The notes beneath the pieces were generated by a model that searched no databases, was not told the DNA's origin, and was given only the letters and a program-made list of their open reading frames with translations. DNA of 62,395 bases from Paludibacter sp. (lineage in GTDB: Bacteria > Bacteroidota > Bacteroidia > Bacteroidales > Paludibacteraceae): assembly GCA_024710005.1 (NCBI GenBank), contig JANJVQ010000026.1, forward strand, positions 1 to 62,395, written 5' to 3'. Positions 1 to 62,395 of this stretch are shown here, piece after piece; positions within the stretch are counted from its first letter, which is position 1; every line of letters starts with the position of its first letter. The position numbers were made by a program, and so were the translations under genes.

Positions 1-72
1 CCCCAAACCGGATTCCTCACATCCCTCAATCAGCGAAAACCAGTCTTCTTGACTGCGTCTGTTTCTTGACAT
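1..72 (-). CDS. IS66-family accessory protein, N-terminal fragment (runs off the window)
   Basis: Reading leftwards from the ATG at 72 gives 24 codons with no stop to the window edge, beginning MSRNRRSQEDW and continuing FSLIEGCEESGLG. The basic start followed by a Q/E-E/D-W helix and an E-SGL turn resembles the N-terminus of the helix-turn-helix accessory protein (TnpA/Orf1) of IS66 elements. A minus-7 element lies just upstream (86-93). A possible element end is the GTAAC-starting sequence on the minus strand at 139, because IS66 ends typically begin GTAA. Only the first 24 residues can be seen, so a phage or chromosomal HTH protein is possible. Confidence 0.45.
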   Translation of the reverse strand, partial: MSRNRRSQEDWFSLIEGCEESGLG

Positions 73-85
73 AACTTTTTTGCCG

Positions 86-117
86 CAAAGATAAAGGCAA
101 AGAATCAGGAGGGCAAG
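86..117 (-). promoter_or_regulatory. Promoter for the leftward IS66-like gene
   Basis: The minus strand carries TATCTTTG (86-93), an exact match to the Bacteroidota minus-7 consensus TAnnTTTG. A CTTG (114-117) sits 20 bp upstream, close to the minus-33 TTTG. The start codon at 72 would leave a leader of only a few bases. Confidence 0.5.
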
Positions 118-190
118 ATGTAGTTGGCCGAATGGTTACAATAATATTGTATATATTTAAGAATTTAAATATATCTTTATTCAGTCTGCT

Positions 191-229
191 AAAAAAATCT
201 CCACTCCTTTCATTCAAAAGAAGTGGAGA
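191..229 (-). terminator. Intrinsic terminator downstream of the GH2 gene
   Basis: On the minus strand an 8-bp stem (TCTCCACT paired with AGTGGAGA, 198-205 and 222-229) is extended inward by four pairs after one mismatch. It is followed directly by a run of seven T (plus-strand A at 191-197). It lies 45 bp beyond the stop of the leftward beta-galactosidase gene and would end the cassette transcript. Confidence 0.75.
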
Positions 230-273
230 ATAGTTCCTTGATTTATTCAAATCAAATCAATATCCTCAATAAA

Positions 274-3534
<3,261 letters not shown>

Positions 3535-3554
3535 TTATAGCTTATTATTAAACA

Positions 3555-3598
3555 ATTATCGGATGATTTGTTAATATTTTAGCAATCCATCCGATAAT
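3555..3598. repeat. 11-bp inverted repeat between two cassette genes
   Basis: ATTATCGGATG (3555-3565) and its exact reverse complement (3588-3598) flank a 22-nt loop in the gap between the small secreted protein gene and the GH2 gene. Neither strand has a convincing T-run after the stem. An operator, a processing site or an mRNA-stability hairpin is as likely as a terminator. Confidence 0.45.
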
Positions 3599-3614
3599 AT
3601 ATTTTATTGTTTAT

Positions 3615-3968
3615 TTATTTTACATTTGGAATTTCTTCGCTCATTCTTTTATAGAAGGATTGTAACTCAGCATTGGTTTTACCTGTAATTTTCTCAAAAG
3701 CTTGTTTGAATTTTTTATTCGGCTTTTTTTGTTTTTCAATTTGTTCCTCTTTGGTTATTTCTCCATTCTTAAATTGAGCAAATATACTTGACAGTTCATC
3801 CACAAATCCTGTACGGACATTCAGCAACTCTTTCTGCTGCTCCTGGTTCAAACTATATTCTTTTGTCGCCGCATCAACAAAATATTGAATTTTCCTTTCC
3901 TTTAGATTTTGTCCAAACATTACAGCACAAAAAGCAATCATTGAGAATAATAATACAATTTTTTTCAT
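3615..3968 (-). CDS. Small secreted helical protein (Spy/CpxP-like)
   Basis: This 117-residue protein has a clear signal peptide (MKKIVLLF to about residue 19, ending MFGQN). The mature part is highly charged and predicted almost wholly helical, with a motif like the LTxxQ repeat of Spy/CpxP proteins (SLNQEQQKEL) and a lysine-rich middle. No enzyme motif is present. It sits between the KDG-type kinase gene (42 bp upstream) and the GH2 gene (107 bp downstream) and is probably co-transcribed. A periplasmic chaperone-like or binding role is only an inference. Confidence 0.7.
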   Translation of the reverse strand: MKKIVLLFSMIAFCAVMFGQNLKERKIQYFVDAATKEYSLNQEQQKELLNVRTGFVDELSSIFAQFKNGEITKEEQIEKQKKPNKKFKQAFEKITGKTNAELQSFYKRMSEEIPNVK

Positions 3969-4010
3969 GATTTCTAATATTTAAAATTAATAGTTAAAAT
4001 ATATCTTCTT

Positions 4011-5102
4011 TTATCGAACTACTCTACCCGATGCAGAACCTCCCATCAGCGTTTCAACTTCAGCTCGTGACACGTAATTAAAATCACCATTAATTGAATG
4101 ACACAAACAAGAAGATGCAATTGCAAATCGAATGGCATCCTCAGGTTTTGAGTGTTTTGGCGTATTTAGTGCATATACCAAAGCTGCACCAAATGAATCG
4201 CCACCTCCTACACGGTCAACGATATTTTTTATTTCGTATGGAGCGTAAACACCATTTTCTAATGGAGCAAAATGTGATAAACCTGTATTGGCATCATAAA
4301 GCATTGCTCCCCAATTGTTGTGAGTTGCGGAATAACTTTCGCGCAAAGTAATTGCCACTTTCTTCACATTAGGGAACTGACGAACGATTTCTTTTGCAAC
4401 GTCGGTGTATTTTTCCACATCAAGTTTACCACCCTGAATATCTGAATTTTCTGCAGATATACCCAACACATCATGTGCATCTTCTTCGTTTGCAATAACA
4501 ACATCGACATAATATAGAATTTTCGTCATTGTTTTTTTTGCCAAATCAGACGCAGACATACCTTTATGCCACTGCCATAATTTTTTTCGAAAATTTAAAT
4601 CGCAAGACACTGTTAAACCTATTTCCTTTGCCGTTCTTACTGCAATTTCTGTCGCATTGGCAGATATTTCAGAAAGTGATGGTGTAATACCTGTAGTGTG
4701 CAACCAGTTAGCATCTTTATATATTTTCTTCCAATCATACACTTCACCTTTTGTCATGGAAACAGAAGAATAATCACGATCGTACATAACTTTACTCGGA
4801 CGTTGATTTGCACCCCGCTCAACAAAATATAATCCAAAACGACCATATTTTACAATTTCAATACCTGATATGTCAATACCTATACCCTTAAGTACAGGCA
4901 GGCATGCTTCTGTCATTTCATTGTCGGGTAAAGCAGTCACAAACTTAACATTTCCGCCCAACAAGGCAATTGATGCTGCAACATTAGCTTCAGCACCGGC
5001 AAAAGTTATATCAAGTTTTCCGGGCATACTCTGACGGAAACGCTGAAAATTCTCCGGACATAAACGTCCCATTATTTCTCCAAAAGTTACAATTGTTTTC
5101 AT
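4011..5102 (-). CDS. kdgK: 2-keto-3-deoxy-sugar-acid kinase (PfkB family, KdgK-like)
   Basis: This 363-residue PfkB/ribokinase-family protein starts MKTIVTFGEIM, which is the usual KdgK start; a longer frame from 5120 adds six residues that do not fit the family. The C-terminal DRVGGGDSF segment forms the anion hole, with catalytic Asp302. KdgK enzymes phosphorylate 2-keto-3-deoxygluconate (or the galactonate epimer) at C6 with ATP in the cytoplasm. The gene directly follows the KDPG-type aldolase gene (76 bp apart) and precedes the small secreted protein. Together kinase and aldolase convert a ketodeoxy acid into pyruvate plus glyceraldehyde 3-phosphate. Gluconate and galactonate series cannot be told apart from sequence. 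Confidence 0.9.
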   Translation of the reverse strand: MKTIVTFGEIMGRLCPENFQRFRQSMPGKLDITFAGAEANVAASIALLGGNVKFVTALPDNEMTEACLPVLKGIGIDISGIEIVKYGRFGLYFVERGANQRPSKVMYDRDYSSVSMTKGEVYDWKKIYKDANWLHTTGITPSLSEISANATEIAVRTAKEIGLTVSCDLNFRKKLWQWHKGMSASDLAKKTMTKILYYVDVVIANEEDAHDVLGISAENSDIQGGKLDVEKYTDVAKEIVRQFPNVKKVAITLRESYSATHNNWGAMLYDANTGLSHFAPLENGVYAPYEIKNIVDRVGGGDSFGAALVYALNTPKHSKPEDAIRFAIASSCLCHSINGDFNYVSRAEVETLMGGSASGRVVR

Positions 5103-5178
5103 CTTAAATTTACTTCTCAACAGAATTAATAAACATACTTAATAAATGATATTCGAGTCAAAAGCTCAGAATATTTAA

Positions 5179-5853
5179 TTATTTACTTCTTAAATTTATA
5201 ATCAAATCACGAATTTCCTTTGCATTTGCAGTGATAATATCCCATTTTTCAGACTGAATCAGCTGACGTTTAGCTATCCACGAACCTCCAATTGCAGTAA
5301 TTAACGGTGATTTCAGATAACTTGCTGCATTTTCCATATTACAACCGCCAAGAGGAATAAATTTCAAGTCCAAATAGCCATATGGCGCCACCATATTTTC
5401 CAAATGTTCCATACCACCCGAGGTTTCTGCAGGAAAATATTTCAGAATACGACATCCTTGCTCTACAGCAAGTTCGATATCACTGGGAGTCATTATTCCC
5501 GGAGCAAAAGACAATCCCTGTTTGATTGCTTCAGCGATCACTTTTGGATTACAACCCGGAGCAACCGCGAAATCAGCCCCCAAGTCTACTACTGCTTTCA
5601 CCTGATCAACTGTAAGTACAGTTCCAAAACCAAGATTGATTTGCGGAAGTTCTTTTTTTATTATTTTAGCGGCATCCAAGGCTGCATCTGTTCGAAGAGT
5701 CAGCTCAACAGTGTTTATACCACCTGCCAGCAAAGCATTAGCCAACGGCAATGCATGTTTCAATTCATCAATAACAAGTACCGCAATAATTCCGGCCTCA
5801 TCAATTTTTTCAATTATATCGGGCGTCATAGCCCTTTGTGAAATAGGCTGCAT
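5179..5853 (-). CDS. eda: KDPG/KDPGal aldolase
   Basis: This 224-residue class I aldolase of the KDPG family carries the Schiff-base lysine at Lys138 in ILKYFPAE, the GTVLT and FAPGIMTP loops and the closing GGSW phosphate-binding turn. It splits 2-keto-3-deoxy-6-phospho-gluconate, or the galactonate form, into pyruvate and D-glyceraldehyde 3-phosphate. The start MQPISQ gives a slightly long N-terminus, and Met9 is an alternative start. The gene lies 12 bp after the aldehyde dehydrogenase gene and upstream of its kinase partner, in one operon. It may also act on hydroxy-ketoglutarate, as E. coli Eda does. Confidence 0.92.
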   Translation of the reverse strand: MQPISQRAMTPDIIEKIDEAGIIAVLVIDELKHALPLANALLAGGINTVELTLRTDAALDAAKIIKKELPQINLGFGTVLTVDQVKAVVDLGADFAVAPGCNPKVIAEAIKQGLSFAPGIMTPSDIELAVEQGCRILKYFPAETSGGMEHLENMVAPYGYLDLKFIPLGGCNMENAASYLKSPLITAIGGSWIAKRQLIQSEKWDIITANAKEIRDLIINLRSK

Positions 5854-5865
5854 GAAATTAATATT

Positions 5866-7302
5866 TTATAATGCTGTTGTAATTCTTTTCTTTACTAAAT
5901 AATCATTCAAAGCCAAATAAGAGCAATCGTGCCCGATACCACTCTCTTTAACTCCACCATGTGGTAGATAAATTGCATATTTCACTCCATTTACCTGAAC
6001 TTCGCCAAATTCAAGCTCTTCAGATAATTGGCGGATACTTTTCTCATTTGTAGAAAACACATACGACACCAAACCATATTCTGTATCATTCCCAATTTCA
6101 ATTGCCTCCTCAATAGTTGAGAACTTCATCATAGCTGCTACAGGACCGAAAATCTCTTCCCTAAAACAACGCATGGACCTCGTAAGACCTGAAATTACTG
6201 TAGGTTCTATAAAATTACCTACTTCCATACCTGCAGGTACTTTACCCCCTAATTCAAGAGTCGCACCACTTGTCACATCTTCAGCGACCATCTTCAATAT
6301 CCTTTCACGATCTTTAGAAGTAACCAACGGACCCATATCATGGTCATTTTCGAATCCAAAGCCAAGTTTAATCTTTTTAGCTTTCGCAATGAATTTCCGT
6401 AAAAACTCATCATACACATTTTCATGGATAATAAACCGGTTAGGAGAAACACAAATTTGTCCGCAGTTTCCATATTTAAGTGCAATTCCAATATTTACAG
6501 CCAAATCCAGATCAGCATCTTCGCATACAATAAAAGGTGCATTTCCACCCAATTCCATACTGACATGTTTGATTGAAGTTGTTGAATCGGCCATCACTTT
6601 TCGTCCCGATGCTGTAGAGCCAATCATAGTCAAGACTTTAGGAATTTTACTAGTTGTTAGCGTTTGTGCGACTTCTTCAACCTGGCCACAAATGAAATTA
6701 ATTACTCCTGCTGGGAAATTAATACTATGTAAAATTTCTCCAAAAACATAAGAAGACAAAGGAGTTAATCCGGAGGGTTTAATAATTATGGAACACCCTG
6801 CTGCTAAAGCAGGTCCAATTTTATAACCGACATTCAACAATGGGAAATTCCATGCCAGATAGGCAACAGCAACGCCTGCAGGTTGATTTACCATTTTATG
6901 ACGGTGAGTGTTTTCTATATCGGGGATAATTTCATCATGCATATTTCGCATTGCCCCAGGATAGAACTCTAGGCCATTTACAATAGCCTCAATATCTTCC
7001 CAGGCACCTTCATAAGTTTTACCCATTTCCATTACTACCGCTTTACGCAAAATATCATCGTTTTTCAATACTTCTTCACGCAATCTCATCATCCACTTGG
7101 TCCGATCTGCCAACGATAATTTTGACCAGTATTTGAAACCTTTTTGTGCCTCTTCCAATGCCAGTTTTGCATCTTCTACACCTGCCCATGCAACCTCGCC
7201 GACAACTTCATCGGTAGCCGGGCATACAACTTGCTTTCTGGCACCCGAAACAGCATCCAGAAGCTGTCCGCCTATATATAATTTTTTATATTCAACGTTC
7301 AT
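5866..7302 (-). CDS. NAD(P)-dependent aldehyde dehydrogenase (candidate anhydrosugar dehydrogenase)
   Basis: This 478-residue aldehyde dehydrogenase superfamily protein has catalytic Cys284 (GNCGQICVS), general base Glu250 (MELGGNAPF) and the Rossmann GSTASG segment. It oxidises an aldehyde to an acid in the cytoplasm. It begins 2 bp after the enolase-superfamily gene, so the pair probably acts in sequence. In carrageenan-degrading Bacteroidota the same pairing (DauA and DauB) oxidises 3,6-anhydro-D-galactose and then opens the anhydro-acid ring. Close relatives act on succinate semialdehyde, lactaldehyde or ketoglutaric semialdehyde, so the substrate assignment rests on context. The length is that of a complete protein. 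Confidence 0.88.
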   Translation of the reverse strand: MNVEYKKLYIGGQLLDAVSGARKQVVCPATDEVVGEVAWAGVEDAKLALEEAQKGFKYWSKLSLADRTKWMMRLREEVLKNDDILRKAVVMEMGKTYEGAWEDIEAIVNGLEFYPGAMRNMHDEIIPDIENTHRHKMVNQPAGVAVAYLAWNFPLLNVGYKIGPALAAGCSIIIKPSGLTPLSSYVFGEILHSINFPAGVINFICGQVEEVAQTLTTSKIPKVLTMIGSTASGRKVMADSTTSIKHVSMELGGNAPFIVCEDADLDLAVNIGIALKYGNCGQICVSPNRFIIHENVYDEFLRKFIAKAKKIKLGFGFENDHDMGPLVTSKDRERILKMVAEDVTSGATLELGGKVPAGMEVGNFIEPTVISGLTRSMRCFREEIFGPVAAMMKFSTIEEAIEIGNDTEYGLVSYVFSTNEKSIRQLSEELEFGEVQVNGVKYAIYLPHGGVKESGIGHDCSYLALNDYLVKKRITTAL

Positions 7303-7304
7303 AA

Positions 7305-8438
7305 CTATTCTTTTAATGTGTATTTATATAATGCATCTTCATTTAATTCAAATCCCAAGCCCGGTTTATCACCTAACATAATTATTCCATTTTCAAAAAC
7401 TATGGAATTATGAGTCAACTCATCCCTTAAACCATTTTCAGACCTGTCATATTCCATATAACAAATCTGAGAATTCATTCTACCGGATACAATATCTAAG
7501 TTAGTAATAAAATGTGCAGCGGCCGAAAGTGCAATTCCAGTTCCCCAGGAATGAGGAACAAGATCTACTCCATAAACAGTTGCTAATGTTGCAATACGTT
7601 TTGCTTCTGTAATACCACCTGTAGAGCATATATCCGGTTGAATAATATCAACTGATTTTGAACTTAATAACGTTTGAAAACCATAACGAAGATATTCACA
7701 TTCACCCCCAGCAATCGGAATAGAAGTTTTCAATCTCAATTCATAATATTGGTCATAAAATTCTGGTGAAATGGGTTCTTCAAACCATCCTATATTATAT
7801 TTTTCTATTCCATTTGCCAATTGAATTGCTTCCCTTAAATTATAGGCATGATTCGAATCAACCATTAAATTGATATCATTTCCAATAGTTTCTCTAATTT
7901 TCCCTACAAGTTCAATATCCCTTTCAATACCAAGCCCAACTTTCATTTTCATTGCTTTGAAGCCCATGCCAACATACGCTTTAGCTTCATCACAAAGTTT
8001 CTCGTCAAGATTATTGCATTTTGTAAAATACAATCCTGTAGCATAAGGAATTACACAATCACGTTTTTTCCCACCTAAAAGCATATATACTGGTTGTTGC
8101 ATTATTTTGCCTTTCAAGTCCCAAAGAGCTACATCAATAGCACTGATAGCTGAGACCAATATTCCTCTTCGCGCATAATCCAGTGTACGACGATACATTG
8201 TATTCCAAATAGTTTCAGTCTCCAACGAATCCATACCAATAATAAACTGTGCTAAATGTTGTATTCCGGCCTTTATTATTCCTGCTGGTCCATAACCTTC
8301 ACCCCAACCTACATGACCAGAATCTGTAGTAATTTTCACTATACAAATACGTCTTTCAGTATATTCCCACTGCGAGAAATAAAAACTTTCTTTCAATTTG
8401 TCAAAAAGCACAAAACTTTCAATTGATTTAATCTTCAT
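7305..8438 (-). CDS. Mandelate racemase/enolase-superfamily dehydratase or cycloisomerase
   Basis: This 377-residue protein shows the full mandelate-racemase subgroup signature: a KxK motif at Lys164 and Lys166, magnesium ligands Asp194, the FEEP glutamate and the GGECEY glutamate, and the Asp269-His296 dyad. Such enzymes abstract the proton alpha to a carboxylate and eliminate water or open an anhydro ring, giving a 2-keto-3-deoxy acid. That product feeds the kinase and aldolase downstream. Candidate substrates are 3,6-anhydrogalactonate, galactonate, gluconate and related acids. It is the first enzyme gene after the transporter (112-bp gap) and nearly abuts the aldehyde dehydrogenase gene. 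Confidence 0.9.
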   Translation of the reverse strand: MKIKSIESFVLFDKLKESFYFSQWEYTERRICIVKITTDSGHVGWGEGYGPAGIIKAGIQHLAQFIIGMDSLETETIWNTMYRRTLDYARRGILVSAISAIDVALWDLKGKIMQQPVYMLLGGKKRDCVIPYATGLYFTKCNNLDEKLCDEAKAYVGMGFKAMKMKVGLGIERDIELVGKIRETIGNDINLMVDSNHAYNLREAIQLANGIEKYNIGWFEEPISPEFYDQYYELRLKTSIPIAGGECEYLRYGFQTLLSSKSVDIIQPDICSTGGITEAKRIATLATVYGVDLVPHSWGTGIALSAAAHFITNLDIVSGRMNSQICYMEYDRSENGLRDELTHNSIVFENGIIMLGDKPGLGFELNEDALYKYTLKE

Positions 8439-8550
8439 CGTAAACTATTTTGTATTAAACACCAAATTTCAACTGAATATCTTTTCAAAGTAAAAAATAA
8501 ATTTTAACAAAACTTTCTTTTCCAGTATAATCTTGAATCAATTCAGACTT

Positions 8551-9561
8551 TTAAGCTACACTATTAGCATAACCCAATATAATTGTTGCTATAATAAGCA
8601 TTAACAATCCTAAAAGTAAAATCAAAAAAGGTTTGGCAGCACCTTTCCATTCTTTATTCATATATGCCCATATATTACTAACAATAAGTGACAACCCTAA
8701 CAAAATTGGCCATCCTATTACAGAACCCATTTCGCCCATGAGTGTTGCACCTTGACCATAAATACCTAAGGCACCAAACCAGAATAATGATGCTAATATA
8801 GCCCATTTATATGCCTTTCCTGATTTTTCAACCTTGAAAGTATTCCATGTTTTATTTTTAAATAATAAAAATATAGCATAACCAGCATTCATTAAATATC
8901 CTCCCCAAAGCACAACTACCCATATTGCAAGACTACTATTGCGTGATAAAGCACCTGCTTCAATTGCAAGGTCACCAATAGGTTTACCATTATCGAAACC
9001 TACACTTAATAGTGCAGACAATAATCCACTTAAAATGGCTATAATTAATCCTGCCTTCAAATTAATTCCACTACCTGCACCATCTTGTAATAATTTATCC
9101 TTTTTTATACCTGCAATTGCCGTGAGCGCCACACCAACCAACATTACTAATACACCGGCAATAACATAAGGAAAAGATGGACGATCAAACACATTTTCTT
9201 TAGTAAAGAAAGGAATTAAACTACCAGCTGCGGCACATAAACCCATTACGATTCCATAAGTCAAAGATATTCCAATGTACGGAATACTTTTCCCAAACAT
9301 TATACCACCGATACCCCACAATAAACCGAATAGCATACCTGAAAGAATCGATTCCAAAGGTGCTTTTGCTATTACACCAAATAAATCTGGTACCACTAAC
9401 AAAGCCCAAATCAAAGGCAATAAAAACATTGCTATTGTAGCATGTACCAACCACCATCCTTCCCATTTTAATGGAGACATAAATTTCATTCCCAAACCGA
9501 ATGATCCCTGAAAAATACTGGCAATAATTACCAGAGCTAAAGGCAAAAATGCAAATTCCAT
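8551..9561 (-). CDS. rhaT: RhaT-family sugar/proton symporter
   Basis: This 336-residue integral membrane protein has about ten hydrophobic helices and matches the L-rhamnose-proton symporter (RhaT) family of the drug/metabolite transporter superfamily. Examples are the Gly-rich LLWGIGGIMFG helix and the SLIVSNIWAYMNKEWKG ending. It imports a neutral sugar across the inner membrane with protons. No rhamnose isomerase, kinase or aldolase gene lies nearby. The neighbours instead process an oxidised sugar, so the cargo is probably not rhamnose and may be the anhydro or deoxy sugar used by the block. It is the first gene of the leftward operon. Confidence 0.88.
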   Translation of the reverse strand: MEFAFLPLALVIIASIFQGSFGLGMKFMSPLKWEGWWLVHATIAMFLLPLIWALLVVPDLFGVIAKAPLESILSGMLFGLLWGIGGIMFGKSIPYIGISLTYGIVMGLCAAAGSLIPFFTKENVFDRPSFPYVIAGVLVMLVGVALTAIAGIKKDKLLQDGAGSGINLKAGLIIAILSGLLSALLSVGFDNGKPIGDLAIEAGALSRNSSLAIWVVVLWGGYLMNAGYAIFLLFKNKTWNTFKVEKSGKAYKWAILASLFWFGALGIYGQGATLMGEMGSVIGWPILLGLSLIVSNIWAYMNKEWKGAAKPFLILLLGLLMLIIATIILGYANSVA

Positions 9562-9871
9562 AATATTTGATTTTTTATTTACAAAGAAAAAGAAATATAA
9601 AGTATCAAGTTTACATGCAATTACCCTTTAATTACACAAATTTATCCAAAAGATAAAAAATACTGTGAATTTGGGTTGAAAAGAACTTTGCCAGACCTGA
9701 AAGATGAGGGTGAAAAGTTTCACGCTGGATCACTTGTCGGCACTGGAAATTACAAACAAGAAATTTCAGTTTCCCAACAACTTCGATGTGACTGAACATT
9801 TCAGGTATAGTTTTGGCAATTTGTACATGGCCATAAAATACACATTCCATGTATACTTTATTTACAAAAAC
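9562..9871. other. Intergenic stretch between rhaT and the tRNA gene
   Basis: This stretch of about 310 bp has no recognisable gene. Two overlapping frames of about 80 codons on opposite strands show no family signature. A minus-strand minus-7 match TAAATTTG (9637-9644) could drive rhaT and the cassette, with a leader of about 70 nt, but it has no minus-33 element at the right distance. The middle part (9680-9840) could be a decayed gene or the remains of an integration event next to the tRNA. Confidence 0.4.
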
Positions 9872-9909
9872 AAAAAGCACTTACATTTTATATCATGTAA
9901 GTGCTTTTT
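9872..9909 (-). terminator. Bidirectional intrinsic terminator after the tRNA gene
   Basis: A perfect 15-bp stem (9872-9886 with 9895-9909) with an 8-nt loop has A-runs on one side and T-runs on the other. On the minus strand it follows the tRNA 3' end by 12 bp and ends in a T-run, so it should end the tRNA transcript. It could act on rightward transcripts too. Confidence 0.85.
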
Positions 9910-9921
9910 TATTTCCCAACG

Positions 9922-9996
9922 TGGGCCCTGTTGGGCTTGAACCAACGACCCCCTGATTATGAGTCAGGTGCTACTAACCAACTGAGCTAAGGGCCC
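9922..9996 (-). tRNA. tRNA with anticodon CAU (Met elongator or Ile2)
   Basis: The minus strand folds into a complete cloverleaf. The acceptor is GGGCCC paired with GGGCCC, the D-stem is short (3 bp), the anticodon arm is CCTGA-CTCATAA-TCAGG with anticodon CAT, the T-arm carries GGTTCAAGC, and the discriminator is A at 9922. CCA is not encoded. A CAU anticodon with this body could be elongator methionine or the lysidine-modified isoleucine tRNA, and the T-arm resembles the latter. Its 3' end faces the catabolic block, which is the usual side for integrated DNA. Confidence 0.93.
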
Positions 9997-10017
9997 TGCT
10001 TTTTACAAATCTTTTAT

Positions 10018-10025
10018 TATCTTTG
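10018..10025 (+). promoter_or_regulatory. Minus-7 element for the HAD phosphatase gene
   Basis: TATCTTTG matches TAnnTTTG exactly and would start a transcript near 10033, about 60 nt before the ATG at 10094. No good minus-33 element precedes it. It is divergent to the tRNA promoter and lies only a few bases from it. Confidence 0.45.
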
Positions 10026-10036
10026 CAAAGCGATTG

Positions 10037-10067
10037 CAAAAGTAATATTATTTACCGTTCCTGCAAA
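10037..10067 (-). promoter_or_regulatory. Strong Bacteroidota promoter for the tRNA gene
   Basis: The minus strand has TTTG (10064-10067), exactly 19 bp, then TACTTTTG (10037-10044). This is the full minus-33/minus-7 architecture of the Bacteroidota primary sigma factor. The expected start is about 30-35 bases before the tRNA 5' end at 9996, leaving a short leader. Confidence 0.8.
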
Positions 10068-10093
10068 CAATAGGAACTTTTTTTTTTGAATAT

Positions 10094-10711
10094 ATGATGG
10101 TACCTGAACAGGTAAACACCCTGATTTTTGACTTTGGAGGCGTAATTTACGACATTGACATACAGCTTGGTATCAATAAGCTGAAAGAACTGGGATTTAC
10201 AGATGCTGATGAATATATCGGACATTTTGCGCACAACGATTTTTTTGTTCAGTGGGAAAATGGTCAGATTGGTGTGGATACCTTCCGGGATGAAATCCGG
10301 AAAAGATGTGTAAAAGAGGTTTCTGATCAGGAAATTGACGATGCCTGGTGTGCCATCATGTTGGGCATTCCGGATGAAAGAATTGAGTTATTGAAAAACC
10401 TGCGTAAAAAATACAGCCTGTTGCTACTCAGTAATACCAACCCGCTGCATATTTTAGTCAGCACCAAAAACGAACTGGGCAAAAGAGGACTCAGCATGGA
10501 TGATTTGTTCGACAAATGCTATTATTCCTACGAAGTGGGTGCAGTTAAACCCGGAAAGGAGATTTTTCTGCATCTGTTACAGGATGCTGATGTAAAGGCT
10601 GAAAACTGCCTGTTTTTGGATGATGGAAAGAAAAATATCGAGACAGCCGCCGCGCTGGGATTCAACACTTACCTGGTCACTCCCGGACAAAGCCTTGATT
10701 TTTTGTTGTAA
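10094..10711 (+). CDS. HAD-superfamily phosphatase (YihX-like)
   Basis: This 205-residue haloacid dehalogenase protein has the nucleophile motif DFGGVIYDID near residue 13, motif II at LLLLSNTNP, Lys in VGAVKPGKEIF and the acidic motif LFLDDGKKNIE. The small four-helix cap (IA subclass) resembles YihX, the glucose-1-phosphate phosphatase. It hydrolyses a phosphomonoester in the cytoplasm; the substrate is unknown. Met1 and Met2 are adjacent and either may start. The ribF gene follows 48 bp downstream on the same strand. Confidence 0.85.
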   Translation: MMVPEQVNTLIFDFGGVIYDIDIQLGINKLKELGFTDADEYIGHFAHNDFFVQWENGQIGVDTFRDEIRKRCVKEVSDQEIDDAWCAIMLGIPDERIELLKNLRKKYSLLLLSNTNPLHILVSTKNELGKRGLSMDDLFDKCYYSYEVGAVKPGKEIFLHLLQDADVKAENCLFLDDGKKNIETAAALGFNTYLVTPGQSLDFLL

Positions 10712-10759
10712 ATAAGTTGTGTGTAAATTAAAATCAGGGGACGTACGCGATAATATTAA

Positions 10760-11680
10760 ATGTTTGGGGATATGACAAATGTGGTTAATAAAAACTATGC
10801 TGCAACTGTCGGATTTTTCGATGGGGTACACACAGGTCACCGATTTCTTATCGCCGAATTGAAAAAAGAAGCGGCAAAGCGGGGAATGAAAAGCATGGTC
10901 ATCACGTTTAAAGTGCATCCCCGGAAAGTGTTACATGCTGCCTACCTGCCGCAATTGCTTACAACAGCTGAAGAAAAACAGGAACAACTGAAATCAACCG
11001 GCGTGGATGAGGTGGTGGAACTGGATTTCACGGTCGAAATGGCGCAACTTACCGCAGCTGAATTTATCGAACAAATATTAGCCAAACAATTAGGTGTTAA
11101 GCTCCTGTTGGTAGGTCACGACCACCGCTTCGGCAGAAACAGGGAAGAGGGCTTTCCTGAATATGCTGCTTATGGCCGGCAGAACGGGATGGAAGTCATA
11201 CAGGCAACCCGCTACAGCACCGAACAGTTCAGCCACATCAGTTCGTCGGAAGTCCGCAACGCCCTGATAAAAGGCGACATCGAAAGAGCCAACACCCTCC
11301 TCACCTACCCCTACGCCTTTACCGGTCATGTAGTAACAGGCTTTCAGGTGGGTAAAAAAATCGGGTTTCCAACCGCGAACCTGAATCCTGTGGAACCTGA
11401 CAAGCTGATTCCGGGTATCGGAGTTTATGCGGTACTGATTGACTGGAAAGGAAATTCCTACAAAGGCATGATGAATATCGGTCGGCGACCAACGCTCGAC
11501 AACGGAGATGCAGTCAGCCTCGAAGTACATATCATCAATTTCGACGCGGACATCTACCATCAACAACTGAAAGTAACTTTTATCCGGAAAATAAGAGACG
11601 AAAAGAAATTTAATTCTGTAGAAGAATTGATTGAACAATTAAAAATGGATAAGGAGGCTGTGTTGGGAGCTAATAGCTAA
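10760..11680 (+). CDS. ribF: Bifunctional riboflavin kinase/FAD synthetase
   Basis: This 306-residue protein has an N-terminal FAD synthetase nucleotidyltransferase domain (about 10-185: ATVGFFDGVHTGH and LLVGHDHRFGRNREG-like segments). The C-terminal riboflavin kinase domain (about 185-300) carries GKKIGFPTANL and YKGMMNIGRRPT. It makes FMN and then FAD from riboflavin in the cytoplasm. The start at 10760 gives four residues before a second Met, and either could be used. A heptanucleotide repeat array begins 3 bp after its stop codon. Confidence 0.95.
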   Translation: MFGDMTNVVNKNYAATVGFFDGVHTGHRFLIAELKKEAAKRGMKSMVITFKVHPRKVLHAAYLPQLLTTAEEKQEQLKSTGVDEVVELDFTVEMAQLTAAEFIEQILAKQLGVKLLLVGHDHRFGRNREEGFPEYAAYGRQNGMEVIQATRYSTEQFSHISSSEVRNALIKGDIERANTLLTYPYAFTGHVVTGFQVGKKIGFPTANLNPVEPDKLIPGIGVYAVLIDWKGNSYKGMMNIGRRPTLDNGDAVSLEVHIINFDADIYHQQLKVTFIRKIRDEKKFNSVEELIEQLKMDKEAVLGANS

Positions 11681-11683
11681 TAG

Positions 11684-11748
11684 TGAAGAGCGGAGAGCGG
11701 AGAGCGGAAAGCGGAGACCGTAGACTGTAGACTGTAGACTGTAGACTG
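11684..11748. repeat. Two abutting heptanucleotide tandem arrays (GCGGARA and TAGACTG)
   Basis: After ribF come four heptamers of the form GCGGAGA/GCGGAAA (about 11690-11718). These are followed at once by four perfect copies of TAGACTG (11721-11748). Both units have a 7-bp period. The arrays fill the gap to the dcp promoter and have no inverted partner here. Confidence 0.8.
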
Positions 11749-11760
11749 AAAAACTTTTTG

Positions 11761-11768
11761 TAAATTTG
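11761..11768 (+). promoter_or_regulatory. Minus-7 element for dcp
   Basis: TAAATTTG matches TAnnTTTG and lies 28 bp before the first ATG of the peptidase gene. No clear minus-33 TTTG is found at the expected distance, where the TAGACTG array lies instead. Confidence 0.5.
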
Positions 11769-11796
11769 CCGAATAGAAATTCAAAAAGCAATTATT

Positions 11797-13896
11797 ATGT
11801 GTATGAAACAACTCATTTTATCCCTGTTAATCGGTATGACACTGATCGGATGTAACTCGAAAAATCCATTCTTCTCGGAGTATGAGAACGAATATGGTAT
11901 CCCACCGTTTGAAAAAATAAAAACAGAGCACTATTTGCCGGCTTTCAAAGAAGGTATTAAACAGCAACAAGCTGAATTCGATGCCATTGCTGAAAACACG
12001 GAAGCTCCGACATTTGAAAACACGATTGAAGCCCTGGAGTTGAGTGGCGTATTACTTGACAAGGTTTCATCCGTATTTTTCAATTTATATTCAGCCGAAA
12101 CAAATGACGAACTGGCTGAAATTGCAAACGAAGTATCTCCGCTCTTATCAGAACACGGTGATAACCTCTATTTGAACGATAAGATTTTTGCACGTATCAA
12201 AGCCTTGTATCTCAACAAAGAAAGTCTTTCATTGAATGATGAACAGAACCGCGTACTCGAAAACTATTATAAGAATTTCGTGAGAAGTGGTGCTGACCTG
12301 AACGAAGAAGACAAAGCAAAATTACGTGACATCAACAAGGAATTGAGCATGGCCGAACTTACCTTCGGGCAAAACCTGCTGGCTGAGAACAATGCCTATC
12401 AACGTTTTGTAACCGACGAAGCTGAATTGGCCGGTCTGCCGGAAGGTGTAAAACAAGCGGCTGCCGAAGCGGCCAAAGAAGCCGGTCAGGAAGGCAAATG
12501 GCTTTTCACGACTTCAAAAGCCAGCTTCATGCCGGTATTGCAATATGGCGAAAACCGTCCGTTACGCAAAGACTTATTGCTGGCGTGGGCCAACCGCGGT
12601 GACAATGGAAACGCGAACGACAACAAGGAAACCATCAAAAAAGTGATGCAGTTGCGCATTCAGCGTGCTAACCTGCTTGGTTTTAAAACACCGGCACATT
12701 TTATCCTGGAAAACAAGATGGCCAAAACACCGGAAAAAGTGTATGAATTTCTGGCAACGGTATGGCAACCGGCTTTAAATCAAGCCAAAAAAGAAGCTTA
12801 TGACTTACAAAAGCTGATGGATGAGGAAGGTAAAGGTGAAAAATTAGAAGCCTGGGACTGGTGGTATTATGCCGAAAAACTCCGGAAAGCCAAATATGAC
12901 TTAGATGAAGAAGCCATTCGTCCGTATTTCAAAATGGAAAATGTGCGTCAGGGAGCATTTGATTTGGCTGGCAAGTTGTGGGGACTACAGTTCACGGCCC
13001 TGACCGACTATCCGAAATACCATCCCGATATGGAAGCTTTCAAGGTAACCAATGTCGATGGTTCGTTCGTGGGTGTACTCATCACCGATTATTACCCGAG
13101 ACCCGGGAAACGTGCAGGCGCCTGGATGAACGAATACCGGAAACAACATTACCGGGATGGTCAGAACATCCGCCCGGTGATTGTGAACGTGGGTAATTTT
13201 ACCAAACCGACATCCGACAAACCTTCATTGTTGAGCATGGACGATGTGCAAACGCTTTTCCATGAGTTCGGACACGGATTGCATGGTTTATTGGCTCAGA
13301 GCACATACATGAGTCTGTCGGGTACCAGCGTGGTACGCGATTTCGTGGAACTTCCCTCTCAGATTATGGAAAACTGGTGTTTCGAACCTCAGGTAATGAA
13401 AACTTATGCCAGACATTACGAAACCGGTGAAGTGATGCCCGATGAACTGATGGAAAAAATTGAAAAAGCCGGCACCTTCAACCAGGGCTTTGTCATGACC
13501 GAATTGTTATCTGCCGCCATCCTCGACATGGATTATCATACGCTTACCAATGCTGACGATTTGGATGTAAATGCATTTGAAAAAGCTTCGTTGGATAAAA
13601 TGGGTATGATTCCGGAAATCATCGTACGTTACCGCAGTACCAACTTCAACCACGTTTTCGGTGGTGGTTATGCAGCCGGCTATTACAGCTACACCTGGGC
13701 CGAAGTACTCGATGCTGATGCCTATCAGGCTTTCGTTGAAACAGGTGACATTTACAATCAGGAAGTGGCAACCTCATTCCGCAAAAACATCCTTGAAAAA
13801 GGAGACTCGGAAGATGCCATGACACTTTATCTTAAATTCAGGGGTAAAGAACCGGATCCATCTGCCTTGTTAAGAAAACGCGGATTTATTCAATAG
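11797..13896 (+). CDS. dcp: M3-family peptidyl-dipeptidase lipoprotein (Dcp)
   Basis: This 699-residue zinc metallopeptidase of family M3 has the HEFGH motif at about residues 489-493 and the third zinc ligand in the following helix. The N-terminus is a lipoprotein signal with a lipobox ending LIGC (Cys19), so the enzyme is anchored to a membrane, most likely facing the periplasm. Dcp enzymes remove C-terminal dipeptides from oligopeptides. Met1 or Met3 could be the start (MCMKQ). The downstream DUF6427-like gene begins 12 bp after the stop, suggesting co-transcription of the next genes. Confidence 0.93.
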   Translation: MCMKQLILSLLIGMTLIGCNSKNPFFSEYENEYGIPPFEKIKTEHYLPAFKEGIKQQQAEFDAIAENTEAPTFENTIEALELSGVLLDKVSSVFFNLYSAETNDELAEIANEVSPLLSEHGDNLYLNDKIFARIKALYLNKESLSLNDEQNRVLENYYKNFVRSGADLNEEDKAKLRDINKELSMAELTFGQNLLAENNAYQRFVTDEAELAGLPEGVKQAAAEAAKEAGQEGKWLFTTSKASFMPVLQYGENRPLRKDLLLAWANRGDNGNANDNKETIKKVMQLRIQRANLLGFKTPAHFILENKMAKTPEKVYEFLATVWQPALNQAKKEAYDLQKLMDEEGKGEKLEAWDWWYYAEKLRKAKYDLDEEAIRPYFKMENVRQGAFDLAGKLWGLQFTALTDYPKYHPDMEAFKVTNVDGSFVGVLITDYYPRPGKRAGAWMNEYRKQHYRDGQNIRPVIVNVGNFTKPTSDKPSLLSMDDVQTLFHEFGHGLHGLLAQSTYMSLSGTSVVRDFVELPSQIMENWCFEPQVMKTYARHYETGEVMPDELMEKIEKAGTFNQGFVMTELLSAAILDMDYHTLTNADDLDVNAFEKASLDKMGMIPEIIVRYRSTNFNHVFGGGYAAGYYSYTWAEVLDADAYQAFVETGDIYNQEVATSFRKNILEKGDSEDAMTLYLKFRGKEPDPSALLRKRGFIQ

Positions 13897-13907
13897 CAAA
13901 TACGTAT

Positions 13908-14888
13908 ATGAAGAAGTCCCCGACTATCCGACAGTTTATTAAACCCGGTGTACCGCTCGCGGTGCTGCTCGTGTTGCTCTATTTGGTTAGTTGGGGACTT
14001 AACTTTTTCTTTATTCGCGACGTACAGCATTATCCGGCGGCAAGCACCAGATTACTGGAGCCAAACAGCTTTTGGCTGATCACCGGCATCTTTCTCATAA
14101 CGGTACTGAATCTACTTTTAATCGCTCTGATTAATAATAAATTCTCTATCATCAGGGAGCGATCTTTTCTGCCGGTGTTTTTCTACGCCCTTTTTATTAC
14201 TTCCTGGAAAGAAAGTCATTTCCTGATTTGCTCTCATTTGGCTGTTTCAGTGTTTTTAATCAGCCTGATGATCTTTATGGGCATGTACAAAAACAGGACT
14301 GCCGTAATTCCCGCTTTTTGGGGAACACTATTCATTTCTCTTTCAGGAATGCTGAACCCTGTATATTTATTCCTGATTCCCCTTGTCTGGATTGGTTTCG
14401 TGCAATTAAAATGTTTCTCGACACGCGTATTCCTGGCTTCCCTGATGGGCATGCTACTTCCGTGGGTATTCTATTTCTCCTATCAGTTGTATGCCGGCAA
14501 TGAAATTGTTATTTTCAGGACATTATTCGAAGAGTTTCAACCCGGATTTTTACTGCATGCGCTTACTATCTACGAACAAATTTATATTGTCGCGCTTATC
14601 CTGATTATCATCATCAGTTTATTCGGCATTTACAACAACCTGTTGAGTGATTCGGTGCAAAACCGCAAGAACATCAATGTACTGGTACTCATGCTCGTTT
14701 TTCTGATCGTGCTGGTATTTATTTTCCCAAAACACGCGCTGGCATTCCTCCCCCTGATTGCATCATTGATGGCGATGTTGCTTGCACATCCATTTACCCT
14801 GCAAAAAACAAGATTTTACACCATCCTGTTTTTCATTGTTGTAGCGATTCACGCCGGATACATGTACATCAACTATTTCATCATATAG
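13908..14888 (+). CDS. DUF6427-like polytopic membrane protein
   Basis: This 326-residue protein has about eight to ten hydrophobic helices and no soluble domain. The segment LNNKFxIIRERSFLP-like (here ALINNKFSIIRERSF) and the overall pattern resemble DUF6427, a membrane family of unknown function found in Bacteroidota. No catalytic motif is visible. It lies 12 bp after dcp and 3 bp before the DedA/YqaA-like gene, so the three probably share a transcript. The family name is from memory of the pattern and is moderately certain. Confidence 0.7.
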   Translation: MKKSPTIRQFIKPGVPLAVLLVLLYLVSWGLNFFFIRDVQHYPAASTRLLEPNSFWLITGIFLITVLNLLLIALINNKFSIIRERSFLPVFFYALFITSWKESHFLICSHLAVSVFLISLMIFMGMYKNRTAVIPAFWGTLFISLSGMLNPVYLFLIPLVWIGFVQLKCFSTRVFLASLMGMLLPWVFYFSYQLYAGNEIVIFRTLFEEFQPGFLLHALTIYEQIYIVALILIIIISLFGIYNNLLSDSVQNRKNINVLVLMLVFLIVLVFIFPKHALAFLPLIASLMAMLLAHPFTLQKTRFYTILFFIVVAIHAGYMYINYFII

Positions 14889-14891
14889 TCA

Positions 14892-15332
14892 ATGGAAAAC
14901 TTCATCGAACTCGGATATCTGGGGTTGTTTATCGCATCTTTCCTGGCAGCAACGGTCGTTCCTTTCAGTTCAGAAGTGGTATTCTCGGCGCTGGTATTCG
15001 GCGGCCTCGATGAGTGGACATGCGTATTTGTCGCTACAGCAGGTAACTGGATTGGTGGTATGAGTTGTTATTACCTCGGGAAATTAGGGAAATTAGCCTG
15101 GATAGAGAAATACCTCCGCGTTAAAAAGGAAAAGTTAGACAAGTGGCTTACCCGCTTTCACAAATACGGCGATTGGTTTGCATTTTTCTCCTTTCTGCCG
15201 GGCGTAGGTGATGCCATTGCCGTAGCTTCCGGCTTCTTTCGCTGTAATGTATGGATTGTTGCCGGAGCCATGTTGTTTGGTAAATTCGTGAGATACATTG
15301 TCTGGATGTATTTTCATGGCTTAATTTTCTGA
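14892..15332 (+). CDS. YqaA/DedA-family membrane protein
   Basis: This 146-residue membrane protein of the VTT (SNARE-associated/DedA) fold has the conserved Glu near the start (FSSEVVFSALV), the GNWIGGMSCYYLGKLG segment and the re-entrant FLPGVGDAIAVASGFFR loop. Family members help membrane homeostasis and lipid-carrier flipping. The short length is normal for the YqaA branch. It starts 3 bp after the preceding membrane protein gene. Confidence 0.88.
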   Translation: MENFIELGYLGLFIASFLAATVVPFSSEVVFSALVFGGLDEWTCVFVATAGNWIGGMSCYYLGKLGKLAWIEKYLRVKKEKLDKWLTRFHKYGDWFAFFSFLPGVGDAIAVASGFFRCNVWIVAGAMLFGKFVRYIVWMYFHGLIF

Positions 15333-15407
15333 TTTTTGTAAAATATTTTTATTTTTTCACCCTTATATTCTGCCAATAATAACTACTTTTGAGAGCTAAA
15401 ATCCAGC

Positions 15408-15977
15408 TTGTCATTTATGAATTCAAAATTTATATTGTCCCTCTTCCTGATTCTCCTGTGCATGACAATGCCGGCATTTCCGACAGAAGAACCTGAATTC
15501 ATTCCTAAAAAAGTAAACTTCGGATTTAAGGCGGCTGAAAAAAGAAAAGTTGATGTTATCATCATCCACTCTGTTTACAACGCTTCAGGCGGCGAAAAAT
15601 ATGATGTTGATTTAATTATCAAACAGTTTGCGCGCTATAAGGTCAGTCCGCACTACCTCATCGACAGAGCAGGTAAGATATACAGGATGGTAGCAGATAA
15701 AGACATTGCTTACCATGCGGGTGAGAGTCGTTTACCGGATGGTACTTCCGGCATCAACAGCCGTTCCATCGGAATAGAAATAATCACTTCGCTGGATGAA
15801 GCGCCATCAGACCTGCAAATAGATGCTACCGTAGCATTGGTGCAATACCTGCAAGAGAAATATCCGGTAAAATATGTATTGCGACACAGCGATATAGCTC
15901 CCGGTCGCAAGACCGACCCCTGGAATATGGATTGGGAAACGTTTGTCGGACGAATCGGGAAGATAAAGGATGAATAA
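15408..15977 (+). CDS. N-acetylmuramoyl-L-alanine amidase (amidase_2/AmpD type), exported
   Basis: This 189-residue protein has an N-terminal signal peptide (about 1-22, ending MPAFPTEE) and an amidase_2 zinc domain. The ligands are probably His51 (IIIHSV), His157 (LRHSDIAPG) and Asp167 (RKTDPW). It cleaves the bond between N-acetylmuramic acid and L-alanine in peptidoglycan in the periplasm. Its last codons overlap the start of the next, larger amidase gene by 8 bp, so the two are translationally linked. Confidence 0.9.
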   Translation: MSFMNSKFILSLFLILLCMTMPAFPTEEPEFIPKKVNFGFKAAEKRKVDVIIIHSVYNASGGEKYDVDLIIKQFARYKVSPHYLIDRAGKIYRMVADKDIAYHAGESRLPDGTSGINSRSIGIEIITSLDEAPSDLQIDATVALVQYLQEKYPVKYVLRHSDIAPGRKTDPWNMDWETFVGRIGKIKDE

Positions 15978-18975
15978 CAGTTTTCGCACATATATTCTGA
16001 TGCTGTTACTTGGATTGATTTCCGGTCAGCAACTCTTTGCCCAGAAGTTACTGGAACAACGCATTTCCGATTCGCTAACGGTAATCGCCAATGCATCTGT
16101 CATGTCAGATAAAATCAACCGGATTAAAATCGATGTCAACCGTCCGAATAAAACCATCATCGTAACTGCTGCCGACAACTTCGGGTTTCTGCCTTTTCGC
16201 AGGGAGAATGTCGACAGAATCAACCAGGCGCTGAAATCCATTCTGGGAAAAACATATCCGGGTTATACCATAAGCGCACAGGCCTATAACCGGGATATCG
16301 AAACTTTAATTCCAAATCACCTGAGAGAAAATAAAGATAGCAGTCGGTTATTCAAAAACAATGGGTTGCACACCCCGCTTGTAACCAGGCTTTCGGTCCC
16401 GTATAGCATCGACAGGGGACTTCAAAACAGGAACATAGCCTTGTGGAACAGTCACGGGAAACATTTCGGCCGGAAAGAAGGCCGTTGGATATGGCAGCGT
16501 CCGAGGTTATTTTTATCAGTTGAGGACTTGTTAACCACCGCTTTCGTGTTGCCCTACCTGGCCCCGATGCTGGAGAACGCGGGCGCACAGGTCTTCATTC
16601 CCCGGGAGAGGGATATTCAAACACATGAAGTTGTGGTGGACAATGACGACAGGAATCAGTCGCGTTACAAGGAATCAAACGACAGATTCCACTGGCAAAA
16701 AGGAGAAACCGGCTTTTCAAACAAAAAAGCATTTTATGTATATCCGGAGAATCCCTTTACCATGGGAACCTACCGCTTTGTCAGGACGACAACCGATCCG
16801 GAAGAAACAAGCCAGGCTGAATGGATTCCCAACATCCCTGAAAAAGGAATCTACGCCGTTTATGTCTCCTATCGTACCGTAGAAAACAGCACGGAAGATG
16901 CCAACTATACCGTACATCACCTGGGTGGTGAAACTTCATTTTCGGTCAATCAAAAGATCTATGGTGGCACCTGGCTTTACCTGGGACATTTTATGTTTGA
17001 TGAAGGATTAAATCAGGATGGGAAAGTGATCCTAAACAACCTGAGCAAGGATAAAAACAGTATACTCACGGCCGATGCGGTAAAATTCGGGGGTGGTATG
17101 GGAAATATAGCCGTCAAGCCTGTTCCCATCACTCAAAACAGCGATCTGGTGTTAAACCCCGACACACTGGCCGTGACAAGCAACTATCCCCGTTTTACCG
17201 AAGGAGCCAAGTATTGGTTGCAATGGGCCGGGGTTCCCGATTCTGTTTACAGTCGTACAACCAACACCAATGAGTATTCAGACGATTTTCAATCCCGTGG
17301 CTTTTGGGTAAATTACCTGACGGGTGGTTCAGAGCTTAATCCCGGGACAGGTGGATTGGGTGTTCCGGTTGACATGGCCTTCTCTTTTCATACCGATGCA
17401 GGAACCAAAAAGAATGACTCGATTATAGGCACTTTGGGTATTTGCACGGTCGGGAACAACAACGGCGACACAATTTACAAAAACGGGGTTTCCCGTTGGG
17501 CAGCCAGGGATATGGTAGACCTGATACAGTCGCAAATTGTGGAAGACATACGTAAAACCTGGCATCCCGAATGGACCAGAAGGGGTATCTGGAACAGGTC
17601 TTACAGCGAATCACGGGTTCCGGAAGTACCGACCATGCTGCTCGAACTACTCTCGCACCAGAATTTCGGAGACATGAAATATGCACTGGAGCCGGGATTC
17701 AGGTTCACCGTCAGCCGCGCCATCTACAAGGGAATATTAAAACATATCGCTTACACGCATGGAACTGAATACATTGTACAACCCTTACCGGTTGAGTCGT
17801 TCAGTTGCACATTCGCGGGTGAAAGAAAAATCAGGCTGCAATGGAAAGCGGTTGTCGATACGCTTGAACCGACAGCGGTACCCGACAGTTTCGTTGTTTA
17901 CACCCGCATCAACGATCAAGGGTTTGACAATGGCAGGTTGGTTGCCGGCAACACTTTTGAAACGAATATTAGTGCCGGGAAAATTTACAGCTTCAAAGTT
18001 ACGGCCGTCAACCGGGGAGGTGAGAGTTTCCCGTCGGAAATACTTTCAGCATATAAAGATCCGCGAAAAAAGGAAACAGTATTGATCATCAACGGATTTG
18101 AGCGCATCAGCGGACCTGAAAGTTTTAATTTCACATCCTTAGCCGGTTTCATGACCGACAAAGATGCCGGTGTACCCTATCAGTACGATCTCAGCCACAC
18201 CGGCTCTCAATACGAGTTTGGAGTAGATGTACCCTATAAGGACAATGAAAATCCGGGATTCGGAGCCAGTAAATCAAACTATGAGCAGTTGATTATTGCC
18301 GGAAATACATTCGACTATCCTTTTTTGCACGGGAAATCAATCAAATCTGCCGGATATTCATTTGTATCAACCAGTGTGAAAGCTGTCACTTCCGGCGATA
18401 TCGACCTGCATGCATACAAGGCCATCAACCTGATTTTGGGAAAACAAAAACAAACTATGTCAGGAATTGTAAAAAAAACACCGGAATTTCAAACTTTTCC
18501 ATTAGATTTGCAGCAAAAGTTAACGGACTATTGTCACAAAGGTGGCAATTTGATGGTCAGCGGCGCTTATGTAGCTTCCGACCTGTATAACAAGGAAAAA
18601 GGGAATGAGGAAAATTTCGTCACCAACCTGCTGAGAGTAAAACCCTTGGATAAAGATACGATTATTTTCAGCGGGTTATTGTACGAAAGCAAGCATCCTG
18701 TTTTCTTCAGAGGAAGAAGGCAATTTGAATACCATCATACGCCGAATAAGAGCATGTATGCCGTTGAGGATCCGGATTTATTAGTACCGGTCGACGAAAA
18801 AGCATTTATAATTTGCCGGTACGAAGGAAATGATTACGCCGCAGGAGTAGCTTATGCTGGAAAATACAAAGTATGCACGTTTGGGTTTCCGTTTGAAACC
18901 ATTAAAGATGAAGATTCACGGGACCGCATTATGTCGGCTGTATTACATTTTTTCAATACTAAAAAACAACCCTAA
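15970..18975 (+). CDS. Large secreted amidase_3-type protein with inserted golvesin-like domain
   Basis: This 1001-residue exported protein has a signal peptide of about 24 residues, ending LFAQ. An amidase_3-like fold appears split: a first zinc His at 162 (NSHGKH), a Glu in the PRERD segment, a later His474 (FSFHTDAG) and catalytic-type Glu559 (LLELLSH). The roughly 150 residues between (about 225-375) look like a golvesin/xanthan-lyase type beta-sandwich. A fibronectin III-like domain follows (about 600-700) and then a C-terminal alpha/beta region. Databases often call such proteins xanthan lyase, but the zinc motif set favours a cell-wall amidase. It overlaps the smaller amidase gene and precedes a DUF4837 lipoprotein gene. 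Confidence 0.8.
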   Translation: MNNSFRTYILMLLLGLISGQQLFAQKLLEQRISDSLTVIANASVMSDKINRIKIDVNRPNKTIIVTAADNFGFLPFRRENVDRINQALKSILGKTYPGYTISAQAYNRDIETLIPNHLRENKDSSRLFKNNGLHTPLVTRLSVPYSIDRGLQNRNIALWNSHGKHFGRKEGRWIWQRPRLFLSVEDLLTTAFVLPYLAPMLENAGAQVFIPRERDIQTHEVVVDNDDRNQSRYKESNDRFHWQKGETGFSNKKAFYVYPENPFTMGTYRFVRTTTDPEETSQAEWIPNIPEKGIYAVYVSYRTVENSTEDANYTVHHLGGETSFSVNQKIYGGTWLYLGHFMFDEGLNQDGKVILNNLSKDKNSILTADAVKFGGGMGNIAVKPVPITQNSDLVLNPDTLAVTSNYPRFTEGAKYWLQWAGVPDSVYSRTTNTNEYSDDFQSRGFWVNYLTGGSELNPGTGGLGVPVDMAFSFHTDAGTKKNDSIIGTLGICTVGNNNGDTIYKNGVSRWAARDMVDLIQSQIVEDIRKTWHPEWTRRGIWNRSYSESRVPEVPTMLLELLSHQNFGDMKYALEPGFRFTVSRAIYKGILKHIAYTHGTEYIVQPLPVESFSCTFAGERKIRLQWKAVVDTLEPTAVPDSFVVYTRINDQGFDNGRLVAGNTFETNISAGKIYSFKVTAVNRGGESFPSEILSAYKDPRKKETVLIINGFERISGPESFNFTSLAGFMTDKDAGVPYQYDLSHTGSQYEFGVDVPYKDNENPGFGASKSNYEQLIIAGNTFDYPFLHGKSIKSAGYSFVSTSVKAVTSGDIDLHAYKAINLILGKQKQTMSGIVKKTPEFQTFPLDLQQKLTDYCHKGGNLMVSGAYVASDLYNKEKGNEENFVTNLLRVKPLDKDTIIFSGLLYESKHPVFFRGRRQFEYHHTPNKSMYAVEDPDLLVPVDEKAFIICRYEGNDYAAGVAYAGKYKVCTFGFPFETIKDEDSRDRIMSAVLHFFNTKKQP

Positions 18976-18986
18976 AAAACCAGGAT

Positions 18987-20027
18987 ATGTATAAAAATTT
19001 TGCACTTACCATTGTTTTAACCCTGATCTTGTTTTCATGCGGCAGATCAGGCGTTGTGCTGCCATCAGCCACCGGAACCAGATATGAAATTTTAGTGGTA
19101 ATGGATCAGACAGCCTGGAAAGCCCCGGGAGGCCGGGCATTGGTAGCCCTGTTCGACCAGGATATGAAAGCCATGCCACAAGCTGAGCCGGTCATGAGCA
19201 TCATGTACTGTCAACCAAAGGATTTCGGCGATATCTTAAAACCAAGCCGCAACATCCTGATTACTGAAATTAATCCCCGCTTTGAAATCCCGAAGATAAC
19301 CTATGGTCGGAATACCTGGTCACAGCCACAAACCGTTGTTAAAATTGAAGTGGCAAGCGATTCAGCTTTAACCGTATTGTTGAATGAGTCGGGTAACAAG
19401 ATTCTGGATTATTTTCTGACAACAGAAAGAAACCGCCAGATTGAAATCGGCAAGAATTACATCAACCACAAAGCCAAAAAAGAAATTGAAACAATTTTCG
19501 GCATTCAGGTGGATATCCCCAGCGAGTTAACAAAAGTCACGAAAGGTAAAGATTTTTACTGGATTACCAACGACCACCATCACACCCGGAAGGATATGGT
19601 TATCTATTCTTATCCTTACAGAGATAAAAACACCTTTACAAAAGAATACCTCATCGCCAAAAGAGATTCATTTATGAAAGCCAACATCCCGGGTGAATTT
19701 GAAGGTTCATATATGGGTACTGAGTTGGTTCATTATCAACCGATATTAAGAGAAATAAATGTAAACGACACCTATTGCGCAGAATTAAGCGGACTGTGGC
19801 GGATGTTCAATGGGGGTTCGATGGGCGGTCCGTTTTACAGTCATACCCGCGTGGACGAAATCAACAAACGGGTAATCACGGTAGAAGGATTTGTTTTCGC
19901 TCCCGGAGCTAAAAAGCGTAATCACATCCGGCAATTAGAAGCAGCCATATACACCGTGAAACTTCCGCAGGAAATCAATGTAATAAAGGAAGTATCGGTT
20001 GTTGCCGACAAAAAAGACACAAAATAA
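18987..20027 (+). CDS. DUF4837 lipoprotein
   Basis: This 346-residue predicted lipoprotein has an N-terminus ending LILFSCG with the lipidated Cys near residue 19. The body matches DUF4837, a Bacteroidota-restricted family of unknown function (TGTRYEILVVMD start, WRMFNGGSMGGPFYSHTR segment, GFVFAPGAKKR end). It follows the large amidase gene by 11 bp and precedes pdxA by 12 bp. A role in the cell envelope is suggested by its lipid anchor and neighbours only. Confidence 0.82.
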   Translation: MYKNFALTIVLTLILFSCGRSGVVLPSATGTRYEILVVMDQTAWKAPGGRALVALFDQDMKAMPQAEPVMSIMYCQPKDFGDILKPSRNILITEINPRFEIPKITYGRNTWSQPQTVVKIEVASDSALTVLLNESGNKILDYFLTTERNRQIEIGKNYINHKAKKEIETIFGIQVDIPSELTKVTKGKDFYWITNDHHHTRKDMVIYSYPYRDKNTFTKEYLIAKRDSFMKANIPGEFEGSYMGTELVHYQPILREINVNDTYCAELSGLWRMFNGGSMGGPFYSHTRVDEINKRVITVEGFVFAPGAKKRNHIRQLEAAIYTVKLPQEINVIKEVSVVADKKDTK

Positions 20028-20039
20028 AATTCACACAAC

Positions 20040-21110
20040 ATGATAAACAACAAAACAATCATAGCCATTACACAAGGAGATATCAACGGAATCGGTTATG
20101 AAGTCATACTGAAAACCTTAGCCGAACCACGGGTCTACGATGACTTCGTCCCGGTAATCTACGGTTCTTCAAAAGCAGCCGGATTTTACCGCAAACAACT
20201 TGACATTCAGGGTCTCAATCTGAACATTATCAACACCGTTGAAGAAGCCCACGCAAAAAAAATCAACATTATCAACTGCACCGATGAAGACATACGGGTA
20301 GAGCCGGGCAAAGCAACCGAAGAAGCAGGTAAAGCCGCGTTTGCCGCCCTCGAAAGAGCTACTGCCGACATGCAAAAAGGATTAGTAGATGCGTTGGTTA
20401 CGGCTCCTATCAACAAGAAAAACATCCAGTCGGCGGAATTTCACTTTCCCGGACATACTGAATACCTCGAACAGGTTTTCGGAGAAAAAAACTCTTCCCT
20501 GATGTTGCTGGTGAATGATGTCATGCGGGTTGCAGTCGTTACCGGACATATCCCGGTCAAAAACATCGCCTCTGTCATTACCAAAGAATTAATCCTGGAA
20601 AAACTAAAAACACTGAATCAATCGCTGAAACAGGACTTTACGGTTATTCGTCCGCGCATAGCGGTGCTGGGCTTAAATCCACATGCAGGAGATGAAGGCG
20701 TGATTGGGGATGAGGAAGAAACCACCATCAAACCCGCATTAGAAGAAGCGCAAAAAGCAGGACTGCTCTGCTTTGGTCCGTATGCAGCCGACGGCTTTTT
20801 CGGCAGCGGACATTTCAATAAGTTCGATGGTATCTTAGCCATGTATCACGATCAGGGACTGATTCCTTTTAAAACCGTTTCGATGGAGAGCGGGGTAAAT
20901 TACACTGCCGGATTATCAGCAGTACGCACCTCTCCTGCCCACGGAACTGCTTACGACCTGGCCGGACAAAATCTGGCTTCCGAAGAGTCGTTCCGACAGG
21001 CTTTGTTCATGGCGTATGACATCCTGCAAAACAGAAAATCAGATCAGGAAATTCGTTCCAACCCACTGAAAGTAGAAGAAAGAAGAGAAAGAGGAGGAAG
21101 GATTGCGTAA
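20040..21110 (+). CDS. pdxA: 4-hydroxythreonine-4-phosphate dehydrogenase
   Basis: This 356-residue PdxA oxidises 4-phosphohydroxy-L-threonine, and the product is condensed by PdxJ to pyridoxine 5'-phosphate. Family signatures are GDINGIGYEV at the start, the metal-site histidine in FPGHTEYL, MYHDQGLIPFK, and VRTSPAHGTAYDLAG near the end. The partner gene pdxJ lies at 56382-57095 in the same window but in a different operon. A heptamer-repeat hairpin follows 4 bp after the stop. Confidence 0.96.
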   Translation: MINNKTIIAITQGDINGIGYEVILKTLAEPRVYDDFVPVIYGSSKAAGFYRKQLDIQGLNLNIINTVEEAHAKKINIINCTDEDIRVEPGKATEEAGKAAFAALERATADMQKGLVDALVTAPINKKNIQSAEFHFPGHTEYLEQVFGEKNSSLMLLVNDVMRVAVVTGHIPVKNIASVITKELILEKLKTLNQSLKQDFTVIRPRIAVLGLNPHAGDEGVIGDEEETTIKPALEEAQKAGLLCFGPYAADGFFGSGHFNKFDGILAMYHDQGLIPFKTVSMESGVNYTAGLSAVRTSPAHGTAYDLAGQNLASEESFRQALFMAYDILQNRKSDQEIRSNPLKVEERRERGGRIA

Positions 21111-21114
21111 AACT

Positions 21115-21175
21115 AAAAGCGGAGAACGGAAAACTGAGAGCTGAATTAGCTTTCAGTTCTTCGCTATCCGCTTTT
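21115..21175. repeat. Heptamer-array inverted pair between pdxA and pheS
   Basis: Arms of 28 nt (21115-21142 and 21148-21175) built from degenerate heptamers (AGCGGAG, AACGGAA, AACTGAG) pair with about five mismatches, mostly A/G changes, around a 5-nt loop. It lies between the convergent ends of pdxA and pheS and may serve as a bidirectional terminator. Confidence 0.75.
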
Positions 21176-21189
21176 CGCTTTTCGCTAAA

Positions 21190-22209
21190 TTAATACGCTG
21201 CCTTAAACTGCTCCAAAAACCTCACATCGTTCTCCGAAAACATGCGCAGGTCTTTTACCTGATATTTCAGGTTGGTAATACGTTCAATTCCCATCCCAAA
21301 GGCGTAACCGGAATAGATTTTTGAATCGATGCCACAGTTTTCGAGCACATTCGGATCCACCATGCCACAACCCAGAATTTCCACCCATCCGGTATGTTTA
21401 CAGAAAGGACAACCCTTTCCGCCACAGAGGTTACAGGAAATATCCATTTCGGCGCTGGGTTCGGTAAACGGGAAATAAGAAGGACGTAACCGAATCTCGG
21501 TCGACTCACCAAACATTTCCTTGGCAAAATACATCAGCGCCTGTTTCAAATCGGCAAATGATACATCTTTGTCGATATAAAGTCCTTCTACCTGATGGAA
21601 AAAACAGTGGGCGCGGTATGAAATGGCTTCATTGCGATATACCCTGCCCGGAAAAATCATCCGGATTGGAGGTTTTTGTTTTGTCATCACCCGTGTTTGT
21701 ACCGATGAAGTATGCGTTCTGAGCACCACATCAGGATTTTGTTCGATGAAGAAAGTATCCTGCATATCCCTTGCCGGATGTTCCGGTGCAAAGTTCAGGG
21801 CGCTGAACACATGCCAGTCATCTTCAATTTCAGGACCTTCGGCAATGGTAAAACCGATTCTGGAAAATATATCGATAATTTCATTTTTAACCAATGACAG
21901 CGGGTGTCTTGTACCCAGACGTACAGGTTCGGCCGATCTTGTCAGATCCGATTTTTCGGCCTGTCCGGCAGCATCGCTCAAGGCTTCTTTCAAACTGTTG
22001 ATTTTATCCTGCGCTTCATTTTTAAGCTCGTTCAGCAACTGCCCTACTTCACGTTTTTCTTCATTGGCTACATTTCTGAATTCATTGAACAAAACCGACA
22101 CCTCACCTTTCTTGCTCAAAAACTTAATTCTCAGGGCTTCCACTTCATCCATACGGGTAGCACTCAAGCTCCTGATTTCATTCAGCAATGCTTTTATTTT
22201 CTCTTTCAT
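21190..22209 (-). CDS. pheS: Phenylalanyl-tRNA synthetase alpha subunit
   Basis: This 339-residue class II aminoacyl-tRNA synthetase subunit has an N-terminal coiled coil (about 1-90) and the catalytic core with motif 2 (FPGRVYRNEAISYRAHCFFHQ) and motif 3 (GYAFGMGIERI). It charges tRNA-Phe together with PheT. The start MKEKIKALL at 22209 is preferred. The longer frame from 22236 adds nine residues that overlap the minus-7 element at 22234-22241. Confidence 0.96.
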   Translation of the reverse strand: MKEKIKALLNEIRSLSATRMDEVEALRIKFLSKKGEVSVLFNEFRNVANEEKREVGQLLNELKNEAQDKINSLKEALSDAAGQAEKSDLTRSAEPVRLGTRHPLSLVKNEIIDIFSRIGFTIAEGPEIEDDWHVFSALNFAPEHPARDMQDTFFIEQNPDVVLRTHTSSVQTRVMTKQKPPIRMIFPGRVYRNEAISYRAHCFFHQVEGLYIDKDVSFADLKQALMYFAKEMFGESTEIRLRPSYFPFTEPSAEMDISCNLCGGKGCPFCKHTGWVEILGCGMVDPNVLENCGIDSKIYSGYAFGMGIERITNLKYQVKDLRMFSENDVRFLEQFKAAY

Positions 22210-22233
22210 TCCAACATATCGTTTATTAGCCTG

Positions 22234-22241
22234 CAAAATTA
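22234..22241 (-). promoter_or_regulatory. Minus-7 element for pheS
   Basis: The minus strand reads TAATTTTG, a match to TAnnTTTG 25 bp before the ATG at 22209. Its position argues against translation starting at 22236. No minus-33 TTTG is seen at the standard distance. Confidence 0.5.
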
Positions 22242-22314
22242 ATGATTTTTTCGCAAATATCCCCGAAATAGAATATTTTCGTTCACAACCCTCGTAATAT
22301 CGAAAATATTAGCT

Positions 22315-22322
22315 TATTTTTG
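22315..22322 (+). promoter_or_regulatory. Minus-7 element for the DUF2461 gene
   Basis: TATTTTTG fits TAnnTTTG and lies 24 bp before the ATG at 22347, divergent from the pheS promoter. Confidence 0.5.
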
Positions 22323-22346
22323 TGTGTTTGAAAAAGACAATACAAT

Positions 22347-23018
22347 ATGAACATAGCAGGTATATTGAATTTTTTAAGTGATTTAAAAGAAAATAATAAC
22401 CGCGAATGGTTTGCCGAGAACAAACATCGATATGAGGAAACCAAAGCTGATTTTGAAGCAATCAGTCAGTCACTCATCAACGAAATCGCACGTTTTGATG
22501 AAGACATCAAACACGTTTCAGCTAAGGATTGTGTCTTTAGAATCTACAGAGACACCCGCTTCTCACAGGATAAAACTCCCTATAAAACACATTATGGCGT
22601 ATTCATTGCTGCCGGTGGTGGCAGAAAAAGTGTACGCGGAGGATATTACCTGCATTTTGAACCCGGGAAGTCTTTTGTGGCCGTCGGTGTGTGGTGCCCT
22701 CCACCTGATGTACTCAAGGCACTCCGGCAAAGCATCTTCGACAATATTGAAGAATTGAAGGAAATTACCGGTAAACCGGCTTTCAAACAATACTTTCAGG
22801 GATTTTATGAGGAAGAAAAACTAAAAACAGCTCCGAAAGGATTTCCAAAAGATTTTCCGGACATTGATTTACTGAAACTCAAGCATTATATGGTCGAGTA
22901 CACTTTACCCGAAAGTTTACTGGCTGAAAAAGACTTTGTATCTCAACTTGCCCGAATCCTGAAAACGGCTCAACCGCTGAATGCTTTTCTTAACTTTACG
23001 GTCGATGAGGTGTCCTGA
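22347..23018 (+). CDS. DUF2461 (TIGR02453) family protein
   Basis: This 223-residue cytoplasmic protein has the family start FLSDLKENNNREWFAENKHRY and the segment FRIYRDTRFSQDKTPYKTHYG, hallmarks of DUF2461. The biochemical role is unknown. There is no signal peptide or membrane segment. It stands alone between divergent pheS and a heptamer array, which begins 2 bp after its stop. Confidence 0.9.
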   Translation: MNIAGILNFLSDLKENNNREWFAENKHRYEETKADFEAISQSLINEIARFDEDIKHVSAKDCVFRIYRDTRFSQDKTPYKTHYGVFIAAGGGRKSVRGGYYLHFEPGKSFVAVGVWCPPPDVLKALRQSIFDNIEELKEITGKPAFKQYFQGFYEEEKLKTAPKGFPKDFPDIDLLKLKHYMVEYTLPESLLAEKDFVSQLARILKTAQPLNAFLNFTVDEVS

Positions 23019-23019
23019 T

Positions 23020-23057
23020 AAGCGGAGAGCGGAAAGCGAAGAACGGAAAACCAAAAA
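23020..23057. repeat. Single-arm degenerate heptamer array
   Basis: Successive heptamers AGCGGAG, AGCGGAA, AGCGAAG, AACGGAA, AACC... run from 23020 to about 23057, just after the DUF2461 stop codon. No inverted partner is found before the next gene, so this copy cannot form the long hairpin seen elsewhere. Confidence 0.7.
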
Positions 23058-23133
23058 CGAATACATGGTAAATTGTTAACTCATCTTTTGTGGTCATAAT
23101 ATTAATTCGAATTATACAAAATAAACAGCGCTT

Positions 23134-23580
23134 ATGATTCTTGACTCTTTAAAAAACGGAATAAAATACGCATCTTTAAACCCCGGGTTTGCCAAAGCTT
23201 TCGAATATCTGAACAACAATGACTTATCGGCATTAGCAGTTGGAAAGGTTGAACTGGATGGTTCCGATCTTGTTGTCAACATTGTTGATATTACAGGTAA
23301 ACCGGAAGATCAGGCCCGGATGGAAACACATCAAAACTTCATTGATATTCAGGTGCCGGTTGGACAAGCGGAGAGAATGGGATGGAAAGCTGCCGATAAA
23401 CTTGCTGATATAACCGAACCCTATAATGAGGCCAAAGATGTGACTTTCTTTGGCGACAAAGCAACTTGTTATATCGATGTACTTCCCTATGAATTTGCGA
23501 TATTCTTTCCTGAAGACGGACATCAACCGGGCATTTCAACAGGAACTTACAGGAAGATTATCGTTAAAGTAAGGGTATAG
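23134..23580 (+). CDS. YhcH/YjgK/YiaL family protein
   Basis: This 148-residue single-domain cupin-like protein (DUF386 family) has the conserved RMETHQNFIDIQ metal-site segment and the YEFAIFFPEDGHQPGI motif with its histidine. Relatives such as E. coli NanQ take part in sugar-acid anomer handling. The substrate is unknown here. It lies 46 bp upstream of the branching enzyme gene and may share its transcript. Confidence 0.9.
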   Translation: MILDSLKNGIKYASLNPGFAKAFEYLNNNDLSALAVGKVELDGSDLVVNIVDITGKPEDQARMETHQNFIDIQVPVGQAERMGWKAADKLADITEPYNEAKDVTFFGDKATCYIDVLPYEFAIFFPEDGHQPGISTGTYRKIIVKVRV

Positions 23581-23626
23581 TTGATTTTTCAGTATATAAT
23601 TATTCATTGCCAAACATTTAGAGATT

Positions 23627-25630
23627 ATGGAAATACTTCCCTTCGTTAAAAACGATCCTTACCTGGAGCCATACGCAGCTGCAATTTATGGCAGATACGA
23701 TTATTTCCGTCAGATTGAAAAGAGATTGTTGACCGAAAGTCACTCTTTATCTGAATTTGCAACCGGTTATCTGTACTTTGGGTTGCACCGGCTTACTGAT
23801 GGCTGGGTTTTTCGCGAATGGGCGCCGAACGCCACTGCCATCTTCATGATCGGGGATTTCAACAATTGGCAGAAGCATCCTGACTATCAATTAAAAAAAC
23901 TTCAAAACGGCATTTGGGAAATTAAATTACCCGAATATGCCATCACGCACAGTCAACTCTACAAACTGCTTATACAATGGGAAGGTGGTGAAGGAGAAAG
24001 AATTCCGGCATGGGCAAGAAGGGTCGTACAAGACCACGAAACAAAAATTTTCAGCGCGCAGGTATGGCAACCTTTACGTCCCTATAATTTCAAAATCAAG
24101 AATTTTAAACCGCAAACAAAACCACTACTCATCTACGAATGCCATATCGGCATGTCGGGTAGTGATGAAAAAGTTTCCACCTACAATGAATTCCGAATCA
24201 ATGTCTTACCAAGGGTAATCAAGGCCGGCTACAATTGCATCCAACTGATGGCAGTTCAGGAACATCCCTATTACGGTTCCTTCGGGTATCATGTTTCCAG
24301 TTTTTTCGCGGCTTCATCCCGTTTCGGAACACCCGATGAATTGAAAATACTGATTGATGAAGCGCACGAAAACGGCATAGCCGTAATTATGGATATTGTT
24401 CACTCTCACGCGGTTAAAAATGAAGTCGAAGGATTGGGGCGATTCGACGGGACTCCTTATCAGTATTTCCATGGTGGCATCCGCCGGGAACATCCGGCCT
24501 GGGATTCCCTTTGCTTCGACTATGGCAAACCGGCCGTTATACATTTCCTTTTATCCAACTGCAAATACTGGCTGGAAGAATTCAAATTCGACGGTTTCCG
24601 CTTCGACGGAGTTACGTCTATGTTATACAGAAGTCACGGACTCGGGGAAGATTTTGGCGATTATGCTTCCTATTACAACCTGAATCAGGACGGAGATGCC
24701 ATCTGCTACCTGACACTGGCTAACAAACTGATACACGAAGTAAATCCCAACGCCATCACCATTGCCGAAGAAGTTAGTGGCATGCCCGGACTTGCCGTAA
24801 AAACAGAAGATGGCGGTATAGGCTTTGATTATCGCATGGCCATGGGCATCCCCGACTTTTGGATTAAATACATCAAGGAAGTCCGCGACGAAGACTGGAA
24901 AGTCGGACACATATTCTGGGAACTGACCAATCGCCGGGCAGACGAGAAAACAGTCAATTATGCCGAAAGTCATGACCAAGCCATGGTTGGAGATAAAACC
25001 ATCATTTTCAGACTGATTGATGCTGAAATGTACTGGCACATGCAAAAAGGAGACAACACCCTTACAGTCGACAGAGGCGTTGCACTGCATAAAATGATCC
25101 GGTTAATCACCGCGACTACCATCAACGGAGCCTACCTCAATTTCATGGGGAACGAATTCGGTCATCCCGAATGGATTGATTTTCCGCGGGAAGGAAACGG
25201 ATGGTCGCACAAATACGCCCGTCGCCAGTGGGAACTTGTCGATAACGAACAATACCTGTATCACGATCTGGGTGTTTTCGATCGTGACATGATTACACTG
25301 ATTAAGTCAGTACATGAGTTTAACTTGTTACCCATTCAGCAGTTATGGGACAAGGAAGACGATAAGGTACTTGCCTATCAACGCGGCAATCTGATCTTCA
25401 TTTATAATTTTAACGGAGATCAATCTTATGTAGATTACGGAATTCTTGCTGATAAAGGCACATATAAAATAATACTCAACACTGACAATTCAAAATACGG
25501 TGGATACAACCTGGTAGATGAAAGTATTGAACACATAACGCTGTCGAAACCTGTTCATGAAAGCGGAAAAGAGTGGTTGATGCTTTATTTACCGGCAAGA
25601 AGCGCTATGATTCTGAAGAAAACAAACTAA
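23627..25630 (+). CDS. glgB: 1,4-alpha-glucan branching enzyme (GH13_8 type)
   Basis: This 667-residue branching enzyme has an N-terminal CBM48 domain (about 60-150: FREWAPNATAIFMIGDFNNW) and a GH13 catalytic barrel with nucleophile Asp327 (FRFDGV), acid/base Glu381 (AEEVSG) and Asp450 (SHDQ). A C-terminal beta domain follows. The sequence resembles the eukaryote-like GH13_8 branch more than classic bacterial GlgB. It introduces alpha-1,6 branches into glycogen. The glycogen synthase (27372) and glucan phosphorylase (29282) genes lie downstream on the same strand, separated by two leftward genes. Confidence 0.95.
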   Translation: MEILPFVKNDPYLEPYAAAIYGRYDYFRQIEKRLLTESHSLSEFATGYLYFGLHRLTDGWVFREWAPNATAIFMIGDFNNWQKHPDYQLKKLQNGIWEIKLPEYAITHSQLYKLLIQWEGGEGERIPAWARRVVQDHETKIFSAQVWQPLRPYNFKIKNFKPQTKPLLIYECHIGMSGSDEKVSTYNEFRINVLPRVIKAGYNCIQLMAVQEHPYYGSFGYHVSSFFAASSRFGTPDELKILIDEAHENGIAVIMDIVHSHAVKNEVEGLGRFDGTPYQYFHGGIRREHPAWDSLCFDYGKPAVIHFLLSNCKYWLEEFKFDGFRFDGVTSMLYRSHGLGEDFGDYASYYNLNQDGDAICYLTLANKLIHEVNPNAITIAEEVSGMPGLAVKTEDGGIGFDYRMAMGIPDFWIKYIKEVRDEDWKVGHIFWELTNRRADEKTVNYAESHDQAMVGDKTIIFRLIDAEMYWHMQKGDNTLTVDRGVALHKMIRLITATTINGAYLNFMGNEFGHPEWIDFPREGNGWSHKYARRQWELVDNEQYLYHDLGVFDRDMITLIKSVHEFNLLPIQQLWDKEDDKVLAYQRGNLIFIYNFNGDQSYVDYGILADKGTYKIILNTDNSKYGGYNLVDESIEHITLSKPVHESGKEWLMLYLPARSAMILKKTN

Positions 25631-25668
25631 AAATCCGGATTTAGCAAACAAAACACCGCAAATAATAG

Positions 25669-25875
25669 CTATGCCACTCCCCGCTTGTCTTGCACCGGTT
25701 TTTTATAATACAACCAAATCGGGATAATGGCAAGAGTACCAAAAAATAAGCGATAGAAACCAGAGGCAATGCCGCTTACATCCGCCATTTTTACAAAAAT
25801 GGCCGACCAGGATATGCAAATGATGCCTATAAATAATATAAGGTAATTTTTAAACCCGGCTCCGGATGATGTCAT
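25669..25875 (-). pseudogene. Truncated EamA/DMT-family transporter
   Basis: The 68-codon frame encodes a typical start of an EamA drug/metabolite transporter. Helix 1 carries IICISWSAIFVKMADV and helix 2 includes RLFFGTLAIIPIWLYY. The frame then stops at DKRGVA. Intact members are about 280-310 residues with ten helices, so roughly three quarters is missing. The missing part is not found between here and the glgB stop at 25630. It looks like a deletion remnant at the edge of the leftward ATPase gene. Confidence 0.75.
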
Positions 25876-25909
25876 GAATAATCTTCAGCGAAAGAATGTG
25901 CGTATCTTC

Positions 25910-27124
25910 TCACAATTCAGTTAATAAAAAATCACTAATATACAAATGCTTGACACCTTCAATTGAGTCTTTCCACAACGAATCCATTGTAACAACGTAT
26001 TTAGGATACTGGTCATCAATTGACAAAAGAGTTCCAAATTCACGTTCGATGGTTTGCTCACTTTCTAATTTATAAGCCACTTGTACATATATCTTTTCAC
26101 CTTGTCTTTCTGCCACAAAATCGATTTCCTTCGTATCTAATTTTCCAATATAAACCTGAAAACCTCTTCTTTTTAGTTCGAGAAAGACAATATTCTCCAA
26201 TATACCGGATATCATCCTGCTCCGAAACCCCATCGTGGCATATAGCAAAGATACATCTCCCACGTAAAATTTCTCTTGCGTTTTCAGAATTTCTTTCCCT
26301 TTGATATCGTAACGAGAAACACGATGCAAAATATAAGCGCCTTCCAACGCGTTCAGATAATTATAAACGGTGTTGATGTCAATTTTGCGTTGCTGATTTT
26401 TAAAAAAATCTGCCACATTCTTACCTGAAAAGGTATTACCAACATTATCGAAAGCGTATTTGATGATACGCTCCAAGAGTTCAAGATCTCTGATTTTGTA
26501 TCGTTGCACAGTATCACGCAAAATCACAGAAGAATAAATGTCATACACCACTCTATATGCTGTTTCTTCATCATAGTTTGTGGTGTGTATCACCGGGAAA
26601 CCGCCTTTTATCAAATAATCCTGAAATGAGTTTGCCTTATCAATCAATTTTTGAGGCGCATAGTGTTTCGTAAAATCCAAATATTCTGCATACGAAAGCG
26701 TATAGACAGGAATCTGTACATATCTTCCGGCAACATGTGTCGCCAGTTCTGAAGAAAGCAAATGAGAATTAGATCCTGTCAGGTAAACATCAACATTAAA
26801 ATCCACCAAAAAAGCATTCACAGCTTTTTCCCAGGCTTGCACTTCCTGTATTTCATCCAGTATCAAGTAATATCGATCTGTTAACTGAATTTTTTCCTGA
26901 ACGTAAGCATATAGCTTTTGGTTATCCGTTAGCTCAGAAAACGCAAAACTTTCGAAATTGACTGCAATAATCTGTTGCTCTTTTACACCACGCTGCAACA
27001 ATTCCTCTTTCAACAAATTCAAAACTGTTGATTTCCCTGAACGTCGGATACCGGTTATAACCTTTATCAACGGTTTATCGATAAAGTTTCGAAGTATTTC
27101 TATGTATCTTGCTCTGAATATCAT
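25910..27124 (-). CDS. AAA_14/DUF4143 ATPase
   Basis: This 404-residue protein has an N-terminal AAA-type domain with Walker A GIRRSGKS (25-32) and Walker B LILDE (about 87-91), then a C-terminal DUF4143 domain containing a nuclease-like FxxxKRRGFQVYIGKLDTKEIDFVAE segment. Such ATPases are common, scattered and often strain-specific in Bacteroidales. Their function is not established. It interrupts the glycogen gene group together with the EamA remnant, and paired repeats lie at its 5' end. A second member of the family is at 45270-46454. Confidence 0.88.
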   Translation of the reverse strand: MIFRARYIEILRNFIDKPLIKVITGIRRSGKSTVLNLLKEELLQRGVKEQQIIAVNFESFAFSELTDNQKLYAYVQEKIQLTDRYYLILDEIQEVQAWEKAVNAFLVDFNVDVYLTGSNSHLLSSELATHVAGRYVQIPVYTLSYAEYLDFTKHYAPQKLIDKANSFQDYLIKGGFPVIHTTNYDEETAYRVVYDIYSSVILRDTVQRYKIRDLELLERIIKYAFDNVGNTFSGKNVADFFKNQQRKIDINTVYNYLNALEGAYILHRVSRYDIKGKEILKTQEKFYVGDVSLLYATMGFRSRMISGILENIVFLELKRRGFQVYIGKLDTKEIDFVAERQGEKIYVQVAYKLESEQTIEREFGTLLSIDDQYPKYVVTMDSLWKDSIEGVKHLYISDFLLTEL

Positions 27125-27187
27125 TTTTTATGGTTATGACCACAAAGATAATAATAATTTTAATGTTTTTATGGTTATACGCACAAA
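27125..27187 (-). promoter_or_regulatory. Promoter region with a 22-bp direct repeat upstream of the ATPase gene
   Basis: Two 22-bp direct repeats (27125-27146 and 27166-27187) of the form TTTTTATGGTTAT-nnn-CACAAA match at 19 of 22 positions. The minus-7 element TATCTTTG on the minus strand (27143-27150) overlaps the first copy. The arrangement suggests an operator, possibly for autoregulation. The repeat placement is seen directly; the function is inferred. Confidence 0.5.
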
Positions 27188-27345
27188 TAAATCAAATCAA
27201 TACTGATTCGTCCTCTCTCTTCATCATAAACAACAAAAAAGCACGCAAATTCACTGATTCTTACAAAACAAATAAGCAAAGATTTAAAATGGGTGTAACA
27301 AGACGTTTTTGCAATCATCGAAATAAAATTTCAGCAAAAAAACAC

Positions 27346-27353
27346 TACATTTG
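27346..27353 (+). promoter_or_regulatory. Minus-7 element for the glycogen synthase gene
   Basis: TACATTTG fits TAnnTTTG and lies 18 bp before the ATG at 27372. Because it overlaps the alternative TTG start at 27351, it supports starting translation at 27372. Confidence 0.55.
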
Positions 27354-27371
27354 CAACTTAATCATTTCAAC

Positions 27372-29039
27372 ATGCAAAAAAACTTACAACCCGAATATAT
27401 CTTTGAAAGCAGCTGGGAAGTCTGCAACATGGTCGGTGGCATTTACACCGTTTTATCGACCAGAGCCGCCACATTACAAGAAAAACATGGTGACAAATTA
27501 GTCTTTATCGGACCCGATGTGTGGTGCGGAAAACAAAACCCCTATTTTGAGGAACTACCCGACTTACACCCCGAATGGAAAGCCTATACGTCAAGCAAAT
27601 ACAACCTGTCGATTCGTATCGGGAGGTGGAAAATCCCGGGTCGCCCCATAGCCGTACTCGTGGATTTCTATTACCTGATGATGAAGAAAAACGAGATTTA
27701 CGGTCAGGTTTGGGAAACTTCCGGCGTGAATTCGCTAATGGCTTACGGTGATTATGATGAATCGTCGATGTTTGGCTACGCTTCGGGTATGATCATCGAA
27801 AGTTATTACCTGTTTTTCGGACTGAAACCGGAAACACCCGTGATTGCTCATTTTAACGAGTGGATGACTTCCTTCGGTGTGTTTTACATCAAAGAAAAAT
27901 TGCCGGCTGTAGCCACTGTTTTCACTACCCATGCAACCTCCATCGGTCGTTCCATCGCGGGAAATCACAAACCACTATACGATTATCTGAATGAGTATTA
28001 TGGAGATCAGATGGCACAGGAACTGAACATGGTTTCGAAGCATTCTACCGAAAAACAAGCTGCTCATCTGGCAGACTGTTTTACTACGGTAAGCAAAATA
28101 ACGGCAAAAGAGTGTGAACAGTTACTGGACAAAAAGCCCGATGTGATTACCCCCAATGGTTTTGAGGACGATTTTGTACCGAAAGGGAAGGTTTTCAGCC
28201 GGAAAAGAAATGAGGCCCGAAAGTTAATGAAACAGGTCGCTGAAAAACTGCTGGGGTATGAGCTTAGCGATCATGCGTTGTTCGTGGGCACAGCCGGACG
28301 CTACGAATTCAAAAACAAGGGATTAGATGTTTTCATCGAATCGCTGAAACACCTCAACGACCGGAAAGATTTGCAAAAACAGATTGTCGCCTTTATCATG
28401 GTACCTGCATGGATAAAAGGTCACCGGGAGGATTTGGCTAACGTGCTGCTCCATCCCGACCGGAAACTGCACAGTTCAAACAGGATAACCACCCACGATT
28501 TGCACGAGACACATCATGATGATGTAATGAAATCGCTGGAATGGTTTCACCTGAAAAACCTGAAAGAGGAAGCGGTAAAGGTTATTTTTGTGCCGGCATA
28601 CCTGAATGGGTACGATGGTATTTTCAACAAAAGCTATTACGATTTACTCATCGGACTGGACTTAACAGTTTTCCCTTCCTATTATGAACCCTGGGGCTAT
28701 ACCCCGCTCGAAAGTGTGGCTTTTCAGGTACCGACTGTAACAACCGACTTATCTGGATTCGGGGAATGGGTATCAGACCTGCCGCAGGGAATTGAAACGG
28801 GTGTAGGCATCATCCACCGGTCGGACTACAACGGACATGAAGTTGCTGTGAAGATTGCAGACATGATTTATCAATTTGCCAACAGTAATCCTGCAACTGT
28901 CAAATCCATTCGCGAAAAAGCAGCTGCTATCGCCGAAAAAGCACTTTGGAAACACTTTATCCGGTATTATGAGGAAGCGTATGATTACGCGCTTATAAGA
29001 ACAAAAAGCGGAAAACGGAAAGCGGAAAACGGAGAGTAA
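27372..29039 (+). CDS. Glycogen synthase, GT3-like (eukaryotic type)
   Basis: This 555-residue protein begins MQKNLQPEYIFESSWEVCNMVGG, the hallmark start of GT3 glycogen synthases, with a KAGGI-like loop replaced by NMVGGIYTV. The GT-B C-terminal part includes YEPWGYTPLES, the donor-site glutamate region. GT3 enzymes use UDP-glucose to extend alpha-1,4 chains. It stands between a branching enzyme and a phosphorylase gene. The last 11 codons (KSGKRKAENGE) are not glycogen-synthase-like. They are encoded by a heptanucleotide repeat array, so the native C-terminus has been altered by the repeat. Confidence 0.9.
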   Translation: MQKNLQPEYIFESSWEVCNMVGGIYTVLSTRAATLQEKHGDKLVFIGPDVWCGKQNPYFEELPDLHPEWKAYTSSKYNLSIRIGRWKIPGRPIAVLVDFYYLMMKKNEIYGQVWETSGVNSLMAYGDYDESSMFGYASGMIIESYYLFFGLKPETPVIAHFNEWMTSFGVFYIKEKLPAVATVFTTHATSIGRSIAGNHKPLYDYLNEYYGDQMAQELNMVSKHSTEKQAAHLADCFTTVSKITAKECEQLLDKKPDVITPNGFEDDFVPKGKVFSRKRNEARKLMKQVAEKLLGYELSDHALFVGTAGRYEFKNKGLDVFIESLKHLNDRKDLQKQIVAFIMVPAWIKGHREDLANVLLHPDRKLHSSNRITTHDLHETHHDDVMKSLEWFHLKNLKEEAVKVIFVPAYLNGYDGIFNKSYYDLLIGLDLTVFPSYYEPWGYTPLESVAFQVPTVTTDLSGFGEWVSDLPQGIETGVGIIHRSDYNGHEVAVKIADMIYQFANSNPATVKSIREKAAAIAEKALWKHFIRYYEEAYDYALIRTKSGKRKAENGE

Positions 29040-29139
29040 ATAGTGGTTTATATTTTAAGTATTTAGGGTTAGTGGAGATGTTACAGCTATTCACTATTTG
29101 TTTGCTTTTCGCTTTACGTTTTCCGCTTTCCGCTTTTTT
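29003..29139. repeat. Heptamer-array inverted pair overlapping the glycogen synthase 3' end
   Basis: The left arm (29003-29046) consists of heptamers AGCGGAA, AACGGAA, AGCGGAA, AACGGAG, AGTAAAT, AGTGGTT. The right arm (29092-29139) is its imperfect reverse complement. The left arm supplies the final codons and stop of the synthase gene. This copy also joins the GCGGARA and TAGTGGT types in phase. Confidence 0.8.
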
Positions 29140-29204
29140 CAATCGTTTGCATAAAAAACATATTAATATGTTGTAAAACATGTATTTTATTTGTGTAATT
29201 ATTA

Positions 29205-29212
29205 TAACTTTG
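29205..29212 (+). promoter_or_regulatory. Minus-7 element for the glucan phosphorylase gene
   Basis: TAACTTTG fits TAnnTTTG and lies 69 bp before the ATG at 29282. A TTTG occurs at 29190-29193 but is too close to serve as the minus-33. Confidence 0.5.
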
Positions 29213-29281
29213 CGAAGTGTATTATAAAACATATAATATACTGTTTTCAAATAAAACATTCACCTCAAGCATTTTGAAGTT

Positions 29282-31843
29282 ATGAAGATAAGAACAAATT
29301 TAGTAAACGATATAAGCTGGAAAGAACTGAACGTTAAATCCAACCTCCCGGAAAGTGTAAAGAAACTGGAAGAAATTGCCCGTAACATCTGGTGGGTATG
29401 GAACAGTGATGCGAAAAACATGTTTCGCACTATCAACGCCGAAGCCTGGAAAGAGGCGGGTTCCAATCCCATCCGCTTACTAAACATCCTGACACACGAA
29501 GAGTTGACAGCACTGGGTAACGATGCCGCTTTTGTCAGAAAACTGGATGGCATTTACGAACGGTTTACCCAATATATGAATACTCCGTTCAACACCGAAA
29601 AGCCTTCTGTCGCTTATTTCAGCATGGAATACGGACTGACTGAAATCCTGAAAATATATTCAGGTGGTTTGGGCGTGCTGGCAGGAGATTATCTGAAAGA
29701 AGCAAGTGACTGCGCCATCAACATGACTGCCATCGGCTTTTTATATCGGTATGGCTATTTCACCCAATCACTTTCGGTCGACGGACAACAGGTTGCCGTA
29801 TACGAGCCACAAAACTTCAATTCGCTGCCGATTGAGCAGGTCAAAGATGCAAACGACAACTCTTTAGTAGTAGAAGTTCCTTATCCGGACAGAAAAGTGT
29901 ATGCGTATCTTTGGAAAGTATCAGTAGGACGCATCAAACTTTATTTACTGGATACCGACAACGATATGAACAGTGAATTCGACCGCCCGATTACCCATCA
30001 GCTTTATGGTGGTGACTGGGAACACCGGTTGAAACAGGAAATCATGCTGGGCATCGGAGGCATATTGGCCTTGCAAAAATTAGGCATCGAAAAACAGGTT
30101 TATCACTGTAACGAAGGGCATGCCGCCCTCATCAACGTGCAACGCCTGGTGGATTACATGGCGGCCGGACTTACACACAACCAGGCATTGGAAGTGGTTC
30201 GCGCCAGCTCTCTCTACACGGTACACACGCCCGTTCCGGCCGGACACGACAGCTTCACGGAAGAGCTTTTCATGAAATACATGAGTGCTTACCCTGCTAA
30301 ACTGCAAATCAGCTGGGATGAGTTTATCGATATGGGTCGGGAACATCCGGAAAACAAGGAAGAAAAATTCTCCATGAGCGTGTTTGCCTGCAATACCAGT
30401 CAGGAAGTTAATGGCGTTAGCTGGTTGCACGGCAAGGTTTCACAGGAAATGTTCAACCCTATCTGGAAAGGTTATTTTCCACAGGAACTGCATGTCAACT
30501 ATGTAACCAACGGAGTACACCTACCAACATGGACAGCTTCAGAATGGAAAAAAGTATATGAAAAATACTTCTCACCTGAATTTTACAACGACCAGTCAAA
30601 CCCCAAAATATGGCAGGCAGTCTATCAAATTCCGGATCAGGTAATCTGGGACACACGCATGTTCCTGAAAAACAGATTAGTCAATTTCATTAAGGAACAA
30701 TTTGAAGATAACTGGTTTAAAAATCAGGGAGATCCGTCCCGCATTGTTTCCATACTCGACTCCATCAATCCGAATGCATTGATTATAGGTTTCGGTCGCC
30801 GCTTCGCAACATATAAACGTGCGCATTTGCTGTTTACCGACCTCGAAAGATTAGAAAGAATCGTGAACAACCCGCAAAAGCCGGTTCAGTTCCTGTTTAC
30901 CGGGAAAGCACACCCTGCTGATGGAGGTGGACAAAACCTCATCAAACGCATCGTGGAGATTTCACGCATGCCTCAATTTTTGGGTAAAATCATTTTCCTG
31001 GAAAATTATGATATGAGATTGGCCAAACGATTAATATCAGGCGTGGATATCTGGTTAAACACCCCTACCCGTCCCCTCGAAGCTTCGGGTACCTCCGGCG
31101 AAAAAGCACAGATGAACGGTGTACTAAACTTCTCGGTTTTAGACGGATGGTGGCTTGAAGGCTATGTAAAAGGAGCAGGCTGGGCGCTCACCGACAAACG
31201 TACCTACGAAAACCAGGAACATCAGGACCAGCTGGATGCTGCGACCATATACAGCATGCTCGAAAATGAAATCATTCCGTTGTACTACGCAAAAAACACC
31301 AAAGGCTTTGCTACAGAATGGATTCAGTTTATCAAGAATTCAATCGCGCAAATCAACCCAAGGTTTACCACCAAAAGGATGATTGATGATTATCTGAATA
31401 AATTCTATTTCAAATTAGCCAAACGTTCGGCTATGCTGAAGGAAAACAACTTTGCAAAAGCAAAGGAAATAGCAGCCTGGAAAGAAAATATGTCCTCTAA
31501 ATGGCATGAAATTGAAATAACCGAGGTTAATATTCCTGAAAAATTAATTCATGATCCACATGTAGGCGAGGATTATCCTTTAGAAGTGGTTATCGACACG
31601 AAAGAATTGAACGACAAGGGAATAGGGATAGAACTGGTTGTGGTAAAAAAAGACAAAAACAACAAAGATCTACTCCACGATGTAGAAGAACTAAACCTGG
31701 TTCGTACGGACGGTTCGAAAATGTATTTCAGTATGGATTACCAGATGAATCTGGCCGGCTCATTCAAATATGCATTCCGGATGTTCCCCAAGAATGAGGA
31801 TTTACCTCACCGCCAGGATTTCTGCTACGTGCGCTGGATCTAA
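29282..31843 (+). CDS. glgP: Alpha-glucan (glycogen) phosphorylase, GT35
   Basis: This 853-residue phosphorylase belongs to the short bacterial/archaeal type (TIGR02094-like). The pyridoxal-phosphate lysine is Lys608 in [14 protein letters not shown]. The N-terminal domain carries [12 protein letters not shown] and [10 protein letters not shown]. It releases glucose 1-phosphate from the non-reducing ends of glycogen. Together with the branching enzyme and the GT3-type synthase it completes synthesis and breakdown of glycogen in this region. A 33-bp inverted repeat begins 4 bp after its stop. Confidence 0.94.
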
Positions 31844-31846
31844 TTT

Positions 31847-31963
31847 TTAACCATATAAGTCATATAAGAACCATATAAGTATTGCTTTTAAATAAATTGT
31901 TCAATCAGCAATTGAATTAAAGTAAATCAGCTTATATGGTTCTTATATGACTTATATGGTTAA
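31847..31963. repeat. Perfect 33-bp inverted repeat of ATATAAG units
   Basis: The left arm 31847-31879 contains three ATATAAG motifs. Its exact 33-bp reverse complement lies at 31931-31963, with a 51-nt AT-rich spacer. It fills the gap between the convergent ends of glgP and tgt. A 32/33 match to the same unit occurs at 61142-61174. It may act as a bidirectional terminator or be a small mobile repeat. Confidence 0.9.
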
Positions 31964-31966
31964 TAT

Positions 31967-33097
31967 TTAAAGCCTATTTCCAAGCCGCACCACCATTTCC
32001 TTTTTCCACGCAGCAAAAGCTCCCTGCATAATTTGTTTCCGCGCTTCACCCACCAGCCATAAATAGAATGCTAAGTTGTGGATAGATGCTATTTGCATGG
32101 CCAACAATTCCTTGCTGATAAAAAGGTGACGCAAATAGGCTTTGGTGTATGCGTGATCGACATAAGAAGTCCCGTTAATATCCAAGGGCGAAAAATCATT
32201 TTTCCATTTCTCATTCCGCATATTCATGATCCCTTCGGATGTAAACAACATGCCATTGCGACCATTGCGGGTAGGCATCACACAATCGAACATATCAACA
32301 CCCCTTTCGATAGCTTCGAGGATATTTTGAGGTGTACCAACCCCCATCAGGTAACGGGGTTTATCCTGTGGTAGAATTTCATTTACCACCTCAATCATTT
32401 CATACATTTTATGGGTAGGTTCGCCAACAGCCAAACCACCGATGGCATTTCCTTCCCGTCCCAGCGAAGCCACAAACTCGGCCGATTGCTTTCTCAAATC
32501 GGGATAAACACAACCCTGTACGATAGGGAAAAAAGTTTGCGAATAACCGTATTTACCTTCCGTTTCATCAAAATGCTTCACGCCCCTTTTCAACCACTGA
32601 TGAGTCAGGGCGAGAGATTTTTTCGCGTAATCATAAGGTGCATCGCCCGGGGGACACTCATCAAATGCCATCATGATATCCGCTCCAATCACCCGCTGTA
32701 TATCCACCACATTTTCGGGCGTGAACAAATGTTTACTACCATCAATATGCGAACGGAAATACGCACCTTCTTCTTTCAGTTTCCGGTTAGCCGACAACGA
32801 AAAAACCTGATATCCACCACTGTCCGTCAAAATAGGCTTATCCCATCCGTTGAATTTATGCAAACCTCCGACCTGCTCCAGCACTTCCAGGCCGGGTCTT
32901 AAATACAAATGATAGGTATTACCCAATATAATTTGCGCCTTGATATCTTCCTTCAGTTCATGAAAATGCACCGCTTTCACCGACGCGACTGTCCCCACCG
33001 GCATGAATATCGGCGTTTCAATTGTCCCGTGATCGGTGGTAATTAACCCCGCGCGGGCGTTGGAGTTTGGGTCGGTATGTTGAAGGGTGAAGTTCAT
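31967..33097 (-). CDS. tgt: Queuine tRNA-ribosyltransferase
   Basis: This 376-residue TGT exchanges guanine 34 for a queuosine precursor in GUN-anticodon tRNAs. Motifs include GNTYHLYLRPG, ILTDSGGYQVFSL with the general-base Asp, GGLAVGEP and DMFDCVMPTRNGRNG. The usual zinc-binding CxCxxC near residues 303-315 is absent; the segment reads LDINGTSYVDHAY, while the following IHN histidine is kept. Some Bacteroidota TGTs appear to share this loss. It lies downstream of hisH on the same strand, separated by a heptamer-repeat hairpin. Confidence 0.95.
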   Translation of the reverse strand: MNFTLQHTDPNSNARAGLITTDHGTIETPIFMPVGTVASVKAVHFHELKEDIKAQIILGNTYHLYLRPGLEVLEQVGGLHKFNGWDKPILTDSGGYQVFSLSANRKLKEEGAYFRSHIDGSKHLFTPENVVDIQRVIGADIMMAFDECPPGDAPYDYAKKSLALTHQWLKRGVKHFDETEGKYGYSQTFFPIVQGCVYPDLRKQSAEFVASLGREGNAIGGLAVGEPTHKMYEMIEVVNEILPQDKPRYLMGVGTPQNILEAIERGVDMFDCVMPTRNGRNGMLFTSEGIMNMRNEKWKNDFSPLDINGTSYVDHAYTKAYLRHLFISKELLAMQIASIHNLAFYLWLVGEARKQIMQGAFAAWKKEMVVRLGNRL

Positions 33098-33115
33098 AAA
33101 AATTTTAATGTGTTT

Positions 33116-33215
33116 AAAGCGGAAAGCGGAGAACTGAAAGCGGAAAGCTATTTTTCAAAAACAAATTTCATCTTTGCTATTTGCTTTCAGTTTTCCGCTT
33201 TCCGCTCACCGCTTA
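33116..33215. repeat. Heptamer-array inverted pair between hisH and tgt
   Basis: Degenerate GCGGARA heptamers (33116-33150) and their imperfect reverse complement (33180-33215) flank a spacer of about 30 nt. The right arm contains the last seven codons and stop of hisH on the minus strand (GERKAEN), so the array has extended or replaced the gene end. Confidence 0.78.
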
Positions 33216-33801
33216 AACTTATGAAGTTTCTTAAAATCCGCTCCCCCACATCCCCTGATTTTTCGGGATGGAATTGCACGGCAAAAAAATTATCTTTTTG
33301 AATGGCAGCGCTATAGGGCTGAATATAATCGGTAGTCGCGATGGCGTTTTCACATTTTTCAACATAATAGCCATGCACGAAATACATAAAAGCATCTTCT
33401 TCTACCCCTTTAAACAAGGACGATTTCAGGGAAGCAATGTTATTCCAGCCGATTTGCGGCACTTTAAAACCAACTGTCTCCGGAAATTTCAACACCTTTT
33501 GCTCAAAGATACCCAGACATTTCGTATTGTTCTCTTCTGAAAAAGCACACATCAGCTGCATACCCAGGCAAATACCCAACACGGGTTGCTTCAGTGATTT
33601 GATCAATTCTACCATGCCCCGTTGTTCGAGGTACTGCATGGCCGAAGAGGCCTCACCTACTCCGGGAAAAATCACACGGTCGGCATTCCGTATTTCATCG
33701 TGGTTATCGGTAACAACCGCTTCAATACCAATACGCTCTAAAGCGAACAGTACCGAACGAATATTACCGGCGTTGTATTTGATAATAACCGTTTTACTCA
33801 C
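33187..33801 (-). CDS. hisH: Imidazole glycerol phosphate synthase glutamine amidotransferase subunit
   Basis: This 204-residue class I glutamine amidotransferase has nucleophile Cys78 (GICLGMQLM) and the His178/Glu180 pair (FHPEKSG). The N-terminus ([12 protein letters not shown]) and [11 protein letters not shown] segment are typical of HisH. It supplies ammonia from glutamine to HisF in histidine synthesis. Its start overlaps the panD stop by 4 bp, placing it in a pantothenate operon with no hisF nearby. HisH-like subunits also serve nonulosonic acid and other pathways, so its partner is uncertain. The final residues GERKAEN come from a repeat array. Confidence 0.88.
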
Positions 33802-34151
33802 TGAACAAGTTTATTTGTTTTGGTATCGGGAAAAACCACTGAAGGTTTGAAAGTCTTTGCTTCTTCAAAATCCATCATGGCATAGGACATAATAATTACA
33901 ATATCTCCGGTTTGCACCAAACGGGCAGCGGCGCCATTAATACAGATTACACCCGACCCTCTTTCACCGGTAATCACGTAGGTTTCAAACCTGGCTCCGT
34001 TGTTATTGTTGACTACCACCACCTTTTCATTGGGAATGATATTGGCGGCATCCATCAAATCGGCATCAATGGTAATGCTCCCAATATAATTCAGGTTGGA
34101 TTCGGTAATCGAAACCCGGTGAATCTTTGATTTTAATACTGTTACGAACAT
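33798..34151 (-). CDS. panD: Aspartate 1-decarboxylase (pyruvoyl enzyme)
   Basis: This 117-residue proenzyme self-cleaves between Gly24 and Ser25 (YIGSITID) to form the pyruvoyl cofactor. It then decarboxylates L-aspartate to beta-alanine for pantothenate synthesis. The start [13 protein letters not shown] is canonical. It overlaps panC upstream by 10 bp and hisH downstream by 4 bp, indicating tight translational coupling in one operon. Confidence 0.96.
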
Positions 34152-34990
34152 CTGATATTATCTATTAACCTCACTTCCCCGCAATACACCGCGATACAAC
34201 CTACGGTAGGTTTTTCCCAGTCTGTTGCAGGTTGCAGGGTTTTTGTATTGGCTATTTCAAAATATTCAAGTTCTAATCCCTGAATCTGATTAATCTCATT
34301 TTCAACCCATTGTTTTAACTTTTCAGGAGAAAAGGAGGGTACAAAGTTACGACATTCAAATAAAACTTTCGATATTCCGGCGGCAATTTTTCGTTGATCC
34401 GGTGTTAATCTTTCATTACGGCTGCTCATGGCCAGACCCGACCCCTCTCTAACAATCGGACAATCAACTATTTGAATATCAAAACCAAATAACTCAGTCA
34501 TACGATGTATAATCGACAACTGTTGAAAATCCTTTTCTCCGAAATACGCTTTTTGAGGTTTTACCAGACTGAAAAGTTTACTTACAATTTGCACAACCCC
34601 GTTAAAATGCCCGGGTCTGAACTGACCCTCCATCACCTGGTCCAATCCTCCGAAATCAAATTCAAACGGTTGTTTCAGCTCTTCTTCCGTATAAATCGCT
34701 TCTTTCGACGGTGCAAAAATCAAATCACATCCCGACACACCCAACAACTCAGCATCTTTTTCAAGATCCCGCGGGTATTTTTCTAAATCAACCGGATTAT
34801 TAAACTGAGTCGGGTTGACAAACACACTTACTACCGTATAATCATTTTCACACACCGATTGTTTTACTAAACTGATATGACCGGCATGCAAAGCACCCAT
34901 CGTCGGCACAAATCCGATGCGCTTATTTCCTGTGGAACGGACAGCAGCAAGTGCTTCCTCGAGACTATCCGTAGTATATGCTATTATCAT
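34142..34990 (-). CDS. panC: Pantothenate synthetase
   Basis: This 282-residue PanC joins pantoate and beta-alanine with ATP. Motifs are [16 protein letters not shown] (HIGH-type), [20 protein letters not shown] and the KMSKS-like SSRNERL. It is the first gene of the leftward panC-panD-hisH operon and is divergent from the GT5-like gene. The minus-7 element TATTTTTG at 35017-35024 lies 27 bp upstream. Confidence 0.96.
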
Positions 34991-35016
34991 ATTTCAATTA
35001 ATTCATAAAAAGTCTG

Positions 35017-35024
35017 CAAAAATA
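35017..35024 (-). promoter_or_regulatory. Minus-7 element for the panC-panD-hisH operon
   Basis: The minus strand reads TATTTTTG, fitting TAnnTTTG, 27 bp before the panC ATG. No TTTG lies at the minus-33 position. Confidence 0.5.
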
Positions 35025-35076
35025 CAAAAACTTATCGGGATTCATTCCGAAAAATCTTTATTCCAATTTTTTTCTG

Positions 35077-35084
35077 TATCTTTG
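35077..35084 (+). promoter_or_regulatory. Minus-7 element for the GT5-like gene
   Basis: TATCTTTG, followed by CG, fits the Bacteroidota minus-7 element and gives a leader of roughly 40 nt before the ATG at 35130. Confidence 0.55.
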
Positions 35085-35129
35085 CGTGTTCATTTATAAA
35101 ATATTAAATAAGCAAGGCTTATCATTTGC

Positions 35130-35942
35130 ATGAAAAAAGTCAATAAAGTCCTCTACATTTCCCAGGAAATCTTTCCTTACCTACCGGAATCTCCAATCGC
35201 GAATATGGGTCGATATCTGCCTCAGGCTGTTCAGGACAGGGGACGGGAAACGCGTACTTTCATGCCCAAATTCGGGGCAATCAACGAACGCAGGAATCAG
35301 TTACATGAAGTAATCAGATTATCCGGCATGAATTTAATCATCGACGACACCGACCATCCGCTGATTATCAAGGTAGCCTCCATTCAGTCTGCCCGTTTAC
35401 AGGTGTATTTTATTGACAACGAGGATTTCTTCCAGCGCAAACATACCATAACGGATGAAAACGGGGAAGAGTACAGCGACAATGATGAACGTACCATTTT
35501 CTTCATCCGCGGCGTAATGGAAACTGTCAAAAAACTGCGCTGGACACCGGATGTAATTCACTGTCTGGGATGGATGACTGCATTAGCCCCATTATACATC
35601 AAAAAAGCTTACAATCAGGATCCTTTCTTTAAAAATTCCAAAGTCATTTACTCTTTGTTTGCTGATGATTTCAAAAATCCATTCCGCGGACTGTTTGCCG
35701 ATAAATTGCTACTTGAAGGTATCGAAAAGACTGATTTAACCTCTTTGCAAGGCAATGAAATCGACTTTGTTTCGTTAAATAAACTCGCTATTGATCATGC
35801 AGATGGCATTATCCAGTCGGTGCCGGGAACAAATGAACAGGTTTTGGAATATATCCGGGAGAAGAAGAAGAAATTCCTGCCTTACAGACATGATGAGGAC
35901 TATGCCGATGATTATGTAAGATTTTATGACAGTGTTAGTTAA
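35130..35942 (+). CDS. Orphan GT5 N-terminal domain protein (glycogen/starch synthase-like)
   Basis: This 270-residue protein aligns with only the N-terminal Rossmann half of GT5 glycogen synthases. The signs are a VLYISQEIFPY start, the acceptor-side DVIHCLGWMTALAPLYIK segment and the early-domain ending. The C-terminal nucleotide-binding half is absent without any frameshift. The KxGG donor loop expected near residue 20 reads SPIANMGRYLP, so independent synthase activity is unlikely. It begins a transcript with the DUF4270 lipoprotein gene 30 bp downstream and is divergent from panC. A regulatory or glucan-binding role is a guess. Confidence 0.82.
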   Translation: MKKVNKVLYISQEIFPYLPESPIANMGRYLPQAVQDRGRETRTFMPKFGAINERRNQLHEVIRLSGMNLIIDDTDHPLIIKVASIQSARLQVYFIDNEDFFQRKHTITDENGEEYSDNDERTIFFIRGVMETVKKLRWTPDVIHCLGWMTALAPLYIKKAYNQDPFFKNSKVIYSLFADDFKNPFRGLFADKLLLEGIEKTDLTSLQGNEIDFVSLNKLAIDHADGIIQSVPGTNEQVLEYIREKKKKFLPYRHDEDYADDYVRFYDSVS

Positions 35943-35972
35943 CTAAAAGATTTATTTATATCTTTTTTTTAT

Positions 35973-37376
35973 ATGAAGAACCGCTTTTTGATGCTTATCG
36001 CGTCTTTTCTGATATTTATCATCTCTTGTAACGACAGCAATATTACCGACATGGGAAGCAGCATTCAGCCTCCCGGAGATGAGATTCTGGTTGCCGCCGA
36101 CACTTTCAGCATTATTTCTGAAAATTACGCTGTAAGTTCTATGTTTTCACGTCCTGATTCATTCTTGTTAGGTACATTTTACGATCAAACTTACGGAACA
36201 GTACACGCCGATATTTTTGCACAGGTGGAATATGCAAAAAACCACGTTTATCCTTCTACTACCGTTCCGGATTCAATTTTACTTTACATCTCGTACCTGA
36301 AATACTTCGGAGACAAATACTCCCCGATGCAGGTAAGCGTGTATGAGATGAACAAAGACACGACATTCAACTACCTGACTCCCTATCCAACCAATCTGAA
36401 TCCGGATGTTTTTGTTGACAAATCAGCCCCTTCAGCATTAATAGGAGAAAAAACTTTTACGGCTGTCGATGCCAACGGGACTGACTCGACGCTCGTTGCC
36501 ATCAAACTATCGGACCCTTTTTTACAACGTTTTTACAACGCCCCATCCAACATCTATACGGATGAGGCGAAATTCCTTGATTTTTTCAAAGGGTTATACA
36601 TTACTACTGAATTCGGTTCGGCCTCCATGCTGTATGTACGTCAGATTCAGATGATCTACTACCATCATTACACCTACACTACAAAAGATGTTAACGGCAA
36701 CGACTCCACCGTAAAAGTTGATGTTTCTGTGCCATTTACTGCAAACCCGAGGGTACGACGAATAAATCGATTCCTGCATCCTGATAAGAATAACATCATC
36801 AGTCAGCTGGAAAGTAATAGTGAGCAGATTCATCACATCTCTTCACCCGCTAACATTTACACCCGGGTGAGTCTGCCTCTCAAAAGAATGCAACAAAAGA
36901 TGGAAGGGAGCCAAACCAGAAGACTTGCCATCAACAATGCCAAACTGAGGGTTGACATCAACAACCTGAATGAAGAAGACTTTGCCCAGTCCATTCCTTC
37001 GAATGTATTGCTGATACGCGAATCTTCACTCAACCGGTTTTTTAACAAAAAAGAGCTCCCAACAGATTCCTGTGCCATATTAGGCTCTTATGCTTACGAG
37101 AAAGACAGCGAAACCGGTGAGTATATCTATTACTACTCATTTGATATTGCCGGACTCATTGCACATGAATTCAAGCAAGCTAAAGCAAATAATACCACTG
37201 CACCTGAAAAATCTAATTTTTTACTGGTTCCTGTGAGATTAAAAACCAGCAGTTCAGGTAGTAGCACTACAATTACAGAAGTTGCCCAACAGTACTTATT
37301 AAATGCAGTAACCATTTGTGGCGGTAATCACCCGAAAAAACCCATTAAAGCACAGGTTGTATACAGTGATTTCTAA
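35973..37376 (+). CDS. DUF4270 lipoprotein
   Basis: This 467-residue predicted lipoprotein has a signal ending FIISCND (Cys about residue 19) and a body matching DUF4270, a Bacteroidota-restricted family of beta-rich surface or periplasmic proteins of unknown function. The MGSSIQPPGDEI start and SFLLGTFYDQTYGTVHADIF segment are typical. It sits between the GT5-like gene and rpsA. No enzyme motif is visible. Confidence 0.85.
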   Translation: MKNRFLMLIASFLIFIISCNDSNITDMGSSIQPPGDEILVAADTFSIISENYAVSSMFSRPDSFLLGTFYDQTYGTVHADIFAQVEYAKNHVYPSTTVPDSILLYISYLKYFGDKYSPMQVSVYEMNKDTTFNYLTPYPTNLNPDVFVDKSAPSALIGEKTFTAVDANGTDSTLVAIKLSDPFLQRFYNAPSNIYTDEAKFLDFFKGLYITTEFGSASMLYVRQIQMIYYHHYTYTTKDVNGNDSTVKVDVSVPFTANPRVRRINRFLHPDKNNIISQLESNSEQIHHISSPANIYTRVSLPLKRMQQKMEGSQTRRLAINNAKLRVDINNLNEEDFAQSIPSNVLLIRESSLNRFFNKKELPTDSCAILGSYAYEKDSETGEYIYYYSFDIAGLIAHEFKQAKANNTTAPEKSNFLLVPVRLKTSSSGSSTTITEVAQQYLLNAVTICGGNHPKKPIKAQVVYSDF

Positions 37377-37415
37377 CATTCACTTTAAAGATAAATTCCA
37401 CATTAAAAGAAGTTT

Positions 37416-37447
37416 ATTGGTATATTGAATTATTTTTTATACCTTTG
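37416..37447 (+). promoter_or_regulatory. rpsA promoter
   Basis: TACCTTTG (37440-37447) is preceded by ATTG (37416-37419) at 20 bp, near the ideal minus-33/minus-7 layout. The leader before the ATG at 37513 is about 55-60 nt, long enough for S1 autoregulation, though no known leader structure is recognised. Confidence 0.65.
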
Positions 37448-37512
37448 CAGCCGCATTTTTTTAATCAACATAATGTCTAACCTACTAATTTATTAGTAAC
37501 AAAAATTCAGAA

Positions 37513-39642
37513 ATGAAAGAAAACATGGAACCGGCTGAAGAGCCGAAAACAAACCCGGAAGAAGCAACCCCGGTTGTTGAATCCACTTCTGTTGAAGCAG
37601 AAGCCACCGAAGAAGTTGCTGAAGTAGTTGCAGAAGAAGCAGCTCCTGAAGTAAAACCTGCGGAAATTATTGAAGAAGCACCGTCCAAAAAACAGGAAGC
37701 ACCTGCAGCGCCCGTTGTAGAAGCTGAATTTGACTGGGATGCGTACGAAAAAGGTGACGCTCTGAGCGCATCAGCCAGAGAAGAACTTAAAAATATTTAT
37801 GACAACACACTGAATGCCATCAAGGATAAAGAAGTGGTTGAAGGTACGGTTATTTCGATTAACAAACGTGAAGTAGTTGTAAACGTTGGTTACAAATCAG
37901 ACGGTATCGTTCCGATGAGCGAATTCCGCTATAACCCTGAATTGAAAATCGGCGACAAGGTTGAAGTGTATATCGAAAGCCAGGAAGACAAAAAAGGACA
38001 GCTTATCCTTTCTCACAAACAAGCACGCGCTACCCGCTCATGGGATCGCGTAAACGAAGCGCTGGAATCTCAGGAAATCGTGAAAGGTTTCGTGAAATGC
38101 CGCACAAAAGGTGGTATGATCGTGGATATCTTCGGTATCGAAGCATTCTTACCGGGATCTCAAATCGACGTGAAACCAATCCGCGATTACGATGTATTCG
38201 TGAATAAAACCATGGAATTCAAGGTGATTAAAATCAACCATGAATTTAAAAACGTGGTGGTATCGCACAAAGCGCTTATTGAAGCTGAACTCGAAAACCA
38301 GAAGAAAGAAATCATCGGCAAACTGCAGAAAGGTCAGATCCTGGAAGGTACTGTTAAAAACATTACTTCTTATGGTGTATTCATCGACCTGGGTGGCGTT
38401 GACGGATTGATTCACATTACCGACCTGTCATGGGGACGTGTTTCTCATCCGGAAGAAATCGTAACACTTGATCAGAAAATCAACGTGGTTATTCTTGATT
38501 TCGATGACGAAAAGAAACGTATCGCTTTAGGTCTGAAACAACTTTCTGCTCATCCTTGGGATGCACTTGATGCAGACCTGAAAGTGGGTGACAAAGTGAA
38601 AGGTAAAGTAGTGGTGATGGCCGACTATGGCGCATTCGTTGAAATTGCTCCGGGTGTGGAAGGTTTGATTCACGTATCTGAAATGAGCTGGTCTCAGCAC
38701 CTGCGTTCTGCTCAGGACTTCCTGAAAGTAGGCGACGAAGTTGAAACTGTAATCCTGACATTAGACCGTGAAGAACGTAAAATGTCACTGGGTATCAAAC
38801 AACTGAAATCAGACCCATGGGAAAATATCGAAGAAAAATATGCCATCGGCACCAAACACACCGCTAAAGTTCGCAACTTCACCAATTTCGGTGTATTTGT
38901 TGAAATCGAAGAAGGTGTTGACGGATTGATCCATATTTCTGACTTGTCATGGACCAAGAAAGTAAAACATCCATCTGAATTTACACAGATTGGAAGTGAA
39001 ATCGATGTTCAGGTACTCGAAATCGACAAAGCTAACCGCCGTTTGAGCCTTGGCCACAAACAAATCGAAGAAAATCCTTGGGATGTACTGGAAACCATGT
39101 TCACCGTCGACAGCATCCACGAAGGTGTGATTGTTGAAATGATGGACAAAGGCGCCGTAATTTCTCTGCCTTATGGTGTGGAAGGTTTCGCAACTCCGAA
39201 ACACCTGGTTAAAGAAGACGGTTCACAGGCTCAGGTTGATGAAAAATTATCTTTCAAGGTAATTGAATTCAACAAAGACGCGAAACGCATCATTCTTTCA
39301 CACAGCCGTATCCACGAAGATGCCAAACGTGCAGAAAAAGCTCCGGCAGAAACTGCAGGTGAAGCACCGAAGAAAGCTGCTGCCAGAAAACCAAAGAAAG
39401 AAGAAAGCGCACCTGCTCAGAACATCGAAAAAACTACTTTAGGCGACATCCAGTCATTAGCTGACCTGAAAGATCAGTTGGTAAGCGCTGCTGCCGAGAA
39501 GATGGAGAAAGCAGAAAAAGCAAAAAAAGCTGCCAAAGCAAAAGCTGAAGAAGTAGCTGAAGAGGCTGCCGAAGAAGCTCCTAAGAAATCAACCAAAAAA
39601 GCAAAGAAAGACGAAGAAGCTGAAGAAGCAACTGAAGCTTAA
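37513..39642 (+). CDS. rpsA: 30S ribosomal protein S1 with acidic N-terminal and Lys/Ala-rich C-terminal extensions
   Basis: This 709-residue S1 protein has six S1/OB-fold repeats spanning roughly residues 105-610, with repeated motifs such as GVFIDLGGVDGLIHITDLSWG and GLIHVSEMSW. Residues 1-85 are rich in Glu, Ala, Val and Pro. The last about 90 are Lys/Ala/Glu-rich, with KKAAARKPKK near their start and KKSTKKAKK near the end. S1 binds mRNA and aids initiation on the 30S subunit, which matters in a lineage that rarely uses Shine-Dalgarno pairing. E. coli S1 is 557 residues, so the extensions add about 150. Confidence 0.96.
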   Translation: MKENMEPAEEPKTNPEEATPVVESTSVEAEATEEVAEVVAEEAAPEVKPAEIIEEAPSKKQEAPAAPVVEAEFDWDAYEKGDALSASAREELKNIYDNTLNAIKDKEVVEGTVISINKREVVVNVGYKSDGIVPMSEFRYNPELKIGDKVEVYIESQEDKKGQLILSHKQARATRSWDRVNEALESQEIVKGFVKCRTKGGMIVDIFGIEAFLPGSQIDVKPIRDYDVFVNKTMEFKVIKINHEFKNVVVSHKALIEAELENQKKEIIGKLQKGQILEGTVKNITSYGVFIDLGGVDGLIHITDLSWGRVSHPEEIVTLDQKINVVILDFDDEKKRIALGLKQLSAHPWDALDADLKVGDKVKGKVVVMADYGAFVEIAPGVEGLIHVSEMSWSQHLRSAQDFLKVGDEVETVILTLDREERKMSLGIKQLKSDPWENIEEKYAIGTKHTAKVRNFTNFGVFVEIEEGVDGLIHISDLSWTKKVKHPSEFTQIGSEIDVQVLEIDKANRRLSLGHKQIEENPWDVLETMFTVDSIHEGVIVEMMDKGAVISLPYGVEGFATPKHLVKEDGSQAQVDEKLSFKVIEFNKDAKRIILSHSRIHEDAKRAEKAPAETAGEAPKKAAARKPKKEESAPAQNIEKTTLGDIQSLADLKDQLVSAAAEKMEKAEKAKKAAKAKAEEVAEEAAEEAPKKSTKKAKKDEEAEEATEA

Positions 39643-39690
39643 TAAAGTATATTGGTTGACTTGCTTATCGAAAGCAGTTTAGCATAAAAG

Positions 39691-39722
39691 AACAGGGTAA
39701 ATCTGAATTGATTTACCCTGTT
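39691..39722. terminator. Bidirectional terminator between rpsA and the EEP-family gene
   Basis: A perfect 12-bp stem AACAGGGTAAAT/ATTTACCCTGTT (39691-39702 and 39711-39722) has an 8-nt loop and lies between two convergent genes. A short T-rich stretch follows on the plus strand. Confidence 0.75.
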
Positions 39723-39744
39723 TCATTTGTTGTATATTGAATCC

Positions 39745-40659
39745 CTATTTGAATACCAAGGTAGTAAGCACCGGAAAATGATCGGATGGCATACGTGCCT
39801 GAGATTGAATCAGTGTTGCTTCCTTAGGGAAGTTTGACGAAGAAATAATTTGTTGGTTATCCGTTCTTGCACGGTAAGTATCGGTTAGCACACCATACCG
39901 GTTCACTTTAAAATGATCGGTAACAAAAATATGATCTATACGCTTTTCTGTTACGAGATTTGGGTCAAAGTTATTAAACGTTCCATTCATAGCGTAATTA
40001 ATTTCAGCTGTTGTATACACATCTTTCAGCAAACCAGCTGTATTCAGCAATAAATAAGCTTCATTGAACTGATCCACATTGAAATCACCCATCAGGATAA
40101 CCGGCTCTCCGTTACACATCGATACAATTCTGTCGAGCACAAGCTTCGCGCTTTCCTGTCTGGCGATCACGCCGATATGATCGAAATGCAAATTAAATAG
40201 CCAAAAGCTTCTGCAACCTTCCTTTATTTCAAATTTCCCCCAGGTGCAAATACGCGGCAATGCGGCATCCCACCCCTTATTGGGATGATCAGTTTTTTCG
40301 GACAACCAGAATGTGCCGAAGTCCAGCAAATTAAACTTGTTTCTTTTGTAAAATATGGGCGAGAACTCCCCTTTGTCCTTACCATTATCCCGCCCCACAC
40401 CAATATAATCATATTCAGGCAATGCATTCAGCATGTCATCGAGCTGACCTTTCACAACCTCCTGACTACCGAAAATATCAAAATCATGGAACTGAATTAA
40501 CTGACAAACAACAGGGGCACGCTGTTTCCAGCCATTACCGTTCTTCTCATCCCCCCTGTTATCATTCCGGATGTTGTAGGTAGCCACGTTTATTTGCTGA
40601 GCATAAGTTATCAACACATTGTTTAACGTCAGCAGAAAAAATAAAATGATGTATCTCAT
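39745..40659 (-). CDS. Endonuclease/exonuclease/phosphatase family protein, exported
   Basis: This 304-residue protein starts MRYIILFFLLTLNNVL, a signal peptide ending YAQQ. A longer frame from 40701 adds 14 residues before the signal and is disfavoured. The EEP fold is supported by VATYNIRNDN, GSQEVVKGQLDDML, VILMGDFNVDQ and the final MPSDHFPV catalytic histidine. Candidate activities are phosphodiesterase, sphingomyelinase-like or sugar-phosphatase in the periplasm. It is a lone leftward gene convergent with rpsA. Confidence 0.9.
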   Translation of the reverse strand: MRYIILFFLLTLNNVLITYAQQINVATYNIRNDNRGDEKNGNGWKQRAPVVCQLIQFHDFDIFGSQEVVKGQLDDMLNALPEYDYIGVGRDNGKDKGEFSPIFYKRNKFNLLDFGTFWLSEKTDHPNKGWDAALPRICTWGKFEIKEGCRSFWLFNLHFDHIGVIARQESAKLVLDRIVSMCNGEPVILMGDFNVDQFNEAYLLLNTAGLLKDVYTTAEINYAMNGTFNNFDPNLVTEKRIDHIFVTDHFKVNRYGVLTDTYRARTDNQQIISSSNFPKEATLIQSQARMPSDHFPVLTTLVFK

Positions 40660-40700
40660 AAATATAAAAATTGAATTGTTTGTAATGTTGCAAAGCAACA

Positions 40701-40708
40701 CAAAGTTA
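40701..40708 (-). promoter_or_regulatory. Minus-7 element for the EEP-family gene
   Basis: The minus strand reads TAACTTTG, fitting TAnnTTTG, 42 bp before the preferred ATG at 40659. It overlaps the start of the longer frame, which supports the shorter start. Confidence 0.5.
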
Positions 40709-40903
40709 AAAATTTAATGCTTTTGCTGGAAAATAATAATATATTTTATGATTTTCTGATAAGGTTTTTTCCTCAATTGGCGCTAACCAGCAGCATTATC
40801 GGGCAAATACAACCAACAAAAAAATAACATACGGATAAACATTCAGTTTATTTTTTTTGTTTTGAAATGAAAACTTATTTATTTCCCTGAAAAATCTGAT
40901 ATA

Positions 40904-42319
40904 TTGAATACGAATCCGGATACCGAAAGCAGCAACTTCACCCTTTGGCAGGAACTCAAAAACGCTATCAAAGGCACTGATGCTGATTACACTAAAATAA
41001 GCCTCAAAAGAGCAATTTTTTTACTTGCTATTCCCATGATGCTCGAATTAATCATGGAATCTACATTCGCCATTGCCGACATCTATTTCATTGGAAGTTT
41101 AGGTGCATCAGCTGTTGCAACCGTTGGTCTCACTGAAACTTACTTATACCTGCTATATTCTCTGGCAATGGGATTATCTATGGCAGTTACCGCCATTATC
41201 GCCCGGAGAACAGGAGAAAAGAACAGGGAAGAAAGTGGCAAAGCAGCTGTACAGGCAATTTTCCTGGGCCTGTTGGTTTCGGTTCCTTTTGCCATTGGAG
41301 GCATTTTTTATGCGAAAGAACTTCTTGGTTTAATGGGGGCCGATGCATGGGCAATTGAACATGGGTATAAATACACCCAGTGGATGCTTGGTAGCAATGC
41401 AGTTATCATCCTCTTATTTGTCATCAATGCCATTTTCAGAGGTGCAGGCGATGCCGCGATTGCCATGAAAATCCTCTGGGTTGCCAACGGCGTGAACATC
41501 ATTTTAGATCCGATTCTGATCAACGGGTGGGGTTTTATCCCGGCTTACGGCATTGAAGGAGCCGGAATCGCAACCACCATCGGACGGGGCATAGGGGTAA
41601 TCGGACAAATTTGGGTTTTATTTAAAGGCAACAAACACATCAAAGTCAGTGTACAACAAATTGTTTGGGATGCAAAGGTACTGTTGAACATCATCCGGAC
41701 TTCTTTAGGCGGAATCGGACAAAATATTGTCGCGATGACCTCCTGGATATTTCTGATGCGCATCTTGTCGGATGTGGGAAGTGAAGCCGTTGCCGGGTCT
41801 ACCATAGCATTACGTATCATGATGTTTACCATGATGCCGGCCTGGGGCATGTCGAACGCGGCCGCAACGCTGGTCGGACAGAACCTGGGCGCCGGAAGTC
41901 CTGAAAGAGCAGAGTCGTCAGTGTGGAAAATCGGCGGGTATAATATGATTTTCTTAGGATTCGTTTCCGTTTTCTATTTCATCTTCAACAAAGAACTCAT
42001 GGGTTTTTTCACAACTGATGCGGATGTAATCAGCATCGGGTCAGAATGGTTGAGAATACTCTCCTATTCTTTCCTTGTTTACGGTTGGTGGATGGTTTCG
42101 GTTCAGGCTTTCAACGGCGCCGGCGACACCCGCACGCCAACACTGATTAACGTTGTGTTTTTCTGGATGATACAAATTCCTTTGTCCTATTATCTGGCGA
42201 TTCATCTCGGCTGGCAACATTCGGGTGTTTTCTGGGGTGTGTTTATCTCCGAGACATCTGTGGGTTTATTTACCTTGTGGTTATTTTCAAGAGGCAAATG
42301 GAAAACAACAACAGTATAA
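40904..42319 (+). CDS. MATE-family multidrug/sodium antiporter
   Basis: This 471-residue protein has 12 predicted helices in two related halves (IADIYFIGSLGASAVATVGLTE and the second-half SWIFLMRILSDVGSEAVAGSTIALR). It is typical of MATE exporters that expel drugs or metabolites using a cation gradient. The start is a TTG at 40904; an in-frame stop lies at 40868-40870 and no ATG occurs before residue about 45, so TTG initiation is needed for full length. No regulator gene is adjacent. Confidence 0.9.
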   Translation: MNTNPDTESSNFTLWQELKNAIKGTDADYTKISLKRAIFLLAIPMMLELIMESTFAIADIYFIGSLGASAVATVGLTETYLYLLYSLAMGLSMAVTAIIARRTGEKNREESGKAAVQAIFLGLLVSVPFAIGGIFYAKELLGLMGADAWAIEHGYKYTQWMLGSNAVIILLFVINAIFRGAGDAAIAMKILWVANGVNIILDPILINGWGFIPAYGIEGAGIATTIGRGIGVIGQIWVLFKGNKHIKVSVQQIVWDAKVLLNIIRTSLGGIGQNIVAMTSWIFLMRILSDVGSEAVAGSTIALRIMMFTMMPAWGMSNAAATLVGQNLGAGSPERAESSVWKIGGYNMIFLGFVSVFYFIFNKELMGFFTTDADVISIGSEWLRILSYSFLVYGWWMVSVQAFNGAGDTRTPTLINVVFFWMIQIPLSYYLAIHLGWQHSGVFWGVFISETSVGLFTLWLFSRGKWKTTTV

Positions 42320-42366
42320 AATCAACATTAAATCATTATAATACAAACAATTAAAATCAATCTATT

Positions 42367-42804
42367 ATGTCAACAGTTAGCACTTACCTCAATTTCACGA
42401 GAGATACAGAAGCCGCGTTCGACTTCTACAAAACCGTTTTTAACACTGAATACATTCATCCTCCCATGCGATTTGGTGATATACCCGCGCAGGAAGGCGC
42501 ACCGGAAATACCCGAATCCGACCGGAAACTGATCATGCACGCCGAGTTGCCTATTCTGGGCGGTCACATGCTGATGGGTACTGATGCCCCTGAATCTATG
42601 GGCTTCACACTTCATCAGGGAAATAACGTTTATATCATGTTACAACCCGACACCCGGGAAGAAACAAAACGTCTTTTTAATGCGCTTGCTACAGGAGGTA
42701 TTGTAGAACAGGATCTTCAGGACATGTTCTGGGGCGACTACTACGGAAGTTGTAAAGATAAATTCGGTGTACAGTGGATGTTTAACTGTACAGAAAAGAA
42801 ATAA
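42367..42804 (+). CDS. VOC-superfamily (PhnB-like/glyoxalase-fold) protein
   Basis: This 145-residue PhnB-like VOC protein has the YLNFTRDTEAAFDFYKTVF start, a MHAELPILGGHMLMGTD core and a WGDYYGSCKDKFGVQWMFN ending. Members are metal-binding dioxygenase or lyase folds with few defined substrates. The next gene, 3 bp downstream, begins as a second VOC protein but is cut off, so this was once a tandem pair. Confidence 0.88.
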   Translation: MSTVSTYLNFTRDTEAAFDFYKTVFNTEYIHPPMRFGDIPAQEGAPEIPESDRKLIMHAELPILGGHMLMGTDAPESMGFTLHQGNNVYIMLQPDTREETKRLFNALATGGIVEQDLQDMFWGDYYGSCKDKFGVQWMFNCTEKK

Positions 42805-42807
42805 ACC

Positions 42808-42945
42808 ATGAACAAAAACATCTATCCCTGCCTCTGGTTTGACGGAAATGCACCCGAGGCTGCCAGATTTTACTGTTCTGTGTTCAACAACACAAAAATA
42901 TGGTTATTAAAAGTATCTTTGTTGAAATTAATCCTCAAAAAATGA
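42808..42945 (+). pseudogene. Truncated second VOC-family gene (island breakpoint)
   Basis: The frame starts MNKNIYPCLWFDGNAPEAARFYCSVFNNTKI, split here as a standard N-terminus of 3-demethylubiquinone-methyltransferase-like VOC proteins up to about residue 31. Confidence 0.
42914..42921 (+). promoter_or_regulatory. Minus-7 element for the SGNH hydrolase gene
   Basis: TATCTTTG fits TAnnTTTG and lies 20 bp before the ATG at 42942, just inside the foreign side of the VOC breakpoint. No minus-33 TTTG is found upstream, as the DNA there is the interrupted gene. Confidence 0.5.
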
Positions 42946-43610
42946 AAAGAAGATCAGTAATTATTATTGCCATCAGCATTCTTATTTCAACATTATTCAT
43001 CCTTACCGCTTTTACTGAAAAGAAACCGAGGATTCTGATTATCGGAGATTCCATTTCTATTGGCTATACCCCTTTTGTAAAAAAACATTTTGCGGATCGG
43101 GCCATCGTTTTACATAACCCCGGAAATGCCCAACATACGGGTACCGGATTGGAGAAAATCAGAGAATGGGCAGGTAATGGAGATTGGGATATCATTCAGT
43201 TCAACTGGGGACTTTGGGATTTATGTTACAGGAATCCTGAGTCAAAAAGCAAGGGAAACCGTGATAGAATTAACGGAAAAATCACTTTTACGGTAGCTGA
43301 GTATGAAGCAAATTTAGATTCGTTAGTTACCATATTGAAAGAAATATCCGATGCAAAACTGATTTTCGTCACAACAACCTGTGTTCCAGAAAATGAAGCA
43401 GGCAGATTTGCCAGCGATGTCGTCAAATACAACAAAGCAGCAAAACGTGTGATGAAAAAACATGGTATTCCCGTAAATGACATTTACAAGGCATCCATTC
43501 CTATACACAAAAAATCAGGACTGGGTGATGACAATGTACATTACACTCCTGAGGGATACGAACAGCTTGGGAGACTTATCTCTGACTATTTATCGAAAAG
43601 ATTGAAATAA
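42942..43610 (+). CDS. SGNH/GDSL hydrolase, exported
   Basis: This 222-residue protein starts MKRRSVIIIAISILI, a signal peptide or membrane anchor. A longer frame from 42900 is disfavoured because it begins inside the VOC remnant. The SGNH motifs are block I IIGDSISIG with the catalytic Ser, a Gly/Asn region (NPGNAQH, NWGLWD) and block V DNVHYTPEG with Asp and His. It likely removes acyl groups from a carbohydrate or lipid in the periplasm. It is the first complete gene of the accessory segment. Confidence 0.88.
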   Translation: MKRRSVIIIAISILISTLFILTAFTEKKPRILIIGDSISIGYTPFVKKHFADRAIVLHNPGNAQHTGTGLEKIREWAGNGDWDIIQFNWGLWDLCYRNPESKSKGNRDRINGKITFTVAEYEANLDSLVTILKEISDAKLIFVTTTCVPENEAGRFASDVVKYNKAAKRVMKKHGIPVNDIYKASIPIHKKSGLGDDNVHYTPEGYEQLGRLISDYLSKRLK

Positions 43611-43688
43611 ATTTGAAATCAAATTTCAATATTCAAAAGATTTGACTTTCAGGGACAATTAATATGTGGTAAACGTGATCTCTCTGAA

Positions 43689-44303
43689 ATGTATGGAATA
43701 GAAACAAGCGCATTAAAACAAGCTGTCAGATGCAATATTGAAAGGTTTGAAGGGGACGATTTCACATTTGAACTAACACCGGATGAAGTGCAAGAACTTT
43801 CAAGGTCACAGATTGTGATCATGAACAGTGGTAGAGGTTATAATATCAAATATGCTCCTTTTGCCTTTACTGAGTTAGGCGTTGCAATGCTAAGTAGTGT
43901 GCTTAACTTAAAAACAGCTATTGAAATAAACAGAGGGATAATGAGGGCATTTATCACTGTCAGACAACTACTGATTAATCCTCCATTTGACAAGGCATCA
44001 GAACTCCAACAAGAAATTACTGAGCTTAAACAATACATGAACGAGATCCTTACTGACCAAAATTACATTAATGAAGATACTCGCCTGCAATTAGAGTTAA
44101 TCAATCAAACATTGGCTGAATTACAAGCAGAAAAAAGGCAAACTAACAAACCACGTAGGCGAATTGGGTATAATTGGGAGGAAGAAAAGAAGGATAAGCA
44201 ACACATAAAAAACGATGAGTATGACATAAAACGACTGATTAGAAAAGTTAGTCAAAACCACGGATATGCGAACGACAGTCAACTCATTGAAGTACTCGAT
44301 TAA
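43689..44303 (+). CDS. ORF6N-domain protein, N-terminally eroded
   Basis: The 204-residue frame matches an ORF6N (phage antirepressor-like, KilA-N relative) DNA-binding domain followed by a coiled coil (about 100-135). Similarity continues upstream of its ATG: the 24 codons from 43617 read in frame to GKRDLSEMYGIE, equivalent to the usual MLDRDLAELYGVE. That stretch has no ATG, GTG or TTG, and a stop lies at 43614-43616. The original start seems lost, so the gene is either a remnant or initiates late at 43689. Such proteins are common on prophages and mobile islands. Confidence 0.72.
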   Translation: MYGIETSALKQAVRCNIERFEGDDFTFELTPDEVQELSRSQIVIMNSGRGYNIKYAPFAFTELGVAMLSSVLNLKTAIEINRGIMRAFITVRQLLINPPFDKASELQQEITELKQYMNEILTDQNYINEDTRLQLELINQTLAELQAEKRQTNKPRRRIGYNWEEEKKDKQHIKNDEYDIKRLIRKVSQNHGYANDSQLIEVLD

Positions 44304-44436
44304 AAACCCAGACAAGTTACTATGTTTCGATAAATGACTGAAAAACACAATTGAATATAGGAAAATCTACTTTCACAACCTTTATTGCTTACTTATAAAG
44401 CAAAGACAGAAAACGCTATTTATATAACCTAAAACT

Positions 44437-44467
44437 TTTGCTAAAACCAAATAATTAAATATCTTTG
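44437..44467 (+). promoter_or_regulatory. Full promoter for the BamE-like lipoprotein gene
   Basis: TTTG (44437-44440), exactly 19 bp, then TATCTTTG (44460-44467) is a complete minus-33/minus-7 pair. The leader to the ATG at 44531 is about 55 nt. Confidence 0.75.
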
Positions 44468-44530
44468 TTATTCATATCTGATGTTAATGAATAAATTCCC
44501 CAAGTTAGTTAAACACAAATCACTATTAAC

Positions 44531-44911
44531 ATGAAAAAGCACACAAATTTTCTATTTGCTACATTTTTTACAATACTAATTTCTACTTTATATTCTTGCT
44601 CTTTACATCAAAACCTAAGTTTATCTTATAAATTGTATGAAGGAATGTCAAAGAATGAGGTTGAATCAATAATGGGCATACCTGCAAAAAGTGATTTTTA
44701 TAAAAATGTTGAAGAATGGCATTATTGTAAAACAGGCTACTCGGGTGCTGATCAATTTTTAGCACTTTATTTTTATGATGGTAAATTAATTGCTAAAAAG
44801 AACTATTCTGTTACTTTCTCTGAAGCAGGTGCTTATGGATCATGTGAGAACTTCATTAAAAGAGGTAATTATCGTGAACCTGAAGTTGTTGTAGAAATAA
44901 GATCAAGATAA
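44531..44911 (+). CDS. Small BamE/SmpA-like lipoprotein
   Basis: This 126-residue predicted lipoprotein has a signal ending LYSCSLH (Cys23). The mature part has the BamE/OmlA-type turn GMSKNEVESIMGIPAKSD followed by a beta hairpin with aromatic residues (EEWHYCKTG). Proteins with this fold bind other envelope proteins. It has its own strong promoter and lies 27 bp before a small membrane protein gene. The specific role is unknown, and similarity to BamE is at fold level only. Confidence 0.75.
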   Translation: MKKHTNFLFATFFTILISTLYSCSLHQNLSLSYKLYEGMSKNEVESIMGIPAKSDFYKNVEEWHYCKTGYSGADQFLALYFYDGKLIAKKNYSVTFSEAGAYGSCENFIKRGNYREPEVVVEIRSR

Positions 44912-44938
44912 ATAAACACTCAACGAACCAAATGTATT

Positions 44939-45250
44939 ATGAAAAAAATTGCAAATTTCATCATAACAGCTTTGATTGTAATCACCACGTTAGGTAGCGC
45001 ATCATACCTTAGGGCTTTACTAAATTCAAGAGGAGAGTTTTCTGAAATATTCTGGTTAATAGTAATTAGCATAATAATATTAGGATTGTTAGCGTTTGCC
45101 AAATACAAAATTAACAATAAATCAAACGACAAGAACATCACACCAGAACCTTCAATTCAAGATGACTTTAATGTACCAATCTATATCAAGTATCTGTTTG
45201 TTTTTCTAATAGTGGCAGTAATTGGTGTGATAATATTTCTTTTCCTATAA
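44939..45250 (+). CDS. Small three-helix membrane protein, unknown
   Basis: This 103-residue protein has hydrophobic helices at about 5-26, 36-58 and 79-102, with a charged linker (KYKINNKSNDKNITPEP). No family is recognised. It follows the BamE-like lipoprotein gene by 27 bp in the same direction and is convergent with the ATPase gene. Codon use is AT-rich like the rest of this segment. Confidence 0.65.
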   Translation: MKKIANFIITALIVITTLGSASYLRALLNSRGEFSEIFWLIVISIIILGLLAFAKYKINNKSNDKNITPEPSIQDDFNVPIYIKYLFVFLIVAVIGVIIFLFL

Positions 45251-45269
45251 GCAATCTTAACTACTTCAA

Positions 45270-46454
45270 TTAGAATAATTCCCTGGGATTAATCTTTAAG
45301 AAATCCTCATAAGGAATTCCTCCTGTACCGACCAATAACATTTTATCAGGATGAAATCTCCCGTTAAATAGGTTCATTCCTTCGCTATCAGCGCTAGCTC
45401 CGCTTTTTATTTCCAATCCAATTACCTTGTTTCCTTTTTCGAGTATGAAATCTACTTCATTATTACCCTCGCGCCAGTAATGGAGATTATACCTCTCGGA
45501 AATTGAATGATTGAGCAAATGAGCGCCAACAGACGATTCAACCAGTCTGCCCCATAACTTTGGATTCACAATGACTGTTGAATAGGTTTCGTCGTCTTGC
45601 GACGTTAATAATGCGTTATTATATACCTGGAACTTTGGACTGGATGACCGTTGGCGAATTACACTTCCGGCATATTTCTCTAATCCACCTAACAAACCAC
45701 AATCAGATAATAATTTAAGATAGTTGGCCAAAGTCGTTGTATTCCCGGCATCCTGTAATTGCCCTATGATTTTGGTGTATGATAGAATCTGCCCTGAATA
45801 CAAGCAGCCAAGTTCGAATAGCCGTTTCAGCAATGCGGGTTTATCTACACGAGTCAGCATCAAAATATCTTTGGAAATGCTGGTCTCTATTAGGGAATCT
45901 TTTATGTAGTTTTTCCAACGCTCTTCATCTTCAATTAATGAAGCAGAGCCCGGATATCCACCGAAATAAACGTACTGTTCAATGGACCAGTCAAACGCGT
46001 CCTGCATTTCAGCAAACGACCAATGTCCAAGATAAAACGTCTCGAAACGTCCGGCCAGCGATTCCGTTAAACCTTTCTGAATAAGGAGGCGTGAAGAACC
46101 GAGCAGGATAACCTTGATATTTACATTCTCGCGGGTATCCTTATCCCATTGCTGTTTGACAATCTCACTCCAATTATCAATCTTTTGTATCTCATCAACC
46201 ACGAGAAGATATTCCGAAGCGCCGGAGGCTTTCATTCTCAACCTTGCTGTCTCCCAGACTTGCATCAGCCATGCCGAGTTAGTTGCCGCAATAGCATCGG
46301 CAGACTCATATACGTATGGAATGGATAATTGAGACAATAATTGGGTCACCATAGTGGTTTTACCCACTTGGCGAGGACCAAGGATTACCTGAATGAACTT
46401 TCGCGGCTCTTCTACTCTTGACTTAACTTGCTTTAAATATGGACGTTCGTACAT
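45270..46454 (-). CDS. AAA_14/DUF4143 ATPase (second copy of the family)
   Basis: This 394-residue protein has Walker A GPRQVGKTT (26-34) and Walker B LLVVDEIQ (Asp87, Glu88), and a DUF4143 C-terminal domain ending with a restriction-like HYWREGNNEVDFILEKGNKVIGLEIKSG segment. It is only distantly similar to the member at 25910-27124. Such genes behave as accessory elements in Bacteroidales. It has its own complete promoter and forms the right side of the island upstream of the tmRNA gene. Confidence 0.88.
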   Translation of the reverse strand: MYERPYLKQVKSRVEEPRKFIQVILGPRQVGKTTMVTQLLSQLSIPYVYESADAIAATNSAWLMQVWETARLRMKASGASEYLLVVDEIQKIDNWSEIVKQQWDKDTRENVNIKVILLGSSRLLIQKGLTESLAGRFETFYLGHWSFAEMQDAFDWSIEQYVYFGGYPGSASLIEDEERWKNYIKDSLIETSISKDILMLTRVDKPALLKRLFELGCLYSGQILSYTKIIGQLQDAGNTTTLANYLKLLSDCGLLGGLEKYAGSVIRQRSSSPKFQVYNNALLTSQDDETYSTVIVNPKLWGRLVESSVGAHLLNHSISERYNLHYWREGNNEVDFILEKGNKVIGLEIKSGASADSEGMNLFNGRFHPDKMLLVGTGGIPYEDFLKINPRELF

Positions 46455-46482
46455 TTTTAATAAATTTACTCAATAGCAAACG

Positions 46483-46513
46483 CAAATTTACTCAAAGTTC
46501 TTATATTGACAAA
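46483..46513 (-). promoter_or_regulatory. Full promoter for the second ATPase gene
   Basis: On the minus strand TTTG (46510-46513), exactly 19 bp, then TAAATTTG (46483-46490) forms a complete Bacteroidota promoter 29 bp before the ATG at 46454. Confidence 0.75.
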
Positions 46514-46572
46514 ATAAACTGAAGAATAAAGGTGATAATTTCCAACACACGTGTTGAGAACTAAAAAATTTG

Positions 46573-46580
46573 TATCTTTG
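46573..46580 (+). promoter_or_regulatory. Minus-7 element, probable tmRNA promoter
   Basis: TATCTTTG, followed by CACGC, fits the minus-7 consensus, with GTTG at 46553-46556 as a weak minus-33 (16 bp). It lies about 115 bp before the mature tmRNA start, implying a 5' precursor that is trimmed. Confidence 0.5.
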
Positions 46581-46613
46581 CACGCAAACAAATCTGAGAA
46601 GTGAACAAACAGA

Positions 46614-46641
46614 GTAACATTTGTTACCAGTTTGTTACCAG
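46614..46641. repeat. 11-bp tandem repeat TTTGTTACCAG upstream of tmRNA
   Basis: TTTGTTACCAG occurs twice without a gap (46620-46630, 46631-46641). The first copy also forms the dyad GTAACA-TT-TGTTAC with 46614-46619. The site lies within the presumed tmRNA leader. It may be a protein-binding or recombinase site. Confidence 0.6.
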
Positions 46642-46695
46642 ACACTTTTCAAATATGTTGTTTTAATATGATTATCAATCAGATTAAACATTAAA

Positions 46696-47089
46696 GGGGC
46701 TGTTTGGTTTTGACAGCAGGCAGAAAGGATAAGTAAGCATGTCGAGCGGGGTGAAAACGGCTCGTAAATCACGGTTCACAAAATCATAACTGGCGAAACA
46801 AATTACGCTCTTGCTGCTTAATCGAATCATAGTAGATAAAGCTTAATCCAGGCACAAGGTGCCAGGACGGGACATCCTCCAAAGGCCGTCGCTCCGAGGC
46901 CGACGAATTGAGGGTGCAGCTAAATCGGGGATAGTCGCGCTTAGCCCCGGAGGTGCGATGAAATAAAGGGGATAAGGCGCAGATTGGTGGCTTCGGTCTT
47001 GCCTGCGCTCGAAAACCTAAGCGAAGATAAACATGTAGAAAGCTTATTATTTCCTTGTTTGGACGAGGGTTCGACTCCCTCCAGCTCCA
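46696..47089 (+). ncRNA. ssrA: tmRNA
   Basis: The tRNA-like ends pair GGGGCTG (46696-46702) with CAGCTCC (47082-47088), followed by discriminator A. A T-arm GAGGG-TTCGACT-CCCTC precedes the 3' strand. The tag frame starts at GGC 46792 and encodes GETNYALAA, then TAA (46819-46821). CCA is not encoded. tmRNA rescues stalled ribosomes with SmpB and tags the nascent chain for degradation. The accessory segment lies on its 5' side, whereas most integrations use the 3' end. Confidence 0.97.
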
Positions 47090-47109
47090 CTATTCTTATT
47101 CTAACACAC

Positions 47110-49020
47110 ATGGAAAACAGACCGACTATCATTGACCTTTTAAATCAAAGTGTCAGGCTTTACGCATCCAACCCGTTTCTATGGGAGAAAGTTACAACGG
47201 AGTTTGTTCCTACTACTTATCAGGAAACGCTTGAACAAACACACCGGATTGCTGCCGGATTAATCGCGCTGGGCGTAAAACCGGGGGATAAAATTTCTTT
47301 ACTTTCGGAAGGAAGAAACGCGTGGATAACGGGCGAACTGGGCATTCTCCATACAGGCGCCATCAATGTTCCGCTGTCGATCAAGTTGGAAGAAAGCAAT
47401 GATTTAATCTTCAGAATTCAGCATTCGGAGTCTGCTTATGTGGTTGTTTCGGGTGGACAACTCCGGAAAATAAGGACTATCATGGAGCAATTGCCGGATG
47501 TAAAACAGGTGATAGTAATCGACGAACAGGAATCGTATCTGGAAAAAGAGATGCCTTTATCTGCGTTGATTGAGAAAGGTGAAGCGCTGCTTAAAGATAA
47601 TCCGGATATTGTTACCCAAACGGCTGCTGCTATTAAACCCGACGATATCGCGACCATCAGCTACACTTCGGGCACGACTGCCGACCCGAAAGGTATCCTG
47701 CTCACGCACCGCAACTACACGGCGAATGTGGAACAGGCTTTGACGTTGATGAACATCCCACAAACTTTCAGAACACTCATCATACTGCCTTTGGATCACT
47801 GTTTCGCGCATGTGGCCGGTTTTTATAGTTTCATGGCAATGGGGGCCAGCGTGGGTACCGTGCAAACCGGTAAAACGGGCATGGAAACCCTGAAAAACAT
47901 TCCCATCAACATAAAGGAACTGAAACCTGACTTATTGTTGAGTGTACCTGCACTTGCCAAAAGTTTCAAAAAGAACATCGAAACCAGTATCCGTGCGAAA
48001 GGGCCTGTCATCAATCGCCTGTTTCATATCGCCCTCAACATGGCGTATGCATACAATAAGGAAGGATATAATAAAGGTCTGGGCTGGCAGAAGTTGAAGA
48101 AACCGCTGCTGTTTTTGTTCGATAAGATTTTGTTCTCAAAAATACGCGAAGGGATGGGTGGTAAGCTGAAATTCTTCATTGGTGGCGGCGCCTTGCTTGA
48201 TATCGACCTGCAACGTTTTTATTATGCCATTGGCATGCCGATGTTCCAGGGCTACGGACTCAGTGAAGCCACTCCGATTATTTCTTCAAACGGCTTGAAA
48301 CGGCACAAATTAGGTTCGTCGGGTTTTCTGGTAACCCCGATGGAGCTGAAAATATGTGATAGTGACGGCAACGAACTTCCTTTATATGAAAAAGGTGAAA
48401 TCGTGATAAAGGGAGAAAATGTGATGGCCGGCTACTACAAAAACGAAAAAGCAACCGCTGAAACGGTAGTTGATGGTTGGTTGCATACGGGAGATATGGG
48501 CTACATGGATAAAGATGGCTTCCTGTATGTGGTCGGACGGTTTAAAAGCCTGCTGATTTCAAGCGACGGCGAGAAATACAGTCCGGAAGGCATCGAAGAA
48601 TCGTTGGTGGAAAACTCGCACTTTATCGATCAGGTTTTACTGCATAACAACCAGGACGCGTATACAACCGCGCTGATTGTCCCGAACAAAGAAGCGCTGA
48701 AACGGTATGTACACCGCAAGCAACCTGAACTCGACTGGGATAAGCGTGAAGCGAAAGAAATCGCGCTGGATAAACTACAACGTGAGATTCTTGCCTACCG
48801 GAAAGGTGGCAAATTCGAAGGCATGTTTCCTGAAAGGTGGTTGCCTGCTGCCATCGCGGTGATTGGTGAACCTTTTACCGAGCAAAACGGATTGGTGAAC
48901 AGCACCATGAAAATCATCCGCGGCAAAGTAGAGGAAAGGTATGCGGATCGGATTGAGAAGATGTATGTCAACGGGGGAAAAGAAATTGTCAACCCGGAAA
49001 ACATCGATGCCTTAAGGTAA
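47110..49020 (+). CDS. AMP-forming long-chain acyl-CoA synthetase
   Basis: This 636-residue adenylate-forming enzyme has the P-loop ISYTSGTTADPKG, the GYGLSEATP motif and the hinge region DGWLHTGDMGYMDKDGFLYVVGR. It activates fatty acids to acyl-CoA at the membrane. The start MENRPTIIDLL at 47110 is used; an upstream in-frame ATG at 46984 lies inside the tmRNA gene and is not a plausible start. It stands alone and converges on uspA across a 119-bp hairpin repeat. Confidence 0.92.
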   Translation: MENRPTIIDLLNQSVRLYASNPFLWEKVTTEFVPTTYQETLEQTHRIAAGLIALGVKPGDKISLLSEGRNAWITGELGILHTGAINVPLSIKLEESNDLIFRIQHSESAYVVVSGGQLRKIRTIMEQLPDVKQVIVIDEQESYLEKEMPLSALIEKGEALLKDNPDIVTQTAAAIKPDDIATISYTSGTTADPKGILLTHRNYTANVEQALTLMNIPQTFRTLIILPLDHCFAHVAGFYSFMAMGASVGTVQTGKTGMETLKNIPINIKELKPDLLLSVPALAKSFKKNIETSIRAKGPVINRLFHIALNMAYAYNKEGYNKGLGWQKLKKPLLFLFDKILFSKIREGMGGKLKFFIGGGALLDIDLQRFYYAIGMPMFQGYGLSEATPIISSNGLKRHKLGSSGFLVTPMELKICDSDGNELPLYEKGEIVIKGENVMAGYYKNEKATAETVVDGWLHTGDMGYMDKDGFLYVVGRFKSLLISSDGEKYSPEGIEESLVENSHFIDQVLLHNNQDAYTTALIVPNKEALKRYVHRKQPELDWDKREAKEIALDKLQREILAYRKGGKFEGMFPERWLPAAIAVIGEPFTEQNGLVNSTMKIIRGKVEERYADRIEKMYVNGGKEIVNPENIDALR

Positions 49021-49055
49021 CCTACTGAGAACTCCTTATTTACACTAAAAACTAA

Positions 49056-49174
49056 GGTGCCTCAGAAGTGCTCAAATGCAAGGCGCTGAGATTGAGGATG
49101 AGGGAGCGTACTGGTGTACGTGACTGAATCCGAACATCGAAAGCAACGCAGCAGTTGAGCACTTCTGAGGCACC
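49056..49174. repeat. 119-bp palindromic element with perfect 20-bp arms
   Basis: GGTGCCTCAGAAGTGCTCAA (49056-49075) and its exact reverse complement (49155-49174) enclose about 80 bp. The interior holds further dyads, for example GCGTAC...GTACGT around the centre. It occupies the whole gap between the convergent acyl-CoA synthetase and uspA genes. It resembles a REP- or MITE-like element and could also act as a terminator. Confidence 0.85.
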
Positions 49175-49177
49175 GAC

Positions 49178-49948
49178 TTAGTCGCACAGCACATACAAAT
49201 CCCCCCGCGGATTTATCAACATAACCGGTACAGGCGACTTTATAATCAGGTGTAATTCCTTCGGACCGAAGACGATATCATCTAAGCCATACTCGCGGGA
49301 GGCACTGGCTATGATGAGTCCGCATGGGTGTTTTCGCACATAATTCACCGCATCAAACTCAATTTTAAAGCTATCCTTTTTACCTTTTTCCACTTGATAT
49401 TGCAAATTGAACTTATCAAGCACCGTACTGATTTTCTCTACATTGGTGGCTGCTTTGGAACCATAATCCTTGGCCAGAAGTAAAATTATTTCTGAATTAC
49501 AAAACCTGCCAAAAGCAGCGGCAAATTGCGCTTTCTCTATTTCTTCTATCAGAAAATTTACCGGGATAAGCACTCTACTGAAATTCATTTCCGCGAAACT
49601 ATCTTTGTGTATCACATAAGGTATCCTCAATATCCGACAGGCATGCAGGTATTTTTTTATAACCCGGGATTCATATTTCGGCAATTGAATAAAAAGAAAA
49701 GAGACTTCGTCCGTCTCGCAGATATTGCTCAACTCACTGACACCCGATGATCGTACAGCCAGATAATCCGCTTCGATTTTCATCCCTGACAAATGCGCTT
49801 CCAGGGTATTCTTCCGCTTGTCGATTCTGCTTTCCGGCACTTCCAGCATCATCACACCAAACTGCTTACCAAGTTTCCCGGCAAGTTCATGCGCTCCCCT
49901 GATGAGAGAGGAGGCGGTGGAAATGTGTTGGATTAAGACTGATATCAT
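49178..49948 (-). CDS. Universal stress protein, two-domain
   Basis: This 256-residue protein has two UspA-like halves (about 1-130 and 131-256). The second half ends in a GLIIASASREYGLDDIVFGPKE segment, resembling the nucleotide-binding GxxG(9)G region in degenerate form. Usp proteins are cytoplasmic stress-responsive proteins that may bind ATP. The gene is downstream of murF-alr on the same strand, separated by a heptamer-array hairpin. Confidence 0.82.
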   Translation of the reverse strand: MISVLIQHISTASSLIRGAHELAGKLGKQFGVMMLEVPESRIDKRKNTLEAHLSGMKIEADYLAVRSSGVSELSNICETDEVSFLFIQLPKYESRVIKKYLHACRILRIPYVIHKDSFAEMNFSRVLIPVNFLIEEIEKAQFAAAFGRFCNSEIILLLAKDYGSKAATNVEKISTVLDKFNLQYQVEKGKKDSFKIEFDAVNYVRKHPCGLIIASASREYGLDDIVFGPKELHLIIKSPVPVMLINPRGDLYVLCD

Positions 49949-49960
49949 TGTTTGTGGATA

Positions 49961-50067
49961 AATAGCGGAGAACGGAAAGCGGAGAACGGAGAACGATTGC
50001 TTATAAATATTTCAACAGGCGCAAGCATTGCGTCTCCTACGCTTTCCGTTTTCAGTTTTCCGCTATT
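49961..50067. repeat. Heptamer-array inverted pair between murF-alr and uspA
   Basis: The left arm is TAGCGGA, GAACGGA, AAGCGGA, GAACGGA, GAACG (about 49963-49995). The right arm (about 50039-50067) is its imperfect reverse complement. The loop contains a second small dyad (CGCAA-GCA-TTGCG). It lies 5 bp after the murF-alr stop on the minus strand. Confidence 0.78.
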
Positions 50068-50071
50068 AAAG

Positions 50072-52531
50072 CTATTCGCTAAAATAAACCCGCTTCACCC
50101 TCCTCGAAACGCCGGTCAGTATTTCGTAGGGTATCGTATTTAATTTATCTGCCATTTCGGAAATGGTGATGTAATCGCCGAAAATTTCGACTGTATCACC
50201 TTCCTGTACATCCATGCCGGTTACATCAATGGCAATCAAATCCATCGAGACATTGCCGAACACCCTGGCACGTTTTCCTTTAACAAGCACTTCTCCCAGA
50301 CCGTTGCCCAGTTTGCGGTTATAGCCATCGGCATAGCCAATCGGTAGCATGGCAATCAGCTTGTCTTCAGTCGCTATCCCATTGCGACTATAACCCACTG
50401 TTTCACCGGCTTTCACCTGTTTTAGTTGTAAGACAATGGTCTTCAGGGCGCAGACTTGTCGAAGCTTCACTTCAGGCAAGGCCGAAATACCATAATGGCC
50501 AATTCCCAGTCGCACCATATCAAACTGAAATTCCGGAAAACGTTCTGTTCCGGCAGAATTCAGGATATGTTTCAAAATGCGGTGTGGAAAGGCTTTCGAA
50601 AATTTATCAGCACAGGTATTTAACACACCCACCTGTTGCCGGGTAAAGTCATCCAGACGCGGTTCATCTGCTCCCGCCAGGTGAGAAAACACGGAACGTA
50701 CCTTTACCTGATTTTCGCTTTTCAGTAACTCAATCAACCCATCTACTTCTTCAGCATCAAATCCCAGGCGATGCATACCTGTATCAATCTTGATGTGTAT
50801 GGGATAATCAGTCAGCGCCAGTTTACCGGCAGCCTCCATGAATGCTTTCAACAAATTAAAGCTGTAAATTTCCGGTTCTAAATTATTTTCGAATAACACA
50901 TCGAAAGCACTCTTTTCCGGATTCATCACCACAATCGGGATACGAATACCGGCACGACGTAACTCAGCACCTTCATCGGCAACAGCAACAGCCAGATAAT
51001 CAACGCGGTGATGTTGCAGGGTTTTCGCAATTTCAACCGAGCCGCTACCATAAGCGAACGCTTTCACCATGCTCATGATTTTTGTTTCTCTGCGCAGTTT
51101 CGACCTGAAATAATTCAGGTTGTCGACCAAAGCATTCAGGTTCACCTCCAACACAGTTTCATGCGCAATTAGCTCCAGTTTATGAGAAATCTGTTCAAAA
51201 CCGAATTTTCGTGAGCCTTTCAACAAGATGGCTTCATGTCGGAAACCAGCTGATATCGGATCATTGAGAAACGATTCGGTGGTTGGGAAGAAATAGGATT
51301 CAATGGCCGAAAAAGCAGCTGCATGTCTGCCTATCTCGTCGCCTATCCCGATGAATCTATGGCAATTCCGGGCTAAGATAAGCTCTGCTACCTTTTGATA
51401 CAGCACATCGGGCTGAAATCCACTTTGCAAAATATCCGAAAGGATAATGGTTTTTGACAATTGCTTCGACACCGACTGTTGTGAAAGAAAATCGAGCGCA
51501 ATGTTCAGTGCATTCAAATCAGCATTGTAACTATCGTTGATAATCAAACAGTCCTGCACTCCATGCTTCACCTCCAGACGCATTGCCACTCGTTCGAGCT
51601 GAGACAGTTTACTATTAATATCCCCGACATTATATCCCTGATAAATAAGACAGGCAATACAGTGCATGGCATTCTCGACCGAAGCATCATCTGTAAACGG
51701 TATTTGAAAAGTATATTGTACATATTGGCGTTTAACAACCAACTCCGTTTGAGTTGCTGATTTGTTGATACTCAGGAGTTGCAGGTAACAGTCGGGCTGT
51801 TGTCCCCAACTCAACAACGCAGCATCTAAACCAGCTTGCTTAATTTCAGCATCCAAATGCGGATTATCCTCATTATATATCAAAACTTTAGCATGGGTAA
51901 AGAGCTTCAGTTTTTCTGTTATTTTCTGTTGCTGACTGATAAAGTTTTCCTGATGGGCATCGCCAATGTTCGTAAAAATCCCGATGGTCGGACGCACAAC
52001 ATGTTCGAGCTTAGCCATCTCTCCCGGCATGGAAATACCGGCTTCGAAAATACCCAGTTGCGTATCGGGTCTCAACTGCCAAACCGACAGAGGAACGCCA
52101 ATCTGAGAATTATAGCTACGTGGCGAACGCACAATTTTACATTCCTCGTGCAAAAGCTGGAAAAGCCATTCCTTCACGATTGTTTTGCCATTGCTGCCGG
52201 TAATCCCGATGATCGGAATTGAAAACTCCCGGCGATGTGCCGCCGCAATCTGTTGCAAAGCCATGAGAGTATCATCGACCAATAAAAACAGGGCATCCTG
52301 CATGGTTTCAAACTCGTCACGTACCTCACTGATGACAAAAGCGCGCAATCCCTGATTATACAATTCCTGCACGTACTGATGTCCGTTGTTCCGGTTAGTC
52401 ACGAGCGCGAAAAACAAACTTTCAGCAGGGAAAGTCAGCGACCGGCTATCAGTGAGTAACCACCCGATTTCACGGTCTCCGGCAATATCGCCCCCGAAAC
52501 CGAGGATATGAGTAATTTTTGAAAGTAACAC
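50072..52531 (-). CDS. murF-alr: Fused MurF ligase/alanine racemase
   Basis: The N-terminal about 430 residues form a Mur ligase (ATP loop IGITGSNGKTIVKEW) that adds D-Ala-D-Ala to UDP-MurNAc-tripeptide. The C-terminal about 370 form a fold III alanine racemase with the PLP lysine in MVKAFAYGSG and catalytic Tyr in VGYSRNGI. One chain thus makes D-alanine and uses its dipeptide, a fusion known in Bacteroidota. No ATG is available. GTG at 52531 fits the family start (LLSKITHILGFGG). A TTG at 52591 would place a hairpin and twenty unrelated residues in the protein. Confidence 0.93.
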   Translation of the reverse strand: MLLSKITHILGFGGDIAGDREIGWLLTDSRSLTFPAESLFFALVTNRNNGHQYVQELYNQGLRAFVISEVRDEFETMQDALFLLVDDTLMALQQIAAAHRREFSIPIIGITGSNGKTIVKEWLFQLLHEECKIVRSPRSYNSQIGVPLSVWQLRPDTQLGIFEAGISMPGEMAKLEHVVRPTIGIFTNIGDAHQENFISQQQKITEKLKLFTHAKVLIYNEDNPHLDAEIKQAGLDAALLSWGQQPDCYLQLLSINKSATQTELVVKRQYVQYTFQIPFTDDASVENAMHCIACLIYQGYNVGDINSKLSQLERVAMRLEVKHGVQDCLIINDSYNADLNALNIALDFLSQQSVSKQLSKTIILSDILQSGFQPDVLYQKVAELILARNCHRFIGIGDEIGRHAAAFSAIESYFFPTTESFLNDPISAGFRHEAILLKGSRKFGFEQISHKLELIAHETVLEVNLNALVDNLNYFRSKLRRETKIMSMVKAFAYGSGSVEIAKTLQHHRVDYLAVAVADEGAELRRAGIRIPIVVMNPEKSAFDVLFENNLEPEIYSFNLLKAFMEAAGKLALTDYPIHIKIDTGMHRLGFDAEEVDGLIELLKSENQVKVRSVFSHLAGADEPRLDDFTRQQVGVLNTCADKFSKAFPHRILKHILNSAGTERFPEFQFDMVRLGIGHYGISALPEVKLRQVCALKTIVLQLKQVKAGETVGYSRNGIATEDKLIAMLPIGYADGYNRKLGNGLGEVLVKGKRARVFGNVSMDLIAIDVTGMDVQEGDTVEIFGDYITISEMADKLNTIPYEILTGVSRRVKRVYFSE

Positions 52532-52572
52532 TTGTTTGATTTTATGAGTATATATGAATTTACACCGGTCGA

Positions 52573-52593
52573 TTTTGGTCGAAAAGACCAAAA
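52573..52593. promoter_or_regulatory. Short hairpin/dyad in the murF-alr leader
   Basis: TTTTGGTC-GAAAA-GACCAAAA is a perfect 8-bp inverted repeat about 45 bp before the GTG start of murF-alr and between divergent genes. It could be an operator or a leader hairpin. It has no T-run beyond the stem itself. Confidence 0.5.
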
Positions 52594-52634
52594 AACTGCC
52601 ATCGCTCTATATTGAATGTCTCATTTGAAACCTG

Positions 52635-52654
52635 TAAATTTGACGTCAAAAATA
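52635..52654. promoter_or_regulatory. Divergent minus-7 elements for the HU and murF-alr genes
   Basis: The plus strand has TAAATTTG (52635-52642), with ATTG 20 bp upstream (52611-52614), for the HU gene. The minus strand has TATTTTTG (52647-52654) for murF-alr. The two lie 4 bp apart, so transcription in the two directions may compete. Confidence 0.55.
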
Positions 52655-52734
52655 CGGAATAATATTTTAACTTAAAAGGAAAAAGGAAAAACCCCGCCAA
52701 ATATAAATCAAATAACTTTAAAAAATTTACGAAA

Positions 52735-53121
52735 ATGTCAATTAAGTATGTTTTGATACCAAAAGGTAACCCGTCTAAACCAGAAGAACCTAAGAAGTTT
52801 TACGCGAATGCCAAATCTGACGGAGAAGTTAATCTAAAAAAATTAAGTAAAGAAATAGCTGAAGGTTCAACGACCGTCAGTGACAGTGATGTATTGGCAG
52901 TTTTAAATGACCTGACCAAGTACTTGCGTCGTCATTTAGCAGAGGGGCAGATTGTCCGTTTCGGAGATTTTGGCTCCTTTCAGGTTACCCTTTCGAGCGA
53001 TGGTGCTGAAACCGAAGACAAGTTCAACCACACCATGATTAGAGGCAACAAAATAGCCTTCCGACCCGGTGTTGATTTAAAAGAGATGTTAAACAATTTA
53101 AAATACGAAAAGACAAAATAG
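52735..53121 (+). CDS. HU-HIG family DNA-binding protein
   Basis: This 128-residue HU/IHF-fold protein is of the Bacteroidales HU-HIG type. It has an N-terminal beta start MSIKYVLIPKGNP, a helical SDVLAVLNDLTKYLRRHLAEGQIVRFGDFGSF core and a C-terminal IRGNKIAFRPGVDLKEML. It binds and bends DNA. Unlike classic HU (about 90 residues) it has an extra N-terminal segment. A 22-bp tandem array starts 9 bp after its stop codon. Confidence 0.9.
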   Translation: MSIKYVLIPKGNPSKPEEPKKFYANAKSDGEVNLKKLSKEIAEGSTTVSDSDVLAVLNDLTKYLRRHLAEGQIVRFGDFGSFQVTLSSDGAETEDKFNHTMIRGNKIAFRPGVDLKEMLNNLKYEKTK

Positions 53122-53130
53122 ACACACTAT

Positions 53131-53238
53131 AAAAAGCAAGCGTGCGTTTGGTAAAAAGTAAGCGGGGATTTTACAAAAAGCAAACGTACGTTTTACAAAA
53201 AGCAAGCGTGCGTTTCCACAAACGCACGCTTACTTTTT
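53131..53238. repeat. Four 22-bp tandem repeats ending in an inverted copy (HU terminator)
   Basis: Units starting AAAAAGCAAGCGTGCGTTT begin at 53131, 53153, 53175 and 53197, exactly 22 bp apart. The second and third are diverged. An inverted copy at 53220-53238 pairs with the fourth (53197-53215) as a 19-bp stem with one mismatch and a 4-nt loop, ending in a T-run. The last hairpin should terminate the HU transcript; the purpose of the other copies is unknown. Confidence 0.9.
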
Positions 53239-53288
53239 AAAATCGCTCAATAATGATTTACTAAATAATTTTGGATACGAAATTTTAG

Positions 53289-53296
53289 TATATTTG
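53289..53296 (+). promoter_or_regulatory. Minus-7 element for the AraC-type gene
   Basis: TATATTTG fits TAnnTTTG, with TTTG (53270-53273) 15 bp upstream, shorter than ideal. The leader to the ATG at 53356 is about 55 nt. Confidence 0.5.
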
Positions 53297-53355
53297 TGCC
53301 GTGAAAATTACCGATATTGATAGCAACTTACTATAACTGAAATCATTCTTCTACT

Positions 53356-54573
53356 ATGAGCACAACCATCATTTATTTTTTCTCTGCAATCAACGTCCTA
53401 CTGGCACTGATGATGGTGTCGTATAACTGGAAAATAAATAAAAACGTTATATTCCTGGCTACATTTTTCGTACTGTTTGCACTTGAATCGAGCATGGCCA
53501 GTACATTTAATTTTGGCGGAAATCTTACTTTCTACACTTTTTTATTTGTTATCTCGCCGGTATTTTTCCTCAAAGCTCCTTTGCTCTACTTTTTCGTGCG
53601 TGGCATTGTAAACGACCGCTTTTACCTCAAGAAATCGGACATCCTGCATTTCATCCCCTTCTTTCTTCACCTGTTAGCCAATATGCCTTTCCTGCTGATG
53701 TCCTATGATCAACAACAACAAATAGCTGCCAATATCATGCAGAATCTTGATTATTACCGCGAGCTCAGGTTTTCATTATACCCTCTGACCTGGAACAACG
53801 CAGGTCGGGCAGTCCAGTTGTTTGCCTATATAGTTGCTTGCTTTGTATTAATGCGGCGAGTACGTTTTAAACTCCACCGGCTGAAAGGTCAACTCAAATA
53901 TCAATATAAATACACAACTCTGAGAATGAGGGTGATATTAATACTTGTCCTGTTGATTGCAACCATGTCTATCATCTTAAATTACATGTTTAGGTTGAAG
54001 TTGGATCATACAGAATTGATTCACACCATGTACGTTATCATTTATGTAATGGTATATGTTTACTTTTTCATCCCCTTATTTGTCATTCTGAGTCCAAAAC
54101 TACTATATGGTTTACCGCACCTGGAAACCAGTCATTTCTCAGCTACTCAATTCGGACAAGAGTCAGATGAACCGGAAGAAAAGCTTGAAAGCAATATCAA
54201 GAAGCAACATTTCCCGACTGAATATTACAATGATTTAGCGACTAAAATACTCAACTATATTGAAACGGATAAACCTTATCTGAACCCGGATTTTCAAATC
54301 AAAGATATCTGTGCTCATCTTTTAGTACCACAACATCACGTACATTATTGTCTGAATGAGATTTTGCATACGGATTTCCATGAATTGAGAACCGAGAAAA
54401 GAATAACGCATGCCAAAACAATCATGAAAAGAGTCAAGAATCCCGTTAAACCGGAAGATGCTGGCATTGAATCCGGATTTCTAACAAATAAAAGCTTCAG
54501 TATTGCTTTCCGGAAATATACCGGCATGACGCCTGAACAATGGCTGAATGCACAGGAAAATATCAAAGACTAA
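53356..54573 (+). CDS. Membrane-bound AraC-family transcription regulator
   Basis: This 405-residue protein has seven predicted membrane helices in residues about 1-250, then a cytoplasmic linker and a C-terminal AraC-type double helix-turn-helix (about 300-400: DICAHLLVPQHHVHYCLNEI and the ending GFLTNKSFSIAFRKYTGMTPEQW). Such membrane sensors in Bacteroidota link an unknown envelope signal to transcription. No target operon is evident. Its 3' end overlaps the convergent murI gene by 11 bp. Confidence 0.88.
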   Translation: MSTTIIYFFSAINVLLALMMVSYNWKINKNVIFLATFFVLFALESSMASTFNFGGNLTFYTFLFVISPVFFLKAPLLYFFVRGIVNDRFYLKKSDILHFIPFFLHLLANMPFLLMSYDQQQQIAANIMQNLDYYRELRFSLYPLTWNNAGRAVQLFAYIVACFVLMRRVRFKLHRLKGQLKYQYKYTTLRMRVILILVLLIATMSIILNYMFRLKLDHTELIHTMYVIIYVMVYVYFFIPLFVILSPKLLYGLPHLETSHFSATQFGQESDEPEEKLESNIKKQHFPTEYYNDLATKILNYIETDKPYLNPDFQIKDICAHLLVPQHHVHYCLNEILHTDFHELRTEKRITHAKTIMKRVKNPVKPEDAGIESGFLTNKSFSIAFRKYTGMTPEQWLNAQENIKD

Positions 54574-55405
54574 TCCGTTCAGCTTTTATCCTGGTGTGCA
54601 AAAATATGGAAGCAGAATGGATAAACTTTTCGGTCGACTCGGTGGTAAAATAACTCGTCACACCATTCTTTGTACATTTCGCATCCATCTCCGGATGTCG
54701 CTCCAGATAAGATTTCAAACTGCGGGCAACAATTTCTCCCTGTGAGATGATTTTGATACGTGTAGGCAAGTAACGGCGAATGGTCGGCACAATCAGCGGA
54801 TAATGGGTGCATCCCAGGATGATGCTGTCGATTTGAGCATCTTTCTTTAACAGACTCCGGATGTTTTGTTGCACAAAATACGCGGCGCCTTCAGAAAGAT
54901 GTTCGTTGTTTTCAATCAAAGGCACCCACATCGGACAGGCTTCGGTGGTTATCCTGATATCCGGAAAAATCTTGTGAGCCTCAATGGGATAGGAGTCCGA
55001 CTGCACGGTCCCCGGGGTGGCAAAGATACCGACATGCTTTGTTTGGGTAACCTGATCAAGCATTTCCACAGTCGGGCGAATCACGCCCAACACCCTCCTG
55101 CCCGGATCAATACGCGGTAAATCATTTTGCTGAATACTGCGCAAAGCCTTCGCTGAAGCAGTGTTGCAGGCCAGTATCACGAGGTGACAGCCCATTTCAA
55201 ATAATTTGTTGACACATTCGAGGGTATATTGATACACCACATCAAAAGAACGGGTGCCATAGGGAGTGCGGGCATTGTCGCCTAAGTAAATATAATCGTA
55301 TCCCGGCATCACTTTCCGGATTTCCTCCAGAATGGTGAGTCCTCCGTAACCGGAATCAAATATGCCTATGGGTCCGGGTTTAATTGCTTCGTTAGATGGT
55401 TTCAT
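54563..55405 (-). CDS. murI: Glutamate racemase
   Basis: This 280-residue racemase has catalytic cysteines Cys80 (LACNTAS) and Cys199 (GCTHYPL) and the GIFDSGYGGLT and YLGDNARTPYG motifs. It supplies D-glutamate for peptidoglycan. It begins directly after the nadK stop codon (adjacent bases), so the two are co-transcribed, nadK first. The 3' end overlaps the AraC-type gene on the other strand. Confidence 0.95.
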   Translation of the reverse strand: MKPSNEAIKPGPIGIFDSGYGGLTILEEIRKVMPGYDYIYLGDNARTPYGTRSFDVVYQYTLECVNKLFEMGCHLVILACNTASAKALRSIQQNDLPRIDPGRRVLGVIRPTVEMLDQVTQTKHVGIFATPGTVQSDSYPIEAHKIFPDIRITTEACPMWVPLIENNEHLSEGAAYFVQQNIRSLLKKDAQIDSIILGCTHYPLIVPTIRRYLPTRIKIISQGEIVARSLKSYLERHPEMDAKCTKNGVTSYFTTESTEKFIHSASIFLHTRIKAERISL

Positions 55406-56278
55406 TTAATTGCGCTTGTCAAGTCCCCACATCAGTTTACTTTTCAACGAATCGAAAAAGGTATGATTCAGTTGTTTGGCGACCCTGATTTTATAGTCGG
55501 CCTTCGAAATGCGAATTCTCACCTCCTGCTCAAGGACCAATGTACGTCCGTCCATTGTTACCAGATAACAACCATTCCGGCTGAAAACTTCCAGGTCGAT
55601 GACCCAGTCATCCGGAACAACCAGAGGCCTAACCGTCAGGCTATGTGAAGCAATCGGTGAAAGAATGATATTTTGCGCCTGTGGCACCATCAGAGGTCCG
55701 CCCACGCTCATCGAATAAGCAGTTGAACCGGTTGGCGTAGCAACAATCAGCCCATCGGCATGATAAGAATGAATGGCCTCACCATTCAGGTAAGTATTGA
55801 TGCTAATCATCGAGGAACTGTCCTGTTTCAATACCGAAACCTCATTCAGCACAAAGGGATAATCTACGACACTGCCATCCGAAAAATCCACTCTCAACAA
55901 GGTACGCTCTTCAATATTAATCTGATTATGCATGATGGCATCCAGCGCTTTTTCCACGGCATCAACCGGAACATCAGCCAAAAAACCCAATCTCCCGGTG
56001 TTAATTCCCATAATTGGTATGTTTTTTGAACCGATACGTGCCGCGGTACTCAGGAAGGTCCCGTCACCACCGATACTCAACGCGATATCTGCATGAAAAT
56101 CATCATCAGTAATCAGCAGTTGTTGGTCGGGCTGAACAACGGAATGCTCCGTACAATAGGTGTACAGTTCTTTGTCAAGCAACAGAGCAACTTTCCGGGT
56201 ATTGAAATAACCGAATATTATTTCCATGATATTCAGTACGGTCGGACGAAAAGTGTTTCCAAAAATGGCTATGGTCAT
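55406..56278 (-). CDS. nadK: NAD kinase
   Basis: This 290-residue ATP-NAD kinase has the GGDGTFL motif (70-75) and the NTGRLGFLADV and TPTGSTAYSMSVGGP motifs. It phosphorylates NAD to NADP in the cytoplasm. It is the first gene of a nadK-murI pair, divergent from pdxJ. Confidence 0.96.
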   Translation of the reverse strand: MTIAIFGNTFRPTVLNIMEIIFGYFNTRKVALLLDKELYTYCTEHSVVQPDQQLLITDDDFHADIALSIGGDGTFLSTAARIGSKNIPIMGINTGRLGFLADVPVDAVEKALDAIMHNQINIEERTLLRVDFSDGSVVDYPFVLNEVSVLKQDSSSMISINTYLNGEAIHSYHADGLIVATPTGSTAYSMSVGGPLMVPQAQNIILSPIASHSLTVRPLVVPDDWVIDLEVFSRNGCYLVTMDGRTLVLEQEVRIRISKADYKIRVAKQLNHTFFDSLKSKLMWGLDKRN

Positions 56279-56303
56279 ATTTTTTTTGTTCGCTTTTTTC
56301 GCT

Positions 56304-56311
56304 TATTTTTG
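56304..56311 (+). promoter_or_regulatory. Minus-7 element for the pdxJ-exbB-exbD-tonB cluster
   Basis: TATTTTTG fits TAnnTTTG, with TTTG (56285-56288) 15 bp upstream. It would give a leader of about 65 nt before pdxJ at 56382. Confidence 0.5.
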
Positions 56312-56381
56312 TGCATCATAAACGCGATACAGCAATGCAAAGGAAATACAATAATATCGAATTTGCAAATTTTTAAACCGA

Positions 56382-57095
56382 ATGACAAAACTTAGTGTAA
56401 ACATCAATAAAGTTGCCACCATCCGCAATGCAAGGGGTGGTAATATCCCTGATATCTGCCAGGTTGCTTTAGACTGCGAACGGTTTGGCGCTCATGGCAT
56501 TACAGTCCACCCACGACCGGACGAAAGACATATCCGCTATCAGGATGTAAGAGACCTAAAACCCATTCTTACTACTGAATTTAACATCGAAGGCTATCCT
56601 TCTGCCGACTTTCTGAAGCTGGTAAAGTCGGTAAAACCGCATCAGGTAACCTTAGTTCCTGATCCTCCCGGAGCGCTGACTTCCAATGCCGGCTGGGATA
56701 CCATTCAACATCAGGGCTTTCTGAAAGAAATTATTACTGATTTAAAACAAGCCGGCATCCGGGTGTCAATTTTTATTGATACGGATATCAGAAACATTGA
56801 ATCTGCTGCAACAACGGGAGCCGACAGGGTTGAGTTGTATACCGAGCCTTATGCTTCCGACTACCTGATTAACAGGGAAAAAGCAATCGCCCCTTTCATC
56901 AGGGCAGCCGAATGTGCCAGGGCTTGCGGACTCGGACTGAACGCCGGACACGATTTAAGTCTGGTGAATCTGAAATACCTGATTGAACACATTCCGTGGA
57001 TTGACGAGGTATCCATCGGACATGCGCTGATATCCGATGCACTGTATTTCGGACTGGAAGAAACCATCAAAAAATATCAAGATCAACTTAAATAA
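56382..57095 (+). CDS. pdxJ: Pyridoxine 5'-phosphate synthase
   Basis: This 237-residue PdxJ TIM barrel has the [17 protein letters not shown] start, [13 protein letters not shown] catalytic region, ELYTEPYA and [14 protein letters not shown] phosphate-binding segment and [13 protein letters not shown] end. It condenses 1-deoxyxylulose 5-phosphate with the PdxA product to make vitamin B6. It is followed 18 bp later by exbB, a gene order seen in other Bacteroidales. Confidence 0.96.
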
Positions 57096-57113
57096 CAACA
57101 ACATCTATTAAAA

Positions 57114-57809
57114 ATGAATAATTTAATGCTTATTTTGCTTCAGACTAACCTGGTGGAAGAACCCATGGTAGCAGCAACAACAACGAGTAAAATGAATTTG
57201 TGGACAATGGCAACCTATGGCGGTCCGATTATGATTATCTTAGCCATTATGCTTGCCTTTGCCATCTACATGTTCATCGAACGTTTAATCACACTTAAGC
57301 AGGCGTTGGAAGAAGACAAATCGTTCATGAACCGCATCCGCGATTATATCTACGACGGGAAAATCGATGCCGCTCAAAAACTTTGCCGGGAAACCAACAA
57401 CCCCATTGCCAGGATGGTTGAGAAAGGTATCAGTCGACTGGGTCGCCCCATGAATGATGTGTTGGTCGCCATTGAGAACGTGGGTAATCTCGAAATTGCC
57501 AACCTCGAAAAAGGATTGGTAATCATGGCTTCTATCTCGGGAGGCGCACCGATGTTGGGTTTCCTCGGAACGGTAACGGGTATGGTGACGACTTTCTACA
57601 ACATGTCGCTCAACAACACCGGAACCATTCAGCTGGCCGACTTATCGCAGGGTATGTATCAGGCCATGGTGACGACCATCGCCGGTCTGATCGTGGGTAT
57701 CATCGCCTATTTCGGCTATAATTATCTTGTTTCCAGGGTCGACTCGGTGGTTCGCAAGTTAGAAGCCAGAACGATGGAGTTCCTGGACTTGTTGAATGAA
57801 CCGGCGTAG
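57114..57809 (+). CDS. exbB: ExbB/TolQ-type proton channel subunit
   Basis: This 231-residue protein has three predicted membrane helices (about 35-55, 135-155, 180-205) and the MotA/TolQ/ExbB signature GLVIMASISGGAPMLGFLGTVTGMV. With ExbD it forms the inner-membrane proton channel that energises TonB. A perfect heptamer tandem array (TAGTGGT three times) lies between it and exbD. Confidence 0.93.
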   Translation: MNNLMLILLQTNLVEEPMVAATTTSKMNLWTMATYGGPIMIILAIMLAFAIYMFIERLITLKQALEEDKSFMNRIRDYIYDGKIDAAQKLCRETNNPIARMVEKGISRLGRPMNDVLVAIENVGNLEIANLEKGLVIMASISGGAPMLGFLGTVTGMVTTFYNMSLNNTGTIQLADLSQGMYQAMVTTIAGLIVGIIAYFGYNYLVSRVDSVVRKLEARTMEFLDLLNEPA

Positions 57810-57811
57810 AA

Positions 57812-57832
57812 TAGTGGTTAGTGGTTAGTGGT
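57812..57832. repeat. Heptamer tandem TAGTGGT, three copies
   Basis: Three perfect 7-bp units fill the 5' part of the 49-bp exbB-exbD gap, followed by a degenerate TAATTGT. The period equals that of the GCGGARA and TAGACTG arrays. At 29037-29046 the same AGTGGTT unit is joined in phase to GCGGAA heptamers, so these appear to be one family. Confidence 0.7.
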
Positions 57833-57858
57833 TAATTGTAAAATCGTAAATAAAAAAT

Positions 57859-58275
57859 ATGGCTTTAAAGAAGAGAATAAAGGTTGAAGCTGGTTTCTCG
57901 ATGTCGTCGATGACAGACATCATCTTCCTGCTGTTGCTGTTTTTCATCATGGCATCGACTATGTCGTCGCCCAATGACATCAAACTCAACTTACCGGAAA
58001 GCAGGGCGACTTCATCGACCCGCTCGGTGGTTGCCAAGGTCTCCATCGACGGTAACGGCCGGTATTTTGTAGCCAAAGGCACAGCCCGCCCGACCCAGAT
58101 TGCACCGGAAATGCTCGAATCCTACATCATGGATCTGGTGGCACAGGATTCCACCACCTACATCGCCTTGCATGCCGACCAGCAAATCGCCTACAAGGAG
58201 GTGGTCAGGGTATTAGACATTGCCAATCAGCATAAACTTAAATTGGTTGTAGCTACCAAAGCATCAGGCAAATAA
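57859..58275 (+). CDS. exbD: ExbD/TolR-type subunit
   Basis: This 138-residue protein has one N-terminal membrane helix bearing the proton-relay aspartate (SMTDIIFLLLLFFIM) and a periplasmic ExbD/TolR domain. It couples proton flow to TonB. It ends 1 bp before the TonB-like gene and follows exbB. Confidence 0.93.
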   Translation: MALKKRIKVEAGFSMSSMTDIIFLLLLFFIMASTMSSPNDIKLNLPESRATSSTRSVVAKVSIDGNGRYFVAKGTARPTQIAPEMLESYIMDLVAQDSTTYIALHADQQIAYKEVVRVLDIANQHKLKLVVATKASGK

Positions 58276-58276
58276 G

Positions 58277-59014
58277 ATGAACGCGCTCAGAAACGATAAA
58301 AAAATGAAGAAGTCCGAATTATATGCTTACATCGGAACAGCCATCAGCGTGATTATCATCCTGCTCATCCTGTTCTTTGTCATGTTACCCGGATTGAAGA
58401 ACACCGAGGACGGCGGAATCATGATTAGCTTCGGAGACGCTTTTGATGGCGGTGGCGCCGTGGAAACTCCATCCCAGAGTGCCCAACAGTCATCCCCTCC
58501 CAAAGCAGAGGTAAAGGAGGAACTGCTCACGCAAAAAGACAAATCGGTGGCCATTCCCGAAACCAAAAAGAAACCGGATACCCGTCCTTCCCAAACCGAC
58601 GACCGCCTGAAGAAAGAACAACAGGCAAGTCAACAGGCCGAGGACTTAATCGGCGGCACTTTTGGTTCAGGCACCGGCACGGGAAGCGGACAAACTACCG
58701 GTTCCGAAACCGCCGGCAACCCGGTAGGAAGTGGGAATCAACATGGCAATTCCTGGTCACTGAGTGGCAGAGACTTATTGGGAGATATGCCAAGACCAAA
58801 TTACAATCAAAATATTGAAGGACAAATTACGGTGGAAATCCGGGTAGATGCAAGTGGAAATGTTACTTCGGCCAGAGTTATACCTAAAACAACTATCTCT
58901 GATCAGACCTTACGCAATGCGGCAGAAAAAGCAGCCTACAAAACAAAATTTTCATCTGGGAGTGGAATATCTACGGGTAAAATTATATATAATTTCAGAT
59001 TTAAAACTCAATAG
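58277..59014 (+). CDS. TonB-like energy transducer
   Basis: This 245-residue protein has one N-terminal membrane helix (about 15-37) and a long Pro/Lys/Gly-rich linker (KPDTRPSQTDDRLKKEQQ, then Gly/Ser/Thr runs). The C-terminal TonB-type domain (about 165-245) carries GQITVEIRVDASGNVTSARV. It links ExbBD in the inner membrane to TonB-dependent outer-membrane receptors. Translation may begin at 58277 or at Met10 (58304), as the first nine residues are weakly conserved. The gene completes the exbB-exbD-tonB set. Confidence 0.9.
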   Translation: MNALRNDKKMKKSELYAYIGTAISVIIILLILFFVMLPGLKNTEDGGIMISFGDAFDGGGAVETPSQSAQQSSPPKAEVKEELLTQKDKSVAIPETKKKPDTRPSQTDDRLKKEQQASQQAEDLIGGTFGSGTGTGSGQTTGSETAGNPVGSGNQHGNSWSLSGRDLLGDMPRPNYNQNIEGQITVEIRVDASGNVTSARVIPKTTISDQTLRNAAEKAAYKTKFSSGSGISTGKIIYNFRFKTQ

Positions 59015-59073
59015 TAAAAGGAATAAAAATTTTATTCGAAGAACAATTGCATAAAATCTAAAATGAAGTAATC

Positions 59074-59616
59074 ATGCGAATCCTACTATTTTTAGCTGAA
59101 GGTTTCGAGGAAATTGAAGCTGTTGCCCCAATTGATGTTTTTCGCAGGGCGGGTATTGATGTTACAACTGTATCTGTATCGGATAAACTGACTGTAACAG
59201 GTGCTCATGGTATTGGTGTAAACGCGGATGTAATCTTCGAAAAAGCCGACTTATCTGGTGATTTTCTGATTTACCTGCCCGGGGGAATGCCCGGCACTAC
59301 CAACTTAGACAACCACACCGGATTGAAGAAACTGATTGAAAAACAAGCTGCCAAAGGCGCTACCATTGCTGCCATTTGTGCTGCTCCTTCTATCCTGGGG
59401 AAAATGGGCTTACTCAAACAAAAGGAAGCCATTTGTTATCCCGGCTTCGAATCATTTCTGACCGACGCAAAAATATCATCATCCACCATCGTAAAATCAG
59501 GAAACATACTTACCGCCAAAGGACCGGGCGTGGCCATTCCTTTCGCGTTGAAAATTGTGGAAGAATTAAAAGGGAAAGACACCGCGCAGCAGGTTGCTAA
59601 CGGAATGATATTGTAG
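59074..59616 (+). CDS. DJ-1/PfpI family protein (YajL/ThiJ-like)
   Basis: This 180-residue single-domain protein has the DJ-1 start FLAEGFEEIEAVAPIDVFRRAG, with the acidic residue near 15, and the nucleophile-elbow cysteine in AAICAAPSILG. Members act as deglycase-like or stress chaperone proteins; the substrate is uncertain. It follows the TonB-like gene by 59 bp and overlaps the convergent meaB 3' end by 20 bp. Confidence 0.93.
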   Translation: MRILLFLAEGFEEIEAVAPIDVFRRAGIDVTTVSVSDKLTVTGAHGIGVNADVIFEKADLSGDFLIYLPGGMPGTTNLDNHTGLKKLIEKQAAKGATIAAICAAPSILGKMGLLKQKEAICYPGFESFLTDAKISSSTIVKSGNILTAKGPGVAIPFALKIVEELKGKDTAQQVANGMIL

Positions 59617-60703
59617 CATATTTATCCAATAACAATTTTGCGCCGGTAAAAGAACTGATTTCATTGGAAAGCACCCGTTTTTCTGTTTCGTCAATCAGTT
59701 GCTGAATTACAGGATGCTGATAAAACCCGTTTTTCAACTGTTCATTGATAGTCTCATACATCCAGTATTTCGATTGCTGATTTCTTTTGGTGTCGAAGTA
59801 CTGGTTTTGTTTTGTTAATTCAGTATAACGCAACACCATTTCCCAGATTTCAGCAATGCCGGTATTTTCAATCGAAGAGCAGGGAATTACTTCCGGGCTC
59901 CATCCTGAACCTGTTTCAGGAAACAAACGCAAGGCATTCTGATATTGCGTCTTAGCCACCATGGCCTTATCCACATTGGTACCATCGCATTTATTGATGG
60001 CAATTCCATCCGCCATTTCCATGATACCCCTTTTGATACCCTGTAACTCATCGCCCGTTCCTGCCAACTGAAGTAATAGAAAAAAATCTACCATGGAATG
60101 TACCGCCGTTTCCGACTGCCCCACCCCTACCGTTTCAACAAATATCGTATCAAAACCGGCTGCCTCGCACAAGATGATGCTTTCGCGGGTTTTACGGGCC
60201 ACACCACCCAAAGAGCCTGCCGACGGCGAAGGACGAATAAAGGCATTCGGCGCTACCGACAGCTCCTCCATCCTGGTCTTATCTCCCAAAATACTGCCCT
60301 TGGTACGCTCACTGCTGGGGTCAATGGCTAATACAGCAAGCTTGTGCGAGTTACGCACCAGATACATGCCCAGGGCTTCAATAAAAGTACTCTTTCCTGC
60401 ACCGGGCACCCCGGTTATTCCCAAACGAATGGAATTACCTGTATAAGGCAAACATTTTTCAATCACCTGTTGCGCCACCTGCTGATGTCCGGGTAAGGAA
60501 CTTTCGACTAAGGTAACTGCCTGACTCAGCACGGCAATATCCCCTTTCAGAATACCCTCAACATATTCATCGACCGTAAACTGACGACGCTTAGCTTTGG
60601 TTTTCCGGTAAGGATTTACCGTTGGCGCCCCGTTAACCCCTTCGTTGACAGTCAACCCCTTGTATGCAGGGTCATTTTCAGGATGCTTGTGATGCTTGTC
60701 CAT
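59597..60703 (-). CDS. meaB: Methylmalonyl-CoA mutase chaperone GTPase
   Basis: This 368-residue G3E-family GTPase (MeaB/ArgK) has P-loop GVPGAGKST (98-106), the FVETVGVGQSE switch segment and the INKCDG nucleotide specificity motif. It protects and reloads adenosylcobalamin-dependent methylmalonyl-CoA mutase in propionate metabolism. The mutase genes are not in the window. It has a His/Lys-rich N-terminal tail (MDKHHKHPE). The DUF1573 gene precedes it by 8 bp on the same strand. Confidence 0.95.
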   Translation of the reverse strand: MDKHHKHPENDPAYKGLTVNEGVNGAPTVNPYRKTKAKRRQFTVDEYVEGILKGDIAVLSQAVTLVESSLPGHQQVAQQVIEKCLPYTGNSIRLGITGVPGAGKSTFIEALGMYLVRNSHKLAVLAIDPSSERTKGSILGDKTRMEELSVAPNAFIRPSPSAGSLGGVARKTRESIILCEAAGFDTIFVETVGVGQSETAVHSMVDFFLLLQLAGTGDELQGIKRGIMEMADGIAINKCDGTNVDKAMVAKTQYQNALRLFPETGSGWSPEVIPCSSIENTGIAEIWEMVLRYTELTKQNQYFDTKRNQQSKYWMYETINEQLKNGFYQHPVIQQLIDETEKRVLSNEISSFTGAKLLLDKYATISFR

Positions 60704-60711
60704 GCAGGATT

Positions 60712-61104
60712 TTATCTTTCTACAGCAGGTTTGGGAATCACATCACCCTTGATGGTGAGTAGCACGGGTTGGCTGCCCGCATTGCTGAATACAGAAATAG
60801 ATTTGATGAAAGTTCCCGGACGGTTGGCAGGATTATAGGCTGCTGTTACATTACCTGTTTTACCCGGCAAAATAGGTTCTTTCGTCCAGGATGGTGTAGT
60901 ACAACCACAGGATGCCTGTACCCTGTTGATTACGAGCGGGGCATCACCGGTATTTTTTAAGGTGAATACAACAGTGGCGATACCATCCTTTTCCTTGATT
61001 TTACCAAAATCGTGTGTTGATTTTTCAAATGAAATAATGGGTGTTTGAGCAAACAAAGCGCTTGAGAGGATAAATCCGAAAAGGATAAGACTTAACTTTT
61101 TCAT
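60712..61104 (-). CDS. DUF1573 domain secreted protein
   Basis: This 130-residue protein has a signal peptide (MKKLSLILFGFILSSALFAQ). A longer frame from 61125 adds seven residues before the signal and is disfavoured. The DUF1573 Ig-like fold is recognised by HDFGKIKE, FTLKNTGDAPLVINRVQASCGCTTP with its CGC, and PGKTGNVTAAYNP. It is a periplasmic or surface protein of unknown role. It is probably co-transcribed with meaB. Confidence 0.9.
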   Translation of the reverse strand: MKKLSLILFGFILSSALFAQTPIISFEKSTHDFGKIKEKDGIATVVFTLKNTGDAPLVINRVQASCGCTTPSWTKEPILPGKTGNVTAAYNPANRPGTFIKSISVFSNAGSQPVLLTIKGDVIPKPAVER

Positions 61105-61141
61105 ATATTTTATATCTTTAAACATTTTAATTCTTTAATAA

Positions 61142-61174
61142 TTAACCATATAAGTCATATAAGAAACATATAAG
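61142..61174. repeat. Second copy of the 33-bp ATATAAG unit
   Basis: This stretch matches the left arm of the 31847-31963 inverted repeat at 32 of 33 positions. It lies upstream of the DUF1573 gene and has no inverted partner within 150 bp, though a T-run follows the unit. It shows that the unit is dispersed. Confidence 0.85.
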
Positions 61175-61331
61175 CTTTTTTACAATAAATCTTTTAAGTT
61201 TAAAAACAAGGTTAAGATCATATCATAATTCCTGTTTTCTAATGTGACTAATGTGGTTTAGTCCCGCAAAGTTAGAAAAATATTCACGGATTAAATGAAA
61301 ACAATCATTAATTGATTTAAAAAACATGCAA

Positions 61332-62099
61332 TTATCGTACAAAAACCAATTTGTCTTTAGAAGATAATTGCTCATTAAACCAGTATCCGCCATCATTGAA
61401 GCCTTTGAGGTCTTCTTCGCTTTCAATCCGGTTCTGAATAACATAACGCGCCATCAACCCCCTGGCTTTTTTGGTATAAATTACGATTTGCTTCAACTTA
61501 TCATGCTGGTATTCAAAAAACTCCACATGAATCATGCGCATTTTACTGCTTTTCAGGTCGATTACCTTCGCATATTCTGAAGAGGCCAGGTTCAGCAATA
61601 TGGGAGGTTCTCCGGAAACTTTCAGGTCATCGGCAACACTTTCCGTCACTTTCTTTCTCCAAAAAGGATACAAATCTTTTCCTGCATGATTATGCAATTT
61701 TGTACTCACATCCAAGCGGTATGGCTGAATCAGATCCAGGGGCTTCAGTATCCCGTACAAACCGGAGAAAAGTCTCAGGTGCTGCTGCATATAATCGATT
61801 TCCTCAGGCGATAAGGCAGGAGCATCTAATCCGCGATACACTTCTCCATCGAAAACAAAAACGGACTGTTTGGCATTGTCGGGTGTAAAAGGCAGTTGCC
61901 AGCGGATGTAGCGGTCTAAATTGAGGTGCGTCAACTGTACATTAATTTCCAGCAAACGGGTAATCTCCTGTTGCGTAAGCTGCCGCATCAGTTCAACAAG
62001 TTCACTCGCCTCATCCAGAAACCGCGGAATGCTGTACTTCGGTGTTACTACCTGCTTGTTGAAGTTTTGGATTTTTGCCGGGGATAGTAAAATAATCAT
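61332..62099 (-). CDS. yaaA: YaaA family protein (peroxide stress/iron control)
   Basis: This 255-residue UPF0246/YaaA protein has the MIILLSPAK start, LFSGLYGILKPLDLIQPYRLDV and the late KKARGLMARYVIQNRI segment. E. coli YaaA lowers free iron during hydrogen peroxide stress and binds DNA. There is no signal peptide. It is a lone leftward gene at the right end of the window. Confidence 0.93.
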   Translation of the reverse strand: MIILLSPAKIQNFNKQVVTPKYSIPRFLDEASELVELMRQLTQQEITRLLEINVQLTHLNLDRYIRWQLPFTPDNAKQSVFVFDGEVYRGLDAPALSPEEIDYMQQHLRLFSGLYGILKPLDLIQPYRLDVSTKLHNHAGKDLYPFWRKKVTESVADDLKVSGEPPILLNLASSEYAKVIDLKSSKMRMIHVEFFEYQHDKLKQIVIYTKKARGLMARYVIQNRIESEEDLKGFNDGGYWFNEQLSSKDKLVFVR

Positions 62100-62341
62100 G
62101 TGATATATTCTGATCTATTTGAAAATATTTATACGTTACTTAACCTGATTTCTCACTTCGGAATGACAATCAATTAGTTATTTATTTTTCGCAAGTTAAA
62201 ACATATCAGACTTTTAGCATTTGCATACTCTTGATAGATTTCAAGCAATTGATTATGTATGCTTTAACAAAACCTTATTTACACCTTATTTTCTTACTAA
62301 ACAACCTTAGTAGTAAAGATTATATTCACATGCCTCCTCTG

Positions 62342-62388
62342 ACCTTATTACCTTATTTCAGAAAATTATTAAAACAAGGTAATAAGGT
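62342..62388. repeat. ACCTTATT repeat and inverted pair at the window end
   Basis: ACCTTATT occurs at 62272, 62283, 62342 and 62350. The 13-bp arm at 62342-62354 is exactly reverse-complemented at 62376-62388 around a 21-nt spacer. The remaining 62100-62341 holds no gene that can be supported. The structure may be a terminator for a gene beyond the window. Confidence 0.6.
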
Positions 62389-62395
62389 TAGGTTC

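Follow-up and report, generated by a model that had tools for sequence, protein, structure and literature searches.

The window analysed here, a stretch of 62,395 nt from Paludibacter sp. (GCA_024710005.1, contig JANJVQ010000026.1, positions 1–62,395 of the forward strand), raises the question of which sugar its operon burns and where that sugar would come from. Judging by homology, gene content, synteny and composition, the operon is likely to serve the catabolism of 3,6-anhydro-D-galactose (D-AnG), a constituent of red-seaweed carrageenan, and to have been acquired horizontally. An earlier note had proposed a DauABCD-type route. This is still the best reading, with DauA and DauB as the top PDB matches, but the kinase and aldolase belong to different families and the pathway itself is already known. 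What is new here is its presence on an AT-rich island at the 3' side of a tRNA-Met gene, apart from the usual releasing enzyme and without a close copy of the usually linked AraC regulator. All operon genes lie on the minus strand, where the note had placed them:

9921..9996, minus strand: tRNA-Met (ARAGORN), with the operon at its 3' side and a shift in GC at this point
8551..9561, minus strand: RhaT-family (DMT) sugar/H+ symporter, probable D-AnG importer (Pfam RhaT over cut-off)
7305..8438, minus strand: dauB-like 3,6-anhydro-D-galactonate cycloisomerase, enolase superfamily (best PDB match 5OLC)
5866..7302, minus strand: dauA-like 3,6-anhydro-D-galactose dehydrogenase, an aldehyde dehydrogenase or ALDH (best PDB match 6PNU)
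5179..5853, minus strand: KDPG/KHG aldolase (Eda type) in the dauD role (TIGR01182 over cut-off, PF01081)
4011..5120, minus strand: PfkB-family 2-keto-3-deoxy sugar-acid kinase in the dauC role (PF00294; best PDB match 2afb)
3615..3968, minus strand: small DUF4890-like protein with a signal-like N-terminus (PF16231, 21.9 bits, below the cut-off of 29.7)
274..3507, minus strand: LacZ-type GH2 beta-galactosidase with a signal-like N-terminus (GH2 and LacZ Pfam domains)
198..229, minus strand: terminator-like hairpin after the GH2 gene (14 pairs and a T-run; hairpin scan)
1..139, no strand assigned: repeat also present at the ends of two other contigs, C33 and C6 (139 bp, 100% identical)

Gene families were checked with Pfam and NCBIfam. 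The cycloisomerase matches 5OLC, which is the DauB of Zobellia galactanivorans (ZGAL_3156), with 489 bits and 57% identity, well ahead of the galactarolactone cycloisomerase (GCI) 4GGB at 309 bits and 40%; the remaining PDB matches stay below 200 bits. Thus the enzyme is nearer to DauB than to GCI. The residues named for DauB (K166, D194, E220, E246, H296, D87 and W298; PMC5698469) are all present, which bears out the claim that the catalytic residues are complete. Eighteen DauB-type columns, fixed in at least 97% of 83 DauB-like rows and absent from three GCI-like rows, are all common to the window enzyme and 5OLC. On this homology it is a DauB-type cycloisomerase of a D-AnG utilisation (dau) module.

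The ALDH matches 6PNU, a Pseudoalteromonas DauA deposited with the work on that enzyme, with 509 bits and 49% identity, and the next PDB match reaches 323 bits. Trees were built from 44 rows selected from the ALDH set, together with four outgroups, and from the matching DauB rows. The ALDH tree, whose outgroups are SSADH and BADH only, places the window enzyme with 6PNU and the Zobellia-type ALDHs, apart from the outgroups; support is modest (76 and 84) at the inner nodes that set its position with respect to 6PNU. N152, E250, C284 and E383, which we take to be ALDH motif positions, are identical in all 75 ALDH rows. By alignment and tree, the ALDH is a DauA-type member of the dau module, with an anhydrogalactose dehydrogenase as its nearest characterised relative. 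Lactaldehyde dehydrogenases and gluconate- or mannonate-type dehydratases, whose clustering with the window enzymes would by the earlier note have refuted its proposal, score far below DauA and DauB, and so do semialdehyde dehydrogenases; that refuting outcome was not observed. We know of no reported activity for the DauB clade or the ALDH subtype to which the window enzymes belong.

The gap between the ALDH and cycloisomerase genes is exactly 2 bp, as claimed. Among 78 related loci, 62 have DauB and the ALDH gene as immediate neighbours, and the pairing is therefore not a matter of chance. These 78 are what is left of 80 loci once the GCI-like L110 and L111 are removed (L029–L031 were also dropped); for 20 of them less than 20 kb of sequence was available, and for 58 at least 20 kb.

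If the operon instead handled an aldonate (D-galactonate or D-arabinonate), galactarolactone or the gluco-configured counterpart of D-AnG, its kinase and aldolase, which match the KDG/KDPG families, would fit. The kinase, whose start is probably the ATG at 5102 by comparison with relatives, has the KDG kinase 2afb as its best PDB match (280 bits), and the NCBIfam models nearest to the cycloisomerase are those of arabinonate and galactonate dehydratases, all below their cut-offs. Against this stand the lead of 5OLC over 4GGB and the presence of an ALDH, as aldonates need none. Kinase types also swap within the same DauB clade: DGOK is found in L034, L035, L044 and L047, and PfkB in the window, L036, L037, L038, L042, L043 and L104. 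Contig C3 holds a kinase paralog (49% identity) and a separate cluster with its own kinase and aldolase, which we read as uronate-type. A different sugar acid or aldehyde sugar is thus unlikely, although acceptance of the galacto epimer by a kinase and an aldolase of the KDG/KDPG families is not readable from the sequence. The statement that the four enzymes belong to the same four families as in known systems holds for ALDH and DauB only. At the dauC and dauD positions the Zobellia-type locus has a DGOK kinase and an aldolase only 28% identical to that of the window, which has PfkB and Eda-type enzymes.

It is scarcely credible that the operon serves agar-derived 3,6-anhydro-L-galactose instead. 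The chemistry is parallel and the window enzyme is homologous to 5XD7, an L-anhydrogalactonate cycloisomerase, but the 149 bits of that match are 340 below the score of 5OLC, the D- and L-sugar enzymes are only 35% and 31% identical (PMC5698469), and the genome has a single, weak GH16 match. The operon might also have decayed and lost its function, as the lack of a strong GH127 and of a close regulator and the repeat at the contig end could suggest. Its reading frames are intact, the named catalytic residues are kept and the intergenic gaps are short, which makes decay very unlikely. D-AnG is still the substrate best in line with these comparisons.

For the symporter, NCBIfam RhaT models fall below cut-off. 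Its cluster is found in 43 of the 78 DauB loci, and ZGAL_3157, a DMT sugar/H+ symporter listed beside dauB, is induced on D-AnG with a log2 fold change of 7.0 (PMC5698469). The link to a transporter, which the earlier note took for an importer of new specificity, was hence already known. As an inner-membrane sugar symporter beside dauB the protein fits a dau module, and D-AnG import is its probable role. The absence of rhamnose genes is true of the window but not of the genome, where a rhamnose-type cluster on C36 has its own RhaT, 35% identical to that of the window. In view of this separate RhaT, we rejected rhamnose uptake as the role of the window protein.

In the proposed pathway, the symporter would bring free D-AnG into the cytoplasm, where the ALDH would oxidise it to 3,6-anhydro-D-galactonate. 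The DauB-type enzyme would open the anhydro ring to give 2-keto-3-deoxy-D-galactonate, the PfkB kinase would phosphorylate this product, and the aldolase would split it into pyruvate and glyceraldehyde-3-phosphate. The GH2 enzyme, if exported, may strip D-galactose from oligosaccharides. It scores 966 bits with NCBIfam Bga2A (cut-off 999), its signal-like N-terminus was judged by eye, and its cluster occurs in 20 of the 78 loci. The earlier note had the operon ending in this gene; GH2 is indeed present, but it lies outside the range of 4011–9561 given there, with the small protein in between. The latter has tblastn matches of 36–45% identity in 13 other DauB loci and weaker ones in two more.

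The same five functions are clustered in Zobellia galactanivorans (ZGAL_3153–3157: dauD, dauC, dauA, dauB and the sugar/H+ symporter; PMC5698469), with the same DauB and ALDH families and the symporter beside dauB. The kinase and aldolase there are of other (sub)families, to judge by L090, a syntenic locus in Arenibacter. The Zobellia cluster has dagA, dagB and cgrA, which the window operon lacks, and its carrageenan-induced GH2 (ZGAL_3633) is far from the dau cluster, whereas that of the window is inside the operon. Labilibaculum filiforme (L036, L158, L159) has RhaT, DauB, ALDH, aldolase, kinase and GH2 in the same order at 67–82% identity, except that a sulfatase lies between kinase and GH2. 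AraC, SusCD, sulfatases and two GH127 genes follow there, without close copies in the Paludibacter DNA compared. To our knowledge this locus has not been studied. In the available portions of PMC6923384 and PMC6262041, Pseudoalteromonas carrageenan loci have the DauA homolog 6PNU with dau genes, as in the window, but also carrageenases, sulfatases and GH167; P. carrageenovora is described there as without GH127 and GH129, and its DauB as 40% identical to ZgDauB (PMC6262041).

The core of the Bacteroidota carrageenan utilisation system is dauABCD, dagA, cgsB, cgrA, cgtA and cgtB. GH127 (dagA) best matches reach 288–412 bits in 14 of 16 DauB-bearing genomes. No strong one was found in the Paludibacter genome, where the sole match, a protein of 917 aa on C30, has 70 bits. 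As a releasing enzyme it was rejected: it does not match the DauB-linked GH127 cluster at 1e-20 and is only 25–29% identical over about 240–305 aa to the GH127s of two relatives. DagB gave no match in the genome, in a search run without a positive control, and none of the D-AnG-releasing enzymes looked for was seen. The cgrA-type AraC regulator that is linked to the Labilibaculum locus has no close copy in the genome; the Labilibaculum query reaches only 31% identity (121 bits) in this genome, and 75% in genome G197.

The genome has 33 sulfatase matches, some of them (the single genes C10:34137, C17:107083 and C10:39894) at 56–63% to sulfatases in the DauB loci L104, L066, L081 and L093. A dispersed carrageenan system is therefore conceivable. 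The sulfatase-rich regions of C7, C10, C11, C13, C17, C25 and C30 hold no ortholog set of a carrageenan locus, and the C17 sulfatase is closest to 7OZC (783 bits), with the carrageenan sulfatases listed at 148 bits or less. Within the approximately 0.46 Mb compared, sulfatases of the Labilibaculum and G197 loci reach at most 39% and SusC/SusD-like matches at most 32%.

The source of D-AnG for this organism is thus unexplained. It is possible, if doubtful, that only the import-and-burn half was acquired on the tRNA-linked island, with cross-feeding on freed sugar or disaccharide, or with a releasing glycosidase of an unrecognised family. Free D-AnG has been argued to be rare in nature and to stress Zobellia (PMC5698469); this lowers the odds of that reading and would speak against a life on the free sugar. 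Carboxylicivirga and pelagic genomes also have dauB loci but no strong GH127, and in some of them a GH78-like enzyme (cluster 25), which would be a candidate D-AnG-releasing glycosidase, is inside the operon. Among the three GH78 matches of the Paludibacter genome, the one compared, on C36, is only 22–23% identical to these proteins and is no close copy; the other two, on C30, do not match their cluster at 1e-20. We rejected all three as releasing enzymes. Which enzyme frees D-AnG in organisms that lack GH127 and GH129-like proteins is a concrete, testable question, also left open for Pseudoalteromonas in the available part of PMC6923384. The accessible text of PMC13168452 contains no dau or anhydrogalactose terms.

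In line with a D-AnG role, a carbohydrate gene (GH127, DagB-like, GH2, GH78-like, sulfatase, GH16 or SusC) is present in 57 of the 58 related loci available with at least 20 kb, and a sulfatase in 49. GH127 occurs in 16 and GH78-like genes in 7 of these neighbourhoods, never both; this pattern is weak alone, and the loci are related. DagB-like genes and Zobellia-type ALDH accompany window-clade DauB in L033 and L040, and Zobellia-type DauB in L087 and L090.

This pathway for a red-algal sugar is rare in the lineage, and several marks point to its acquisition. Within the order, 4 of 393 genomes, this one included, have a DauB match at E<=1e-100, and the five other genomes listed for the family have none. 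The operon lies directly 3' of the tRNA-Met gene and ends near the repeat at the contig end, itself probably one end of an insertion sequence. Its GC3 is 22–30%, compared with at least 32.7% for the 35 other window ORFs of at least 200 aa, and the six lowest values among these 41 ORFs are those of the six operon ORFs. Low GC alone is no proof of transfer, since GC3 is likewise at most 30% in 12 of the 211 other long ORFs compared from the genome, and GC is 33.2% over a 20-kb stretch of C36. No integrase and no tRNA-end duplication of at least 12 bp were seen in the window and the C6 and C33 stretches. Beyond GH2, across the contig end, only the repeat shared with C33 and C6 was found, and the stretches read there hold no such locus. 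We infer both the fact and the route of transfer, and read the operon as the cytoplasmic, sugar-burning half of a carrageenan locus that would have arrived as an AT-rich island 3' of tRNA-Met. In scans of the region, terminator-like hairpins numbered 17 (6.7 expected). A sigma-70 scan gave 41 sites (42.1 expected) and a TANNTTTG scan 76 (64.6 expected), and neither was used.

The window operon likely serves the 3,6-anhydro-D-galactose (D-AnG) route, as the earlier note had proposed; the top structure matches 5OLC and 6PNU, the DauB and aldehyde dehydrogenase (ALDH) trees and the neighbourhoods of related loci all support this assignment. The features are as follows.

9921-9996, reverse strand: tRNA-Met gene; the operon begins on its 3' side
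274-9561, reverse strand: operon, in transcription order RhaT symporter, enolase-superfamily enzyme, ALDH, KDPG-type aldolase, PfkB kinase, DUF4890-like small protein, LacZ-type GH2
229-198, reverse strand: terminator-like hairpin, 3' of the GH2 gene
1-139, no strand assigned: 139-bp repeat, with identical copies at two other contig ends of the same genome (C33 and C6); the operon ends nearby

The intergenic gaps are 112, 2, 12, 58, 42 and 107 bp in gene order, and the last two products have signal-like N-termini. Relatives of the DUF4890-like protein (3615-3968; 36-45% identity) occur in 13 other D-AnG-type loci (L049, L050, L051, L053, L056, L057, L058, L062, L064, L065, L071, L076 and L108), which by their titles are probably Flavobacteriaceae; loci L104, L036 and L038 gave no match.

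In the structure search, the enolase-superfamily enzyme matched 5OLC best (489 bits), followed by 4GGB (309) and others below 200. PMC5698469 identifies 5OLC as DauB (ZGAL_3156), the 3,6-anhydro-D-galactonate cycloisomerase, and the metal-binding, acid/base and pocket residues named there are present in the window enzyme. Eighteen columns, each conserved across at least 97% of 83 DauB-like rows yet missing in three galactarolactone cycloisomerase-like rows, are all common to the window enzyme and 5OLC; at position 296, N replaces H in one of 86 rows. The ALDH matched 6PNU best (509 bits; runner-up 323). PMC6923384 describes a DauA that acts on D-AnG and names 6PNU as one of its depositions; from its ALDH label we infer that 6PNU is DauA. 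Identity of the window ALDH is 49% with 6PNU and 53% with its Arenibacter counterpart, and 48% between those two; 48% is also the value in PMC6262041 for DauA of Pseudoalteromonas carrageenovora versus Zobellia.

In the DauB tree, the window enzyme lies inside a clade with bootstrap 100, which by locus titles includes SZUA-561, Labilibaculum, Ancylomarina, Draconibacterium, Maribacter, Flavobacterium, Dyadobacter, Saprospiraceae and others. The 5OLC clade (Arenibacter, Kriegella, Pseudozobellia and Reichenbachiella; bootstrap 86) stands apart from it within the DauB-like group. In the ALDH tree, 6PNU splits off first, with the window and Zobellia types inside (nodes 76 and 84), and both types occur as partners of window-clade DauBs. 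DagB-like genes likewise accompany window-clade DauBs (L033, L040) and Zobellia-type DauBs (L087, L090). This exchange of partners between clades speaks for one substrate common to both.

Among 78 DauB-like loci, ALDH was found in 70, sulfatase in 60, AraC in 46, RhaT in 43 and GH127 in 17, and DauB adjoins ALDH in 62. The lower pathway varies (PfkB kinase 24, HpcH/HpaI aldolase 22, DGOK kinase 9). The HpcH/HpaI aldolase stands at the place of the kinase and KDPG aldolase (22/78, e.g. L033:12616-13380), which suggests a non-phosphorylating variant of the route. Arenibacter L090 has the order AraC, GntP, RhaT, DauB, ALDH, DGOK, aldolase, DagB-like. This agrees with the listed order of Zobellia ZGAL_3159-3152, so that ZgDauC would, by synteny, be a DGOK-type kinase, whereas the window has PfkB.

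The window RhaT scored a median of 407 bits against the DauB-linked RhaT cluster. Its published counterpart is Zobellia ZGAL_3157, which PMC5698469 lists as a DMT sugar/H+ symporter with log2 fold changes of 8.4 on kappa-carrageenan, 8.0 on iota-carrageenan and 7.0 on D-AnG; among the literature matches listed for anhydrogalactose with RhaT or symporter, this paper alone was relevant. The earlier statement that rhamnose genes are absent fails for the whole genome, since a rhamnose-type cluster with its own RhaT (35% identical to the window RhaT, 142 bits) lies outside the window on contig C36; its gene names are readings of N-terminal sequences, except RhaT and GH78, which come from database or sequence comparison. 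Published work already covers the pathway, its enzymes and the transporter link; what makes the window operon of interest is its apparently acquired and stranded form.

GC content is 36.0% in window 1-9920 versus 42.4% past the tRNA-Met. Third-codon-position GC (GC3) is 22.0-29.9% for the six operon ORFs of at least 200 aa and at least 32.7% for the other 35 window ORFs of that size. Sulfatase regions examined on other contigs of this genome have 40-45% GC, and one other low-GC stretch was found (C36:15000-34999, 33.2%). Within the order, a DauB match at 1e-100 occurs in 4 of 393 genomes, one being the window's own, and in none of five further listed genomes of the family. GC3 of the operon homologs is 18-30% in Labilibaculum and Ancylomarina, near the window's, and 42-51% in SZUA-561, which favours a low-GC donor. 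The 139-bp repeat is probably a multi-copy insertion sequence, presumably an IS66-like end. Neither an integrase nor a tRNA-end duplication was seen for the operon island at tRNA-Met.

Labilibaculum has the same operon, followed by AraC, SusCD, sulfatases, FAD oxidoreductase and two GH127 genes; the window contig stops where that locus goes on. Of 16 DauB-bearing genomes, 14 have a top GH127 match scoring 288-412 bits, the exceptions being the window genome (70 bits) and Carboxylicivirga mesophila L082 (22 bits). Strong GH127 occurs in all eight other searched genomes of the window's DauB clade (the L038 genome was left out), and the GH127s of genomes G197 and G393, the two whose type was compared, show 66-70% to the DauB-linked GH127 cluster. 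In a second set (n=17), GH127 was strong in all three comparison genomes and in two of 14 Carboxylicivirga and pelagic genomes (those of L081 and L093), seven of the 14 being only 1.1-1.8 Mb and possibly incomplete. The AraC regulator beside GH127 is matched at 75% in G197, and at best at just 31% in the window genome. A DagB search of the window genome, run without a positive control, found nothing. The missing genes could still lie on an unbinned or unassembled contig; the assembly (3.24 Mb, 36 contigs, the window being the whole of contig C35) has a stated completeness of 99.85%. Single sulfatases of this genome show 56-63% to those of other DauB loci, and one of these matched sulfatases precedes the operon in SZUA-561 (L104); this counts against clean loss.

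Near dauB in L080, L081, L082, L083, L086, L093, L096 and L098, a GH78-like enzyme (cluster 25) lies next to a GH2 (cluster 16), and six of these eight genomes are without strong GH127; the GH78-like enzyme is a candidate unrecognised anhydrogalactosidase. The window organism's 3.24 Mb hold 33 sulfatase matches (contigs C7, C10, C11, C13, C17, C25, C28 and C30), one on C17 being nearest to 7OZC and related 6-O-sulfatase structures. Two unusual domain combinations in this genome are an aldose epimerase with a raffinose-synthase-like domain (C11:1518-4811) and a GH2-barrel-like piece with an aldose epimerase (C17:103284-105467). The window also carries an ordinary tmRNA gene (46696-47090; tag GETNYALAA).
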